A DNA stretch of 50,273 bases from the NCBI RefSeq assembly GCF_020480685.1, contig NZ_JAJAFU010000020.1:1-50273 (forward strand), read 5' to 3'. This DNA comes from Deferrivibrio essentukiensis. Its GTDB lineage: Bacteria; Chrysiogenota; Deferribacteres; Deferribacterales; Deferrivibrionaceae. Both the position numbers and the translations under genes were made by a program. The notes below the pieces were generated by a model. That model saw only the letters and a program-made list of their open reading frames with translations, searched no databases and was not told the DNA's origin. Each line of letters begins with the position of its first letter. Position 1 is the stretch's first letter. This document shows, one piece after another, positions 1 through 50,273 of the stretch.

Positions 1-501
<501 letters not shown>

Positions 502-513
502 CCAAACTTAAGC

Positions 514-541
514 TTGACACCATCTTTAAAGGGAGTATCTT
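514..541 (+). promoter_or_regulatory. Candidate sigma-70 promoter for the phasin-like/ubiB-like pair
   Basis: TTGACA at 514-519 is followed after 16 bases by TATCTT at 536-541, just after the broken galE. A GGGGTG ribosome site sits near 560-565, before the ATG at 572. The -10 match is only fair. Confidence 0.5.
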
Positions 542-571
542 TTTTATAGCAATTAACCAAAGGGGTGAAAT

Positions 572-844
572 ATGCTAAAAGAGATCTTTTTTATGGGACT
601 TGGCGGCGTCGCTTTACTTAAAGAGAGGGTTGAGCAAGAGCTAAAGACTTTGGAAGAGAAGGGGAAGATCAAGGCAGAAGATGCAAAAAGCTTTTTGGCT
701 TCCCTAGAGCAAAAGGGGAAAGAGGAGGATGAAAAGCTAAAACAAAAGGTAAAAGATCTTCTTAAAGAAGTGCTCAATGAGCTTGGCGTTGCCACAAAAG
801 ATGATTTGGCCAAGCTAAAAGAGGATCTACAATTAAAAGACTAA
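572..844 (+). CDS. Phasin-like small coiled-coil protein
   Basis: A 90-residue protein with a short hydrophobic N-terminus (LKEIFFMGLGGVALLKERVE) followed by a highly charged, Lys/Glu-rich helix over roughly residues 20-70, ending in a LGVATKDDLAKLKEDL segment. This layout matches the small phasin-family proteins annotated as polyhydroxyalkanoate-granule or PHA-synthesis-regulator phasins. Such proteins bind hydrophobic surfaces or oligomerise through a coiled coil. The start is the ATG after AAAGGGGTGAAAT. It overlaps or abuts the UbiB/ABC1-like gene downstream, which suggests co-translation. No PHA synthase is visible here, so a role in PHA storage is not shown; a partner or regulator of the UbiB-like protein is an equally fair reading. 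Confidence 0.7.
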   Translation: MLKEIFFMGLGGVALLKERVEQELKTLEEKGKIKAEDAKSFLASLEQKGKEEDEKLKQKVKDLLKEVLNELGVATKDDLAKLKEDLQLKD

Positions 845-2388
845 TCAGCCCCTTAAAATATTACTCAATTTTTAGGCTATATTGGGTATTTAGATTTTTA
901 CTGACGCTTTTTTTGAATATAAGGAAGAAGGGTAGTTTTCTTTTTCTAAGGCCGCTACCACCACAAAATTTTAAGAAAGTAATAATAGATCTCGGTGCAA
1001 GCTTCATTAAGCTTGCCCAGGTACTTGCTACGAGAGCAGATCTTTTTGATGAAAGCTACATTAATGAGCTAAAGGGACTTCACGACCAGCTACCCCCGAT
1101 GTCCAAAGATGAGCTTGAACTGGTCTTCAAATCTGCATTTAAGACAAATCCGCTTGTACACTTTGAATTTACCCCCATTGCAAGCGCATCCATAGGCCAG
1201 GTGCACATCGGATACCTGCCAAATAACCTAAAAGTGGCAGTCAAACTCAGAAGAAGGGGTATCCTTGAGCAAGTAAACGCTGATATCAGGATATTAAACG
1301 TGTTTAACAGGCTCTTTAGCCCCCTTTTTTCCCAATATACCAAAAATTCTATTGACGCCGTACTAAACGAATTTTCAATGATGATCAGGCAGGAGACAAA
1401 TCTTTTGCAAGAGCTACACAACCTAAAAAAGTTTTCAAAAATGTACAAAACTTCCGGCATAAAGTTTCCCACTCCGATAGAGGAATTGTGTAGCGAAGAT
1501 TGTATCGTCATGAGCTATGAAGAGGGGTTTAGATTTGACGACAAAGAACAGCTACTAAAGTATAATATAGATTTTAGGAAGATTATTTCACGCCTTGTGG
1601 ACTTTTATACAGAGCAGCTCCTGATAAATGGCTTTTTTCACGCAGATCCACATCCTGGTAATCTATTTATCAATCCCCAGGGCGAGCTGATACTGCTCGA
1701 TTTTGGGATGGTAAAGTCCATTTCTAACGATATGAGGATAGCCATGATAGAGGTCGTCAAGGCAGCAAATGAGAGGGATTTTAAAAGTTTTATCGCAGCT
1801 AACAAAAAACTTGGGATTATTGGCTATGACGCGCCAGATGAACTGATGATAGAGTTTAGCGAAAAGATGTTTGAAATATTTTCGAATGAAAACCTGACAA
1901 GTGAATCGATGCAAAGGCTTGCTTTCAAAGTGCTTGAAAGTGCAAGGGATTTGCCTTTTAAGCTTCCAAGTGATGCAGTGTATGTTTTGAGAGTAAGCGC
2001 TATCATCGAAGGACTTGGCACGTCGTATATAGAAAATTTTAACGGTATAAAAGACATATTGCCAATCCTACAAAAAAATCTTCCAAGAGCCCTTGGTGGG
2101 AGTAATGCGATAATTGACTTTATTGCCAATGAAATAAAAACAATTCCGATCGATATTAAAAATTTAAAAGAATTTTTGCACAAGGCAAATACAGGGGAGC
2201 TCCAGATTAATATCAGCAATCACCAGCTTGAATTTCTAAAAAAAGAGTTAAAATCTTATAACGACAAGAATGTAAAAGCGCTCGCACTCATGGGGCTTGG
2301 CCTGTTTATATTGATATACGACAGAGACCTGTCAATTTATGCATTTATTTTGGTTTTGCTTGGGGCAGCTAAAATCTTTTGGAGATAG
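832..2388 (+). CDS. UbiB/AarF (ABC1) atypical kinase-like membrane protein
   Basis: ABC1/UbiB family, members of which are atypical ATPases/kinases linked to quinone biosynthesis or lipid homeostasis at the membrane. Visible marks are the N-terminal FIKLAQVLATRADLF block (the family's KxGQ motif, with Ala for Gly), the alanine/nucleotide loop ASIGQVH, the catalytic HADPHPGNLF and the metal-binding LDFGMV. A C-terminal hydrophobic pair (ALALMGLGLFILI, then YAFILVLLGA) should be membrane-embedded. The frame is open from 805. The first conventional start is TTG 913, but it has no ribosome site and would remove the family-like stretch LISPLKYYSIFRLYWVFRFL. An ATT at 832 has GAGG 7 bases upstream and overlaps the phasin-like gene; I use it as the best, still uncertain, start (518 residues, or 491 from TTG). 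Confidence 0.85.
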   Translation: MKRLISPLKYYSIFRLYWVFRFLLTLFLNIRKKGSFLFLRPLPPQNFKKVIIDLGASFIKLAQVLATRADLFDESYINELKGLHDQLPPMSKDELELVFKSAFKTNPLVHFEFTPIASASIGQVHIGYLPNNLKVAVKLRRRGILEQVNADIRILNVFNRLFSPLFSQYTKNSIDAVLNEFSMMIRQETNLLQELHNLKKFSKMYKTSGIKFPTPIEELCSEDCIVMSYEEGFRFDDKEQLLKYNIDFRKIISRLVDFYTEQLLINGFFHADPHPGNLFINPQGELILLDFGMVKSISNDMRIAMIEVVKAANERDFKSFIAANKKLGIIGYDAPDELMIEFSEKMFEIFSNENLTSESMQRLAFKVLESARDLPFKLPSDAVYVLRVSAIIEGLGTSYIENFNGIKDILPILQKNLPRALGGSNAIIDFIANEIKTIPIDIKNLKEFLHKANTGELQINISNHQLEFLKKELKSYNDKNVKALALMGLGLFILIYDRDLSIYAFILVLLGAAKIFWR

Positions 2389-2443
2389 GTTTTTAGTGGT
2401 AGAAAGTGTTGTAAAGTATGTGGCTAAGGATGTGAACAAAACT

Positions 2444-2464
2444 GATTTTGTATTTTACAAAATC
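2444..2464. promoter_or_regulatory. 21-bp perfect inverted repeat upstream of the WecA-type gene
   Basis: The arms GATTTTGTA and TACAAAATC are separated by TTT. It lies about 50 bases before the ATG at 2516, with an AGGAGG ribosome site at 2501-2506 between. It could be an operator or a short RNA hairpin. No U-run follows, so it is not a typical terminator. Confidence 0.45.
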
Positions 2465-2515
2465 TTCGTATTGTACTATCCTACTATTGTCTTTAAGCAA
2501 AGGAGGATTTGATGT

Positions 2516-3604
2516 ATGCTTATAAGTGTATTCATATTTAGCTTTTTGATTTCTTTTTTGTTGATTGCTGGGGTTGTGTTTAGTTTTGACAAACTTGGTC
2601 GATTTATCGCTGATGACTTCAGCGGGCCGCAAAAGTACCACACCGCGCCTACGCCGAGGGTCGGAGGGATTGGTATATATGTTGGGTTTTTATTAGTGTT
2701 GCTATATTTATATTTTTACAAGAAAAATGTAGCTTATTTAAATTTAATTATTTCTACTGTTCCAGTTTTTTTTATAGGATTAATTGAGGATATTGCGAAA
2801 AGAGTCTCACCAAATGTTCGACTAATTAGCGCGGCACTTTCAGCGTATCTTGCATATTATTTTATGGGGATTTGCCTAAACCGAATTGATATTCCACTTG
2901 CAGATTATCTTTTTAGTTTAAAAATATTTGCGGTGGCTTTTACAATTTTTGCAATAGCTGGTCTATCTAATGCAGTTAACATAATCGACGGCTACAATGG
3001 CTTGTCTGCTATTGTAAGCGTTATGATTTTGTCAGCACTTGGATATGTTGCTTATCAAGTGGGCGATGGATTTATATTTACGGTTGCGGTAGTAGTGATA
3101 GGCGCTATTCTTGGCTTTTTTGTTTGGAATTTCCCTTTTGGGAAGATTTTTTTGGGAGATGGGGGGGCTTATTTTATAGGTTTTATTATTGGGGTATTGT
3201 CTGTTTTATTGGTACAGCGACACAAAGAAGTCTCTGCATGGTTTCCATTGGTTGTTTCAATTTACCCAATTTTTGAGACAATATTTTCATTTTACAGGAA
3301 AAAATATATAAAAAAGATGTCGCCTTTTAAACCAGACTCGTTTCACCTACATATGTTAATTTATAAACGAGTTGTTCCCCAACTATTCAATATAGTGCGA
3401 AATGAAAAGCTTATGCGAAATTCTGCCACATCTCCATTTTTGTGGTTAATTTGCTCATTGGGAGTAATTCCTGGGGCTATTTTTTGGAAAAACACCCCAG
3501 CTTTGATAATATTTACTCTGGTTTTCTGTGTATTTTATGTCTGGCTTTACAGAAGTATTGTAAGGTTTAAGTTGATGAAAATGTTGAAACGTGGGAACGT
3601 GTAA
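2516..3604 (+). CDS. WecA/MraY-family undecaprenyl-phosphate sugar-1-phosphate transferase
   Basis: An integral membrane protein of 362 residues with about ten hydrophobic segments. It belongs to the family that moves a sugar-1-phosphate from a UDP-sugar to undecaprenyl phosphate, the first membrane step of O-antigen or related polysaccharide assembly. Family marks are HTAPTPRVGGIGIY near residue 42, GLIEDIAKRVSPNVRL near 88 (the usual paired Asp is Glu-Asp here), NAVNIIDGYNGL with Asp158, and FLGDGGAYFIG with GDGG at 214-217, then the HLHMLIYKR loop. AGGAGG at 2501-2506 supports the ATG at 2516 over the out-of-frame ATG at 2512. The last codons (LKRGNV) lie in an octameric repeat, so the natural C-terminus may have been replaced. 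The sugar substrate cannot be told. Confidence 0.88.
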   Translation: MLISVFIFSFLISFLLIAGVVFSFDKLGRFIADDFSGPQKYHTAPTPRVGGIGIYVGFLLVLLYLYFYKKNVAYLNLIISTVPVFFIGLIEDIAKRVSPNVRLISAALSAYLAYYFMGICLNRIDIPLADYLFSLKIFAVAFTIFAIAGLSNAVNIIDGYNGLSAIVSVMILSALGYVAYQVGDGFIFTVAVVVIGAILGFFVWNFPFGKIFLGDGGAYFIGFIIGVLSVLLVQRHKEVSAWFPLVVSIYPIFETIFSFYRKKYIKKMSPFKPDSFHLHMLIYKRVVPQLFNIVRNEKLMRNSATSPFLWLICSLGVIPGAIFWKNTPALIIFTLVFCVFYVWLYRSIVRFKLMKMLKRGNV

Positions 3605-3617
3605 ACGTTAGAACAGG
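3586..3617. repeat. Degenerate octameric tandem repeat overlapping a gene end
   Basis: Four 8-base units: gaaacgtg, ggaacgtg, taaacgtt, agaacagg. They cover the last codons and stop of the WecA-type gene. The units resemble those of the arrays at 7.2, 8.8, 10.7 and 12.5 kb. Confidence 0.6.
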
Positions 3618-3625
3618 AATTATTT

Positions 3626-3903
3626 ATGGGAAAATTTATTAGGTTTGAAGAAATTGATGCTTGGAAGCTTTCATTTGAGCTTGTCAAAGAAATTTATAAA
3701 GTGACTAACTATGAAAAATTTGTAAAAGATTTTGCTTTTAAAGATAAATTCAAAGAGCAGCTATATCTATACCTTCAAACATTGCAGAAGGATTTGAGAG
3801 AGACTCTGTAAGAGAATTTATAAGGTTTTTGTATATAGCTAAAGGTTCAAGTGGAGAATTATGAACACTACCTTGGTTTACGGTTGACGAAATTCGGCTA
3901 AAG
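3626..3903 (+). pseudogene. Four-helix-bundle protein (S23/bAvd-like), frameshifted
   Basis: The start MGKFIRFEEIDAWKLSFELV and the segment EIYKVTNYEKF are typical of the about 120-residue four-helix-bundle family, known from 23S rRNA intervening sequences and from polysaccharide loci. The first frame runs to 3811, but from about 3750 it is no longer family-like. The family sequence resumes in another frame as [19 protein letters not shown], then [17 protein letters not shown], up to a TGA at 3862-3864. One missing A near 3747 (AAATTC instead of AAAATTC) explains the shift. A further shift near 3862 would restore a YLGLRLT-like tail up to about 3903. Function of the family is poorly defined. 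Real decay and sequencing error cannot be told apart here. Confidence 0.75.
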
Positions 3904-3905
3904 CA

Positions 3906-5348
3906 TCACTCCCTTTTAAAATCATCATCAATCCTTACAATGTCATCTTCGCCGGTGTATTCGCCGACCTGGGCTTCAATCAAAATTACGGGGATTTTGC
4001 CATCATTGGCAAGTCTGTGAACTTCTCCCATTTTTATATATGTTGACTCATTTGGTCTTACATATCTTGTTTCATTGCCCACCGTAACGGTTGCAGTACC
4101 GCTGACCACAATCCAGTGTTCATTCCTGTGCATATGCTTTTGCAGTGACAATCTCTTGCCAGGCTTTACCATAATCTTTTTAATTTTATAGCCTTTGCCG
4201 TCTTCAAGGACTGTGTATGTGCCCCATGGCCTATGAACAGTGTTGTGAAAGGCAAGCAGATTCGAGTTGGTAGAATTTAATTTGCTGACTAGCTCTTTTA
4301 CCTTCTGGGCATCTTCTTTTTTTGCAACAAGCAGAGCATCGTTTGTATCAACAATAATAAGGTCATTTACGCCGATTGTTCCCACAAATCTATCTTCAGA
4401 AATAATAAGATTATTCTTTGAATCAATGAGCACCGGTGTTGTGTTGGCCATTAAGGCATTACCATGTTCATCCTGCTGAAATTCATTATAAAGGGATGCA
4501 AAGCTGCCAAGATCATTCCAGGAAAAATCACATTTTACCACTTTCACATTTTTTGATTTTTCCATGACAGCGTAATCTATTGATTCTGAAGGGATTGTTT
4601 CCATATGCTGGTGTTGAATCCTTATTGTGGAATTATCAACTTTTTTCTCGTTAAAAGCAACTACACAAGCCTCATAAATTTCAGGTGCATGAGCCTTTAA
4701 TTCTTCTAAAAATACACCGGCTTTAAACATAAACATCCCTGAATTCCAAAAGAACAATTTTGAATTTTGAGTGTTAAATTTTGAGTTTTCTTCCAAATAT
4801 TTTGTTGCTGTTTCTAAATCAGGTTTTTCATGAAACATTTCCACATCGAAAAAACCGGCTTTTGCATCTTTGCTCCTTGCCTGGATGTAACCATAGCCTG
4901 TTTCAGGATATGAAGGGGTGATGCCAAATGTTACAAGATAGCCTTCTTTTGCAAGGGCTTCGGCGTTTGCGATGGTTTTTTTATATTCCTGAATATTTTT
5001 GATTAAATGATCAGATGGGCGACGAGGACAATTTCATCCGGGCTAAGAGATAGACATGCAAGGGCAATGGCTGGTGCTGTATTTCTCCCGACCGGCTCCA
5101 GGAGAAATCTTGAATTATTTACATTAAATGAACGAATATTTAGCTCTTCAAGTTGGTCAATTGTAAGAAAATATTGTTCAGCGTTGGAAACAATTAAAAA
5201 TGATTTGCATAAATCTGCATTCCTTTCAACAGTAAGCTGAAAGAGCGATTTATCATCAAAAAGCTTTACAAATTGCTTTGGATAAAGTGTCCTGCTTTAT
5301 CGGGCATAGTCTTGTTCCTGACCCTCCACAAAGTATAATCCCTTTCAT
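3906..5348 (-). pseudogene. manC: Mannose-1-phosphate guanylyltransferase/mannose-6-phosphate isomerase, double frameshift
   Basis: Read from 5348 downward the gene starts MKGIILCGGSGTRL, the nucleotidyltransferase signature, and would make GDP-mannose from mannose-1-phosphate and GTP. Two single-base indels break it. An extra A near 5300 shifts the frame just before RTLYPKQFVKLFDD, and a missing C near 5016 breaks the expected VAPSDHLI into VAHLII plus stop. From 4844 to 3906 the frame is open for 312 residues, giving FFWNSGMFMF and the C-terminal cupin isomerase domain with RPWGTYTVLEDG, SLQKHMHRNEHWIVV and VGEYTGEDDIVR. The full length of 481 codons is normal for the fused family. A 35-base heptameric repeat lies inside it at 4753-4787. 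The C-terminal isomerase half could still be made if translation restarts at the ATG at 4844. Confidence 0.88.
4753..4787. repeat. Heptameric tandem repeat inside manC
   Basis: Five 7-base units on the plus strand: aacaatt, ttgaatt, ttgagtg, ttaaatt, ttgagtt. On the coding strand they read AACTCAA, AATTTAA, CACTCAA, AATTCAA, AATTGTT and encode NSKFNTQNSKL, a low-complexity insert between EKPDLETATKYLEE and FFWNSG. Confidence 0.7.
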
Positions 5349-5396
5349 TTTTTAACCTTCTACAAATAATTAATAATTTATAAATAGTTATCGCAT

Positions 5397-6410
5397 TTAA
5401 GATAATTTCTTTTCCCATTCAAGGGCAGTTTTGCAAATATATTCAAGGTCGTTATACTTTGGTTGCCATTTCATCATGCTTTTTATTTTTTCATTTCCTG
5501 CCACGAGTGTTGCAGGGTCGCCTGCCCTTCTGCCTGAAATCTCAACATTAAAATTTACACCAGAAACCTTTTTCATTACTTCGATAACTTCTTTTACAGA
5601 ATAACCGTGGCCATAACCACAGTTAAAAACTTCACTTTCATTATTTTCAAGGTAAATAAGCGCTTTTAAATGGGCATCGGCAAGGTCATCTACATGGATA
5701 TAGTCTCTGATACATGTGCCATCAGCGGTAGGATAATCATCCCCAAAAATATACATTTTGTTTCGCTTGCCTACTGCAGTCTCTGCGGCAACCTTTATCA
5801 GGTGGGTTGCCTCAGGGAATGACTGACCTATCCTTGTTTTACCATCAGCCCCTGCCACATTAAAATATCTCAAGATTACGTATTTAAAATCTTTATATGC
5901 TTTGCCGCTGTCTATGAGGACATTTTCACTCATTAGCTTGCTCATCCCATAGGGATTAATAGGCAATCTTGCGGTGTCTTCCAGTACAGGGACTTTTGCC
6001 GGCTCACCGTAAACTGCAGCAGTAGAAGAAAATATAAACCTGTTTACGCCGCATTTTACACAACTATTTATCAGATTTGTAGTATTTACGGTATTGTTCA
6101 TATAATATTTTAAGGGGTTTGCCACACTCTCAGGGACGACAATGCTTGCCGCAAAATGGATTACCGCATCAATAGAGTTTGACTTAATTATACCTTCCAC
6201 TTCTGAAAAATTCTTCAGGTCGGTATGAAGAAATGCCAACCTGTTGCCGCCAATGGTTTTAAGAGTCTCGATGGTGGTCATACGCCCCGTGGAGAGGTTA
6301 TCAATGATTGTTACAACGCTATCTGTATTTTCCAGAAGCTGTTTTACCACATGACTGCCAATGTACCCTGCCCCGCCAGTAACCAAGATATTGTTCGCAA
6401 AATTATGCAT
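5397..6410 (-). CDS. galE: UDP-glucose 4-epimerase
   Basis: A full-length 337-residue epimerase of the short-chain dehydrogenase fold that interconverts UDP-glucose and UDP-galactose (or the N-acetyl forms) with bound NAD. The N-terminal GGAGYIGSHVVKQL is the NAD-binding glycine motif. DNLSTG, the catalytic Ser in FSSTAAVYGE, YGMSK (Tyr-x-x-x-Lys), LRYFNVAGA and DGTCIRDYIHVDDLA all match GalE. The start ATG at 6408-6410 has a GGGGGC stretch about 7 bases upstream. It supplies activated galactose or GalNAc for surface polysaccharide or LPS. It is the only intact galE here and its base composition is like its neighbours, unlike the fragment at the left edge. Confidence 0.93.
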   Translation of the reverse strand: MHNFANNILVTGGAGYIGSHVVKQLLENTDSVVTIIDNLSTGRMTTIETLKTIGGNRLAFLHTDLKNFSEVEGIIKSNSIDAVIHFAASIVVPESVANPLKYYMNNTVNTTNLINSCVKCGVNRFIFSSTAAVYGEPAKVPVLEDTARLPINPYGMSKLMSENVLIDSGKAYKDFKYVILRYFNVAGADGKTRIGQSFPEATHLIKVAAETAVGKRNKMYIFGDDYPTADGTCIRDYIHVDDLADAHLKALIYLENNESEVFNCGYGHGYSVKEVIEVMKKVSGVNFNVEISGRRAGDPATLVAGNEKIKSMMKWQPKYNDLEYICKTALEWEKKLS

Positions 6411-6448
6411 AAAAAGCCCCCAAATATGGTTTTATATAGAATAATATT

Positions 6449-6949
6449 TTAAGAAATTTTATCATCTCTGTAAAATGGTACGACTTTCTGTAAATATTTT
6501 TTTATATTTTCTGGAGACTTGTAAATATATGTTTTTAAATCTTCAAGAATAGATTGAACCTTTTCAATACTGTATCCATTAGAAATCTTCGCAGTAAATA
6601 TACTCTGGTGCTTTGTAGCCTCAGTACCCTCTTCTGCTGTCAATAATTCTTCGAAAAGTTTTTCGCCAGGTCTTAATCCAGTAAATTCTATTTTTATGTC
6701 AATATTTGGTTCAAGTCCTTGCAGTTTTATCAAATCTTTTGCTAAAGAGACTATTTTTACTGGCTCACCCATATCAAGGACAAAGACTTCACCTCCACTT
6801 CCCATAGCTGCAGACTGAAAAACGAGTAAAACAGCTTCAGGGATTGTCATAAAATATCTTTTCATACCAGGGTCTGTAATCGTCAAAGGCCCCCCATTTT
6901 TTATTTGTTCCAGAAAAATAGGGATTACACTCCCCCTACTACAAAGTAC
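6449..6949 (-). pseudogene. CapD/FlaA1-type nucleotide-sugar 4,6-dehydratase, C-terminal fragment
   Basis: The frame from about 6949 down to 6449 matches the last third of polysaccharide-biosynthesis CapD/WbpM-type proteins: [63 protein letters not shown] and the ATKHQSIF region. Intact enzymes of this family (330 to over 600 residues) dehydrate UDP-GlcNAc. The NAD-binding fold, catalytic residues and any membrane segments are missing. Upstream the sequence changes abruptly into a piece of a wlbA-like oxidase, so this is a deletion product. An open frame extends to an ATG at 6991, but its first residues ([13 protein letters not shown]) are the oxidase read out of frame. No active enzyme is expected. 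Confidence 0.87.
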
Positions 6950-7174
6950 CAATGACCACGGCTTGTTATATAATGCAAATCGACATCCCAAATTTTATTT
7001 GGACTTTTTTGAAGAGCCTCCTTTATTCTGTTTTTTGTCTTAAATAATACTATCATGTAATCTTAGCTGCAAAATAGTATATACTTTTTTACCTGTCTCA
7101 GATTCCATCTCCCTTAATCCTTCAATATTCCAAGGATTGAGTACAAGAGGCTTCTCAAACCTTTCAATCTTCAT
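6941..7174 (-). pseudogene. WlbA/WbpB-type UDP-GlcNAcA 3-oxidase, internal fragment
   Basis: Reading down from 7174 gives FEKPLVLNPWNIEGLREMES, then ETGKKVYTILQLRLHDSII, the central block of Gfo/Idh/MocA oxidases that oxidise UDP-N-acetylglucosaminuronic acid at C3. After a one-base shift near 7047 the other frame continues [20 protein letters not shown], then [11 protein letters not shown], which matches the WlbA TYVTSRGxWYF region. The Rossmann N-terminus and all sequence after WYFVV are absent. The upstream edge lies at a heptameric repeat and the downstream edge joins the capD-like fragment. The matching dehydrogenase lies just upstream (7431-8747) and a WlbC-type aminotransferase at 23241, so this was probably part of a 2,3-diacetamido-uronate pathway. 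The assignment is from motif memory, without alignment. Confidence 0.72.
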
Positions 7175-7181
7175 ATCTAAA

Positions 7182-7255
7182 GTTATAAGTTCTAAGTTCA
7201 AAGTTCAAAAAACATCCACTCAACATAGAACATTGAACGCCGAACTTTGAACAGT
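7182..7255. repeat. Heptameric repeats in both orientations
   Basis: 7182-7209 holds gttataa, gttctaa, gttcaaa, gttcaaa. 7228-7255 holds gaacatt, gaacgcc, gaacttt, gaacagt, the reverse-complement form of the same GTTC-type unit. Between about 7256 and 7430 I see only a short G+C-rich patch (7258-7290) and no gene. Confidence 0.7.
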
Positions 7256-7430
7256 TCGTCGTCACGCTACCGCCGAGGCCACCCGTTTTAATTGGCTTTT
7301 AATTCAACTATCCAAGTATATACAAGAATTGAATAGATTTCAGCTAAGCTGTAACTTATTGTCTATTCAAAAACATTAAATAAGGTTTACTCTTTAAGAT
7401 TCTTAACGTTAAACACTAAAAATCTAACTT

Positions 7431-8747
7431 TTACAACCTTCCATCCACAATATCTTTATCAAAAAACCCTTTTATATCATAAATCACAACATTAGAAGAT
7501 TTTTTTGCCAGTTTTTTCTCAATCTCTTTGAATTCTTTGTGTGCCACTGCAAGTATTATTGCATCATAATTGTCAGTATTTGGTAGCAATTTGTCTGTGG
7601 CAAGAAGCTCAACCCCATATTCGTGTCTCACTTCATCAGGGTCTGCTAATGGGTCATAAACACTTATATTGCAACCAAAATCATTTAGCTCACTTACGAT
7701 ATCCACTACCTTAGTATTTCTAATATCAGGACAGTTTTCCTTAAATGTAATTCCGAGCACCAAAATTTTTGCACCTTTTATAGTATGCCCTTTTTTAATC
7801 ATCAATTTTACTACCTGATTTGCGACATAAAGCCCCATATAGTCATTTATCTTACGGCCGGCAAGTATCATCTCCGGATGATAGCCAAGCTCTTCAGCTT
7901 TATGTGCAAGGTAATACGGGTCAACTCCAATACAGTGACCACCCACAAGTCCGGGTCTAAAGGGTAAAAAGTTCCATTTTGTACCGGCAGCCTGTAAAAC
8001 TTCCAGCGTATCGATATTCATCTTATCGAAAATCATTGAAAGCTCATTGACAAATGCAATATTTATATCCCTCTGAGTGTTTTCTATCACCTTGGCTGCC
8101 TCAGCTACCTTAATTGAAGATGCTACAAATGTACCTGCAATTACTACCTGAGAATAAACATTATTTACAAATTCAGCTACCTCTTTTGTACTGCCTGACA
8201 CGACCTTCTTTATTTTTGAAAAGGTGTGCTCTTTATCCCCGGGATTTATCCTTTCAGGGGAATAACCTACAAAAAAGTCCTTGTTATATTTAAGGCCACT
8301 ACACTTTTCCAAAACCGGCACGCAGTCTTCCTCAGTACAGCCAGGATAAACGGTGGATTCGTATACTACGACATCACCAGCCTTAAGTACCTTACCAACT
8401 GTTTCACTTGCCCCAATAAGCGGTCTTAAATCAGGATTTTTATGTCTGTCTATCGGGGTAGGAACTGTTACAATATAAAAGTTACAATCTGTTATCATAT
8501 TTATATTATCAGTAACTTTAAGACCACAAACTTTGACATCAGAGCTATCAGTTAACAATACCTCATTAAGTTGCTCGCTCGTAACCTCATTTGTAACATC
8601 TTTACCGCTATTTAGCTCTTTGACTCTTTTAGTACTTATATCAAAACCTACCACATTAAATTTCTTGGCAAACTCGACTGCCAAAGGCAGACCAACATAC
8701 CCAAGACCAATAACAGCAATTTTTAACTTATTGATATCAAATGGCAT
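7431..8747 (-). CDS. UDP-sugar 6-dehydrogenase, WbpA/TviB-like
   Basis: A 438-residue member of the UDP-glucose/GDP-mannose dehydrogenase family, which oxidises C6 of a UDP-sugar twice using NAD to give a UDP-uronic acid. Marks are [17 protein letters not shown] (NAD site near residue 10), [46 protein letters not shown], the Lys-Asn active region [33 protein letters not shown] with the catalytic Cys, and [16 protein letters not shown]. The PERINPGD form is usual for UDP-GlcNAc or UDP-GalNAc dehydrogenases (WbpA, TviB, WbpO). I start at the ATG at 8745-8747, preceded by AGAGGAGTAGCT; an in-frame start at 8771 would translate that ribosome site. It probably fed the broken wlbA-like oxidase next to it. 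Confidence 0.9.
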
Positions 8748-8765
8748 AGCTACTCCTCTATCTAA

Positions 8766-8841
8766 GTTCAACGTTCAATGTTCTACGTTCTAACGTTTTA
8801 ACATTCTAACTTTCTAACGTTTTAATATTTTAACGTTCAAT
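8766..8841. repeat. Heptamer-to-octamer tandem repeat array
   Basis: Four 7-base units (gttcaac, gttcaat, gttctac, gttctaa) run directly into six 8-base units (cgttttaa, cattctaa, ctttctaa, cgttttaa, tattttaa, cgttcaat). It fills the gap between the dehydrogenase start and the stop of the ATPase gene at 8845. Confidence 0.75.
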
Positions 8842-8844
8842 AAT

Positions 8845-10164
8845 TCACGGAATTAATACATCATTCAAGCAAAAAGTTCTATACTCTATTTCATAACCTT
8901 TCAAGTTATCTAATAGCTTTTCTGCTTTTTTCTTGAGCAAATTAATATTTATCTTTTCTTTGTTAAGTTTTACTTCCGCTATTAGTGCCTTTTTCTTTAT
9001 TTCATTCATTGCAATAATATCAATTTCATTTTCAGACTTTCTATCCCAATAAGAACCTACATAAGAATATTCACCCGATAATGCTATTTGCTCTCTAAAA
9101 TATTTTTCAAGCATCTTTCCTAAGAAAGAAGGGATAACTTTTTTTACATATTCTTTAACATATTCATAATTTTTAATCTCTAAAGCGGACAAGTTCTTGT
9201 AAATGAAAGCAAACCAAAAATCAAGAAAATTATCATTGATAGAGTATTTTATGTTTTTAGTGTTAGGTTTTGAAAAAACAGGCTGCTTTCTTTTAACTAA
9301 ACGATATTCTTTTTCAAGCCTTTCTAAATGTCCTCCGATACTCTTTTCTAATATGCTTTCAATTTCACTTCTAGATGTCTTTGAATCTGAAATTAAACTT
9401 AATATAGAAAAATAAATGTGATAATCTTTACCAAACTCATCAACCAATACATCTTTACCTTCATTTAAGAAAAATGAGCCTTCAGAAAAAATGTAATTAA
9501 GCATACTGTTAAAAGTAAGATCAGTTTCATTACATATGAGCTCTACATATTTTGGAACCCCACCCGTTAAGGCATAAAAAGAGATAAAATCAAAAGGGTC
9601 TAAACGCCTTGAAAAATCTTTGTAAATATCTTTAAGAGTCTTAACATCAAAGCCATTCAAAATAATTTTCTTATCTGCTCTTCCATAAAGTGGCTCTTTT
9701 GCATTTTCAAATATTTTGAACATTAAGGAATATATAGAACCTGAAAAAACAATATTTACCTTACTTTTGTCCTTATACTCATCCCAAATATTTTGGATAT
9801 CAGAAAAAATTGATGGATTAATATTGTAAAACTCTTGAAATTCATCTATCGCCACATTTATATGCTCATCCTCCCCCAAAACCATTATATATTCAAATAA
9901 CTCTTTAAAACTGCCGAGTCTTCCTATGACTTTTTTTCCTAATATCTCACTAATTACCCTTGTGTATTCTTCGCAAAGCAACTTTTCGCTTTTCTTTGAA
10001 ACGAAAAAGTAAAGCAATTTTTTATTTTTATAAGCCTCTTTTATCAGCCTTGTCTTACCTACCCTCCTTCTACCGATGACAAATGTCATACAAGATTGCC
10101 TGTAAGAGAGTTTTTCACTTCCCAATAAAGCAGTTATTTCATTAGCTCTATCATAAAATTTCAT
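8845..10164 (-). CDS. AAA ATPase with C-terminal DUF234-type nuclease-like domain
   Basis: A 439-residue protein of the archaeal-type ATPase family often annotated as ATPase plus DUF234. The Walker A is GRRRVGKTRLIKEAY near residue 31 and the Walker B is NVAIDEFQEFYN. VFSGSIYSLM and FYALTGGVPKYVEL are typical following motifs. The C-terminus carries a PD-(D/E)xK-like core, NEIDIIAMN followed by LIAEVKLNKE, consistent with DNA binding or cleavage. The start ATG has GGAGGG six bases upstream. The gene stands alone between a repeat array (8766-8841) and a perfect palindrome in its promoter region (10192-10207). The cellular role of the family is not established; mobile or selfish behaviour is only suspected from its patchy spread. 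Confidence 0.87.
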   Translation of the reverse strand: MKFYDRANEITALLGSEKLSYRQSCMTFVIGRRRVGKTRLIKEAYKNKKLLYFFVSKKSEKLLCEEYTRVISEILGKKVIGRLGSFKELFEYIMVLGEDEHINVAIDEFQEFYNINPSIFSDIQNIWDEYKDKSKVNIVFSGSIYSLMFKIFENAKEPLYGRADKKIILNGFDVKTLKDIYKDFSRRLDPFDFISFYALTGGVPKYVELICNETDLTFNSMLNYIFSEGSFFLNEGKDVLVDEFGKDYHIYFSILSLISDSKTSRSEIESILEKSIGGHLERLEKEYRLVKRKQPVFSKPNTKNIKYSINDNFLDFWFAFIYKNLSALEIKNYEYVKEYVKKVIPSFLGKMLEKYFREQIALSGEYSYVGSYWDRKSENEIDIIAMNEIKKKALIAEVKLNKEKININLLKKKAEKLLDNLKGYEIEYRTFCLNDVLIP

Positions 10165-10191
10165 ATTCCCTCCAATTGCAATGGTGGTTAC

Positions 10192-10207
10192 TGTAATATA
10201 TATTACA
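10192..10207. promoter_or_regulatory. 16-bp perfect palindrome, candidate operator
   Basis: TGTAATATATATTACA is an exact palindrome 28 bases upstream of the ATPase start at 10164. On the minus strand a TTGTTA lies 15 bases before its TATATT, so a repressor here would cover the promoter. The rest of 10165-10448 holds a weak GTTCAAG-type repeat near 10237 and no gene that I can recognise. Confidence 0.5.
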
Positions 10208-10448
10208 ATAATTCTTATAACAATAGAAAAGTGGTGTCATATAGTTCAAGGTTCAATTTCCTAAGATTCATAATTTCCAACACCCAATATCAGCAACTCT
10301 CAAATCAACCTATCCTAAATAAAACAAGCCAGCTTACCTGTTTCAAAAAATATGAGCAACTACTCGTTAAATATTTTAATTTTTATTTGAAAAACAAACT
10401 TCTTTATGGTTGAATTTTGACAATGGGGGCTTGAAAGTTGGAGGATTT

Positions 10449-10709
10449 ATGAAAAAAGTTATATTAGCAATAGTTTTTGTAATGCTTATTTCAAGTTTTG
10501 CTCTTGCAAAGATAAATGTAAATACCGCTTCAAAAGAAGAGCTAATTCAGCTTAAGGGGCTTGGGGACAAAAAGGCTGAGATGATCATTGAAGCCAGAAA
10601 GGTAAAACCTTTTACATCTATTGAGGAATTAAAAAACGTAAAAGGGATCGGGGATAAATTTTTAGAAAATAATAAAGATAATATTTGCGTCGGAGTTGAC
10701 TGCAACTAA
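10449..10709 (+). CDS. Secreted ComEA-like helix-hairpin-helix protein
   Basis: An 86-residue protein with a clear signal peptide (MKKVILAIVFVMLISSFALA) followed directly by one double helix-hairpin-helix unit: KINVNTASKEELIQLKGLGD, KKAEMIIEAR, IEELKNVKGIGDKFLENN. This is the ComEA DNA-binding fold, without the membrane anchor and linker of full ComEA. It ends NICVGVDCN with two cysteines. ATG 10449 is chosen because GGAGG lies just upstream and the signal peptide begins there. It probably binds DNA in the periplasm and may help DNA uptake together with type IV pili (pilT lies at 34.5 kb). No other competence gene is adjacent. Confidence 0.85.
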   Translation: MKKVILAIVFVMLISSFALAKINVNTASKEELIQLKGLGDKKAEMIIEARKVKPFTSIEELKNVKGIGDKFLENNKDNICVGVDCN

Positions 10710-10730
10710 AATAAAAATAGCCCCCAGATA

Positions 10731-10779
10731 GTTTAAAGTTCAACGTTCAAAGTTCTACGTTCTAAGTTAGTGTTAAGTG
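10731..10779. repeat. Heptameric tandem repeat array, seven units
   Basis: Units: gtttaaa, gttcaac, gttcaaa, gttctac, gttctaa, gttagtg, ttaagtg. It lies just after the ComEA-like gene. From here to the next start at 11003 there is no gene, only a second array. Confidence 0.75.
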
Positions 10780-10871
10780 CTAAGCTTATTATGATTTTAA
10801 CTGTTAACAAGGCTGTAAGACTATCACTTATCATTCAAATCCATAATCCAAAATTTTCGCGTAGCGAGCCT

Positions 10872-10920
10872 AATTCAAAATTTATAATTCACAATTCATA
10901 ATTCATAACTCATAATTCTT
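10872..10920. repeat. Heptameric tandem repeat array, AATTCAT type, seven units
   Basis: Units: aattcaa, aatttat, aattcac, aattcat, aattcat, aactcat, aattctt. The period is exactly seven throughout. The unit is the same type as the one inside manC. Confidence 0.8.
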
Positions 10921-11002
10921 GTCTTTAGGAGCATCCCCCTTGCCTAATCCATCATTTTCGCCTATATTTGATAAAAGAGTATTATTCACTGCGGAGACAT
11001 TT

Positions 11003-12544
11003 ATGCAAAAATTAAAAAAGCTTCCTATCGGAATACAAACATTCAGTGAAATAATTGAAGGTAACTATATTTATATTGATAAGACTGAAGAAGCTTATAA
11101 ACTAATTCAAGAATACAAATACATATTCCTTTCCCGTCCCCGCAGATTTGGTAAATCCCTATTTCTTGATACACTAAAAGAACTATTTGAAGGTAATAAA
11201 AAGCTTTTTGAAGGGCTTTATATCTATGATAAGTGGAACTTTCAAGAAAAATACCCGGTGATAAAAATTAGCTGGGCAGGTGATTTGACAACTCTTGAAA
11301 AAGTTAAAGATAGGGCAATGGACATTTTTAAAACTAATCAAAGACTGCTTGGAATAGAATGTGAAAATAATAATAATCCTTCCTCATGTTTTAATGAATT
11401 AATACAAAAAGCTTATGAAAAATATAATCAAAAAGTCGTCATATTAATAGATGAATATGATAAACCTATACTTGATGTAATTGAAAATATAGAGCAGGCA
11501 AAGATAAACAGAGAATTTATCAATGGGCTTTATTCAATAATAAAAGATAATGATGCTTATATAAGATTTGCATTTCTTACCGGTGTGAGCAAATTTTCCA
11601 AGGCATCTATCTTTAGTGGTCTTAATATGCTAACTGATATTTCACTTAATCCAAAATATGGCAATATCTGCGGTTATACACAAAATGACATCGAGACAAC
11701 TTTTAGACCTTACTTTGAAAACGCAGATATGGAAAAGGTAAAAAAATGGTATAACGGTTATAACTTTCTAAAAGATAATGTTTATAATCCTTTTGATATC
11801 TTACAATTTATCAGTAATGAATTTGTATTTGACAATTATTGGTTTGAAAGTGGCACGCCATCTTTTTTGATTAAACTCATAAAAGAGAAAGATTATTTTT
11901 TGCCAAATTTAACTAATCTGATTGTAGATAAAAAAATACTTTCAAGTTTTGATATAGAAAACATTGACTTAGAAGTAATACTTTTTCAGTCAGGTTATTT
12001 AACAATTGAAAAAGTCATAGAAGATGAACTTCTTTCTTCCATAGAATACAAGTTAAGCATACCAAATCTTGAAGTCCAGGTATCTTTAAATGATTATATT
12101 ATAAATTACCTGTTTAAAGGTGATAACAGGGTAAAAAAATCTCTTATAAAATCACTATATTACGAAAATTTAGAAGATTTAAAATCTGCATTGACTACAC
12201 TATTTGCTTCAATCCCTTATAACAATTTTACAAAAAATGACCTTAATTTATACGAAGGTTTTTATGCAAGTGTAATTTATACTTACCTTGCTTCTCTTGG
12301 TGTTAAGGTAATCGGTGAGGATGTTACAAACAAGGGCAGGATAGATTTAACACTTTTTGTGGGGGATAAAATATATATTTTGGAGTTTAAGGTTGATAGT
12401 AAAAAAGGGGAAGCTTTAAGTCAAATCAAAAAAAGAAAATATGCTGAGAAATATTTAAATGATAATAAACAAATCTACCTTATAGGTATTGAATTCAGCT
12501 CTGAGGAAAAGAATATTATCAACTTTGAGTGGGAAAAGTTGTAG
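11003..12544 (+). CDS. AAA-ATPase-like (PF09820 type) protein with PD-(D/E)xK domain
   Basis: A 513-residue protein of the AAA-ATPase_like/DUF1703 type. The N-terminus QKLPIGIQTFSEIIEGNYIY-type start, here KLPIGIQTFSEII then YIDKTEEAYKLI, leads into the P-loop RPRRFGKSLFLDTLKE near residue 45. VVILIDEYDKPI is the Walker B. FLTGVSKFSKASIFSGLN and YGNICGYTQNDI are family hallmarks. The C-terminal GRIDLTLFVGDKIYILEFKV is a PD-(D/E)xK nuclease-like core (Asp, then Glu-x-Lys). ATG 11003 follows GGAGACATTT and gives the family's usual N-terminus; the longer open frame back to 10919 is repeat sequence. The gene is framed by heptameric arrays on both sides. Biochemical function of the family is unknown. 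Confidence 0.9.
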   Translation: MQKLKKLPIGIQTFSEIIEGNYIYIDKTEEAYKLIQEYKYIFLSRPRRFGKSLFLDTLKELFEGNKKLFEGLYIYDKWNFQEKYPVIKISWAGDLTTLEKVKDRAMDIFKTNQRLLGIECENNNNPSSCFNELIQKAYEKYNQKVVILIDEYDKPILDVIENIEQAKINREFINGLYSIIKDNDAYIRFAFLTGVSKFSKASIFSGLNMLTDISLNPKYGNICGYTQNDIETTFRPYFENADMEKVKKWYNGYNFLKDNVYNPFDILQFISNEFVFDNYWFESGTPSFLIKLIKEKDYFLPNLTNLIVDKKILSSFDIENIDLEVILFQSGYLTIEKVIEDELLSSIEYKLSIPNLEVQVSLNDYIINYLFKGDNRVKKSLIKSLYYENLEDLKSALTTLFASIPYNNFTKNDLNLYEGFYASVIYTYLASLGVKVIGEDVTNKGRIDLTLFVGDKIYILEFKVDSKKGEALSQIKKRKYAEKYLNDNKQIYLIGIEFSSEEKNIINFEWEKL

Positions 12545-12607
12545 GTTTAATGTTCTACGTTCTACGTTCTACGTTCAATGTACTATGTTAAAGGTTCTAC
12601 GTTAGCG
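12545..12607. repeat. Heptameric tandem repeat array, nine units
   Basis: Units: gtttaat, gttctac, gttctac, gttctac, gttcaat, gtactat, gttaaag, gttctac, gttagcg. It begins right after the stop of the ATPase-nuclease gene and is the best-preserved array in the window. Confidence 0.8.
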
Positions 12608-12644
12608 CTAAATTTTTGATAAGGAAGTTAAACGTTAAAAATAT

Positions 12645-12872
12645 TCACTTTCTCAGCACATTTTTCATATTTTCAAACTCTTCTTCTGTGATTTCACCTT
12701 TAGCATATCTTGTTTTTAAAATATCAAGGGCATCATTATAGTTGTTATTTTTTGTAAAAAACATACCAGGGATTTTAACCAGCAAATACAAAACAAAAAT
12801 AATTACTACTAACCATATCCCCATTCCAAAAATCCACATAAAACCGTGACCTCCATAAAAATCATACATCAT
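12645..12872 (-). CDS. Small SHOCT-domain membrane protein
   Basis: A 75-residue protein. Residues 1-35 form one membrane helix (FMWIFGMGIWLVVIIFVLYLLV). The C-terminus DALDILKTRYAKGEITEEEFENMKNVL is a SHOCT oligomerisation motif. The first of two adjacent ATGs is used, with AAGGAG eight bases before it. It lies downstream of the glycine-rich secreted protein on the same strand, with a terminator between. Such small SHOCT proteins often sit beside metal or envelope-stress genes; no specific role can be read here. Confidence 0.83.
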   Translation of the reverse strand: MMYDFYGGHGFMWIFGMGIWLVVIIFVLYLLVKIPGMFFTKNNNYNDALDILKTRYAKGEITEEEFENMKNVLRK

Positions 12873-12884
12873 AACTATCTCCTT

Positions 12885-12911
12885 AAAAAGAGCGGGGCAA
12901 AACCCCGCCTT
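12885..12911 (-). terminator. Rho-independent terminator after the glycine-rich protein gene
   Basis: The stem GCGGGG (12892-12897) pairs with CCCCGC (12903-12908) around a CAAAA loop. On the minus strand it is followed by TCTTTTT. It lies between the secreted-protein gene and the SHOCT gene and should reduce read-through. The short T-run on the plus strand makes it weakly bidirectional. Confidence 0.8.
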
Positions 12912-12915
12912 TTAC

Positions 12916-13311
12916 TTACTTTACATCTCCTTTGTTATCTACAAATGGTCCCATAACATTGCCCCATGGGTTTACGTGAAAGTCAAACTCGTTACCTGCG
13001 GCATCTTTGACTTCTACTTCATACATTGTCCCCATAGGCATATTAAACTTTTCGGTTTTGACTATTTCGTAACCTTTAAAGTTTTTACTAATTATCTCTT
13101 GGACACTCTTCACAGCTTCCTCTTCAGTCAGCTGTTTGGCATTACCGTTTTGGAATTGTCCAGGGCATCCTCCGGGGCCATAACCATAACCTTGGCCACC
13201 CATCATACCGTAACTCTGACCACCTGCATAACCTCTTCCATATCCACCATGTGCAAAAGCCAATGCTGCCGAAATCATAATTGCTCCTGAAATTAAAATT
13301 AGTTTTTTCAT
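12916..13311 (-). CDS. Secreted glycine-rich PepSY-like protein
   Basis: 131 residues. A signal peptide (MKKLILISGAIMISAALAFA) is followed by a His/Gly/Tyr-rich stretch (GGYGRGYAGG, then SYGMMGG and YGYGPGGCPG). The C-terminal domain LTEEEAVKSVQEIISKN, then YEIVKTEKFNMPMGTMYEVE and GNEFDFHVNPWGNVMG, looks like a single PepSY-type domain, a fold often found in small periplasmic inhibitors or metal-related proteins. The ATG at 13309-13311 follows an AGGAGGCAG site. A sigma-54-like promoter sits about 36 bases upstream of the start. The Gly/Met/His-rich linker might bind metal; that is a guess. Confidence 0.82.
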   Translation of the reverse strand: MKKLILISGAIMISAALAFAHGGYGRGYAGGQSYGMMGGQGYGYGPGGCPGQFQNGNAKQLTEEEAVKSVQEIISKNFKGYEIVKTEKFNMPMGTMYEVEVKDAAGNEFDFHVNPWGNVMGPFVDNKGDVK

Positions 13312-13346
13312 AACTGCCTCCTATTTGTTTGTTGTGCTTATTATAG

Positions 13347-13363
13347 AGCACAGTACATGCCAA
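13347..13363 (-). promoter_or_regulatory. Candidate sigma-54 promoter
   Basis: On the minus strand the sequence is TTGGCATGTACTGTGCT. It has the GG and GC dinucleotides of the -24/-12 consensus (TGGCAC-N5-TTGCW type) with correct spacing, ending about 36 bases before the ATG at 13311. A TATAAT on the same strand (13340-13345) lacks a good -35, so a sigma-70 promoter is the weaker alternative. Confidence 0.55.
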
Positions 13364-13479
13364 AACTTTCCAAAACAGTAACATATTGATAAATAAACAA
13401 TCTATAAAATTCACACTAATTTGATATGTGTAATAAAGAAACAAACTGTAACATTTTTACACAATTTTAAAAAATCTAT

Positions 13480-13508
13480 TTGACAACCTATCTGCTTAGG
13501 CGTAAGAT
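13480..13508 (+). promoter_or_regulatory. Sigma-70 promoter for the SulP gene
   Basis: TTGACA (13480-13485), 17 bases, TAAGAT (13503-13508). It lies 31 bases before the SulP ATG at 13540, so the in-frame TTG at 13480 is part of the -35 box and not a start codon. Confidence 0.75.
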
Positions 13509-13539
13509 CCCTTCAAAATTATCATATCTTGGAGTAAAT

Positions 13540-15234
13540 ATGAAAAGTGGTTACCTCAGTGAGTTTAAACCAGCCCTTTTTTCCTTACTAAAACATGGTT
13601 ACGGGGTAAAAAATCTTACTTCTGACATGATTAGTGGTCTTATTGTAGCAATTATCGCACTGCCATTATCGATGGCATTTGCAATTGCCAGTGGTGCCTC
13701 GCCGGAAAAGGGTCTTTATACCGCAATAATAGGTGGTTTTCTAATCTCATTTTTTGGTGGAAGCAGATACCAAATAGGAGGTCCTGCAGGTGCATTTATA
13801 GTTATAATTTACGGCATTATCTACAGGCAAGGTATTGACGGACTGTTAATTGCCGGAATCATGGCGGGACTTATCCTAATACTTATGGGCTTACTAAAGC
13901 TTGGAACAGTAATAAAATTTATCCCTTACCCTGTCACTAAAGGTTTTAGTGCAGGTATAGCAATCATAATATTTGTAACTCAGCTAAATGATTTTTTTGG
14001 TATGGGCATAAAGAAAGTACCTGCCGAATTTTTTGAAAAATTAGTTGAATATTCAAAACATATTGGCAATATAAACCTTTCAGCTACTATAGTGGGATTA
14101 GTATCTATCCTTATTATTGTATACTCCAAAAAAATTACGATGAAAATCCCGGGCCCTTTCCTGGCAGTAGTATTCGGGGTAGCTGCAATATATCTTTTAA
14201 AGCTTCCTATTGAAACAATACAGGATAGATTTGGGTCTATACCAAGTGGTCTACCGACCCCTACTTTTCCAAATATAACAATGGATAAAATAAAAGCGCT
14301 TATTCCAGATGCAATTACCATTGCAGTTTTAGGTGCCATTGAATCCCTCTTAAGTGCTGTAGTTGCAGATGGTATGACAGGGGACAAACACAGGTCAAAT
14401 ATGGAACTTGTAGCTCAAGGGATTGCAAACATCGCATCCCCTCTTTTTGGAGGTATCCCTGCCACAGGGACAATAGCAAGAACAGCCACAAACATCAAAA
14501 ATGGTGCATACTCCCCTCTAAGTGGAATATTCCATGCAATTTGGGTCTTATTATTTATGTTGCTGTTATCCCCTGTAATAGTAAAAATACCCTTTGCCAC
14601 ATTAGGCGGGATTCTCATTGTGGTAGCATACAACATGAGTGAGTTAGAGCATATAAAAAATTTATTTAAAGCACCTAAAAGTGACATTGCTGTATTTTTA
14701 ACAACATTTCTGTTAACCGTCATAGTAGATCTTAATGTTGCAGTGCAATTGGGTATGCTCTTATCCGTACTTCTATTTATGCGTAGAATGATAAGCTTGA
14801 CTGCCGTAAACAAGCTAAACATAACTTTGGATGTTGCTGAAGACTCAATGGACGATGGAATGGATGACAAAGATGCTATTGCTAACAAAGTAGTCCCAAA
14901 AGATGTGGAAATTTATGAGCTTAGTGGTCCATTTTTCTTCGGAGTAGCTGATAAAGTAAAAAGTGTCCTTACTTCATTAGAGGCATACCCAAAAGTTTTC
15001 ATCTTGCGTATGCGATACGTCCCTATGATAGATGCTACCGGCATGCATGCTCTAACTGAAATATGTAGTGAATATAAAAAGCATGGCACAAATGTCATAC
15101 TCTCAGGGGTATCTCCATATGTAAAAAAACTGCTTATTCAAGGCAGAATACATAAAATTATTGGCGAAGAAAATATAGTTGACCATATTGATAAGGCATT
15201 ATCAATAGCAAAAAAATATGTAGAACAGAGGTAA
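13540..15234 (+). CDS. SulP family anion transporter with STAS domain
   Basis: 564 residues. The SulP membrane domain (about residues 20-410, ten or more hydrophobic segments) begins FKPALFSLLKHGYGVKNLTS and includes the family signature region ASGASPEKGLYTAIIGGFLI with the glycine-rich FFGGSRYQIGGPAGAF. Later GGIPATGTIARTATNIKNGA is characteristic. The C-terminal STAS domain (about 450-560) has VEIYELSGPFFFG and LRMRYVPMIDATGMHAL. Known SulP members move sulfate, bicarbonate or dicarboxylates; the substrate cannot be read. ATG 13540 follows GGAGTAAAT. The gene has its own promoter and lies 101 bases upstream of the Ehr operon on the same strand. Confidence 0.92.
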   Translation: MKSGYLSEFKPALFSLLKHGYGVKNLTSDMISGLIVAIIALPLSMAFAIASGASPEKGLYTAIIGGFLISFFGGSRYQIGGPAGAFIVIIYGIIYRQGIDGLLIAGIMAGLILILMGLLKLGTVIKFIPYPVTKGFSAGIAIIIFVTQLNDFFGMGIKKVPAEFFEKLVEYSKHIGNINLSATIVGLVSILIIVYSKKITMKIPGPFLAVVFGVAAIYLLKLPIETIQDRFGSIPSGLPTPTFPNITMDKIKALIPDAITIAVLGAIESLLSAVVADGMTGDKHRSNMELVAQGIANIASPLFGGIPATGTIARTATNIKNGAYSPLSGIFHAIWVLLFMLLLSPVIVKIPFATLGGILIVVAYNMSELEHIKNLFKAPKSDIAVFLTTFLLTVIVDLNVAVQLGMLLSVLLFMRRMISLTAVNKLNITLDVAEDSMDDGMDDKDAIANKVVPKDVEIYELSGPFFFGVADKVKSVLTSLEAYPKVFILRMRYVPMIDATGMHALTEICSEYKKHGTNVILSGVSPYVKKLLIQGRIHKIIGEENIVDHIDKALSIAKKYVEQR

Positions 15235-15250
15235 TACACATTAAAAATAT

Positions 15251-15280
15251 TTGACAAAACTATACAATAAGGAATATGAA
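15251..15280 (+). promoter_or_regulatory. Candidate promoter of the Ehr operon
   Basis: TTGACA (15251-15256) and TATGAA (15275-15280) are spaced by 18 bases, 55 bases before the first Ehr gene. A TGAGG ribosome site lies near 15320. Confidence 0.5.
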
Positions 15281-15335
15281 ACAAAAACATGATTATTGTA
15301 AAATTAAAATTATGAGATTGTGAGGTTCAAATGTA

Positions 15336-17303
15336 ATGGTGAGCACAGGTGGCCTGTTTTTAATCTTTTGCTGTTTATTTGTTATTGTTGCTTTGTTGAC
15401 ACAAAAAATTAAGAATCAGGTTATACTTGTCTCACTCTTTACAGCTATATTTACCTACGTATTTATTGCCTCAATTTTTTTAGGCAGCAATTTTAATGTT
15501 CATATAGATACATTTTTTTGTCAGGCTACAGGTCAGCTTGATGGCCTAAGCAAGTTCTTTTTAATCCCCCTTTCTATAATTTCTGTATGTGCATTTATTT
15601 ACTCTTTTTATTACTTTCCTGAGTCAGATCATAAAAAAGAGTGGACAATTACAAGCATATTTTTCCCATTAATGACCTTCTCAATGGTAATGATAGTACT
15701 GGCAAAAAACCTTATAATGTTACTTATATTTTGGGAAATAATGGCCGTTTCAGCATTTTTCTTACTTATTACTGAGCATAAGTATGATGAAGTCAGAGAT
15801 GCTGCAAAGCTTTATATAATATTAACTCACTTCTGCACTTTTTTAATATTTGTCACTTCAATCTTGGTTTATAAATATACCGGGTCTTTTGATTTTCCAA
15901 AAACAGGTTCTCTTGACCCAGGCACTACAGTTGGTACAAGTATTTTTATATTTACTTTAGTTGGATTTGGGATAAAAGCGGGTATTTTACCGCTTCACAT
16001 CTGGTTGCCTTCTGCCCATGCCAATGCTCCAAGCAGCGTTTCAGCAATAATGTCAGGACTTATGATTAAAATGGGCATATATGGAATAATAAGGTACATA
16101 TCTTTCTTTCATAACCCGCCTTTATATTGGGGATTAATAATATTTGCAGCCGGTATCACCTCAGGAATTATCGGCGTCGTACTTGCAATAGGTCAACACG
16201 ATATAAAAAGACTCCTTGCATATCATAGTATTGAGAATATAGGTATAATACTTATGGGCTTGGGACTTGGTCTTGCCGGTATGTCTACAGGTAATGATAT
16301 AGCTATGGTTTTGGGCTTTGCTGGTTCAATATTTCACATTTTAAACCATGCCACTTTCAAATCTCTTCTATTCCTTGGTGCCGGTGTGATTATTAACGCA
16401 TCAGGGACAAGACAGATGGATGAGATGGGTGGACTTGCCAAAAAAATTCCATTTACATTTGGCACTTTTTTAATTGCTTCAGCTTCCATATCCGGACTTC
16501 CACCGTTTAACGGTTTTGTAAGTGAATTATTTATATATCTTGGTATGTTCGCTATTATTAGTAAAAGCAGTTTATTGCCGCTAAACTTCTTGCAACTAAT
16601 GGGAATCCCTGCTCTTGCACTGATAGGAGGGCTTGCTTCAGCCTGCTTTTTAAAAGTAAACAGTGCCGTATTCATGGGCACTAACCCAAATCTGCAAAAC
16701 GCTCCACAACGCAAATTTCAAGAGTCTTTCTACCTGAAAATATCTTTAGCTATACCTGCTCTTATGTGCATTGGGCTTGGCTTTTTCCCATATATTTTAA
16801 AGTCCCCGCTTGAAAATGTAATTTATTCATTAACAGGAAATTACTTTAACCTCTTCAATTATTTCCCTTTTAAAGAATTAAGTATTTTCGTTGGTATTTT
16901 TTATATATTCTTAATTTTAGGGCTTCTGGTATTTAAATTAGTTTATAAAAATAAAATTGAATATGCACCTGAGACTTGGGGCTGCGGTTATACAAAACCA
17001 AGCCATAAGTTTAGATACACCGCCACTTCTTTTGCCGAGATTATTACTGGGATATTTAACTTTATCTTAAATACGCATTATCACCGCAAAGATGTAAAAG
17101 GGGTATTTCCCAAAAAGGCATATTTTAAATCTCACGTGCCGGATATATTTCTCGATAATATAATTTTACCCCTCTTTCAATTTTTGGACGACAAACTTTC
17201 CCCCGTAAGAAAATTACAAGCGGGGAATCTCAATCTATACCTCCTCTATAAACTTATAGCTATTGTATCTCTTGTAATATACGGAGCAATTATAATATGG
17301 TAA
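15336..17303 (+). CDS. Ehr/HyfB-like antiporter-type membrane subunit (NuoL-like)
   Basis: 655 residues, about 15 hydrophobic segments. It is a proton-translocating antiporter-type subunit as in complex I (NuoL/M/N) and formate hydrogenlyase (HycC/HyfB). The essential Glu is in FWEIMAVSAFFLLI and the Lys helix in VGFGIKAGILPLHIWLPSAH. ANAPSSVSAIMSGLMIKMGIYG, HDIKRLLAYHSIENIGII and the GLPPFNGFVSE loop are canonical. A long extra C-terminal part (after about residue 500) with ETWGCGYTKPSHKFRYTATS is typical of HyfB-like rather than NuoL proteins. It is the first gene of a six-gene operon, and its 3' end overlaps the next start by 7 bases. Confidence 0.92.
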   Translation: MVSTGGLFLIFCCLFVIVALLTQKIKNQVILVSLFTAIFTYVFIASIFLGSNFNVHIDTFFCQATGQLDGLSKFFLIPLSIISVCAFIYSFYYFPESDHKKEWTITSIFFPLMTFSMVMIVLAKNLIMLLIFWEIMAVSAFFLLITEHKYDEVRDAAKLYIILTHFCTFLIFVTSILVYKYTGSFDFPKTGSLDPGTTVGTSIFIFTLVGFGIKAGILPLHIWLPSAHANAPSSVSAIMSGLMIKMGIYGIIRYISFFHNPPLYWGLIIFAAGITSGIIGVVLAIGQHDIKRLLAYHSIENIGIILMGLGLGLAGMSTGNDIAMVLGFAGSIFHILNHATFKSLLFLGAGVIINASGTRQMDEMGGLAKKIPFTFGTFLIASASISGLPPFNGFVSELFIYLGMFAIISKSSLLPLNFLQLMGIPALALIGGLASACFLKVNSAVFMGTNPNLQNAPQRKFQESFYLKISLAIPALMCIGLGFFPYILKSPLENVIYSLTGNYFNLFNYFPFKELSIFVGIFYIFLILGLLVFKLVYKNKIEYAPETWGCGYTKPSHKFRYTATSFAEIITGIFNFILNTHYHRKDVKGVFPKKAYFKSHVPDIFLDNIILPLFQFLDDKLSPVRKLQAGNLNLYLLYKLIAIVSLVIYGAIIIW

Positions 17304-18202
17304 AGATACTTTCTATAATATCAATTCTTACTGCACCTGTCATGATTTCCAGCACTATCGTAAAGGTGAAAGCCTTTTTTGCCGGCAGAAAGGGAGCACC
17401 TTTTTTTCAACCATATTATGACCTTATAAAGTTGTTTAAAAAGAACATCACAATCAGCAAAGATACAAGCTTCATATTTATACTCGGGACAATAGTAACC
17501 TTGATAGCTTCAATAATGATAATTTTCTTTATCCCCCTTGTTGCTAAAGATAGCTTTTTTTCCTTTAAAGGTGATATAGTTTTTGTCGCATATATGATGG
17601 CGCTCGGCAGATTTTTTATGGTTTTGGCTGCCCTTGATACAGGCTCAAGTTTTGAAGGGATGGGCTCCGCAAGAGAAGCCACATTCTCCATGTTGTCTGA
17701 ACCTGCACTTTTTCTCGCACTTATGGCAATCGTAGGAAAGAGTGGACTAATAACATTTGAATCAAGCTTTGCTCAAATATCTCCAAATATATGGATAACA
17801 AGCGGTATAGGCTTTCTGTTAATTGCAGTTGCACTTTTTATAATTATCCTTGTTGAAAATAGCCGAATGCCTATTGACGACCCCAATACCCACTTGGAAC
17901 TTACAATGATACACGAAGTAATGATACTCGACCACAGCGGACCACTTCTTGGGATAATGGAAATATCCGCACTTTTAAAAATGTTTGCTTTTATCTCGAT
18001 AATGTTTCATGTCGTTTTCCCGCTTAAATTTAATAATATTTTTATAAACTTCCTCTTTTACTACGTTGGCATGCTTGCTATTGCAGTAGTAATAGGGGTT
18101 GTAGAATCTACCATGGCAAGAATTAAACTTAAAAAGATACCTACTTTTCAAATCATTGTAATCGTACTTGCAGGAATCGGAATGTTTTTAACTTTGGAGT
18201 AA
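17297..18202 (+). CDS. Ehr/HyfC-like membrane subunit (NuoH-like)
   Basis: 301 residues with about eight hydrophobic segments. It is the NuoH/HycD/HyfC homologue that anchors the peripheral arm and lines the entry to the quinone-like cavity. FFAGRKGAPFFQPYYDLIKL near residue 25 is the family block (GRRGPxxxQPYYDLxKL). SMLSEPALFLALM and the charged loop LVENSRMPIDDPNTHLELTM with its Glu and Asp residues are retained. The start overlaps the end of the preceding gene, implying translational coupling. In complex I this subunit contacts the NuoB and NuoD homologues, here encoded at 21780 and 20287. Confidence 0.92.
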   Translation: MVKILSIISILTAPVMISSTIVKVKAFFAGRKGAPFFQPYYDLIKLFKKNITISKDTSFIFILGTIVTLIASIMIIFFIPLVAKDSFFSFKGDIVFVAYMMALGRFFMVLAALDTGSSFEGMGSAREATFSMLSEPALFLALMAIVGKSGLITFESSFAQISPNIWITSGIGFLLIAVALFIIILVENSRMPIDDPNTHLELTMIHEVMILDHSGPLLGIMEISALLKMFAFISIMFHVVFPLKFNNIFINFLFYYVGMLAIAVVIGVVESTMARIKLKKIPTFQIIVIVLAGIGMFLTLE

Positions 18203-18204
18203 CT

Positions 18205-18852
18205 ATGGAAAACTTTGTAGTCAATCAACTGCTTATAATTGTATTGTTGCTTAATTTCGGGATATTGGGCAGCAGTAGAATAAGATTTCATATTAGACTA
18301 CTTGCATTGCAAGGTTTTATTTTAGGTATCATCCCTATTTTCTTGTATGAAGAGATTGCCTTACATTCACTCCTGGTAGTTATTTTTCTTATTTTATCAA
18401 AAGGGGTATTAATCCCACTTTTTTTGATGACATCGCTAAAAAAGGTCAAAATAAACCTTGAAGTAGAAAACTTTATCAGTTTTATGCACAGCGTAGTTTT
18501 GGCAGCAATAGGGACAACCTTAATATTTGTCTTTTCTAAGCTGTTACCTGTAAATGGTGCACATAGCAGCACTTACTTTATTCAGGTATCTATATCTACA
18601 ATATTTGTAGCTTTTATAATCATAATATCCCGAATAAAGGCAATTTCATCAGTAATAGGATATCTGGTGCTTGAAAACGGAGTGTTTGTATTTGGTTTCC
18701 TCATCGCCAAACATATACCTTTCTCCCTTGAATTAGGTTTTTTACTCGATTTGATAGTTGGTATATTCATAATGGGAATCATACTAAATCATATTGACAG
18801 AGAATTTTCTTCCATAGACGTTACCCAACTCAAAAGCTTGAGGGATGAATAA
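18205..18852 (+). CDS. Ehr/HyfE-like membrane subunit (NuoK-related)
   Basis: 215 residues, six or seven hydrophobic helices. It matches HyfE/HyfE-like hydrogenase-4 component E, which contains a NuoK-like core. The N-terminal GILGSSRIRFHIRLLALQGF and the later SSVIGYLVLENGVFVFGFLI with its conserved Glu fit the family; MGIILNHIDREFSSIDVTQL is the usual tail. It begins two bases after the preceding stop and its stop overlaps the next ATG by one base. Confidence 0.88.
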   Translation: MENFVVNQLLIIVLLLNFGILGSSRIRFHIRLLALQGFILGIIPIFLYEEIALHSLLVVIFLILSKGVLIPLFLMTSLKKVKINLEVENFISFMHSVVLAAIGTTLIFVFSKLLPVNGAHSSTYFIQVSISTIFVAFIIIISRIKAISSVIGYLVLENGVFVFGFLIAKHIPFSLELGFLLDLIVGIFIMGIILNHIDREFSSIDVTQLKSLRDE

Positions 18853-20294
18853 TGTATCTTTTAGTATTTATAGGCGTAATCGTCGTTTTGACTGTCCTTA
18901 GTCTGTTAATCAGAGATGATAGAAAAAGACCTATTATAATTTTAATATGCGGTTTATTTAACTTTGCTTACAGTATCTATATTTTTCATTATGTTCAATC
19001 TTCTATATTCCCGGATTATATCAAATTTGACAGTATCGGTAAAATTATCTACCTTTCTTACTCCATACTTTTCTTTTCATTGTCAGTATATGCATCAAAT
19101 TATCTAAAAATACGCTCAGATAGGGGGAATAGGATTTTTATTGTTTCCATGATGGCAAATCTTTTATCGGCACAATTTGCATGTATGGCCCAAGATTTTG
19201 GAGTATTATGGGCATCCATGGAGGCTGCAACACTTTCGGTCACACCGCTTATATATTTCAATAAAACCAAATTTTCAATTGAAGCTACTTGGAAATTCAT
19301 ACTTCTTACTTCAACAGGGATTGCTGTTGCTCTACTCGGGACATATATGCTTGGATTTACAGCACTTCAAACAGACGGACAAGGGACTATTAATTTTCTT
19401 AGGTTACAGAGTATAGTTCCAAAAATGGATGTAAAATGGCTGTTCTTTTCTACACTTTTTATGGTTATTGGTTATGCATCAAAAATAGGGCTTGCCCCTT
19501 TTCACTGGTGGAAACCTGACAGCTATGGAGAGGCTCCCGGGCTTATAGGTGGGCTGTTGTCAGGTGGACTTGTAAGTTTGGCTGCACTATGTCTTTTAAG
19601 AATATATCAGATACTTTCAGGTAGCGAGGTTTTAATCTATATCAGCCACATTTTACTTATATTAGGTGTTTTATCTTTGGCAATTGCAGCTATTTTTGCT
19701 GTAAAGCAGAAGGACTTAAAAAGGTTGCTTGCTTATTCTTCTGTTGAGCATGTAGGTATAATCGCCGTGGGGCTTGGCATAGGTAAGATGGCAATTTTCG
19801 GAAGCCTGTTGCATATCATGTTTAATACCTTTGCAAAAGGGGTGCTCTTTTTGAACGCAGCTGATATACAACGAATTTATGGAAATAAGAAAATTCAAAA
19901 TATAAGCGGATTGATTTCTATATCTCCAACAATCGGATGGGTTTTTATCTTGGGATTATTTGCAGCTGCCGGCTCACCCCCTTTTAGTCTATTTATCAGT
20001 GAGTTTTACATATTTCTCTACGGTTTTAAGTATGGGTATAGTGTAACAACATTAGTTGTTATAATTTTATTGGGACTTATTTTTATAGGACTTATCAAGG
20101 CAGGCATCAGCATAGCATATGGAACTCCGAGCACTGATAGTATTCAGTTAAAAGAATTTAAACCTACTAAAATAATGCTATTATCAGAAATCTTATTACT
20201 TGCAATACTTTTAATCCCTTTGTTTTACTTTCCGCAGAATATTCTTAGCACAATTAAAGATTCCCTTTTAATTTTGGGGGTAACAAATGGTTAG
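18852..20294 (+). CDS. Ehr/HyfF-like antiporter-type membrane subunit (NuoN/M-like)
   Basis: 480 residues, the second antiporter-like subunit of the complex. The ion-path residues are present: Glu in WASMEAATLSVTPLIYF and Lys in IGYASKIGLAPFHWWKPDSY. EAPGLIGGLLSGGLVSLAAL, KQKDLKRLLAYSSVEHVGII and LFAAAGSPPFSLFISEF are family blocks. Together with the 655-residue subunit this gives two putative ion channels. Start and stop both overlap the neighbouring genes (1 and 8 bases). Confidence 0.92.
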   Translation: MYLLVFIGVIVVLTVLSLLIRDDRKRPIIILICGLFNFAYSIYIFHYVQSSIFPDYIKFDSIGKIIYLSYSILFFSLSVYASNYLKIRSDRGNRIFIVSMMANLLSAQFACMAQDFGVLWASMEAATLSVTPLIYFNKTKFSIEATWKFILLTSTGIAVALLGTYMLGFTALQTDGQGTINFLRLQSIVPKMDVKWLFFSTLFMVIGYASKIGLAPFHWWKPDSYGEAPGLIGGLLSGGLVSLAALCLLRIYQILSGSEVLIYISHILLILGVLSLAIAAIFAVKQKDLKRLLAYSSVEHVGIIAVGLGIGKMAIFGSLLHIMFNTFAKGVLFLNAADIQRIYGNKKIQNISGLISISPTIGWVFILGLFAAAGSPPFSLFISEFYIFLYGFKYGYSVTTLVVIILLGLIFIGLIKAGISIAYGTPSTDSIQLKEFKPTKIMLLSEILLLAILLIPLFYFPQNILSTIKDSLLILGVTNG

Positions 20295-21768
20295 ATTCAA
20301 ACAAAACCCTTCAATGATTAAGTTAGAAAACCTACCATTTCTTACCAATGACGTTTTTTATGAAAAAATTATTAAAGCAGTTGAAAATTCAGGAAGAATT
20401 GCATCTTACTTTGTTTACAAGTATAAAGATAAATTAAATGCTTTAGCAGTAATACTCTTTGATGAGACAAAGGAATTTGAATTATTTGCTACTGAGATTA
20501 ATAAAAAATTAAATCCTCTTTACAATAAAGTTCCGCAAATTTACAACTTTGAAAGAGAAATTTTTGAACAGTATCCGGATGCAATACATGGTGAAGGGCT
20601 GAAGCCTCTAAGATTTCACAAACCATTTGAAGGTAAAGGAAAAAGTAACCAAATAGGTGATATGGACTTTTTTGAAATAGACTCACATGAAACTCATCAG
20701 GTAGGTGTAGGACCTGTACATGCAGGTATCATCGAGCCGGGGCATTTTAGATTTAACTGTTACGGCGAACAAGTACTTTCACTTGAAATATCCCTCGGTT
20801 ATCAACACAGAGGCATAGAGAAATCTTTAATCGGCGGACCATACAAAGATAGTTTTTACAAAATCCAAACTGCATCAGGCGATTCAACTGTTGCACATAC
20901 AATTTGTTATCTTGGAAATTTAGAGGCATTGTCAAAAGTTGAGCCTCATATTGACTCACAACTAAAGAGGATGGCGGCACTTGAGCTTGAAAGGATTGCC
21001 AATCATGTAGGAGACCTCGGTGGACTTGCCACTGATATAGGTTTTTTACCTACCGCATCTTACTGCGGAAGAATTAGAGGTGATTTTTTAAACATGACTG
21101 CTGACTTGTGTGGCAATAGGTTTGGCAGAAGCTTGCTCTCATTTGGCGGCGAAAAGGTAGAAAAGAGCATCTTTGAAAAAATTGTCAAAAAGATCGATGC
21201 ATTAAAACCAAATCTCTTAGGTGCAGTAGAAATGTTGTGGAATACCCCTTCTGTAATGAGCAGATTTGACAATACAGGTGTTTTACCTAAGGAAATTGCC
21301 GTGGAATTGGGTATAGTGGGACTACATCGCCGTGCATCCGGGATCAATAATGATATAAGAAAGGATTTACCTTTTTTATTGTATAATAAGTATTTTAAAG
21401 AAATTCAAACCGAAGACCTTCACGGAGATGTCTTGGGCAGAGGACTTGTAAGATACAGGGAGATTTTAAATTCTTTAAACATGTTTACAGATATTGCAAG
21501 CGACATTAACGATAGAGCACAGGAGCAACATTCAAACTGCTTACTGAATGCTAATTCGATTTCGGTGAGCTTTAGTGAAGGGTTTAGGGGCGAAATATGC
21601 CATGTCGCCATTACTGATGAAGATGGAAAACTATTAAGGTATAAAATAGTCGACCCATCTTTTCATAACTGGAATGGGCTGGCATATGTGGTAAGAAATG
21701 AAGGGATATACGATTTTCCACTGTGCAATAAGAGTTTTAACCTTTCATATTGCGGGTTTGATCTTTAA
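20287..21768 (+). CDS. Ehr large subunit, NiFe-hydrogenase/NuoCD-like without NiFe ligands
   Basis: 493 residues: an N-terminal NuoC-like domain (about 1-120) fused to a NuoD/hydrogenase large-subunit domain, the HycE/HyfG layout. GPVHAGIIEPGHFRFNCYGE and SLGYQHRGIEKS are the first family block. Where a [NiFe] hydrogenase has its first Cys pair, this protein has ASGDS at residues 196-200, followed by TVAHT. Where the second CxxC belongs the C-terminus reads NLSYCGFDL (485-493) with one Cys. A NiFe centre is therefore not expected. This is the mark of energy-converting-hydrogenase-related (Ehr) complexes, thought to join a redox or conformational step to ion transport. The start overlaps the preceding gene by 8 bases. 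Confidence 0.9.
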   Translation: MVRFKQNPSMIKLENLPFLTNDVFYEKIIKAVENSGRIASYFVYKYKDKLNALAVILFDETKEFELFATEINKKLNPLYNKVPQIYNFEREIFEQYPDAIHGEGLKPLRFHKPFEGKGKSNQIGDMDFFEIDSHETHQVGVGPVHAGIIEPGHFRFNCYGEQVLSLEISLGYQHRGIEKSLIGGPYKDSFYKIQTASGDSTVAHTICYLGNLEALSKVEPHIDSQLKRMAALELERIANHVGDLGGLATDIGFLPTASYCGRIRGDFLNMTADLCGNRFGRSLLSFGGEKVEKSIFEKIVKKIDALKPNLLGAVEMLWNTPSVMSRFDNTGVLPKEIAVELGIVGLHRRASGINNDIRKDLPFLLYNKYFKEIQTEDLHGDVLGRGLVRYREILNSLNMFTDIASDINDRAQEQHSNCLLNANSISVSFSEGFRGEICHVAITDEDGKLLRYKIVDPSFHNWNGLAYVVRNEGIYDFPLCNKSFNLSYCGFDL

Positions 21769-21779
21769 GAGGAGAATTT

Positions 21780-22529
21780 ATGTTTAACATATTAAAGGAA
21801 AGATTATTTCAAAAATACAGAACCATGAAATTTCCTTTTAGTACTGATAATATGCCGGATAAGTTTTTAGGACTACCTGAAATATCAAACCTAACTAATA
21901 ACGAATTAGAACACTTGAAACGAATTTGTCCAACAGACGCATTTATCTGTCAAAATAATGAAATAGGTATCGACCTTGGTAGATGTATCTTTTGCGGTGA
22001 ATGTCTAAAACACACAAAAAATATTCATTTTTCAAAGGATTATGCACTTGGTACTACAGATAGAAATGATTTGATTATAACAAGTAAAAAAAGATTTATT
22101 GATAAATCTACCAAAGAATTTTTATTTAAAAAACTTTTAAAAAAATCATTAAAACTTAGACAGGTAAGTGCCGGCGGTTGTAATGCCTGTGAAGCTGATG
22201 TAAACGTGCTTGGAACAGTAGGCTGGGATTTGGGCAGATTCGGAATTCAATTTGTAGCATCCCCAAGGCATGCGGACGGTATATTAGTAACAGGTCCTGT
22301 TACCAAAAATATGGAAATCGCATTAATGAAAACATATGAAGCGACACCAAAGCCAAAGATTGTCATAGCTTGTGGTGCCTGTGCCATAAGCGGAGGCCCT
22401 TTTTTCAACTCTGACGAAATTGTTGGCGGTGTAGACAAAATGTTGGAAGTTGATCTTTATATCCCCGGTTGTCCCCCTCACCCTGCTACTATCCTCAGCT
22501 CCCTTTTAAAATTCTTAGGAAAAATTTAG
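21780..22529 (+). CDS. Ehr small subunit, ferredoxin-like plus NuoB-like
   Basis: 249 residues, a fusion of an N-terminal ferredoxin-like part and a NuoB/HycG-like part. The first part has Cys69, Cys72, Cys75 (RCIFCGECLKH) with Cys50 before a Pro, enough for one [4Fe-4S] cluster instead of the usual two. The second part keeps the N2-type ligands: Cys134 and Cys137 (GGCNACEAD), Cys201 (GACAISGGPF) and Cys231 (PGCPPHP). So the cluster next to the lost NiFe site is retained. GGAG lies just before the ATG. It is the last gene of the operon. No HycH/HycI-type maturation protease follows, as expected if no NiFe site is built. Confidence 0.9.
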   Translation: MFNILKERLFQKYRTMKFPFSTDNMPDKFLGLPEISNLTNNELEHLKRICPTDAFICQNNEIGIDLGRCIFCGECLKHTKNIHFSKDYALGTTDRNDLIITSKKRFIDKSTKEFLFKKLLKKSLKLRQVSAGGCNACEADVNVLGTVGWDLGRFGIQFVASPRHADGILVTGPVTKNMEIALMKTYEATPKPKIVIACGACAISGGPFFNSDEIVGGVDKMLEVDLYIPGCPPHPATILSSLLKFLGKI

Positions 22530-22668
22530 TAAAAAATTAATGTCTTATTGCTAAACACAGCTTCTTTTTACTTAAAACAAATCAATTAACATTAAACACA
22601 TTTCACATAAAATTACAATATTTTATTTAAACTTAAAATAAATACTTGATAAATAAAGTAAAAATAAC

Positions 22669-22697
22669 TTGACATTTGAACAACCATTCATTATATA
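22669..22697 (+). promoter_or_regulatory. Sigma-70 promoter for the SpoIIAA-like gene
   Basis: TTGACA (22669-22674), exactly 17 bases, TATATA (22692-22697), 28 bases before the ATG at 22726. A GAGG ribosome site follows. Confidence 0.75.
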
Positions 22698-22725
22698 GCT
22701 AAATAAAACATTACTTGAGGGATAT

Positions 22726-23088
22726 ATGGAAAGAATCAATTTTTGGAAACATAAGGACAAAATGATAATCTTTTTTGATTTTTCAGGTTGTAAAGAAGAT
22801 GAATTTATGAAAACTCTTGAAGACGCAAGAAGTATTGTGAGAAGATTAAAAAAAGATGTGCTGCTTACACTTGTCGATGTAACAAATACGGAATCAAACG
22901 ACCGCACAAATAGAGCAATTAAAGAATTTGCAGCCGAAAATAAACCTTACGTAAAAGCTGGTGCCGTAGTGGGGGTGTTTGGACTAAAAAAACTTGTCTA
23001 CCAGATAGTGATGAAATTTACAGGAAGAAACAACTTAAAACTCTTCAACACCGTACAAGAGGCTAAGGACTGGCTTGCAACACAATAA
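22726..23088 (+). CDS. SpoIIAA/STAS-like small cytoplasmic protein
   Basis: 120 residues, no signal peptide or membrane helix. The pattern MIIFFDFSGCKEDEFMKTLE, then VLLTLVDVTNTESNDRTNRA and AGAVVGVFGLKKLVYQIVMK resembles SpoIIAA-like (STAS/SEC14-type) proteins, which are small alpha/beta folds. In known STAS proteins this fold mediates protein-protein or anti-sigma interactions or binds lipophilic ligands. It has its own promoter 196 bases after the Ehr operon. The upstream SulP transporter also has a STAS domain, but a functional link is only speculation. Confidence 0.7.
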   Translation: MERINFWKHKDKMIIFFDFSGCKEDEFMKTLEDARSIVRRLKKDVLLTLVDVTNTESNDRTNRAIKEFAAENKPYVKAGAVVGVFGLKKLVYQIVMKFTGRNNLKLFNTVQEAKDWLATQ

Positions 23089-23181
23089 CTTCAATTAGCT
23101 GCTTTCCCAAATAATATTGAGTCCCAAATTTCGTACTGATAATGCTCCTAAAAATTAAAGGGGTAACACGCATACAAACTA

Positions 23182-23210
23182 TTGCATAACATAAAAAGTT
23201 CAAATATAAT
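23182..23210 (+). promoter_or_regulatory. Sigma-70 promoter for the LPS operon
   Basis: TTGCAT (23182-23187), 17 bases, TATAAT (23205-23210), 30 bases before the ATG at 23241, with GGAGGC in between as ribosome site. Confidence 0.7.
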
Positions 23211-23240
23211 GTTAAGCTTAAATTTAACCGGGAGGCATAT

Positions 23241-24332
23241 ATGATACCAATGCTCGATATAAAAAGAGAATTAAACGATATTGGAGATGAAATAAAGAAG
23301 GCAGTTGACAGCTCCATCAACAGCACAATGTTTATTTTGGGCCCAAATGTAAAAAAATTTGAAGAAGAGGCCGCTAAATATTTGGGGTGCAAATATGCAG
23401 TTGGTGTAGCAAGCGGGACAGATGCTTTACATCTTGCGTTAAAAGCGATTGGCATAAAGGAAGGGGATGAGGTTATTACGACCCCTTTTACATTTATTGC
23501 TACTGCAGAAGCTATAGTGTATTGCGGCGCTAAGCCTGTCTTTGTAGATGTGGAGGAAGATACATTCAATATTGATGTAAGACAGATAGAAAGCAAAATA
23601 AATGACAAAACAAAGGCAATTTTGCCCGTGCATCTTTTCGGAAACCCTGCAAATATGGATGAAATTCTTGCACTTGCTAAAAAATACAATCTAAAAGTAG
23701 TAGAAGATTGTGCTCAATCTTTTGGAGCCACATATAAAGGGAAACAGACAGGTAATATCGGCGATGCAGGATGTTTCAGCTTTTTTCCAAGCAAAAATTT
23801 AGGCTGTTACGGTGATGGTGGGCTCGTAACCACAAATAATGACGAAATTTACAAGACCCTTATAGCACTTAGAAATCATGGCTCATATACAAGGTATTAC
23901 CATGAAGTTATCGGTTTCAATTCAAGGCTTGATGATATTCAAGCAGCAATATTGAGTGTCAAGCTCAAACATATCGACCGTTTTAATCAGGAAAGAAGAA
24001 ATGTAGCAAAGCTATATCAAAAATATATGGGCGATATTGTAAAATATCAAAAGGAAACTGATAACGCTACAAATGTGTATCATCAGTTTACAGTAGTAGC
24101 AGAAAAAAGGGATGAAATAATGAAATCTTTAAGCAGCTCTGAGATTGCCTCAGCTGTTTATTACCCCGTTCCACTTCATTTACAAAAGGCATTTGGTAAC
24201 CTAAATTATAAAAAGGGTGATTTGCCGGTAGCCGAATATTTGGCTGAAAAAGTTATATCATTCCCTATAAATCCTTATCTTGAAGATGAAGAGGTACTAG
24301 TTATTGCAAACACGGTTAAGGCAGTTTTATAA
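23241..24332 (+). CDS. DegT/DnrJ/EryC1 family PLP aminotransferase, WlbC/WbpE-like
   Basis: 363 residues of the nucleotide-sugar aminotransferase family. MIPMLDIKRELNDIGDEI is the usual start, VASGTDALHLALKA binds PLP phosphate, EDCAQSFGATYKGKQTG holds the Asp and Gln contacts, and SFFPSKNLGCYGDGG has the Schiff-base Lys. FNSRLDDIQAAIL matches the UDP-3-keto-uronate aminotransferases (WlbC/WbpE), which make UDP-2-acetamido-3-amino uronic acid. This would fit the WbpA-like gene at 7431 and the broken oxidase at 6941. It is the first gene of a plus-strand LPS string. Other sugar aminotransferases of this family (for example PseC-type) cannot be excluded without alignment. Confidence 0.87.
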   Translation: MIPMLDIKRELNDIGDEIKKAVDSSINSTMFILGPNVKKFEEEAAKYLGCKYAVGVASGTDALHLALKAIGIKEGDEVITTPFTFIATAEAIVYCGAKPVFVDVEEDTFNIDVRQIESKINDKTKAILPVHLFGNPANMDEILALAKKYNLKVVEDCAQSFGATYKGKQTGNIGDAGCFSFFPSKNLGCYGDGGLVTTNNDEIYKTLIALRNHGSYTRYYHEVIGFNSRLDDIQAAILSVKLKHIDRFNQERRNVAKLYQKYMGDIVKYQKETDNATNVYHQFTVVAEKRDEIMKSLSSSEIASAVYYPVPLHLQKAFGNLNYKKGDLPVAEYLAEKVISFPINPYLEDEEVLVIANTVKAVL

Positions 24333-24339
24333 GTAATAA

Positions 24340-24969
24340 ATGGAAAAATTTTTATTTTCCCTGGCATATTTTATAATAAAGGCCTACTCCTCTACCTTCA
24401 GATATAAGGAGTACGGCACTGAAAATTTACTCTCATTAAAAGGGAAAAGAATCGTCTATGCTATTTGGCATGGGCAACTTTTCCCCTTTGTATATCTTTA
24501 CAAACAAAAAAACATAATTACTATAGTTTCAGAAAGTAAAGATGGAGAAATTGCAGCAAAACTCTTGAATAAATTCGGATTTGATACTTCAAGAGGCTCA
24601 TCCTCAAGAAATGGAACAAAAGCTATAATAGGCTGCAAACGTATAATGGTAAAAAACAATCTAAATGCTGCAATTACAATTGACGGACCAAAAGGACCAA
24701 GGCTTGTTGCAAAACCCGGAGCTGTTTTTCTTGCCAAAATAACAGACCAGGTCATAATACCTGTTGTGTGCCACGCCAAAAAAGTATTCAAGTTTAACAG
24801 TTGGGACAAATTCATAGTCCCTTACCCATTTTCTAAAATAGAAGTATTTTATGGCAAACCTATTATCGTAGATAAAGATACTTCCAAAGAAAGTATTGAT
24901 TCTTCCCTTGAAGAATTACAAAAAAGTATGTTAGAGTTGACTCGTGAAAATTCTCCTGATTTTTTATAA
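24340..24969 (+). CDS. DUF374-type lysophospholipid acyltransferase family protein
   Basis: 209 residues, with one N-terminal hydrophobic segment (FLFSLAYFIIKAYSS). WHGQLFPFVYLY carries the catalytic His of the LPLAT superfamily, followed by IVSESKDGEIAAKLLNKFGF, RGSSSRNGTKAI and TIDGPKGPRLVAKPGAVFLA. This is the DUF374 pattern. It is found beside Kdo transferase genes and probably transfers an acyl chain to a lipid A or lipid precursor at the inner membrane. It begins 7 bases after the aminotransferase and overlaps waaA by 26 bases. Confidence 0.85.
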   Translation: MEKFLFSLAYFIIKAYSSTFRYKEYGTENLLSLKGKRIVYAIWHGQLFPFVYLYKQKNIITIVSESKDGEIAAKLLNKFGFDTSRGSSSRNGTKAIIGCKRIMVKNNLNAAITIDGPKGPRLVAKPGAVFLAKITDQVIIPVVCHAKKVFKFNSWDKFIVPYPFSKIEVFYGKPIIVDKDTSKESIDSSLEELQKSMLELTRENSPDFL

Positions 24970-26167
24970 TATCCTACTTATTGCGCTTTTGCCGTTAATC
25001 TTGCCAATCGGATATCTTGTGGCTCTGAAAAGGAAAGAGGAAAAATGGTATTTTGAAAGATTTGGATTTATCCTTTTTAACAAAAAACCTGAAAAAACCA
25101 TTTGGATTCATTGTGCAAGCGTCGGAGAAGTCTTAAGCGTCAAATCATTAATTGAAAAAATCAAAAAGGAAATGCCCGACTATGATATAGCATTATCAAC
25201 TGTAACAGCCACAGGTAAAGATGTCGCAACAAAAAACCTCAATGCAGATTTTATATTTTTACTTCCATTAGAAAATTATTTTGCCATCAAGTATCTTACA
25301 TCATATCTAAATACAAAATATTTTTTGATTATCGATACAGAGCTTTGGCCAAATCTGATATTTGCTGCTCAAAAAAACGCAAAACTTATCCTCGTCAACG
25401 GCAGACTTTCGGAAAGAAGTTACCCTAAGTATAAGCTATTTAAACCTATTTTTAAAAAACTATTAAACAGTTTCGAACATATTTTTGCAAAAAGTAAAAC
25501 AGATGCCGAAAGACTTGCCGATATTCTTGATAATAAAGATAAAATATCCGATATTGGTAACATAAAAGTAGTAAATATTGAATCACCTAAAAGTAACTTT
25601 GATTTAAATGGTAAAATATTTCTTGCTGCAAGCACACATCAGGGGGAAGAGACTTTTATAAAAGATATTTTTGAAAAGGTTAGCGATAAATTTGACCACC
25701 TTGTATTAGCTCCAAGGCACTTAAATAGGGTAGAGGAAGTTTTTACAATATTTTCAGAATCCTTTGAAACATCACTTTTGTCAGAAGGTAGGCAAACAAA
25801 AGTTATCATTGTAGACAGTTTTGGAATATTAAAAAATCTATACAGCTGTGCTGAAAAAGTCTTTGTAGGCGGCTCTATCACAAATGTAGGCGGGCATAAT
25901 ATTTATGAAGCCTTAATATTTAAAAAAGTAGTTGCCGTAGGTAAGCATATGCAAAATTTTACAGAAATTTTCGAGCTTGCTCAAAAATACAATCTTGTCT
26001 TTACTGTAGAAAGTGAAGCTAACATGATACAATACCTGAATACAGAAAAATTTGAAAATGCCGACTTTGAAGGCTTTATTGCAGAGGCTAAGGCAATTGC
26101 CGAAAAACCAATAAACGAAATTGTAAATTTTTTGAAAAATGAAAATACTGATTCTAATACTATCTAA
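24944..26167 (+). CDS. waaA: 3-deoxy-D-manno-octulosonic acid (Kdo) transferase
   Basis: 407 residues, family GT30 (KdtA/WaaA). An N-terminal membrane anchor (ILLIFYNILLIALLPLILPI) is followed by WIHCASVGEVLSVKSLIEK, the catalytic Glu region, then DTELWPNLIFAAQKNAKLIL, VNGRLSERSYPKY and the CMP-Kdo binding C-terminal half with AASTHQGEETF, LAPRHLNRVEEV and GGSITNVGGHNIYEAL. It adds Kdo to lipid IVA at the inner membrane. The GTG at 24944 lies inside the end of the preceding gene, showing tight coupling. One enzyme of this type may add one or two Kdo units; this cannot be told here. Confidence 0.93.
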   Translation: MKILLIFYNILLIALLPLILPIGYLVALKRKEEKWYFERFGFILFNKKPEKTIWIHCASVGEVLSVKSLIEKIKKEMPDYDIALSTVTATGKDVATKNLNADFIFLLPLENYFAIKYLTSYLNTKYFLIIDTELWPNLIFAAQKNAKLILVNGRLSERSYPKYKLFKPIFKKLLNSFEHIFAKSKTDAERLADILDNKDKISDIGNIKVVNIESPKSNFDLNGKIFLAASTHQGEETFIKDIFEKVSDKFDHLVLAPRHLNRVEEVFTIFSESFETSLLSEGRQTKVIIVDSFGILKNLYSCAEKVFVGGSITNVGGHNIYEALIFKKVVAVGKHMQNFTEIFELAQKYNLVFTVESEANMIQYLNTEKFENADFEGFIAEAKAIAEKPINEIVNFLKNENTDSNTI

Positions 26168-27032
26168 TATATTTGAATCTTTGAGTTATAACTCTCTCAT
26201 AAAGACAGGCCGTTTTTTAGGTATTGTAGCATACTATCTACTACCAGGTAGGAGAAGGATTGCTGTAAAGAATGCCGAAATAATAGGTGCTTTCAACCCA
26301 AAAAAAGTCGCCAAAGAAAGTTTTAAAAACTCTTTTTCAGCCTTTCTTGAAATTTTTCATACAAAAAAGATAGATAAAAACTTTCTTGAAAAGAATGTAG
26401 AATTTAGCGCAGAAACGGAGCAAAAATTATCAGATTTTAACAAAAATTACGGCTCTTACTTTGTAGCAGGTGCCCATTTAGGCTCCTGGGAACTGGTAGC
26501 AAAAATTTTCTCCCTCAAGTACGGAAAACAAACATGCATTGTGGGAAGAAGGATAAAAAATAAAAATGTAGATGATTTAATTAGAAAATTCAGGGCAGAT
26601 GAAAATATCATTTATCTTAGCCATAGAAATATTGCATTTGAAATAGCAAAGATTGCAAATCAAGATACGGTAATCGGCACACTCCTTGACCACAGTGCGT
26701 TGGGGAAAGATGCAATTTACGTAGACTTTTTTGGGCATAAAACTTCATTTATTGCCGGAATTCCAATCCTTTCTGTCAAAAAAAATATCCCAATTATCCC
26801 TCTATTTTGCGTAAGAGAAAAAAACGGAAAATTAAAATTTGTCAGCTACGACCCTATTCTACCTGATAACACATTAAAACCAAAGGAAAGAATACTTGAC
26901 GTAGCCAGAAAAATTAATATGGTTTATGAAGACATAATAAAAAAATATCCGGAACAGTGGTATCTTATTCACAAAAGATTTAAACGGGTAAAAAAAGATG
27001 AGAGTGATGAAAAAACCTACAGTCTTTATTGA
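26139..27032 (+). CDS. Lipid A biosynthesis lauroyl/myristoyl acyltransferase (LpxL/HtrB-like)
   Basis: 297 residues, overlapping waaA by 29 bases and gmhB by 35. The N-terminus has a hydrophobic helix (FLGIVAYYLLPGRRRIAVKN). GAHLGSWELVAKIFSLK carries the catalytic HxxxxE motif near residue 110, followed by VGRRIKNKNVDDLIRKFR, LLDHSALGKDAIYVDFFG and IPIIPLFCVREKNGKL. PEQWYLIHKRFK is the usual C-terminal block. It adds a secondary acyl chain to Kdo2-lipid IVA after WaaA. Acyl specificity (LpxL or LpxM) cannot be told. Confidence 0.92.
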   Translation: MKILILILSNIFESLSYNSLIKTGRFLGIVAYYLLPGRRRIAVKNAEIIGAFNPKKVAKESFKNSFSAFLEIFHTKKIDKNFLEKNVEFSAETEQKLSDFNKNYGSYFVAGAHLGSWELVAKIFSLKYGKQTCIVGRRIKNKNVDDLIRKFRADENIIYLSHRNIAFEIAKIANQDTVIGTLLDHSALGKDAIYVDFFGHKTSFIAGIPILSVKKNIPIIPLFCVREKNGKLKFVSYDPILPDNTLKPKERILDVARKINMVYEDIIKKYPEQWYLIHKRFKRVKKDESDEKTYSLY

Positions 27033-27582
27033 CAGAGACGGAACAATTAACAGAGATGCGGGCTATATTAACAGCTTGGATAACTTTGAGGTTTACCCTT
27101 TTGCCCCGCAAGCAATCAAACTGTTAAAAGATAACGGATATTTGGTTGTGATAATTACAAATCAGGCAGGTATAGCAAGAGGTATATTTACAGAAAACTT
27201 TTTGGAGAAAATTCATAATAAAATGAGAAAGATTTTACAAAAAAATGGTACAGATGTTGATGGAATATTTTACTGCCCACACTACAAGGGCTCTAAAATG
27301 CCGGAATATGCTATTGACTGCGATTGTAGAAAACCAAAAATTAAAATGATCGAAGATGCAATTAAAACTCTACCTATTGACAGAGATAGCATGTATATGA
27401 TCGGTGATAAATATACAGATATTCAGATGGGGATAAATGCAGGGTGCAAGACAATCATGGTAAAAACCGGCTACGGTGCAGGTGAAATTGAAAATGATTA
27501 CCACAACTGGCCGAAAAAACCTGATTTTATTGCGGATAATCTGCTATTGGCAACACTTTCTATTTTAAACAAAAAAATTTAA
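26998..27582 (+). CDS. gmhB: D-glycero-beta-D-manno-heptose-1,7-bisphosphate 7-phosphatase
   Basis: 194 residues, HAD superfamily (histidinol-phosphatase-like). PTVFIDRDGTINRDAGYIN contains the nucleophile Asp and acid/base Asp. IITNQAGIARG is motif II. CPHYKGSKMPEYAIDCDCRKPK is the Zn-binding loop plus Lys of motif III. MIGDKYTDIQMGINAGCKT is motif IV. It dephosphorylates heptose bisphosphate for ADP-heptose in the LPS inner core, or the alpha anomer for GDP-heptose. The ATG at 26998 and an in-frame ATG at 27007 are both possible starts. The other heptose genes (gmhA, hldE, hldD) are not in the window. Confidence 0.9.
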   Translation: MRVMKKPTVFIDRDGTINRDAGYINSLDNFEVYPFAPQAIKLLKDNGYLVVIITNQAGIARGIFTENFLEKIHNKMRKILQKNGTDVDGIFYCPHYKGSKMPEYAIDCDCRKPKIKMIEDAIKTLPIDRDSMYMIGDKYTDIQMGINAGCKTIMVKTGYGAGEIENDYHNWPKKPDFIADNLLLATLSILNKKI

Positions 27583-27671
27583 ATACCAATAATTAAATCA
27601 CATGTTTCCTGTTTATGGGTATAATTAAGTAATACAAGATATAGATACAATAAAGAGTTACAGGAGTTATT

Positions 27672-28703
27672 ATGAGTAAAAGAGTTGTAGTTGCCATGAG
27701 TGGTGGTGTTGACAGCTCACTGTCAGCATATCTAATGAAAGAAAAGGGGTACGAAGTAATAGGTATAACACTAAAGCTTTTTGACGGGCAAGAGCAATAT
27801 CTTTCTGATGCTGAGAAAATGGCTAAAGAGATTGGAATACAATGGCACTTGGCCGACTACTCCAATGAATTTAAAAGGGACATTATAAACTATTTTATCA
27901 GCACCTACAGGCGCGGCAAGACACCAAACCCTTGTGCTTATTGCAACAGATTTGGTAAATTTAATTATCTGCATAGTGAAATGCTTAAATACAATTGCGA
28001 GAAAATTGTAACGGGGCACTATGCCAGAAAAATATATATTAACGAAAAACCATTTGTAGCAAAAGGTTTAGATAAGAAAAAGGACCAATCTTATTACCTG
28101 ACACTTTTAGAAAATTATCAGTTGGAAGTAATCGAATTTCCTCTCGGAGAGATGGATAAATTTACAGTAAGAAAACTCGCCGAGCAATACGGGCTAAGCG
28201 TCCACGATAAAAAAGACAGTCAGGACGTTTGTTTCTTAGAAGGGGGAGATTACAGGGATTATCTTAAAAATAAGATTAATGAGAACAAGTTCAAAACAGG
28301 TGACTTCATTCTTGACGGAAAATCTCTCGGAAAACACAATGGCATAGAGCTTTACACAGTAGGACAGCGAAAAGGTTTAGGGCTTTCATATCATGAACCT
28401 TTATATGTTAAGAGTATCGACCCTATAACAAATAACATTATCCTCTGCAGAAAAACGGACAGCGATATAAAAGGGGTAAAAATTAGAGATACGGTTTTTC
28501 ATACAGACAAAAAAATATTTAAAGCAAAAGCAAAGCTTAGATACAGAATGAGAGAAGAAAGTTGTCTTGTAGAAATACACCCGGAAAACAGGGCATTTCT
28601 TCTTTTTGACAGACCTCAATCTTTCCCTGCCCCTGGGCAAATAGCAGCTGTTTATGAGGATGACATACTTGTTGGCGGGGGATTTATTGAAGACTTTTTT
28701 TAA
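27672..28703 (+). CDS. mnmA: tRNA-specific 2-thiouridylase
   Basis: 343 residues. MnmA makes the 2-thio group of U34 in Lys, Glu and Gln tRNAs. The PP-loop is AMSGGVDSSLSAYLM near residue 8. NPCAYCNRFGKF contains Cys91 at the nucleophile position, and KKDSQDVCFLEGG contains the persulfide Cys187. GHYARK and YTVGQRKGLGLSYHEPLYV are also typical. A GGAG site precedes the ATG. A TATAAT at 27620-27625 could be its -10 box, but there is no good -35. The 3' end overlaps the next gene. Confidence 0.94.
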   Translation: MSKRVVVAMSGGVDSSLSAYLMKEKGYEVIGITLKLFDGQEQYLSDAEKMAKEIGIQWHLADYSNEFKRDIINYFISTYRRGKTPNPCAYCNRFGKFNYLHSEMLKYNCEKIVTGHYARKIYINEKPFVAKGLDKKKDQSYYLTLLENYQLEVIEFPLGEMDKFTVRKLAEQYGLSVHDKKDSQDVCFLEGGDYRDYLKNKINENKFKTGDFILDGKSLGKHNGIELYTVGQRKGLGLSYHEPLYVKSIDPITNNIILCRKTDSDIKGVKIRDTVFHTDKKIFKAKAKLRYRMREESCLVEIHPENRAFLLFDRPQSFPAPGQIAAVYEDDILVGGGFIEDFF

Positions 28704-29406
28704 CAGATTTAAAAGTGCTATTGTAGCATTAAGCGGTGGAGCTGATAGTGCTGCCGTTTTAAAACTTGTCAGTGAACATTTACCGTTAGAAAATATTTTA
28801 GCGGTTACCTGTGTAAATTCTCATGTTTTCCGCTATGAAATTGAAAATGCAAGACTGATAGCTGATACCATTTGCATAAACTGGAAACCGTTTTATATTG
28901 ACTACGATGACAACTTTATAAAAAATGGCGAAGAAAAATGCTATTACTGCAAAAAAAGTATATTAGCTCATATCAATATAATTAAAGAGTCTGAAAAATT
29001 TGATGTAATCTTTGATGGCACAAATCTGGATGATTTAAATGACTACAGGCCGGGGGTGAAAGCTATCAGTGAATACAATGTGTTATCCCCTCTAAAAGAG
29101 CTAAGACTTACAAAAGCAGATTCGTTTCAGATTGTAAACAAAGTATTCAAAAACATCTATTTCCATGACGAGTCTTGCATAGCTACAAGGATATTAAATA
29201 AACACATACAAACCGAAGATATTGTAAAAATAGAAAAAATTGAGGACAAATTGAGGGATACTTATCCCGGCATAAGGGTTAGAGTCGGAGATAATATAAA
29301 AGTTGAGTTTAAAAAACTTAGAAAACTTGATAAAACAGATATTGAATTTTTAGAAAAAATTATTAAATTTCACTACGCCGACAAACATATACAAATAAAT
29401 TATTAA
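28687..29406 (+). CDS. LarE-like ATP-dependent sulfur transferase (PP-loop)
   Basis: 239 residues from TTG 28687, which has a GGGGG ribosome-like site 6-7 bases upstream. An in-frame ATG at 28654 would give 250 residues but has no such site. IVALSGGADSAAVLKLVSE is the PP-loop ATP site, GEEKCYYCKKSIL the conserved Cys pair, VIFDGTNLDDLNDYRPGVKA and SPLKELRLTK follow. DESCIATRIL keeps the Cys that LarE sacrifices as sulfur donor when it makes the nickel-pincer cofactor of lactate racemase. No larA, larB or larC is here. It lies between mnmA and htpG with overlap and 9-base spacing, so it is clearly co-transcribed. Confidence 0.85.
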   Translation: MKTFFNRFKSAIVALSGGADSAAVLKLVSEHLPLENILAVTCVNSHVFRYEIENARLIADTICINWKPFYIDYDDNFIKNGEEKCYYCKKSILAHINIIKESEKFDVIFDGTNLDDLNDYRPGVKAISEYNVLSPLKELRLTKADSFQIVNKVFKNIYFHDESCIATRILNKHIQTEDIVKIEKIEDKLRDTYPGIRVRVGDNIKVEFKKLRKLDKTDIEFLEKIIKFHYADKHIQINY

Positions 29407-29415
29407 GGAGGAGCA

Positions 29416-31272
29416 ATGGCAACTGAAAAATTCGAATTTAAGGCTGAAGTAAAAGAGCTGCTAAACCTTGTAATCAACTCTTTATACTCAAACAGGGATA
29501 TTTTTTTAAGAGAGCTTATCTCAAACGCATCTGATGCTATTGATAAAGCAAGATATTTAAGTTTAACCAATCAAATTAAGCTAAACTCAAATAACTTTAA
29601 AATTAAAATAACCCCGAATAAAGAGAAAAAAACACTCACAATTTCAGATAACGGTATCGGGATGAGTAAAGATGATGTGATTAACAATCTTGGCACAATA
29701 GCCAAATCAGGCACAAAAGAATTTATGGAAATGATAAAGAAAGTTAAAGAGACAGGGGATATAAACTTAGTCGGTCAATTTGGCGTGGGATTTTACTCCG
29801 CATTTATGGTTGCAGACAAAATTGATGTAATTTCCAAAAAGGCAGGAGAAGATACGGCAGTAAAATGGTCTTCAAAAGCTGATGGAAATTATGAAATTGA
29901 GCCTGCTGAAAAGGGAGACTCCGGAACCGATATTATTCTTCATCTCAAAGATGATGCTCATGAATATCTTGACGAATGGAAAATACGAGAAATCGTCAAA
30001 AAATATTCAGATTACATTGAATATCCTATTGTAATGGAAGTTGAAAAAGATAAAAAGGTTGAAGAGGAAACTCTTAACTCTATGAAAGCAATCTGGATGA
30101 AAGATAAATCGGATATCAAAGAGGATGAGTATAAAGAATTTTATAAGCATATATCCCACGACTTCAATGACCCCTTAGACTATATTCATTTCAAAGCTGA
30201 AGGGACGCTTGAGTTTACCGCACTGTTGTATATCCCGTCCAAAAGGCCTTTTGATATTTACTATAAAGAATACAAAATGGGACCAAGTCTTTATGTGAAA
30301 AAAGTGCAGATTATGGATGCATGTGAAGATTTAATCCCGACATATTTAAGGTTTGTAAAAGGGGTCGTGGAATCTAATGACCTGCCACTAAATGTATCAA
30401 GAGAAATGCTGCAAAATAATAGGATTGTAACTCAGATAAGAAATAATATAACCAAAAAGATATTGGGCAAGTTGGAAGATATTAAAAAGAATGATTTTGA
30501 AAAATATGAAAAATTTTACAAAGAGTTTGGAAATGTCCTAAAAGAAGGGATTCATTATGATTTTGAAAGAAAGGAAGAGATTGCTAAACTAATGATATTT
30601 AATTCATTACAAAATGAAGACAAAAAAATTGATTTTGACACATATATTGAAAATATGGCTGAAAACCAAAATGAGATTTACTATATTACAGGCGATTCTC
30701 TTGAAGAAATAAAACAATCCCCTCATCTTGAATATTTCAAAGACAAGGGGATAGATGTAATATTTATGACAGATGAAATAGATGGAATAATTATGGGCGC
30801 CCTAATGGAATACAAAAAGAAAAAAGTTAAATCCATATTAAAGGGTGATCTTGAAGTTGATGAGAATATCAAAAAAGAGAAGGAAGAAAAAGAGAAAGAA
30901 TACAAAGATTTATTAGAAAGGATTAAGGACGATTTGAAAGACTACATCTCTGACGTAAAAGCGGGTGTCAGGCTCAAAAATTCCCTATGCTGCCTTGTGG
31001 GGGATGAAAATGAAATGGATGAAACAATGAAAAGGCTGCTCGAGTCATTAGGGCAAGCTGCTCCTAACTCTAAAAGAATCCTTGAAATTAACCTTTCTCA
31101 CCCTGTAATGCAAAAAGTAAAATCGCTATATGAAGTTGACCCAAAGAGCTCTAAAATCAAAGAATACAGCCAGTTGATTTATGACCTGGCACTAATTTTA
31201 AATGGGGAAAAACCGGTAGACCCATCGAACTTCGCTTCAAAAATATCCGAATTTATGGAGAAAAATATTTAA
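29416..31272 (+). CDS. htpG: Molecular chaperone Hsp90
   Basis: 618 residues, normal for bacterial Hsp90. The N-terminal GHKL ATPase has LRELISNASDAIDKARYLSL, LTISDNGIGMSKDDVINNLG and NLVGQFGVGFYSAFMVADK. The middle domain has the catalytic-Arg loop DLPLNVSREMLQNNRIVTQI, and the C-terminal dimerisation domain ends SKISEFMEKNI. It is cytoplasmic and ATP-dependent. An AAGGAGGAGC site precedes the ATG. A strong terminator follows at 31333-31355, closing the mnmA-larE-htpG unit. Confidence 0.96.
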   Translation: MATEKFEFKAEVKELLNLVINSLYSNRDIFLRELISNASDAIDKARYLSLTNQIKLNSNNFKIKITPNKEKKTLTISDNGIGMSKDDVINNLGTIAKSGTKEFMEMIKKVKETGDINLVGQFGVGFYSAFMVADKIDVISKKAGEDTAVKWSSKADGNYEIEPAEKGDSGTDIILHLKDDAHEYLDEWKIREIVKKYSDYIEYPIVMEVEKDKKVEEETLNSMKAIWMKDKSDIKEDEYKEFYKHISHDFNDPLDYIHFKAEGTLEFTALLYIPSKRPFDIYYKEYKMGPSLYVKKVQIMDACEDLIPTYLRFVKGVVESNDLPLNVSREMLQNNRIVTQIRNNITKKILGKLEDIKKNDFEKYEKFYKEFGNVLKEGIHYDFERKEEIAKLMIFNSLQNEDKKIDFDTYIENMAENQNEIYYITGDSLEEIKQSPHLEYFKDKGIDVIFMTDEIDGIIMGALMEYKKKKVKSILKGDLEVDENIKKEKEEKEKEYKDLLERIKDDLKDYISDVKAGVRLKNSLCCLVGDENEMDETMKRLLESLGQAAPNSKRILEINLSHPVMQKVKSLYEVDPKSSKIKEYSQLIYDLALILNGEKPVDPSNFASKISEFMEKNI

Positions 31273-31332
31273 GGTACCTTGCAAGGTATGTTGTGAATAA
31301 TTAAGGGACATGTGAAAAGATTTAGAATAACA

Positions 31333-31355
31333 GCCCCCGAAAGGGGGCATTTTTT
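31333..31355 (+). terminator. Rho-independent terminator after htpG
   Basis: The stem GCCCCC (31333-31338) pairs with GGGGGC (31343-31348), loop GAAA, followed by ATTTTTTG. The opposite strand lacks a T-run, so it serves htpG and not coaE. Confidence 0.9.
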
Positions 31356-31368
31356 GTTACTTCTTCCT

Positions 31369-31995
31369 TTATTTCTTTTTTAGCTGCCTTTGGCAATATT
31401 TATAAATTTTTATGGCTTCAAACACTCTATCCACTTCCGATTTAGTAAACTCCAAATCTCTACTGTTATCAACAATAAAGTCGGCATATTTTATTTTCTC
31501 CTCAATCGGCATTTGGGATTTAATTATCTTCATTGCCAAATCTTTATCAATCCCATCCCTCTTTAACAGCCTTTGTAACTGTGTTTCTTCATCAACATAT
31601 ACTACCATCACAGCATCAAATCTATCGTAAGTATTTTTCTCTATAATCAATGCAGCTTGAGTCAAAATTATCGCCTTATCGTCCTTCCCTTTAATATTTG
31701 AAACAAGCTTTTTTTCATATTCTAAAATTGCAGGGTGAACAATCTTTTCTAATGCTTCTTTTTTTTCAGGCTCATTAAAAACAATCCCTTTCAATTTTAC
31801 CCTGTCAATGTTTCCATTATTATCAAGGATGTTGTCGCCAAAATATTCAACTACACCATTATATGCCGACTCACCCTTGCTCATAACTTTTCTGCTGACT
31901 TCATCTGCATCAATAGTGTAACAACCGAGCTCTGCAAACATTTTAGCTACCGTACTCTTGCCGGAAGCAATATTTCCCGTCAAACCGATATACAC
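31369..31995 (-). CDS. coaE: Dephospho-CoA kinase
   Basis: 208 residues. The last step of coenzyme A synthesis: ATP-dependent phosphorylation of dephospho-CoA at the 3' OH. The N-terminal YIGLTGNIASGKSTVAKMFA is the P-loop, DADEVSRKV the Asp-containing substrate site, and LEKIVHPAILEYEK and LLKRDGIDKDLAMKII the lid and base-binding parts. Translation starts at a GTG preceded by AAAGG. It is convergent with htpG and stands alone. Confidence 0.94.
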   Translation of the reverse strand: MYIGLTGNIASGKSTVAKMFAELGCYTIDADEVSRKVMSKGESAYNGVVEYFGDNILDNNGNIDRVKLKGIVFNEPEKKEALEKIVHPAILEYEKKLVSNIKGKDDKAIILTQAALIIEKNTYDRFDAVMVVYVDEETQLQRLLKRDGIDKDLAMKIIKSQMPIEEKIKYADFIVDNSRDLEFTKSEVDRVFEAIKIYKYCQRQLKKK

Positions 31996-32118
31996 AATAT
32001 TCTACCTTTCTGCTCAAATTTAAAAAAACTGTTAAAAACTCTATATTATGGAATAGATCATATTTGTATAGTTTCTATCTCTTTTATTTTATAAAAATCT
32101 TTAACATTTGAAATTCGG

Positions 32119-32299
32119 TTACTCATATGCAATTCTTCGTATGTCCTTATTATCAAATTCTCCCTTCAAATTTACAGTCTTAATAACCGCTATTTTAGCT
32201 TTACTTTTTTTTAATTACCTTAAGATATTCTTCAATTTTATACAAATTTTCTTCAGACATAGAATCTATCTCTTTTTTTATCTTCTATTTCAATTCCAT
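32119..32299 (-). pseudogene. Antitoxin-like remnant, frameshifted
   Basis: On the minus strand an ATG at 32297-32299 with a GGAG site upstream begins a frame broken after four codons. Then KIKKEIDSMSEENLYKIEEY, LKVIKK continues in frame to about 32200. After a one-base shift in an A-run the rest reads KSKAKIAVIKTVNLKGEFD, NKDIRRIAYE and a stop at 32119-32121. This helix-plus-NLxGxFDxxxIRxxAYE layout is that of small antitoxins of type II pairs. No toxin frame follows. The rest of the 31996-32504 gap holds nothing else I can recognise apart from a promoter-like site at its right end. Confidence 0.45.
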
Positions 32300-32470
32300 T
32301 TAATAATCTCCATAGATTTGGTTACAAACTCTTGTTATTAAATAATCCTTAACATAACAAATCTATTGCCTGTAATATACTATGTCAACATTTCTTTATT
32401 CAAAATATTCTTATTTTTTAATTGTATTTCTTTAAAAAGAGGGAAAATATAAAACACTCAAAACTAAAAT

Positions 32471-32496
32471 TTGACAAAATTTCATTTTCCTATAAA
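32471..32496 (+). promoter_or_regulatory. Promoter-like site close to the TPR gene start
   Basis: TTGACA (32471-32476) and TATAAA (32491-32496) are spaced by only 14 bases. A transcript from this -10 box would start within a few bases of the ATG at 32505, which has no Shine-Dalgarno, so the message could be leaderless. Confidence 0.4.
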
Positions 32497-32504
32497 ACAA
32501 ACTC

Positions 32505-33533
32505 ATGCAGAAAATTAAAAATAAATCCGGTTTTTTCTCAAAAAGACTTTTTGAAAAAATTGAGTATCTGATTGGTGAATATGAATTTGATACTGCAGAA
32601 AAGATGCTCAAAAGGCTCTTGTCAAACACTAATTATGATAACAAGTCAAGGGCTTCCTTTTACTCGCTTCTCGGGAAAATAAGATACCTTACTGGGCAAT
32701 TCAGTGCCGCAAAAAGATATTTTAATACTGCCCTCAAACTTCATCCGGGCTGTTATGAAGCAAATTACAATCTTGCCAATGTTTATATGTTTGAGCAAAA
32801 TACAACAATGGCCGCAAAATTAATTAATACCAATTTAAAACTAAACCCCGGCAACACAAATATACTTATTCAGCTCATGTGGAGCTATGTACTTTCAGGA
32901 AATAATAAAAAAGCTGATGCTCTTTACAAAAAGCTTGTAAAAGAAAAGAAACTCGAACCTCAAAGTTTTGCAGATTTGGCAATGGCTTACGTTTCCAAAG
33001 GCCATTTTGAAAATGCAAGAAAAATAATATTTGTAGCACTTGGAAATTTTCCGGATAGCTATATCGCCGAAGATACCCTTTATGAAATCAATGAAATTGA
33101 AAAAAATTACAAAGACTATCGAAAAGAAATCTTCTTTAAAAATATCGGGCGAATCAATTTTCTGCCGCAGACTTACACTTCAGCTCTCAGAATGATTGTA
33201 GAAGGGATGTCTTTAAGAGGTTATTTCAGGTTTGAAATAGAAAAAGCAGCGGAATTTCTCATATTTCTAAATAATGAAAAATTTGAATATTTAAACCCAA
33301 AACTTCTCGCCGCTGTGATAGAATATAATATATCCATCTGTATCGGGGAAGAAGAAAATATGAGAAATATTATTCTAAACAGTTATAAGGTAAATAAAAA
33401 AACTCTTACAGAGCTTATGCAACAGGTTAACCTTATAGCCGCCAACAAAAATTATGAATTATGTGACGAAATATTAAGTGAGTATGATGAACAATTTGGC
33501 AATGAGGAGCCTTTTGGAGATGACAATGAATAG
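32505..33533 (+). CDS. Tetratricopeptide-repeat protein
   Basis: 342 residues, no signal peptide. TPR-like helices cover about residues 20-190: FDTAEKMLKRLLSNTNY, SFYSLLGKIRYLTGQFSAAK, RYFNTALKLHPGCYEANYNL, ANVYMFEQNTTMAAKL, NLKLNPGNTNILIQLMW and ADLAMAYVSKGHFENARKII. The C-terminal 150 residues are helical and unrecognised. It overlaps the PilB-like gene by 8 bases and precedes pilT, so it probably works with type IV pili, perhaps as a scaffold, but it is not one of the named Pil proteins that I can recognise. No ribosome site is seen before the ATG. Confidence 0.8.
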   Translation: MQKIKNKSGFFSKRLFEKIEYLIGEYEFDTAEKMLKRLLSNTNYDNKSRASFYSLLGKIRYLTGQFSAAKRYFNTALKLHPGCYEANYNLANVYMFEQNTTMAAKLINTNLKLNPGNTNILIQLMWSYVLSGNNKKADALYKKLVKEKKLEPQSFADLAMAYVSKGHFENARKIIFVALGNFPDSYIAEDTLYEINEIEKNYKDYRKEIFFKNIGRINFLPQTYTSALRMIVEGMSLRGYFRFEIEKAAEFLIFLNNEKFEYLNPKLLAAVIEYNISICIGEEENMRNIILNSYKVNKKTLTELMQQVNLIAANKNYELCDEILSEYDEQFGNEEPFGDDNE

Positions 33534-34521
33534 AAAAAATCTGGGAGATCTGCTTCTAGAATACAAACTTATAACTCAGGATGATTTAGATGAGGCTTTA
33601 AGATTGCAAAGTAAAGGTGAAAAAAAAAGAATTGGTGAAATATTAGTAGAGCTTGGAAAGGTAGCAGAAGATGACATACAGTACCTTATAAGCAAACAGC
33701 TCAATATCCCGTTTATATTTTTGAGAGATATTACTCTTGATGATGATTTAATAAAAAAATTCCCTAAAGACTTTCTTATTAACAACAGAATTATCCCACT
33801 TTATGAAACAAACAATGAAATTTCTGTCGCCACAAACGACCCTTTCAATTTCGAGGCCATTAACAAATTTAAAGAAATTACCGGAAAAGATGTAAATGTT
33901 TCGGCTTGCTCTTCAAAGGATATTTTGGAAAAGTTGCAGCATATTAAATACTTTTATTTAGGACAGCTTGTTGAAAGTCTTGACAGTCTCATAAAAAATT
34001 TAAAAAAATCCGGATTTTATCGTATAGATTTCATCTTTGATAAAACTTTAAAGATTAACATCTCAGGCTCTTTTGCATTTCAAAAAATATACGATTTAAA
34101 TATAGGTCAGATTGCCCCTGAGGAAATATTGAAATATTTCCAAAAATTTGAATATGGGTACTTTTATGAATTATTCACTAATACAAATAGTTTTATACTT
34201 TTTATCTACCCGATTTTAGAGCTTTCAAATATAGTATTTATAAACAAATTTGGAATATTTCCTGACAAAATGCCACTTTTTACTGACCTGAATTACTGGG
34301 GGAAATTAAATATTTTTAAATCCGAGCTACCTAAGGTAGGCTATAATTTCATTCCTTTTAAACAGTTTATGCAAGGTGAAAATATTATTAATTTAATTGA
34401 TAATGTTAGTGGTAGTCTGCCGGAAGGGGTAATGCTGCCTGTTTTGTGTGAATCATGCAAAGGGGCAAAATGTGAAAACTGCAATCACTTGGGCTACAGC
34501 TTTGAGGTGAAACATGGCTAA
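33526..34521 (+). CDS. PilB/GspE-like protein without ATPase motifs
   Basis: 331 residues from ATG 33526 (GGAG five bases upstream; the frame is open further back to 33478 inside the TPR gene). Residues 1-145 are a clear MshEN/GspE N-terminal domain: LGDLLLEYKLITQDDLDEAL, RIGEILVELGKVAEDDIQYL, ISKQLNIPFIFLRD, IIPLYETNNEISVATNDPF, and AINKFKEITGKDV. The region that should be the ATPase has no Walker A or B motif. Yet the C-terminus LPVLCESCKGAKCENCNHLG, YSFEV still resembles the Cys4 zinc site of PilB (CxxC...CxxCxxTGY). It looks like a degenerate pilus-assembly ATPase that may have become a binding or c-di-GMP-sensing partner of the adjacent PilT. Confidence 0.78.
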   Translation: MNRKNLGDLLLEYKLITQDDLDEALRLQSKGEKKRIGEILVELGKVAEDDIQYLISKQLNIPFIFLRDITLDDDLIKKFPKDFLINNRIIPLYETNNEISVATNDPFNFEAINKFKEITGKDVNVSACSSKDILEKLQHIKYFYLGQLVESLDSLIKNLKKSGFYRIDFIFDKTLKINISGSFAFQKIYDLNIGQIAPEEILKYFQKFEYGYFYELFTNTNSFILFIYPILELSNIVFINKFGIFPDKMPLFTDLNYWGKLNIFKSELPKVGYNFIPFKQFMQGENIINLIDNVSGSLPEGVMLPVLCESCKGAKCENCNHLGYSFEVKHG

Positions 34522-35572
34522 AATAGATGCTTTCTTCAAATATATGATTGAAAATGATGCAAGTGACCTTCATTTGAGTGCCGGATGTAAACCTAAAGTG
34601 AGAAAGCATGGTGAATTAGAAGAGATAAAATATCAGGAATTGACAAACGATATACTTAAAGTGCTCCTTTTTGAAATCATTACCGAAGAGCAAAAAAAGA
34701 GATTTCTCGAAAAAAAAGACCTTGATTTTGCCTATGAAATGCCGGGGGTAGCAAGATTCAGAGCAAACTATTTTTATCAAAAAAGGGGGCTTGGAGCTGT
34801 TTTTAGAATAATCCCTTCAAAAATATTATCAGCTCAAGACTTAGGACTTCCTGAAAGTATATTGCGTTTTACAAAATTGTCCAGAGGGCTTGTTTTGGTA
34901 ACAGGTCCAACAGGAAGCGGAAAATCCACAACACTTGCAGCAATGATAGATTATATTAACTCCACAAGAAAAGACCATATATTGACAATTGAAGACCCGG
35001 TGGAATTTGTCCATGTAAATAAGGGATGTCTTGTAAATCATAGAGAAGTCTCTACTCATACAGAATCTTTCAGCACCGCATTAAGAGCTGCATTAAGGGA
35101 AGACCCAGATGTGATTTTGGTAGGTGAGATGCGTGACCTTGAAACAATTGAACTTGCCATTACAGCTGCAGAAACAGGGCATTTGGTATTTGGCACACTT
35201 CATACAAATTCAGCAGCCAAAACAGTTGACAGGATAATAGATGCTTTTCCTGCAGGTCAGCAAGCACAAATAAGGACAATGCTCTCCGAATCTTTAAAAG
35301 GTGTAATTTCACAACAATTACTTAAAAGATGCGATAAACCTGGACGAGTTGCAGCACTTGAAATACTATTTGTAAACAGTGCTATTGCTAACCTGATAAG
35401 AGAAGGGAAAACATTCCAGATACCTTCCATGATTCAAACAGGCAAAGGGGATGGGATGCAGCTTATGGACCAGTCAATTATGGACTTTTTAATGCAGAAA
35501 ATAATCAGCCCTGAAGAGGCATATCTTAAAGCAAACGATAAAAAATCTTTTGAACGATTCTTAAATAGCTGA
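34514..35572 (+). CDS. pilT: Type IV pilus twitching-motility ATPase PilT
   Basis: 352 residues, the hexameric ATPase that drives pilus retraction on the cytoplasmic side of the inner membrane. The N-terminal SDLHLSAGCKPKVRKHGELE is the PAS-like domain. Walker A is GPTGSGKSTTLAAM from residue 131 with Lys137. The Asp box TIEDPVEFVH, Walker B LREDPDVILVGEMRDLETIE, the His box AAETGHLVFGTLHTNSAAKT and the PilT-specific AIRNLIRE-like motif (here AIANLIREGKTFQI) are all present, followed by MQLMDQSIMDFL. It overlaps the PilB-like gene by 8 bases. No other pil genes are in the window. Confidence 0.95.
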   Translation: MAKIDAFFKYMIENDASDLHLSAGCKPKVRKHGELEEIKYQELTNDILKVLLFEIITEEQKKRFLEKKDLDFAYEMPGVARFRANYFYQKRGLGAVFRIIPSKILSAQDLGLPESILRFTKLSRGLVLVTGPTGSGKSTTLAAMIDYINSTRKDHILTIEDPVEFVHVNKGCLVNHREVSTHTESFSTALRAALREDPDVILVGEMRDLETIELAITAAETGHLVFGTLHTNSAAKTVDRIIDAFPAGQQAQIRTMLSESLKGVISQQLLKRCDKPGRVAALEILFVNSAIANLIREGKTFQIPSMIQTGKGDGMQLMDQSIMDFLMQKIISPEEAYLKANDKKSFERFLNS

Positions 35573-37131
35573 TGGATGGACTATCTCTTTTTAAAATTAA
35601 AAACTACATCAACAAGCACTATATCCCTTGTGAATTAAATGCCGTTTATCAGACTGATGGGGGTATACTCCTTGATATTTACAAAGATAAAAAAGAAACT
35701 ATTCTGTTTGATGTGAAAAATAATATTCTCCTTTTTAATCCCGATGTTTCAAAATTATCAAAGCTAAGTTTTTTTAACAAGAAACAGGCAATTCTTGAAG
35801 TAAGTCAAAGAGGTTATGACAGAATATTAGAATTGAAAATTGCAAGCAGAAAACAAAGTGGCAAAATTGAGTACTTTTACCTTATAGCAGAGTTTATTGG
35901 GGGGAACTCTAACTTTTTTATCCTGAATGAAAACAGAAAGATAATATTCAAATTATCAGAAAACAATGTGGATAAAGATAGAGATATATCTATAGGTGCT
36001 ACTTACCAATATTTTAAAAGAAATAAAATATTTACATTAGATACCGTTAAGCCTGAAAAATTAAAAACATTTAATGACCTCGAAGGTTTTTACCCTGCAA
36101 CTTCACGCTTTGCAGATATATTATTTGAAAAAAAAGGGTATGAACATACCATTAAAATAATAAAAGATTATCTAAGCAATGAACATCTTTACATTGATAA
36201 CAAAAGAAAATTTTATCCTTTTATGATAAAAGATACATTACAAGAGATTAAAATATCTTCATTAACCCCAAAAAATGAATATAAAAATGAAGAAAATACG
36301 CTGAAAAACAAGCTTTTAAGTCTAATCGCCAAGAAAATTACAAAAGAGGAAGTGCTTTTAAAAAAGTTAAAAGGGGAATTATTAAAAGCGTCTGAATATG
36401 ATAAATTTAGACTTGAAGCTGAAATATTAAAATCCAACTATCATCTGATTAAAGATAGAAAAGGGGTTATCACAGTCAATCATTACACTGAGGACGGTAT
36501 CGCGGATATAACTATAGATACTGATAAAATAGGCAATATTGACCAAGCAATTCAAAAGTTATTTGAAAGATACAAAAAGCTCAAAAGAAGTATTACTCCC
36601 CTTGAAAATAGAATATTAGAAATAGAGTCAAATATTTTGAGCCTTAGAGAGGAGGAGTTTAATATAGAAAACGCTACTTCACAAGAGCTTGCACTAATAT
36701 ATCAATCATATTTTAACCAAAAGAAAGAGGTCAGAAAAAAGGAAATAGTTGAGCGTATCAAGAAGCTAATCTACAAAGGTTATGAAATACTTATCGGGAA
36801 AAACAGTAAGTCTAACCATGAGCTTGTCTTTCACATAGCTTCAAATACTGACATATGGATGCATGCACAAAAAATACCTTCAGCTCATATTATAATTAGA
36901 AATAATACAGTATCCGAAATCCCGGAAGATGTTTTATTTTTTGCAGGTAGGATTACGGCATATTTTAGCAAAGCTAAAAATGATAAAAAAGTAAATATCG
37001 ACTACACTCTTAAAAAATATGTAAAAAAACCCCCCAAAACAAAGGAGGGCTTTGTAATTTACTCAAATTTTAAAACTATTACCGTTGAGCCATTGACCGA
37101 AAAAGAAGCTCTTGAGTTATCACTAATCTAA
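35572..37131 (+). CDS. NFACT family RqcH-like ribosome quality-control protein
   Basis: 519 residues. The NFACT-N domain (about 1-200) starts MDGLSLFKIKNYINKHYIPC and holds YFYLIAEFIGGNSNFFILNE. Charged coiled-coil segments follow at about 230-410. The C-terminal NFACT-R/DUF814 domain has GYEILIGKNSKSNHELVFHI, then SNTDIWMHAQKIPSAHIIIR and DYTLKKYVKKPPKTKEGFV. The relative RqcH binds stalled 50S subunits and recruits tRNA-Ala to add Ala tails; older annotation calls the family fibronectin-binding protein. Its ATG overlaps the pilT stop by one base. The 3' end is one base from the convergent TRAP gene, leaving no room for an intergenic terminator. Confidence 0.92.
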   Translation: MDGLSLFKIKNYINKHYIPCELNAVYQTDGGILLDIYKDKKETILFDVKNNILLFNPDVSKLSKLSFFNKKQAILEVSQRGYDRILELKIASRKQSGKIEYFYLIAEFIGGNSNFFILNENRKIIFKLSENNVDKDRDISIGATYQYFKRNKIFTLDTVKPEKLKTFNDLEGFYPATSRFADILFEKKGYEHTIKIIKDYLSNEHLYIDNKRKFYPFMIKDTLQEIKISSLTPKNEYKNEENTLKNKLLSLIAKKITKEEVLLKKLKGELLKASEYDKFRLEAEILKSNYHLIKDRKGVITVNHYTEDGIADITIDTDKIGNIDQAIQKLFERYKKLKRSITPLENRILEIESNILSLREEEFNIENATSQELALIYQSYFNQKKEVRKKEIVERIKKLIYKGYEILIGKNSKSNHELVFHIASNTDIWMHAQKIPSAHIIIRNNTVSEIPEDVLFFAGRITAYFSKAKNDKKVNIDYTLKKYVKKPPKTKEGFVIYSNFKTITVEPLTEKEALELSLI

Positions 37132-37132
37132 A

Positions 37133-39187
37133 TTATACTTCTGCAGGGGTATATTTGTCTTTGGTCTTTTTCAGGTAAAGCCACACAAGGATAGAAATAA
37201 CCATTCCTGCAATATTTGTATAAGTTTCAGGCCAAAATAGCAACCAAGCAGCAATACCAAGTATTATTCTCTCAACCCAATTTATTTCTCTGACAAAATA
37301 TCCTTCAAAAAATGTTGCAAAGATAAAAAGACCTAATGTACCGGTAATAATATTTTCAATTGTTGTTATCAAAGGTCCCTGAAATAAGATAGCAGGCTCA
37401 TAAATAAACATCAGTGGAATAATATACAGCCCTTTGGCCAGCTTCCACGATTCAATCCCTGTTTCAAGTGGTTTACTCCCTGCAATCCCCGCAGCAGAAT
37501 AAGCTGCCAAGCATACAGGTGGAGTAACATTTGCATCTTGAGAATACCAGAAAATCAAAAGATGTGATGCAAGTAGTGCCCCCATTGCCACATCAGGCGG
37601 CACAAGCGCTGTCATCTGCTGCACAACATTTGGGTCTAGAGCCATCTCCGGAGTAAGACCAAAATGGGCAATTAGATAATCTTTCATCAAAAGAGATACA
37701 AGCGATGGTGCAGCAAGCACAGCCAAAACGATGTATGACGCTGTTACAGGTAATCCCATCCCAAGTATCAAGGAGGCAAGTGCAATTAGTAAAATTGTAA
37801 AAAATATGTTGTCACCTGCGATTGAGGTAATCATCATTGAAAATTTAACACCCATACCAACCATTAAAACTATCCCAACAATAATACCTGAGCAAAGCAA
37901 TATTACACCGGTAGTAACCATATTCCTTGCACCCATATAAAGAGCATCCAATATATCCTTAAATCCCATTCTTGTCTTTGGATTAAACCAACTTGAGACG
38001 ACAACTGCTAAAATACCCATTGATGCGGCATAGGTTGGTGTGTAACCTTTGACAAGTAAAAACATGAGAACAAAAATAGGTATAAAGAAGTTCCAACCAC
38101 TTTTCATCACCTCTCTAAACTTTGGCAATTCATCCTTTGGAATAGGTTTTATCCCCCTCTTTTTAGCCCTTAAATGGATGAAAAAAGCAACGCTCAAAAA
38201 ATACATAATAGCGGGGATAAAGGAAACTGCCACAATCGTAAGGTAAGATATCTGAGTCCACTGCGCCATAATAAAGGCACCCGCACCCATAATAGGTGGC
38301 ATCAACTGCCCACCTGTACTTGCAGCCGCCTCAACACCACCTGCAAATTTAGGGCTAAAACCTATCTTCTTCATCATAGGTATAGTTATCGAGCCTGTCC
38401 CAACAGTATTTGCAACGGCGCTTCCTGAAACAGAACCCATAAGTCCGCTCGCAAATACAGCCATTTTTGCAGGCCCTCCAGTAGTGTGCCCCATAAGGGA
38501 AACAGCCAGATTAATAATAAATTCTCCAGCTCCAGATTTTATAAGAAATGCAGCAAAAAGCACAAATAAGAAAACAAATGTAGAAGAAATTGTTGCAATC
38601 GTACCAAATAGCCCGTCAGGAGCAAAATACATCCTGTATAAAAGTCGCTCTATAGTTACACCGGGGAAATTCCACATCCCGGGGATCATTTTTCCTAAAA
38701 AAAGTGAATAAGAAATAAAAATAATTGCAAGGACTGGAATTAGCCAACCTGAAGTCCTTCTCGTAATTTCCAACATTAAAATTATCGCTATACTCGCCGC
38801 AATCAAGTCCATAGTAACCGGTATTTCATTTCTTGCATGAAGTGCATCTTCAAAAAATACCAGATAAAGTCCAATTAAAAAAGAAAGTGTTGCCAAAATG
38901 TAGTCAAGTTTTAGTGTTTTATTAGCAAGAGTTCTACTTATAGGATAAATGAGAAACCCTAAGAATAGGACAAAGCCAAAATGTACTGCATTTCTCTGGA
39001 TTTCAGGCATAATGCCAACTGTATTGACCCAAAGATGAAAAAGGGACATACATATACCAAAAATGTAAATAAATTTTTGCTGCTTTCCATCAAATACTCT
39101 TTGGACAGTTATCGCTTCACCGCTTGCATCCGTTTGAACACTATTTTCAACAATATCATCTTGTGTTTTCTTTTTGAAAAAAAACAT
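37133..39187 (-). CDS. TRAP transporter permease, fused 4TM/12TM subunit
   Basis: 684 residues with about 17 hydrophobic segments. The DctQ-like small and DctM-like large permeases are fused, the form that works with TAXI binding proteins. GLMGSVSGSAVANTVGTGS, then TIPMMKKIGFSPKFAGGVEA and ASTGGQLMPPIMGAGAFIMA are the DctM hallmarks; ILGMGLPVTASYIVLAVLAA and DANVTPPVCLAAYSAAGIAG come later. It imports an organic acid or amino acid, driven by an ion gradient. AAGGAG precedes the ATG. It is the second gene after the binding protein, with a hairpin in the gap. Confidence 0.94.
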   Translation of the reverse strand: MFFFKKKTQDDIVENSVQTDASGEAITVQRVFDGKQQKFIYIFGICMSLFHLWVNTVGIMPEIQRNAVHFGFVLFLGFLIYPISRTLANKTLKLDYILATLSFLIGLYLVFFEDALHARNEIPVTMDLIAASIAIILMLEITRRTSGWLIPVLAIIFISYSLFLGKMIPGMWNFPGVTIERLLYRMYFAPDGLFGTIATISSTFVFLFVLFAAFLIKSGAGEFIINLAVSLMGHTTGGPAKMAVFASGLMGSVSGSAVANTVGTGSITIPMMKKIGFSPKFAGGVEAAASTGGQLMPPIMGAGAFIMAQWTQISYLTIVAVSFIPAIMYFLSVAFFIHLRAKKRGIKPIPKDELPKFREVMKSGWNFFIPIFVLMFLLVKGYTPTYAASMGILAVVVSSWFNPKTRMGFKDILDALYMGARNMVTTGVILLCSGIIVGIVLMVGMGVKFSMMITSIAGDNIFFTILLIALASLILGMGLPVTASYIVLAVLAAPSLVSLLMKDYLIAHFGLTPEMALDPNVVQQMTALVPPDVAMGALLASHLLIFWYSQDANVTPPVCLAAYSAAGIAGSKPLETGIESWKLAKGLYIIPLMFIYEPAILFQGPLITTIENIITGTLGLFIFATFFEGYFVREINWVERIILGIAAWLLFWPETYTNIAGMVISILVWLYLKKTKDKYTPAEV

Positions 39188-39215
39188 GGCTTCTCCTTTT
39201 AAATAAATCTAAAAG

Positions 39216-39233
39216 GGAGGGGATTACCCCTCC
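39216..39233 (-). terminator. Intercistronic hairpin between TAXI and TRAP permease genes
   Basis: A 7-bp perfect stem (GGAGGGG/CCCCTCC, loop ATTA on the plus strand) is followed on the minus strand by CTTTTAG. It is probably a partial terminator or RNA-stabilising hairpin that keeps binding-protein mRNA more abundant than permease mRNA. Confidence 0.6.
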
Positions 39234-39244
39234 ACAAATTTGCA

Positions 39245-40246
39245 TTACTTCAAAAGCTCTTGTGGTATATCAAGCCCTACCTCTTTGTAATATTTTGCAG
39301 CGCCCGGATGAAGAGGCACAGGAAGCCCGTCTAAAGCTTCTTTGATATTCATTGCTGTTGTTGCTTTATGAATATTATTTAAAAATGGAAGATTTTCATA
39401 AATTGTTTTGGTAATCTTGTAAACGACATCCTCAGGCAAATCTTCTCTTACTGCCAAAAAGTTAGGCTGAGCAATTGTCTTAATTTCAGTTTTTTGACCG
39501 GGATATGTGCCTGCAGGGATAGTGTATCTTACCCAAATAGGATATTTAGCTCTAATTTGCTTAAGCTGCTCATCAGTAAAATCTAGCACTTTTACTTTAT
39601 CTGCACCCATTTGTGCATAAAGCTGAGTAATTGAAGATACAGGGACACCTGCAGGAATGTTTGCCCCGCCTATACGGTTGTCCATCATAGCCTGAACTGA
39701 TGGGTTATACCCCAGATACTCAAGGTCAAGAGAATCAGGGTCAATACCTACAGCAGAAAGTATTGTTCTTCCTGAACCTTCTGTACCGCTACCTCTTTTA
39801 CCGATTGAAAACTTTTTAGGAAAGTCTTTCAAGTCGATAATTGTGCCTGTCTTTACATATTTTGCCAAAATTGGAAAATGTTCAACATTTTTCCAAAGCA
39901 TAGTAATTGACCTGAAAGACTTTACAGGTTTACCTTCATAAGGGCCAGTACCATTATAAGCATTCAAACCAAAAAGGGCTTGTAAAATAGCAAGGTCTGC
40001 TTCCTTGTTGTTTAACATCTGGATGTTTTCACCGGAACCGGCAGAGTTAATAGCAGTAGCCGTAATCTTATCTGTGTTTGCAAGCTTAATACTTAAAAGC
40101 GTTCCAATAGCAACACCAACCGGATAGTATGTCCCACCCGTAGTAGCCGTAGCAATTATAAGCCTCTGCTCAGCTCTTGCCTTACTAATACCAACTGTTA
40201 ACGCAAAAACAAAAACTAACATTAAAGATAAAACTTTTTTTAACAT
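39245..40246 (-). CDS. TAXI family TRAP transporter solute-binding protein
   Basis: 333 residues. A signal peptide (LKKVLSLMLVFVFALTVGIS to about residue 25, KARA) is followed by LIIATATTGGTYYPVGVAIG, the TAXI start block, AINSAGSGENIQMLNNKEAD, LAILQALFGLNAYNGTGPY, KKFSIGKRGSGTEGSGRTIL and the C-terminal GLPVPLHPGAAKYYKEVGL. It is periplasmic and delivers a ligand (often glutamate or another acid) to the fused permease. I choose the ATG at 40244-40246, 7 bases after AGGAGG. The ATG at 40252 lies against the ribosome site and is unlikely. Confidence 0.93.
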   Translation of the reverse strand: MLKKVLSLMLVFVFALTVGISKARAEQRLIIATATTGGTYYPVGVAIGTLLSIKLANTDKITATAINSAGSGENIQMLNNKEADLAILQALFGLNAYNGTGPYEGKPVKSFRSITMLWKNVEHFPILAKYVKTGTIIDLKDFPKKFSIGKRGSGTEGSGRTILSAVGIDPDSLDLEYLGYNPSVQAMMDNRIGGANIPAGVPVSSITQLYAQMGADKVKVLDFTDEQLKQIRAKYPIWVRYTIPAGTYPGQKTEIKTIAQPNFLAVREDLPEDVVYKITKTIYENLPFLNNIHKATTAMNIKEALDGLPVPLHPGAAKYYKEVGLDIPQELLK

Positions 40247-40335
40247 ACACATTCCTCCTTTTAAAAGTTAGTGAGTACATTGAAAAAAATATGCCAACAA
40301 AGAAACCCGTCAATAATGATTTTTAAACCAGATAA

Positions 40336-40376
40336 GAGCGTTTTTCGCTCATACAGTGAGCCATATTTGAGCATTA
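40336..40376. promoter_or_regulatory. Overlapping inverted repeats upstream of the TAXI gene
   Basis: GAGCG/CGCTC around TTTTT (40336-40350) overlaps GCTCA/TGAGC around TACAG (40347-40361), and another TGAGC follows near 40368. They lie 90-130 bases before the TAXI start, just after the end of hypF. They may be an operator or a weak terminator for hypF. No T-run follows the stem on the minus strand. Confidence 0.35.
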
Positions 40377-40419
40377 ATTTATAGCAAATAATTAGAATAA
40401 GAGTGTAAATTAGTAAATA

Positions 40420-42645
40420 TCAACCCACCATTTCACAATTTAGTAAATAATAATACACCTGCCCCAAAGAAATACAGGCGTCGTTTGATGGCACATTTTT
40501 GTGTAAAAACACTTGAAATTCTTGCTCTTCTAAAAGAGTGATCGTTTTTTTCAAAAGAAAAATATTTTGAAAAACACCGCCTGAAAGGCAAACCTTATCT
40601 ATGTTATATTTTTTTCTTATCAAAGTGGCTGACTTTAGCACAATATGCGCTACTGTATTATGAAATTTTGTTGCAATTATTGGGATTTTAACTTCATTGA
40701 TATAATCATTTATTACGGATTGAATTATATTTTTTATTTTTATTTTATTGCTATAAATTTCAAATTCATAAAACTCATTAATGATTTTACTGCATATCCC
40801 CTCAAGAGCAATAGCGGCATGAGCTTCAAACTCATTCTTTTCAATGCCAAGTAAAAATGCCCCTATTGCCTCAAAAAACCTCCCCATACTCGATGTTTCT
40901 ATTACATTAACTTTATTTTCAATCATTTTCTTAATTAAACCGTACTCTTTCAACTGCTTATCATTTAGAAAGCCTGTGTCCATATTAAAATATGCCAGAT
41001 ATGATAAAAACATTCTGTAAGGATTTTTAATGGCAGCCTCACCTCCCGCAAGAGGTGTATATTCAAGATGAATTTCACGTGATAAGTTGCCTTTTTTTAC
41101 AAATATTTCACCCCCCCAAATTTTGCCATCATCGCCAAACCCTACTCCATCAAAAATTATCCCCATAACATTATCTTTTAAGTTATTTTCAGCCATATTG
41201 GCAAACATATGGGCAACATGGTGTTGAACACTGTAAGTATCAACACCAAGAGTGCCTGCAAATTTTGTTGTAAAAAAATTTGGATGAAGGTCAGTAATTA
41301 CTATTTCTGGTTTCACTTCAAACAGGTTTTTCATCCTGTTATAAACTTCTATGTAAAAATTCTGAGTTTCATAATTTTCCAAATCTCCAATATATTGACT
41401 TATAAATGCAAAATCACTTTTCAAGAAACATATCGAACTTTTAAGGTTTGCACCAAGCCCCGCTACCTGTATTTTCCTTTTATTGTCCATAACTACCGGC
41501 AGCGGTGCATACCCTCTGCTTCTTCTTAAAATATAAGGTTTATCTTTAACAAATGTTATAAGGGAATCATCTACTCTGTTTACAATATCCCTATTATTAT
41601 GAATAAATAAGTCACACACATCTTTTAACATATTCTCCGCACTTTCACTATCTATTGCAATAGGCTCATCCTTTTTATTACCACTTGTGGCAATCAGAAA
41701 ATCCCCATTAAACCTTTCAAACAAAAGTAAGTGAAGAGGAGTATATGCTTTCATAATTCCGATATTTTTGCCCAATGGATTGATGTGATAAAAATTATCA
41801 TTCTCTATATACTTAATAACTATAGGTGCTATTCTGCTATCAAATAGTTTCTCCTCCTCTCTTGTTAGGTTAATTCCATATTTTAAAAGAGTATTTTTAT
41901 CTTGTACCATAAGAGCAAAAGGTTTAAATTGCCTATTTTTAAACTCTCTTAACCTGTTTACCGCATCAAAATTAAAAGCATCACATACAATGTGATATCC
42001 ACCAATGCCTTTAACGCCGATTATCTTCCCACTGTTTAAATAGTCTGCCGCCAAACTAATCACCTTATCCCCTTCAAAATTTTGAAAATACACTTTTGGA
42101 CCACATAAGCGGCAACCGTTCGGCTGGGCATGAAATCTTCTATTTGTTACACTTTCATACTCATCCTTACAAACATCACACATATTAAAATTTTTCATAG
42201 AAGTGTTTAATCTGTCATAGGGAATATTTTCAATAATTGAGTATCTTGGACCGCAATTTGTGCAATTTATAAAAGGATACAAGTACTTATGATGATTCTT
42301 TTCAAAAAGTTCTCGCCTGCAGTCATCACAAATTGCAGTGTCAGGGGAAACAAACGTCACCCCTTCACAAACAACTGATTCTTTTATAAAAAACTTATCA
42401 AATTTTTCATCACTGATAATCTCTTCAACATTATAATCAAATATGTATGCTAAAGGTGGAAGATTATCCAATATTTCATTTAAAAAGCTCTCTCCGGCTT
42501 CAACGGAAGACTCTAAAACTATTTCAACTCCATTTGTATTGTTGGAAACAAAGCCTTTGAGATTATGCTGTAGCGCGAGATTGTAAACAAAAGGGCGAAA
42601 ACCTACCCCTTGCACAATACCTCGAATAGATATACGACAAGTCAT
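40420..42645 (-). CDS. hypF: Carbamoyltransferase HypF (hydrogenase maturation)
   Basis: 741 residues, normal length. HypF carbamoylates HypE from carbamoyl phosphate, making the CN ligands of [NiFe] hydrogenases. The order is: acylphosphatase domain (SIRGIVQGVGFRPFVYNLAL at the start), two zinc fingers (CDDCRRELF, INCTNCGPRYS, CDVCKDEYE, GCRLCGPKV), the YrdC-like domain (GGYHIVCDA, LLLFERFNGDFLIATSGNK) and the Kae1-like C-terminal domain (VQHHVAHMFANMAEN, IIFDGVGFGDDGKIWGGEIF, KVCLSGGVFQNIFL). The ATG at 42643-42645 overlaps the last base of the trkH stop; the in-frame TTG at 42657 lies inside trkH. No other hyp gene and no NiFe hydrogenase is in the window. Confidence 0.95.
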   Translation of the reverse strand: MTCRISIRGIVQGVGFRPFVYNLALQHNLKGFVSNNTNGVEIVLESSVEAGESFLNEILDNLPPLAYIFDYNVEEIISDEKFDKFFIKESVVCEGVTFVSPDTAICDDCRRELFEKNHHKYLYPFINCTNCGPRYSIIENIPYDRLNTSMKNFNMCDVCKDEYESVTNRRFHAQPNGCRLCGPKVYFQNFEGDKVISLAADYLNSGKIIGVKGIGGYHIVCDAFNFDAVNRLREFKNRQFKPFALMVQDKNTLLKYGINLTREEEKLFDSRIAPIVIKYIENDNFYHINPLGKNIGIMKAYTPLHLLLFERFNGDFLIATSGNKKDEPIAIDSESAENMLKDVCDLFIHNNRDIVNRVDDSLITFVKDKPYILRRSRGYAPLPVVMDNKRKIQVAGLGANLKSSICFLKSDFAFISQYIGDLENYETQNFYIEVYNRMKNLFEVKPEIVITDLHPNFFTTKFAGTLGVDTYSVQHHVAHMFANMAENNLKDNVMGIIFDGVGFGDDGKIWGGEIFVKKGNLSREIHLEYTPLAGGEAAIKNPYRMFLSYLAYFNMDTGFLNDKQLKEYGLIKKMIENKVNVIETSSMGRFFEAIGAFLLGIEKNEFEAHAAIALEGICSKIINEFYEFEIYSNKIKIKNIIQSVINDYINEVKIPIIATKFHNTVAHIVLKSATLIRKKYNIDKVCLSGGVFQNIFLLKKTITLLEEQEFQVFLHKNVPSNDACISLGQVYYYLLNCEMVG

Positions 42646-44096
42646 TATTTTTTCCAAAAGTAAGGGAAGAATATCACCAAAAATGTATAAATTTCAAGTC
42701 TTCCTGCTATCATGGCAAAACTTAAAACCCATTTGATAAAGTTGGTAAAAAACGCGTAATTTTCGGTAGGCCCCACTTTACCAAACCCGGGTCCAATATT
42801 ACCTACGGTAGCAAGTGCGGCTGTAAAGGATGTCAGTATGTCTTCGCCTGTAAAGGAAACGATTAAAGTAACAACAAGAATTGTAAATATATATAAAAAG
42901 AAAAAACCTGAAATGGCATAAACAATATCTTTTTTTATGGCGTTCCCCGAAATTTTTAAAATAAACACACCTCTTGGATGTAAAAGATACTTCATTTCAT
43001 TGAGCCCCTGTTTTAAAAGGGTAACGATTCTTAAAACCTTAATCCCTCCACCTGTGGAGCCGGTACACCCGCCTACAAACATTAAGGCAAAGAGTATCAC
43101 CTGAGAAAAATATGGCCATTTTTCATAATCAGCCGAAGCAAAACCTGTTGTGGTCAAAATTGTGGCTGTTTGAAAAAAGGCATGCCTGAGACTTTCTTTT
43201 AAAGTTGGATAGTAGTTGTCATATAAATTTGCCGCTATCAGTAATGAGGATACTACGAAAATAGCCACATAAGCTCTTAACTCACTGTCTTTTAACAAAA
43301 ATTTAAATCTCCCTGTAATAAACCTGAAATGCAGTGCAAAGTTTACTCCCGCAAGAAACATAAAAATTGTAACCACTACCTCCACAAATGGGGAATTAAG
43401 TCCTGTAACACTCGCATTTTTGGTAGAAAATCCGCCCGTTGCCATCGTTGCAAATGCGTGGGTTATGGCATCAAAAAAACTTACACCTCCAAACATCATT
43501 AAAGCTGTCTGAAGCAAAGTCAGCCCAACATATATGCTCCACAATATTTTTGCAGTCTCGGCTATTCTTGGGGAGAGTTTATCAACGGTAGGTCCCGGTG
43601 CTTCTGCCTTTACAAGCTGTAATCCACCTATTCCTAAAATTGGTAAAATAGCGACTGTCAATACAACAATACCCATCCCGCCAAGCCAATGTGTCAAAGC
43701 ACGCCAAAGAAGTGCGGACTTTGCCATCCCCTCTATATCTTCAAGTATTGTTGCCCCTGTTGTAGTAAATCCCGACGCTGTTTCAAAGAAAGCATCCGTA
43801 AATGTCTTTATTTCACCACTTAAATAAAATGGTATAGCACCTATAAATGAGATTGCAATCCAGCTTAGAGTTACAAGAAGAAATCCATCTTTTATCCCTA
43901 AATTAGGTTTTACACGGTTAGATATAAATTTGTATAAAATCCCACCAACAGCAGCAAAAAAAACAATCGTCTTTAAAAATGCTATCGCTACATTGTACTC
44001 GCCATAATAAACAGCAGTGCAGGCAGGAATAATCATAAATACTGAAAGAACAATAATAAGTACAGAAATTACTCTAACTACACTTAACAGATTCAT
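42645..44096 (-). CDS. trkH: Potassium uptake protein TrkH/TrkG, membrane channel subunit
   Basis: 483 residues with about ten membrane helices. The four pore loops with selectivity-filter Gly are visible: ASGFTTTGATILEDI, ATMATGGFSTKNASVTG, ILTTTGFASADYEKW, and ATVGNIGPGFGKVGP. LLWRALTHWLGGMGIVVLTV and GCTGSTGGGIKVLRIV are further family blocks. It forms a K+ channel/symporter gated by the TrkA ring. It begins one base after the trkA stop (44098) and overlaps hypF by one base. Confidence 0.95.
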   Translation of the reverse strand: MNLLSVVRVISVLIIVLSVFMIIPACTAVYYGEYNVAIAFLKTIVFFAAVGGILYKFISNRVKPNLGIKDGFLLVTLSWIAISFIGAIPFYLSGEIKTFTDAFFETASGFTTTGATILEDIEGMAKSALLWRALTHWLGGMGIVVLTVAILPILGIGGLQLVKAEAPGPTVDKLSPRIAETAKILWSIYVGLTLLQTALMMFGGVSFFDAITHAFATMATGGFSTKNASVTGLNSPFVEVVVTIFMFLAGVNFALHFRFITGRFKFLLKDSELRAYVAIFVVSSLLIAANLYDNYYPTLKESLRHAFFQTATILTTTGFASADYEKWPYFSQVILFALMFVGGCTGSTGGGIKVLRIVTLLKQGLNEMKYLLHPRGVFILKISGNAIKKDIVYAISGFFFLYIFTILVVTLIVSFTGEDILTSFTAALATVGNIGPGFGKVGPTENYAFFTNFIKWVLSFAMIAGRLEIYTFLVIFFPYFWKK

Positions 44097-44097
44097 A

Positions 44098-45441
44098 TTA
44101 AACTATTACTGACTCTTCAAGTTTCTTAATTGATTCTTTTTTTGCAAATACTATGACATTATCACCGGGCTTTATTTCAAAATCACCCCCAGGGATATAA
44201 TCGTCATAGTTTCTATTCACGGCGACAATGAGTGTTTTCTCCGGAAGGTGTAATTCTTTAACAAGCTTATTTGCTATTGAGCTTCCCGGGGAAACTTTAA
44301 ACTCTATTGCCTCAGCCATACCATCAAAAATTGTATGGACAGCCTTTATATTTCCTCGTCTGATAAACCTTAAAACAGCACTTGCAGAGCTTATTTTTGG
44401 ACTTATCGTAGCATCTATCCCTAAATTTCTTGATATCTTAAGGTAATTAGCTTTGTTCACCAGTGCAATAGCTCTTTTTATCCCAAGAGTTTTGCCATAA
44501 ACCGCAGTTAATATATTTAATTCTTCTTTATCGGTAGTTGTAATAATCAAATCGTGTTCATCAAGCTGCTCATCTTCAAAGATAGAATCATCCGAAATAT
44601 CACCGTGCAGAACAGTTACATCAGGAAACTTTTCAGCCAAATTTTTGCAAACATCATAATCATTATCGACAACAGTAACAGACCTTCCTCGAAAGCTTAA
44701 TGATTCTGCCACTTTACTGCCTATACTTCCTGCACCGACAATAAGCACCTTTTTTATCTTTTTACTTTTAATACCACTCTTTTGTAAAAATTGATAAATA
44801 CTCTTTTTGGTGCCAACAGCAAAAAGGTGATCATTACTTTTAACAATCGTTTCTCCATGAGGAATAATTATATCTTCATCCCTTAAAATACCTGCAATAA
44901 GAAAGTCATCATTTACAAGCTGTCTTATCTCTTTGATACTTTTCCCATCAAGATTACATTCTTCATCTACAAAGACATCTCTAAACTGAACATCCAAGTC
45001 CTCAAAAGAGAAGACATCTGTAGTTGCACCATGCTCAACAGTTTTTACAATAGACTTGGCCGCTTCAAATTCAGGGTTAACGGCAAAGTCAATCCCAATC
45101 TTTGTCTTGGTAAACATCCTCGTTTTACCATATTCAAGATTACGCACACGAGCAAGCTTTACCGGCACATTAAATTCATTTGCCACCACAAAACAGGAAA
45201 TCATATTTACTTCATCAGAATTTGTTACGCTGATAAATATATCCGCCTGCTCAATCCCTGCCTGTTTTAAAGTATCTATGTTAGTCCCTTCACCGGTCAA
45301 AACAAGACAATCCAAGTGGCTCGAGGCTCTTTTAGTCTTTTCGGAATCTTTATCTATAAGAATAACATCTTTCTTTTCAAGAATTAACTGCTCTGCGATA
45401 TTGTATCCTACTTCACCTGCGCCTACAATAACAACTCTCAA
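44098..45441 (-). CDS. trkA: Trk potassium uptake regulatory subunit TrkA
   Basis: 447 residues from the TTG at 45439-45441, which gives the usual start RVVIVGAGEVGYNIAEQL and follows AGAAGGTGC. The open frame runs further to 45480, but those residues (YNIFLSKVRRCK) are not family-like. Two tandem RCK units are seen, each with an NAD-binding Rossmann part (GAGEVGYNIAEQL, and LIVGAGSIGSKVAESLSFRG) and a TrkA-C part. It is a cytoplasmic ring that gates TrkH in response to NAD(H)/ATP. The pair forms a translationally linked unit with hypF. Confidence 0.93.
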   Translation of the reverse strand: MRVVIVGAGEVGYNIAEQLILEKKDVILIDKDSEKTKRASSHLDCLVLTGEGTNIDTLKQAGIEQADIFISVTNSDEVNMISCFVVANEFNVPVKLARVRNLEYGKTRMFTKTKIGIDFAVNPEFEAAKSIVKTVEHGATTDVFSFEDLDVQFRDVFVDEECNLDGKSIKEIRQLVNDDFLIAGILRDEDIIIPHGETIVKSNDHLFAVGTKKSIYQFLQKSGIKSKKIKKVLIVGAGSIGSKVAESLSFRGRSVTVVDNDYDVCKNLAEKFPDVTVLHGDISDDSIFEDEQLDEHDLIITTTDKEELNILTAVYGKTLGIKRAIALVNKANYLKISRNLGIDATISPKISSASAVLRFIRRGNIKAVHTIFDGMAEAIEFKVSPGSSIANKLVKELHLPEKTLIVAVNRNYDDYIPGGDFEIKPGDNVIVFAKKESIKKLEESVIV

Positions 45442-45585
45442 TTTGCACCTTCTAACTTTTGATAGGAAAATATTATACACATATTAAAATAAAGATAAAT
45501 GGTTTTTAAAGCTACAATCACCCTACTCTTCGAACTTATATAAAAGAAAGGTTTAGCCATTTTAGGCGATATAGACTTTAAGAAG

Positions 45586-45612
45586 GAAAAATGCCTGCAT
45601 AAGGTGCAGGCA
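45586..45612 (-). terminator. Rho-independent terminator after rpmB
   Basis: The 8-bp stem TGCCTGCA (45592-45599) and TGCAGGCA (45605-45612) is followed on the minus strand by TTTTTCC. It begins right after the rpmB stop. Confidence 0.88.
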
Positions 45613-45613
45613 T

Positions 45614-45805
45614 CTAAGCTTTTTTGACTTTGCCGGCCTTAAGACATTTGGTACAAACTTTCTTTCTGACAACAGAACCGTCAGTTTCCACAACTCTTAC
45701 TTTATGAACGTTAGGATAAAATACCCTTTTAGATACGTTGTGGGCGTGACTTATTGTATTTCCAAACATAGGGCCTTTTCCACAAATATCACACTTTCTT
45801 GCCAT
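45614..45805 (-). CDS. rpmB: 50S ribosomal protein L28
   Basis: 63 residues: MARKCDICGKGPMFGNTISH, NVSKRVFYPNVHKVRV and KKVCTKCLKAGKVKKA. Both CxxC pairs are present, so this is the zinc-binding (C+) form of L28. AGGAGG lies about 8 bases upstream of the ATG. It is monocistronic, with a strong terminator, and divergent from the DUF1858 gene. Confidence 0.97.
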   Translation of the reverse strand: MARKCDICGKGPMFGNTISHAHNVSKRVFYPNVHKVRVVETDGSVVRKKVCTKCLKAGKVKKA

Positions 45806-45899
45806 TTTAAGGTCCTCCTATATATTTCTTGATTTTGAGAAGACGGAATGCTAACATAAATACTATAAAATAATCAAGTCTTTTTTTAAGGAGGATTCT

Positions 45900-46106
45900 A
45901 TGCTTGATAAAAATATGAAGATTTCGGATGTTTTAAAAAAGTACCCTAAATGTGTAAAGGTTTTCAATAGTCTCAATATGGGCTGTATCAGCTGTATGGG
46001 GATTCAAACTGAAACCCTTGAAAAAGGGTGCCTTATGCACGGATTAGATGTAAATGTTTTGATTAAAGAGTTAGAAAAATTCATAAATGAAAATTACAAA
46101 GCTTAA
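45900..46106 (+). CDS. DUF1858 domain protein
   Basis: 68 residues. MKISDVLKKYPKCVKVFNSL, NMGCISCMG is the DUF1858 pattern, with a CxxC (GCISCMG) that may bind a metal, cluster or sulfur, followed by ETLEKGCLMHGLDVNVLIKE, LEKFI. AAGGAGG lies seven bases before the ATG. The protein family occurs in anaerobes beside hybrid-cluster or ScdA/RIC-type proteins; its biochemical role is not known. Its end overlaps the next gene by 20 bases. Confidence 0.9.
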   Translation: MLDKNMKISDVLKKYPKCVKVFNSLNMGCISCMGIQTETLEKGCLMHGLDVNVLIKELEKFINENYKA

Positions 46107-46956
46107 TGATATTTTTGTAATCGACTCAGGTGCCTTAAATACAGTTTTTATTGATACAGACAGTGGTGTAACCTTATTTGACACCTGCCTGAATGTCGAT
46201 ACTGCAAAAAAACTAAATAAGGCTATAGGCAAGGATGTAGTAGCAGTTTTAAATACTCACTCCCATGCTGACCACATTGGGGGGAACAGCTTTTTTGAAA
46301 GCAGGTACGGCTGTAAGACTTACATTCACAAAAATGAATTGTCCTTTTGCTCACTTACTGAGCTTGAATCAGCACTTCTTTATGGTGGAGCATCATTCAA
46401 AAAGGCTAAAAGCAAATTTTTATGTGCCAAATCTATAAACAATGTTTCAACATTAGATAATCTTGAAAACAAGGATATTGAAGTCGTCGAGCTATTCGGA
46501 CACTCCCCGGGACATTGCGGTTTTAAAATTAATAACACGCTATATGCAGGGGATGCTATTTTTTCTAAAGAAGTTATAGAAAAGCATAAAATACTCTATA
46601 TTTATGACGTAAAAGAATACATTAACTCTCTTTATAAGCTCAAAGAGATAGAGTTTGAAAATATAATCTTCTGTCACAAAGGGATATTATCTAAAGACGA
46701 AGCAAATAGTCTCATTGATGAAAATCTTAATCATACTATAACCGTTGGCAATATGATTAGAGATACCTTAAAAAAGAGGCCACTTATCACGGGAGAAGAT
46801 ATATCTGCAGACCTTATGAAGGACTTAAATATCCCCTTTGAGATAGAATATTTCCTGCTTGTATCTTCTACAATAAAAGGTTATCTAAAGTACCTTGAAG
46901 ATATTGAAAAAGTTGCTCCAGTAATAGACAATGGTGTAAAATGGAAACTACTTTAA
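46087..46956 (+). CDS. Metallo-beta-lactamase-fold hydrolase
   Basis: 289 residues. The binuclear metal motif HSHADHIGGNSFFES lies near residue 58, ELFGHSPGHCGFKI has the third His, YAGDAIFSKEV the bridging Asp, and FCHKGILS the last His. The about 80-residue C-terminal extension (NHTITVGNMIRDTLKKRPLI) resembles the helical tail of RNase Z-like or LACTB2-like hydrolases. The substrate cannot be told. The ATG lies within the DUF1858 gene and the end overlaps trmB by 16 bases. Confidence 0.88.
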   Translation: MKITKLNDIFVIDSGALNTVFIDTDSGVTLFDTCLNVDTAKKLNKAIGKDVVAVLNTHSHADHIGGNSFFESRYGCKTYIHKNELSFCSLTELESALLYGGASFKKAKSKFLCAKSINNVSTLDNLENKDIEVVELFGHSPGHCGFKINNTLYAGDAIFSKEVIEKHKILYIYDVKEYINSLYKLKEIEFENIIFCHKGILSKDEANSLIDENLNHTITVGNMIRDTLKKRPLITGEDISADLMKDLNIPFEIEYFLLVSSTIKGYLKYLEDIEKVAPVIDNGVKWKLL

Positions 46957-47609
46957 TTCGTTTAAAATTAGACTTCACAGACAAAATTTATGTCTTTTCC
47001 GATGAAATAAAGCCTCAAATAACCCCTTATGTAAAATATGATAAAATCGATTTTAAAGAGATATTCGGCAACGAAAACCCTGTCAATGTTGAGATAGGAA
47101 TTGGCAACGGTGAGTTTATAGCACATTATGCAGCTCTCAATAAGAATGAAAATTTTATTGGATTTGAGGTTTATAAAAAAGTCATTAGAAAAGCCATCAA
47201 AAGATGTGAAAAACTTGATAGTAAAAATGTAAGGCTAATTCATTATGACGGAGCCTTTTTTGTAAATCTTTTTCCGGATAATAGCATTAATAATTTTTAT
47301 ATAAACTTTCCTGACCCGTGGCCCAAAAAAAAGCATAATAAAAGAAGACTATTAAAAACAGAGTTTCTACAGCTCTTATCGAATAAGCTTGCAAACGACG
47401 GGCATATCTTCATAGCCACCGACCACAACGACTACGGTGAAGAAATTTTAGAAAATCTGAAGCCCGTGCCACCATTAACTTCTTGCTTTGAAAAACCTTA
47501 CGAAACAGACCTGATAGACTACTATCAAACAAAGTATTATAGAAAATTTGCTATCCCTGGGAAAATACATTTCTTTAAGCTTAAAAAGGTTTGTCGAGAG
47601 GTAATATGA
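46941..47609 (+). CDS. trmB: tRNA (guanine-46-N7)-methyltransferase
   Basis: 222 residues, SAM-dependent Rossmann methyltransferase. VNVEIGIGNGEFIAHYAAL is the SAM-binding motif I, FIGFEVYKKVIRKAIKRCEK motif II, and NNFYINFPDPWPKKKHNKRR contains the catalytic Asp and the Trp-Pro-Lys-x-x-His motif typical of TrmB. DGHIFIATDHNDYGEE follows. It forms m7G46 in the variable loop of tRNAs. It overlaps both neighbours; the stop shares an ATGA with the next start. Confidence 0.94.
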   Translation: METTLIRLKLDFTDKIYVFSDEIKPQITPYVKYDKIDFKEIFGNENPVNVEIGIGNGEFIAHYAALNKNENFIGFEVYKKVIRKAIKRCEKLDSKNVRLIHYDGAFFVNLFPDNSINNFYINFPDPWPKKKHNKRRLLKTEFLQLLSNKLANDGHIFIATDHNDYGEEILENLKPVPPLTSCFEKPYETDLIDYYQTKYYRKFAIPGKIHFFKLKKVCREVI

Positions 47610-48841
47610 AAAAGATTTTAGTATTTTTACTGTTTGTGCTATCAACCTCAACGCTATTTGCAAAAAATGTATACTTTATTGAAATAAAAGGGGTAATAAG
47701 CCCTTTTACAAGCAAATATATCAAAAATGCTATTGAACAGGCAGAAAAAGATTCCGGCTTTCTTGTACTTAAAATCGATACACCGGGAGGTGTCCTTGAC
47801 TCTACAAGAAAAATTGTCCAGTATATTTTTGAAAGTAAGGTAAAAATCATATCTTTTGTCTCCCCGCAAGGGGCAAGAGCAGGCTCGGCAGGTACTTTTA
47901 TCGTGTTGTCATCCGATATGGCTGTTATGGCCGAAGGGACAAATATTGGTGCTGCCCATCCGGTCAGTGTTACGGGGAAAGATATTGAGGGGGAGATAGG
48001 TAAAAAGGTTGAAAATGACACAGCTGCCTTCATAAAATCAATCGCTGAAAAGACAGGTCGCAATATTGATGCTGCTCTTGATACTGTGCTAAATTCAAAG
48101 AGTTATACTGCAAAAGAGGCTATAAAAAACGGACTAATTGACTATATTGCAAACTCTGACAGTGACATACTTGAATTAATAAAAAAAAAATACCATGAAA
48201 ATAAATTAGACATTATATACATCAAACCAAACGTCTATGAAAAGATTTCCATATTTTTATCCGACCCCAATGTCTTAATCCTTCTTTTAATTATTGCAGT
48301 ACTAAGTATTTTTTTAGAACTAAAAATGCCGGGGACGTTTGTTTTTGCGGGAATAGGAATCGTAGCAATTATTTTGTTTTTATTTGGCATAAATATTATC
48401 CCTTTAAATTATATGGCTCTTTTGCTAATATTGGCAGGGATAGCACTTTTGGCTCTTGAAATTTTTATCCCGAGCTTTGGACTTTTGACTATAGCTTCAA
48501 TTATAAGTCTTATATTTGGAATGAAGCTGCTTTTCAATAAAGAGGGGAATATGGAAATTGGCATATCATATACCGTCATGGCAATCACAATTATTTTCAT
48601 TATAACAATTGCTGTAATTATAGGAAGGCTAATACTCAAAGATTTTAGAAAAAAGCCTGAAACAGGTATGGAAAAGCTTATTGGAATGACTGCTATAGTA
48701 AAAGTTTGGGAAGGAAATAAAGGTAAGGTATTTATTAATGGTGAGTATTGGGATGCCATAGGGGAAGATAGTTTGAGCCCCGGAGAAGAGGTAGAAGTTT
48801 ATAAATACAAGGATATGCTTCTATATGTCAAAAAACACTGA
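47606..48841 (+). CDS. NfeD-family membrane-bound serine protease (ClpP class)
   Basis: 411 residues from ATG 47606 (GAGAGG upstream; ATGA overlap with trmB). A signal peptide or anchor (KKILVFLLFVLSTSTLFA) is followed by a ClpP-like protease domain: IDTPGGVLDSTRKIVQYIFE, SFVSPQGARAGSAGTFIVLS with the catalytic Ser, DMAVMAEGTNIGAAHPVSV, and SKSYTAKEAIKNGLIDYIA with the Lys base. Four or five membrane helices follow (about 230-350), then a soluble OB-fold NfeD domain (LIGMTAIVKVWEGNKGKVFI). Long NfeD proteins degrade or regulate membrane proteins such as stomatin/SPFH partners; no SPFH gene is adjacent here. Confidence 0.92.
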   Translation: MKKILVFLLFVLSTSTLFAKNVYFIEIKGVISPFTSKYIKNAIEQAEKDSGFLVLKIDTPGGVLDSTRKIVQYIFESKVKIISFVSPQGARAGSAGTFIVLSSDMAVMAEGTNIGAAHPVSVTGKDIEGEIGKKVENDTAAFIKSIAEKTGRNIDAALDTVLNSKSYTAKEAIKNGLIDYIANSDSDILELIKKKYHENKLDIIYIKPNVYEKISIFLSDPNVLILLLIIAVLSIFLELKMPGTFVFAGIGIVAIILFLFGINIIPLNYMALLLILAGIALLALEIFIPSFGLLTIASIISLIFGMKLLFNKEGNMEIGISYTVMAITIIFIITIAVIIGRLILKDFRKKPETGMEKLIGMTAIVKVWEGNKGKVFINGEYWDAIGEDSLSPGEEVEVYKYKDMLLYVKKH

Positions 48842-50024
48842 TTTTATTTTTATACTTGATAAGTTTAACAGATTTTCAATACGTGCACTAATTTGTGCTT
48901 TTGAAAAATTTTTCCCTGAATACTCGTACTCTGTAGTAAATTTTGAAGATATTTTACAGTTGAAAGTAAAAAACAGTATGCTATTTTTCTCCTTTAACAG
49001 CCTTAACTTCAGTAAATACACCGACACGGTTTCATTATTTAAAAAGGATGGAAATATTTTAGTCTGTGGAGGTCCACACCCTTCAGCCAGACCTGAAAAA
49101 ATGGCTGAATTGTTTGACTGTGTCTGTGTAGGAGAAGGGGAATTTGTGCTCAAAGATATTGTGCAGTCTCACCTTCAAGGAAGTTTGCAAAGAGGAATTT
49201 ATAAAAGTAACACAAAAGTTAATCTTGATGAATTTGACGTCTATCCTAAAAAAGTATTAATGTTTGGTGCTATTGAAATAATGAGAGGGTGTCAGTACCG
49301 ATGCAGTTATTGCCAAACCCCCGCACTTTTCCCCGGAAAGTTAAGGCATAGAAGTATAGAAAGTATATTAAGCAATATTCAATATTCATACAAGTATGAG
49401 AAAAAGGATTACCGCTTCATTTCTCCTGACGCGGCATCTTATATGTATGACAAAAATATAAATATCAATGCAATTTACGAGCTTTTAACAGGGATAAAAA
49501 AAGTTACCGAAAATAGAGCAAGAATATTTTTCGGCTCATTCCCTTCTGAAATAAATCCTTATTTTGTAAATGAAGACCTTGTAAAAATCTTAAAGGAATT
49601 TTGCTACAATAGACGAGTTGTAATTGGTTTGCAAACAGCCTCAAAAAGTCAGCTAAAAAGAATTAACAGATCTGAGGAAATTGATAAGGTTGAAAATACC
49701 ATTGATATTTTTCTAAAGTACGGATTCAATGTAGATGTGGATTTTATATTCGGTCTCCCTTTTGAAACGGAAGAGACATTAAGTGAAACTTTTGCTTGGA
49801 TTTCAAGCTGGCACAAAAAGGTAAGAATACATTCACACTACTTTATGCCTCTGCCTGGCAGTAAATGGGAAAATGAGTCACCTACGCCTATCCCTGACAA
49901 ATTTATAAAAGAGATCAAAAAGTATGAAGGGAAGGGAAGAATTTTTGGGCAATGGCTGACTCAATTAAAGATTGCACAAAATATAGCAAATGAGGATAAT
50001 ATATGTCAAATATGCAAGATTTAA
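48825..50024 (+). CDS. B12-binding domain radical SAM protein
   Basis: 399 residues. An N-terminal cobalamin-binding-like Rossmann region (about 1-120) includes GNILVCGGPHPSARPEKMAE, DCVCVGEGEFVLKDIV. The radical SAM core has MRGCQYRCSYCQTPALFPG with the CxxxCxxC cluster motif near residue 154, then GLQTASKSQLKRINR and DVDFIFGLPFETEETL. The pattern resembles the TIGR04013-type B12/radical SAM proteins of anaerobes; the reaction is unknown. It ends NICQICKI. It overlaps the NfeD gene by 17 bases and the next gene by 22. Confidence 0.9.
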   Translation: MSKNTDFIFILDKFNRFSIRALICAFEKFFPEYSYSVVNFEDILQLKVKNSMLFFSFNSLNFSKYTDTVSLFKKDGNILVCGGPHPSARPEKMAELFDCVCVGEGEFVLKDIVQSHLQGSLQRGIYKSNTKVNLDEFDVYPKKVLMFGAIEIMRGCQYRCSYCQTPALFPGKLRHRSIESILSNIQYSYKYEKKDYRFISPDAASYMYDKNININAIYELLTGIKKVTENRARIFFGSFPSEINPYFVNEDLVKILKEFCYNRRVVIGLQTASKSQLKRINRSEEIDKVENTIDIFLKYGFNVDVDFIFGLPFETEETLSETFAWISSWHKKVRIHSHYFMPLPGSKWENESPTPIPDKFIKEIKKYEGKGRIFGQWLTQLKIAQNIANEDNICQICKI

Positions 50025-50251
50025 TGAAATTTCCTTGCTTGCATACATTTAAAATAGTTGGGAAAAATAGCGATAACTTTAAAATATCGATCAAAGAACT
50101 ATTTTTTGATGTTGATATACCTGAACCAAAAGCAAGCAGAGATGAAAATTTTATTAGCTATACTGTTACAGTAATGGTAAAATCATACGGAGAGCTTGAA
50201 AGTATTTACAAGGCAATAACAAACATTGAAGATTTGAAATTTTATTTATAG
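50003..50251 (+). CDS. DUF493 (YbeD-like) family protein
   Basis: 82 residues. The layout FPCLHTFKIVGKNSDNFKIS, then SYTVTVMVKSYGELESIYKA, ITNIEDLKFYL matches DUF493/YbeD, a small ACT-like (ferredoxin-like) fold, possibly ligand-binding or regulatory. It starts inside the radical SAM gene, and ends 22 bases before the window edge. No terminator is seen in those bases. Confidence 0.88.
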   Translation: MSNMQDLMKFPCLHTFKIVGKNSDNFKISIKELFFDVDIPEPKASRDENFISYTVTVMVKSYGELESIYKAITNIEDLKFYL

Positions 50252-50273
50252 CCCCTTCTCAGGGTCGAATAAG

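Follow-up and report, generated by a model that had tools for sequence, protein, structure and literature searches.

The Ehr complex of Deferrivibrio essentukiensis: a relative of formate hydrogenlyase that lacks the NiFe ligands and carries conserved charged residues at the former active site

Locus and gene content

The window analysed in this work is a stretch of 50,273 nucleotides from Deferrivibrio essentukiensis. Between positions 15336 and 22529 it carries six open reading frames on the + strand, in which every neighbouring pair overlaps or abuts. These genes, and the one that precedes them, are as follows:

13480-15234, + strand: SulP-family anion transporter with a STAS domain, lying some 100 bp ahead of EhrA; a putative member of the Ehr unit.
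15336-17303, + strand: EhrA, a HyfB/HycC/NuoL-like antiporter subunit of 655 residues with E134, K214 and K342; its profile match is nearest to hydrogenase-4 subunit B.
17297-18202, + strand: EhrB, a HycD/MbhM/NuoH-like membrane anchor of 301 residues; the MBH M subunit and FHL HycD are its best matches among solved structures.
18205-18852, + strand: EhrC, a HyfE-like (NuoK-like) subunit of 215 residues, by family match.
18852-20294, + strand: EhrD, a HyfF/NuoN-like antiporter subunit of 480 residues with E124, K211 and K329, nearest to HyfF.
20287-21768, + strand: EhrL, a HycE/NuoCD-like large subunit of 493 residues, in which S197, S200, S487 and G490 replace the NiFe cysteines.
21780-22529, + strand: EhrS, a small subunit of 249 residues, with a ferredoxin-like domain (one [4Fe-4S]) and a proximal-cluster domain (C134, C137, C201 and C231).

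The locus is a complete and ordinary example of the ehrABCDLS cluster, a family that has already been described and is widespread in bacteria. Ehr has been reported from Geobacter sulfurreducens (GSU0739-0745) and Mycobacterium tuberculosis (Rv0082-Rv0087), and EhrL from comammox Nitrospira (PMC6688271, PMC8691401, PMC6728331, PMC10284858). For the origins of the family we rely on later papers that cite the original descriptions (PMC6688271, PMC6349859, PMC8691401, PMC6728331).

The initial annotation proposed a six-gene Ehr complex, and the reading frames, the family matches and a recurrent gene order all bear this out. Scanning species genomes with a profile built from eight EhrL sequences yielded at least 575 confirmed loci, 80 of which were kept for comparison. 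Nearly all of these 80 share the gene set and the A-B-C-D-L-S order, across many phyla, which rules out a chance grouping of the six genes. As in Geobacter, around a fifth of them host one additional EhrA-like gene, on either the upstream or the downstream side, whereas the window has a single EhrA. In a plasmid collection, Ehr-like clusters turned up on a number of large plasmids from soil bacteria, and the matches in a phage collection were weak.

The membrane arm is as was first suggested, with two antiporter-type subunits that carry glutamate and lysine ion-path residues and with NuoH- and NuoK-like partners. Alignment with E. coli HyfB, HyfD, HyfF, HycC and NuoL/M/N places E134, K214 and K342 of EhrA, and E124, K211 and K329 of EhrD, at ion-path positions, while family matches identify EhrB (NuoH/HycD) and EhrC (HyfE). 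The solved relatives of EhrB include MBH and FHL anchors that are nearer to it than NuoH is.

Loss of the NiFe site in EhrL

Profile searches match EhrL to NuoD and FpoD and, in the set of solved structures, to HycE. The structural model of EhrL is confident (mean pLDDT 91.3, pTM 0.93), apart from residues 146-148 and roughly the ten C-terminal ones, the two active-site segments, which correspond to subunit contacts in relatives. The closest solved structure is HycE from the formate hydrogenlyase of E. coli (Z 40.5, rmsd 2.4, 473 residues aligned, 23% identity), and complex I structures rank behind it with Z values of 37.1 or less. Two maximum-likelihood trees, both unrooted, built with 3 and 13 hydrogenases and with long branches in the first, each recover EhrL as a single clade (support 100/100) that is nearest to HycE/HyfG and stands outside both complex I and the true group 4 hydrogenases.

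We aligned 91 EhrL sequences with 13 hydrogenases and 9 NuoD, and in a second alignment included E. coli HyaB. The four HyaB ligands C76, C79, C576 and C579 fall on S197, S200, S487 and G490 of the window EhrL, so that neither of the two CxxC ligand motifs of group 4 [NiFe] hydrogenases was found in it. Across the 91 sequences position 197 holds Cys once and otherwise A, S or V; T, S or A, but never Cys, occupies position 200; and positions 487 and 490 are S and G throughout. A true NiFe hydrogenase can thus be ruled out, as the window EhrL has no ligand cysteine and none of its 91 relatives has more than one. The early observation that ASGDS (196-200) replaces the first cysteine pair proved correct, this motif standing where hydrogenases have CGIC. 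It had also been remarked that the C-terminal motif, NLSYCGFDL, keeps one cysteine. This residue, C489, is indeed present, but it does not lie at a ligand position, and matches instead the serine between the HycE ligands (C-Y-S-C against S-Y-C-G). Since the HycE and HyaB alignments put the ligand pair on S487 and G490, C489 is not a leftover metal ligand; it is replaced by S or A in 6 of the 91 EhrL, including the Rhodococcus, Rhizobium and Methylocalor proteins. The initial annotation named two outcomes that would count against it, four ligand cysteines in the large subunit and a tree position inside the group 4 hydrogenases, and neither was seen in the alignment or the trees.

The end of the protein is also informative. 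EhrL stops at the position where mature HycE ends, which we take to be its protease cleavage position, and the EhrL of the genome loci share the terminal motif. The C-terminal extension that is removed by a protease in group 4 [NiFe] hydrogenases is absent from EhrL in the alignment, and EhrL is therefore made without a maturation tail.

The former active site is nevertheless among the most conserved stretches of EhrL, and carries charged residues that are specific to Ehr. Five residues, D199, N481, K482, S487 and G490, are invariant in the 91 EhrL and absent at the equivalent positions of the 13 hydrogenases and 9 NuoD compared; the same holds for D456 and F477. Ehr retains two outer-shell residues of hydrogenases, E150 and R434, whereas NuoD has Gly and mostly Lys there. 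In the HyaB alignment R434 is the canopy residue Arg509, D574 corresponds to N485, an aromatic residue stands in place of P508, and E28 aligns to I149 or to E150 across a one-residue gap, the sequence fitting both.

The invariance of the five residues, together with the retention of E150 and R434, argues that the NiFe pocket has not decayed. On the strength of the alignments we infer that selection has favoured a new site for polar binding or acid-base chemistry, with the closeness of these residues in space taken from homology. This suggests that the former active site may have been rebuilt for another small polar molecule, and not for a quinone.

The small subunit

EhrS matches profiles of a ferredoxin-like domain joined to a NuoB/HycG-type domain. 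A NuoB-like subunit with all four N2-type cysteines had been proposed, and this was half right. The four cysteines are there (CNAC at 134-137, C201 and C231) and are invariant in 15 diverse EhrS. Their spacing, however, is that of hydrogenases and, together with the SPRHAD motif, of the MBH/FHL small-subunit type; EhrS has C134-x-x-C137 and not the adjacent cysteine pair that ligates cluster N2 in NuoB of complex I (PMC7684303).

These ligand counts bear on one characterized relative. The archaeal MBS also lacks the NiFe site and reacts at its proximal cluster (PMC7684303), and Ehr might by analogy be a sulfane-sulfur reductase with the proximal cluster itself as the reaction site. Yet two of the four large-subunit cysteines survive in MBS and none in the window Ehr, the proximal cluster of MBS has three cysteines and not four, and its pocket is described as highly hydrophobic, whereas the Ehr motifs contain invariant charged residues. 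We regard this reading as most improbable.

The N-terminal ferredoxin domain of the window EhrS has cysteines for a single [4Fe-4S] cluster (C50, C69, C72 and C75). Most of the other EhrS among the 15 compared have a ferredoxin domain with two clusters, so one appears to have been lost here relative to the described Ehr, and the proteins from Rhizobium, Rhodococcus and Methylocalor have no such domain. We count the ferredoxin-like domain in favour of a ferredoxin-fed complex, and a ferredoxin-type donor is plausible, but it may not be general because some EhrS do without the domain.

Quinones and the host genome

A quinone-like reaction was among the possibilities first raised for this locus, i.e. 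that EhrL and EhrS reduce quinone in a chamber like that of complex I, with other residues taking the place of the usual His and Tyr. The EhrL fold is that of NuoD (Z up to 37.1), and the menaquinone genes MqnA/D are present in the window's own genome. Against this, the quinone-site residues His38 and Tyr87, conserved in all nine NuoD compared, are I149 and G198 in EhrL, while D199, K482 and N481 add polarity to the pocket. EhrB is moreover closest to the MBH/FHL anchors and not to NuoH, and an Ehr-bearing lineage without full quinone pathways has been published (PMC6349859).

The host genomes point the same way. Our survey, which scored MqnA/D, MenD and the UbiA family, covered 22 Ehr genomes, hand-picked, mostly from anaerobic lineages and in many cases metagenome-derived and incomplete. 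MqnA/D was found in 7 of these and MenD above the cut-off in none, which leaves 15 of the 22, many of them incomplete, with neither marker. A UbiA-family match was missing from five, and was present in all 14 control genomes. As the same pocket occurs in hosts with and without menaquinone markers, quinone is unlikely as a general Ehr substrate. With the missing His and Tyr, the invariant charged residues and the 15 marker-free genomes, the case for a quinone-like reaction loses ground, and we consider a quinone reductase decidedly unlikely.

Besides MqnA/D, the genome of D. essentukiensis encodes HypD and, at other sites, two NiFe hydrogenase large subunits; it also has a complex I separate from Ehr and three more antiporter-type genes that form a second set. 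In this organism Ehr is therefore an addition and not a substitute.

Genomic neighbourhood

To look beyond the six genes, 82 neighbouring + strand proteins of Ehr loci were scanned for families. No redox partner gene common to the neighbourhoods was found among them, and only HTH_17/PTS_EIIA_2 recurred often. Among the 57 loci that have 1 kb or more of upstream sequence, 37 carry next to EhrA a protein combining HTH_17 with PTS EIIA-2, and a simple pattern finds the PH motif of the phosphorylated histidine in 38 of 42 such proteins. The regulator has no match in the window's genome, where SulP occupies the upstream position instead. No paper pairing an EIIA-HTH regulator with hydrogenase-4 genes turned up in a literature search.

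The domain type of this regulator is known in ion-homeostasis control. Being the commonest neighbour of Ehr, it lends some weight to the idea of a redox-gated antiporter, in which EhrL and EhrS are non-catalytic and serve only to read out, through their [4Fe-4S] clusters, how reduced a donor is, gating Na+/H+ exchange by the antiporter subunits for pH or ion homeostasis. Some Ehr members have the proximal cluster alone and no partner gene, which fits a sensor, and annotation in Methylacidiphilum suggests a role in pH homeostasis (PMC6688271). A pure sensor would, however, have no need of a conserved and Ehr-specific charged active site. A redox-gated antiporter strikes us as rather unlikely, though it deserves to be taken seriously.

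The neighbours also bear on a link with formate. A formate dehydrogenase encoded elsewhere might feed Ehr, forming a short respiratory or formate-oxidizing pump. Formate hydrogenlyase is the closest kin of Ehr, an FDH-Ehr pairing has been proposed in Riflemargulisbacteria and Saganbacteria (PMC6349859), and Ehr subunits of G. sulfurreducens are more abundant on formate than under hydrogen-containing conditions (PMC7894505). Yet formate dehydrogenase is not among the most frequent families of the 82 neighbour genes, and the model still leaves Ehr without an acceptor. We have strong doubts about this proposal.

The SulP gene upstream of EhrA is the only SulP of its genome, and the arrangement is conserved in a sister species, with SulP at 96% identity. 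Of the 80 Ehr loci 5 have SulP in their flanks, where its density in Ehr genomes would predict about 0.17; the loci behind this over-representation are partly non-independent (two are from Verrucomicrobiota and two from Planctomycetota). In one of the SulP-flanked loci Ehr is directly followed by DabA, a pair of antiporter subunits and a SulP that carries a P-II domain; DabA is ruled out as a general partner, being present in that locus only (L039). SulP is probably linked to Ehr in the genus of the window.

One could go further, and imagine Ehr as a redox-powered ion pump acting on a small oxyanion, or on CO2/bicarbonate, that is imported by the adjacent SulP and bound in the rebuilt NiFe pocket, with HTH-EIIA providing a coupling to carbon or nitrogen status. 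What prompts this is that SulP adjoins Ehr in the genus of the window and in four to five further loci, one with DabA/DabB and the SulP-P-II fusion. It is a long shot.

Discussion

Ehr descends from hydrogen-making enzymes and has lost the metal centre at which H2 is produced. The formate hydrogenlyase/hydrogenase-4 group (HycE, HyfG; group 4a [NiFe]) provides the top fold and sequence match to EhrL over its full length, and has the small-subunit type and the HyfB/HyfE/HyfF-like membrane arm in common with Ehr. The differences are that Ehr has neither the NiFe cysteines nor the cleavable C-terminal tail, and that its cluster includes no formate dehydrogenase or maturation genes. Complex I (NuoCD, NuoB, NuoH) shares ancestry and fold with Ehr and has likewise lost the NiFe cysteines, but Ehr has no NADH module, no tandem cysteines of the NuoB kind and neither the His nor the Tyr of the quinone site. 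MBS and Ehr are both NiFe-less relatives with an Mrp-like membrane arm, although the two large-subunit cysteines and three-Cys proximal cluster of MBS (PMC7684303) are not found in the window Ehr. The window Ehr shares subunits, gene order and the loss of the NiFe ligands with the Ehr described before.

Our tentative prediction, which could well prove wrong, is that Ehr is a low-potential, probably ferredoxin-fed ion pump that acts on a small polar substrate. The donor docking at EhrS would deliver single electrons at low potential and would most likely be a soluble ferredoxin; from the [4Fe-4S] cluster of EhrS the electrons would move on to the proximal cluster, for which the sequence gives a hydrogenase-type four-Cys ligation. 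The vacated NiFe pocket of EhrL, adjoining that cluster, would then bind a small polar or anionic substrate, presumably other than H2 and, as a rule, other than a quinone. The energy of the reaction could power the passage of H+ or Na+ through EhrB, EhrC, EhrD and EhrA, the antiporter-type subunits of which retain the ion-path residues. The neighbouring SulP is probably connected, in this genus, with either the gradient or the substrate.

The residues that replace the NiFe site are now defined, menaquinone markers are often missing from the hosts, and two neighbours recur, which together make the question of the Ehr substrate testable. If a new substrate were found, Ehr would represent a third route taken by the ancestors of hydrogenases, beside complex I and MBS.

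Genes neighbouring Ehr

A recurrent neighbour of EhrA is a protein with HTH_17 and PTS_EIIA_2 domains. Of the 57 Ehr loci that have at least 1 kb upstream of EhrA, 37 carry its gene either immediately 5′ of EhrA or inserted between EhrA and EhrB. This count covers the region upstream of EhrA in loci L026-L105 (Ehr-bearing loci, with locus coordinates). A literature search found no published description of this protein beside EhrA. Two examples are:

L046:4238-4996, HTH_17 + PTS_EIIA_2 protein, upstream of EhrA
L110:2695-3360, HTH_17 + PTS_EIIA_2 protein, upstream of EhrA

In one relative this regulator is seemingly broken into two reading frames (L111:1409-2074). Two other loci, L081:4483-19883 and L022:5148-21451, each host a back-to-back pair of Ehr clusters that are complete or nearly so, the second being the more diverged.

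In the window, the genome's only SulP transporter (13480-15234, forward strand) lies directly upstream of Ehr; it scores above the cut-off of the general sulP model and falls short of the cut-offs set for the DauA and the BicA model. Shortly 3′ of EhrS, 22726-23088 encodes a small protein with a weak likeness to SpoIIAA, which is kept in the sister species (96% identity).

In the planctomycete locus L039:2498-12371, the genes after Ehr encode DabA, a pair of antiporter-type subunits and a SulP-P-II domain fusion, a gene set that suggests an inorganic-carbon locus.
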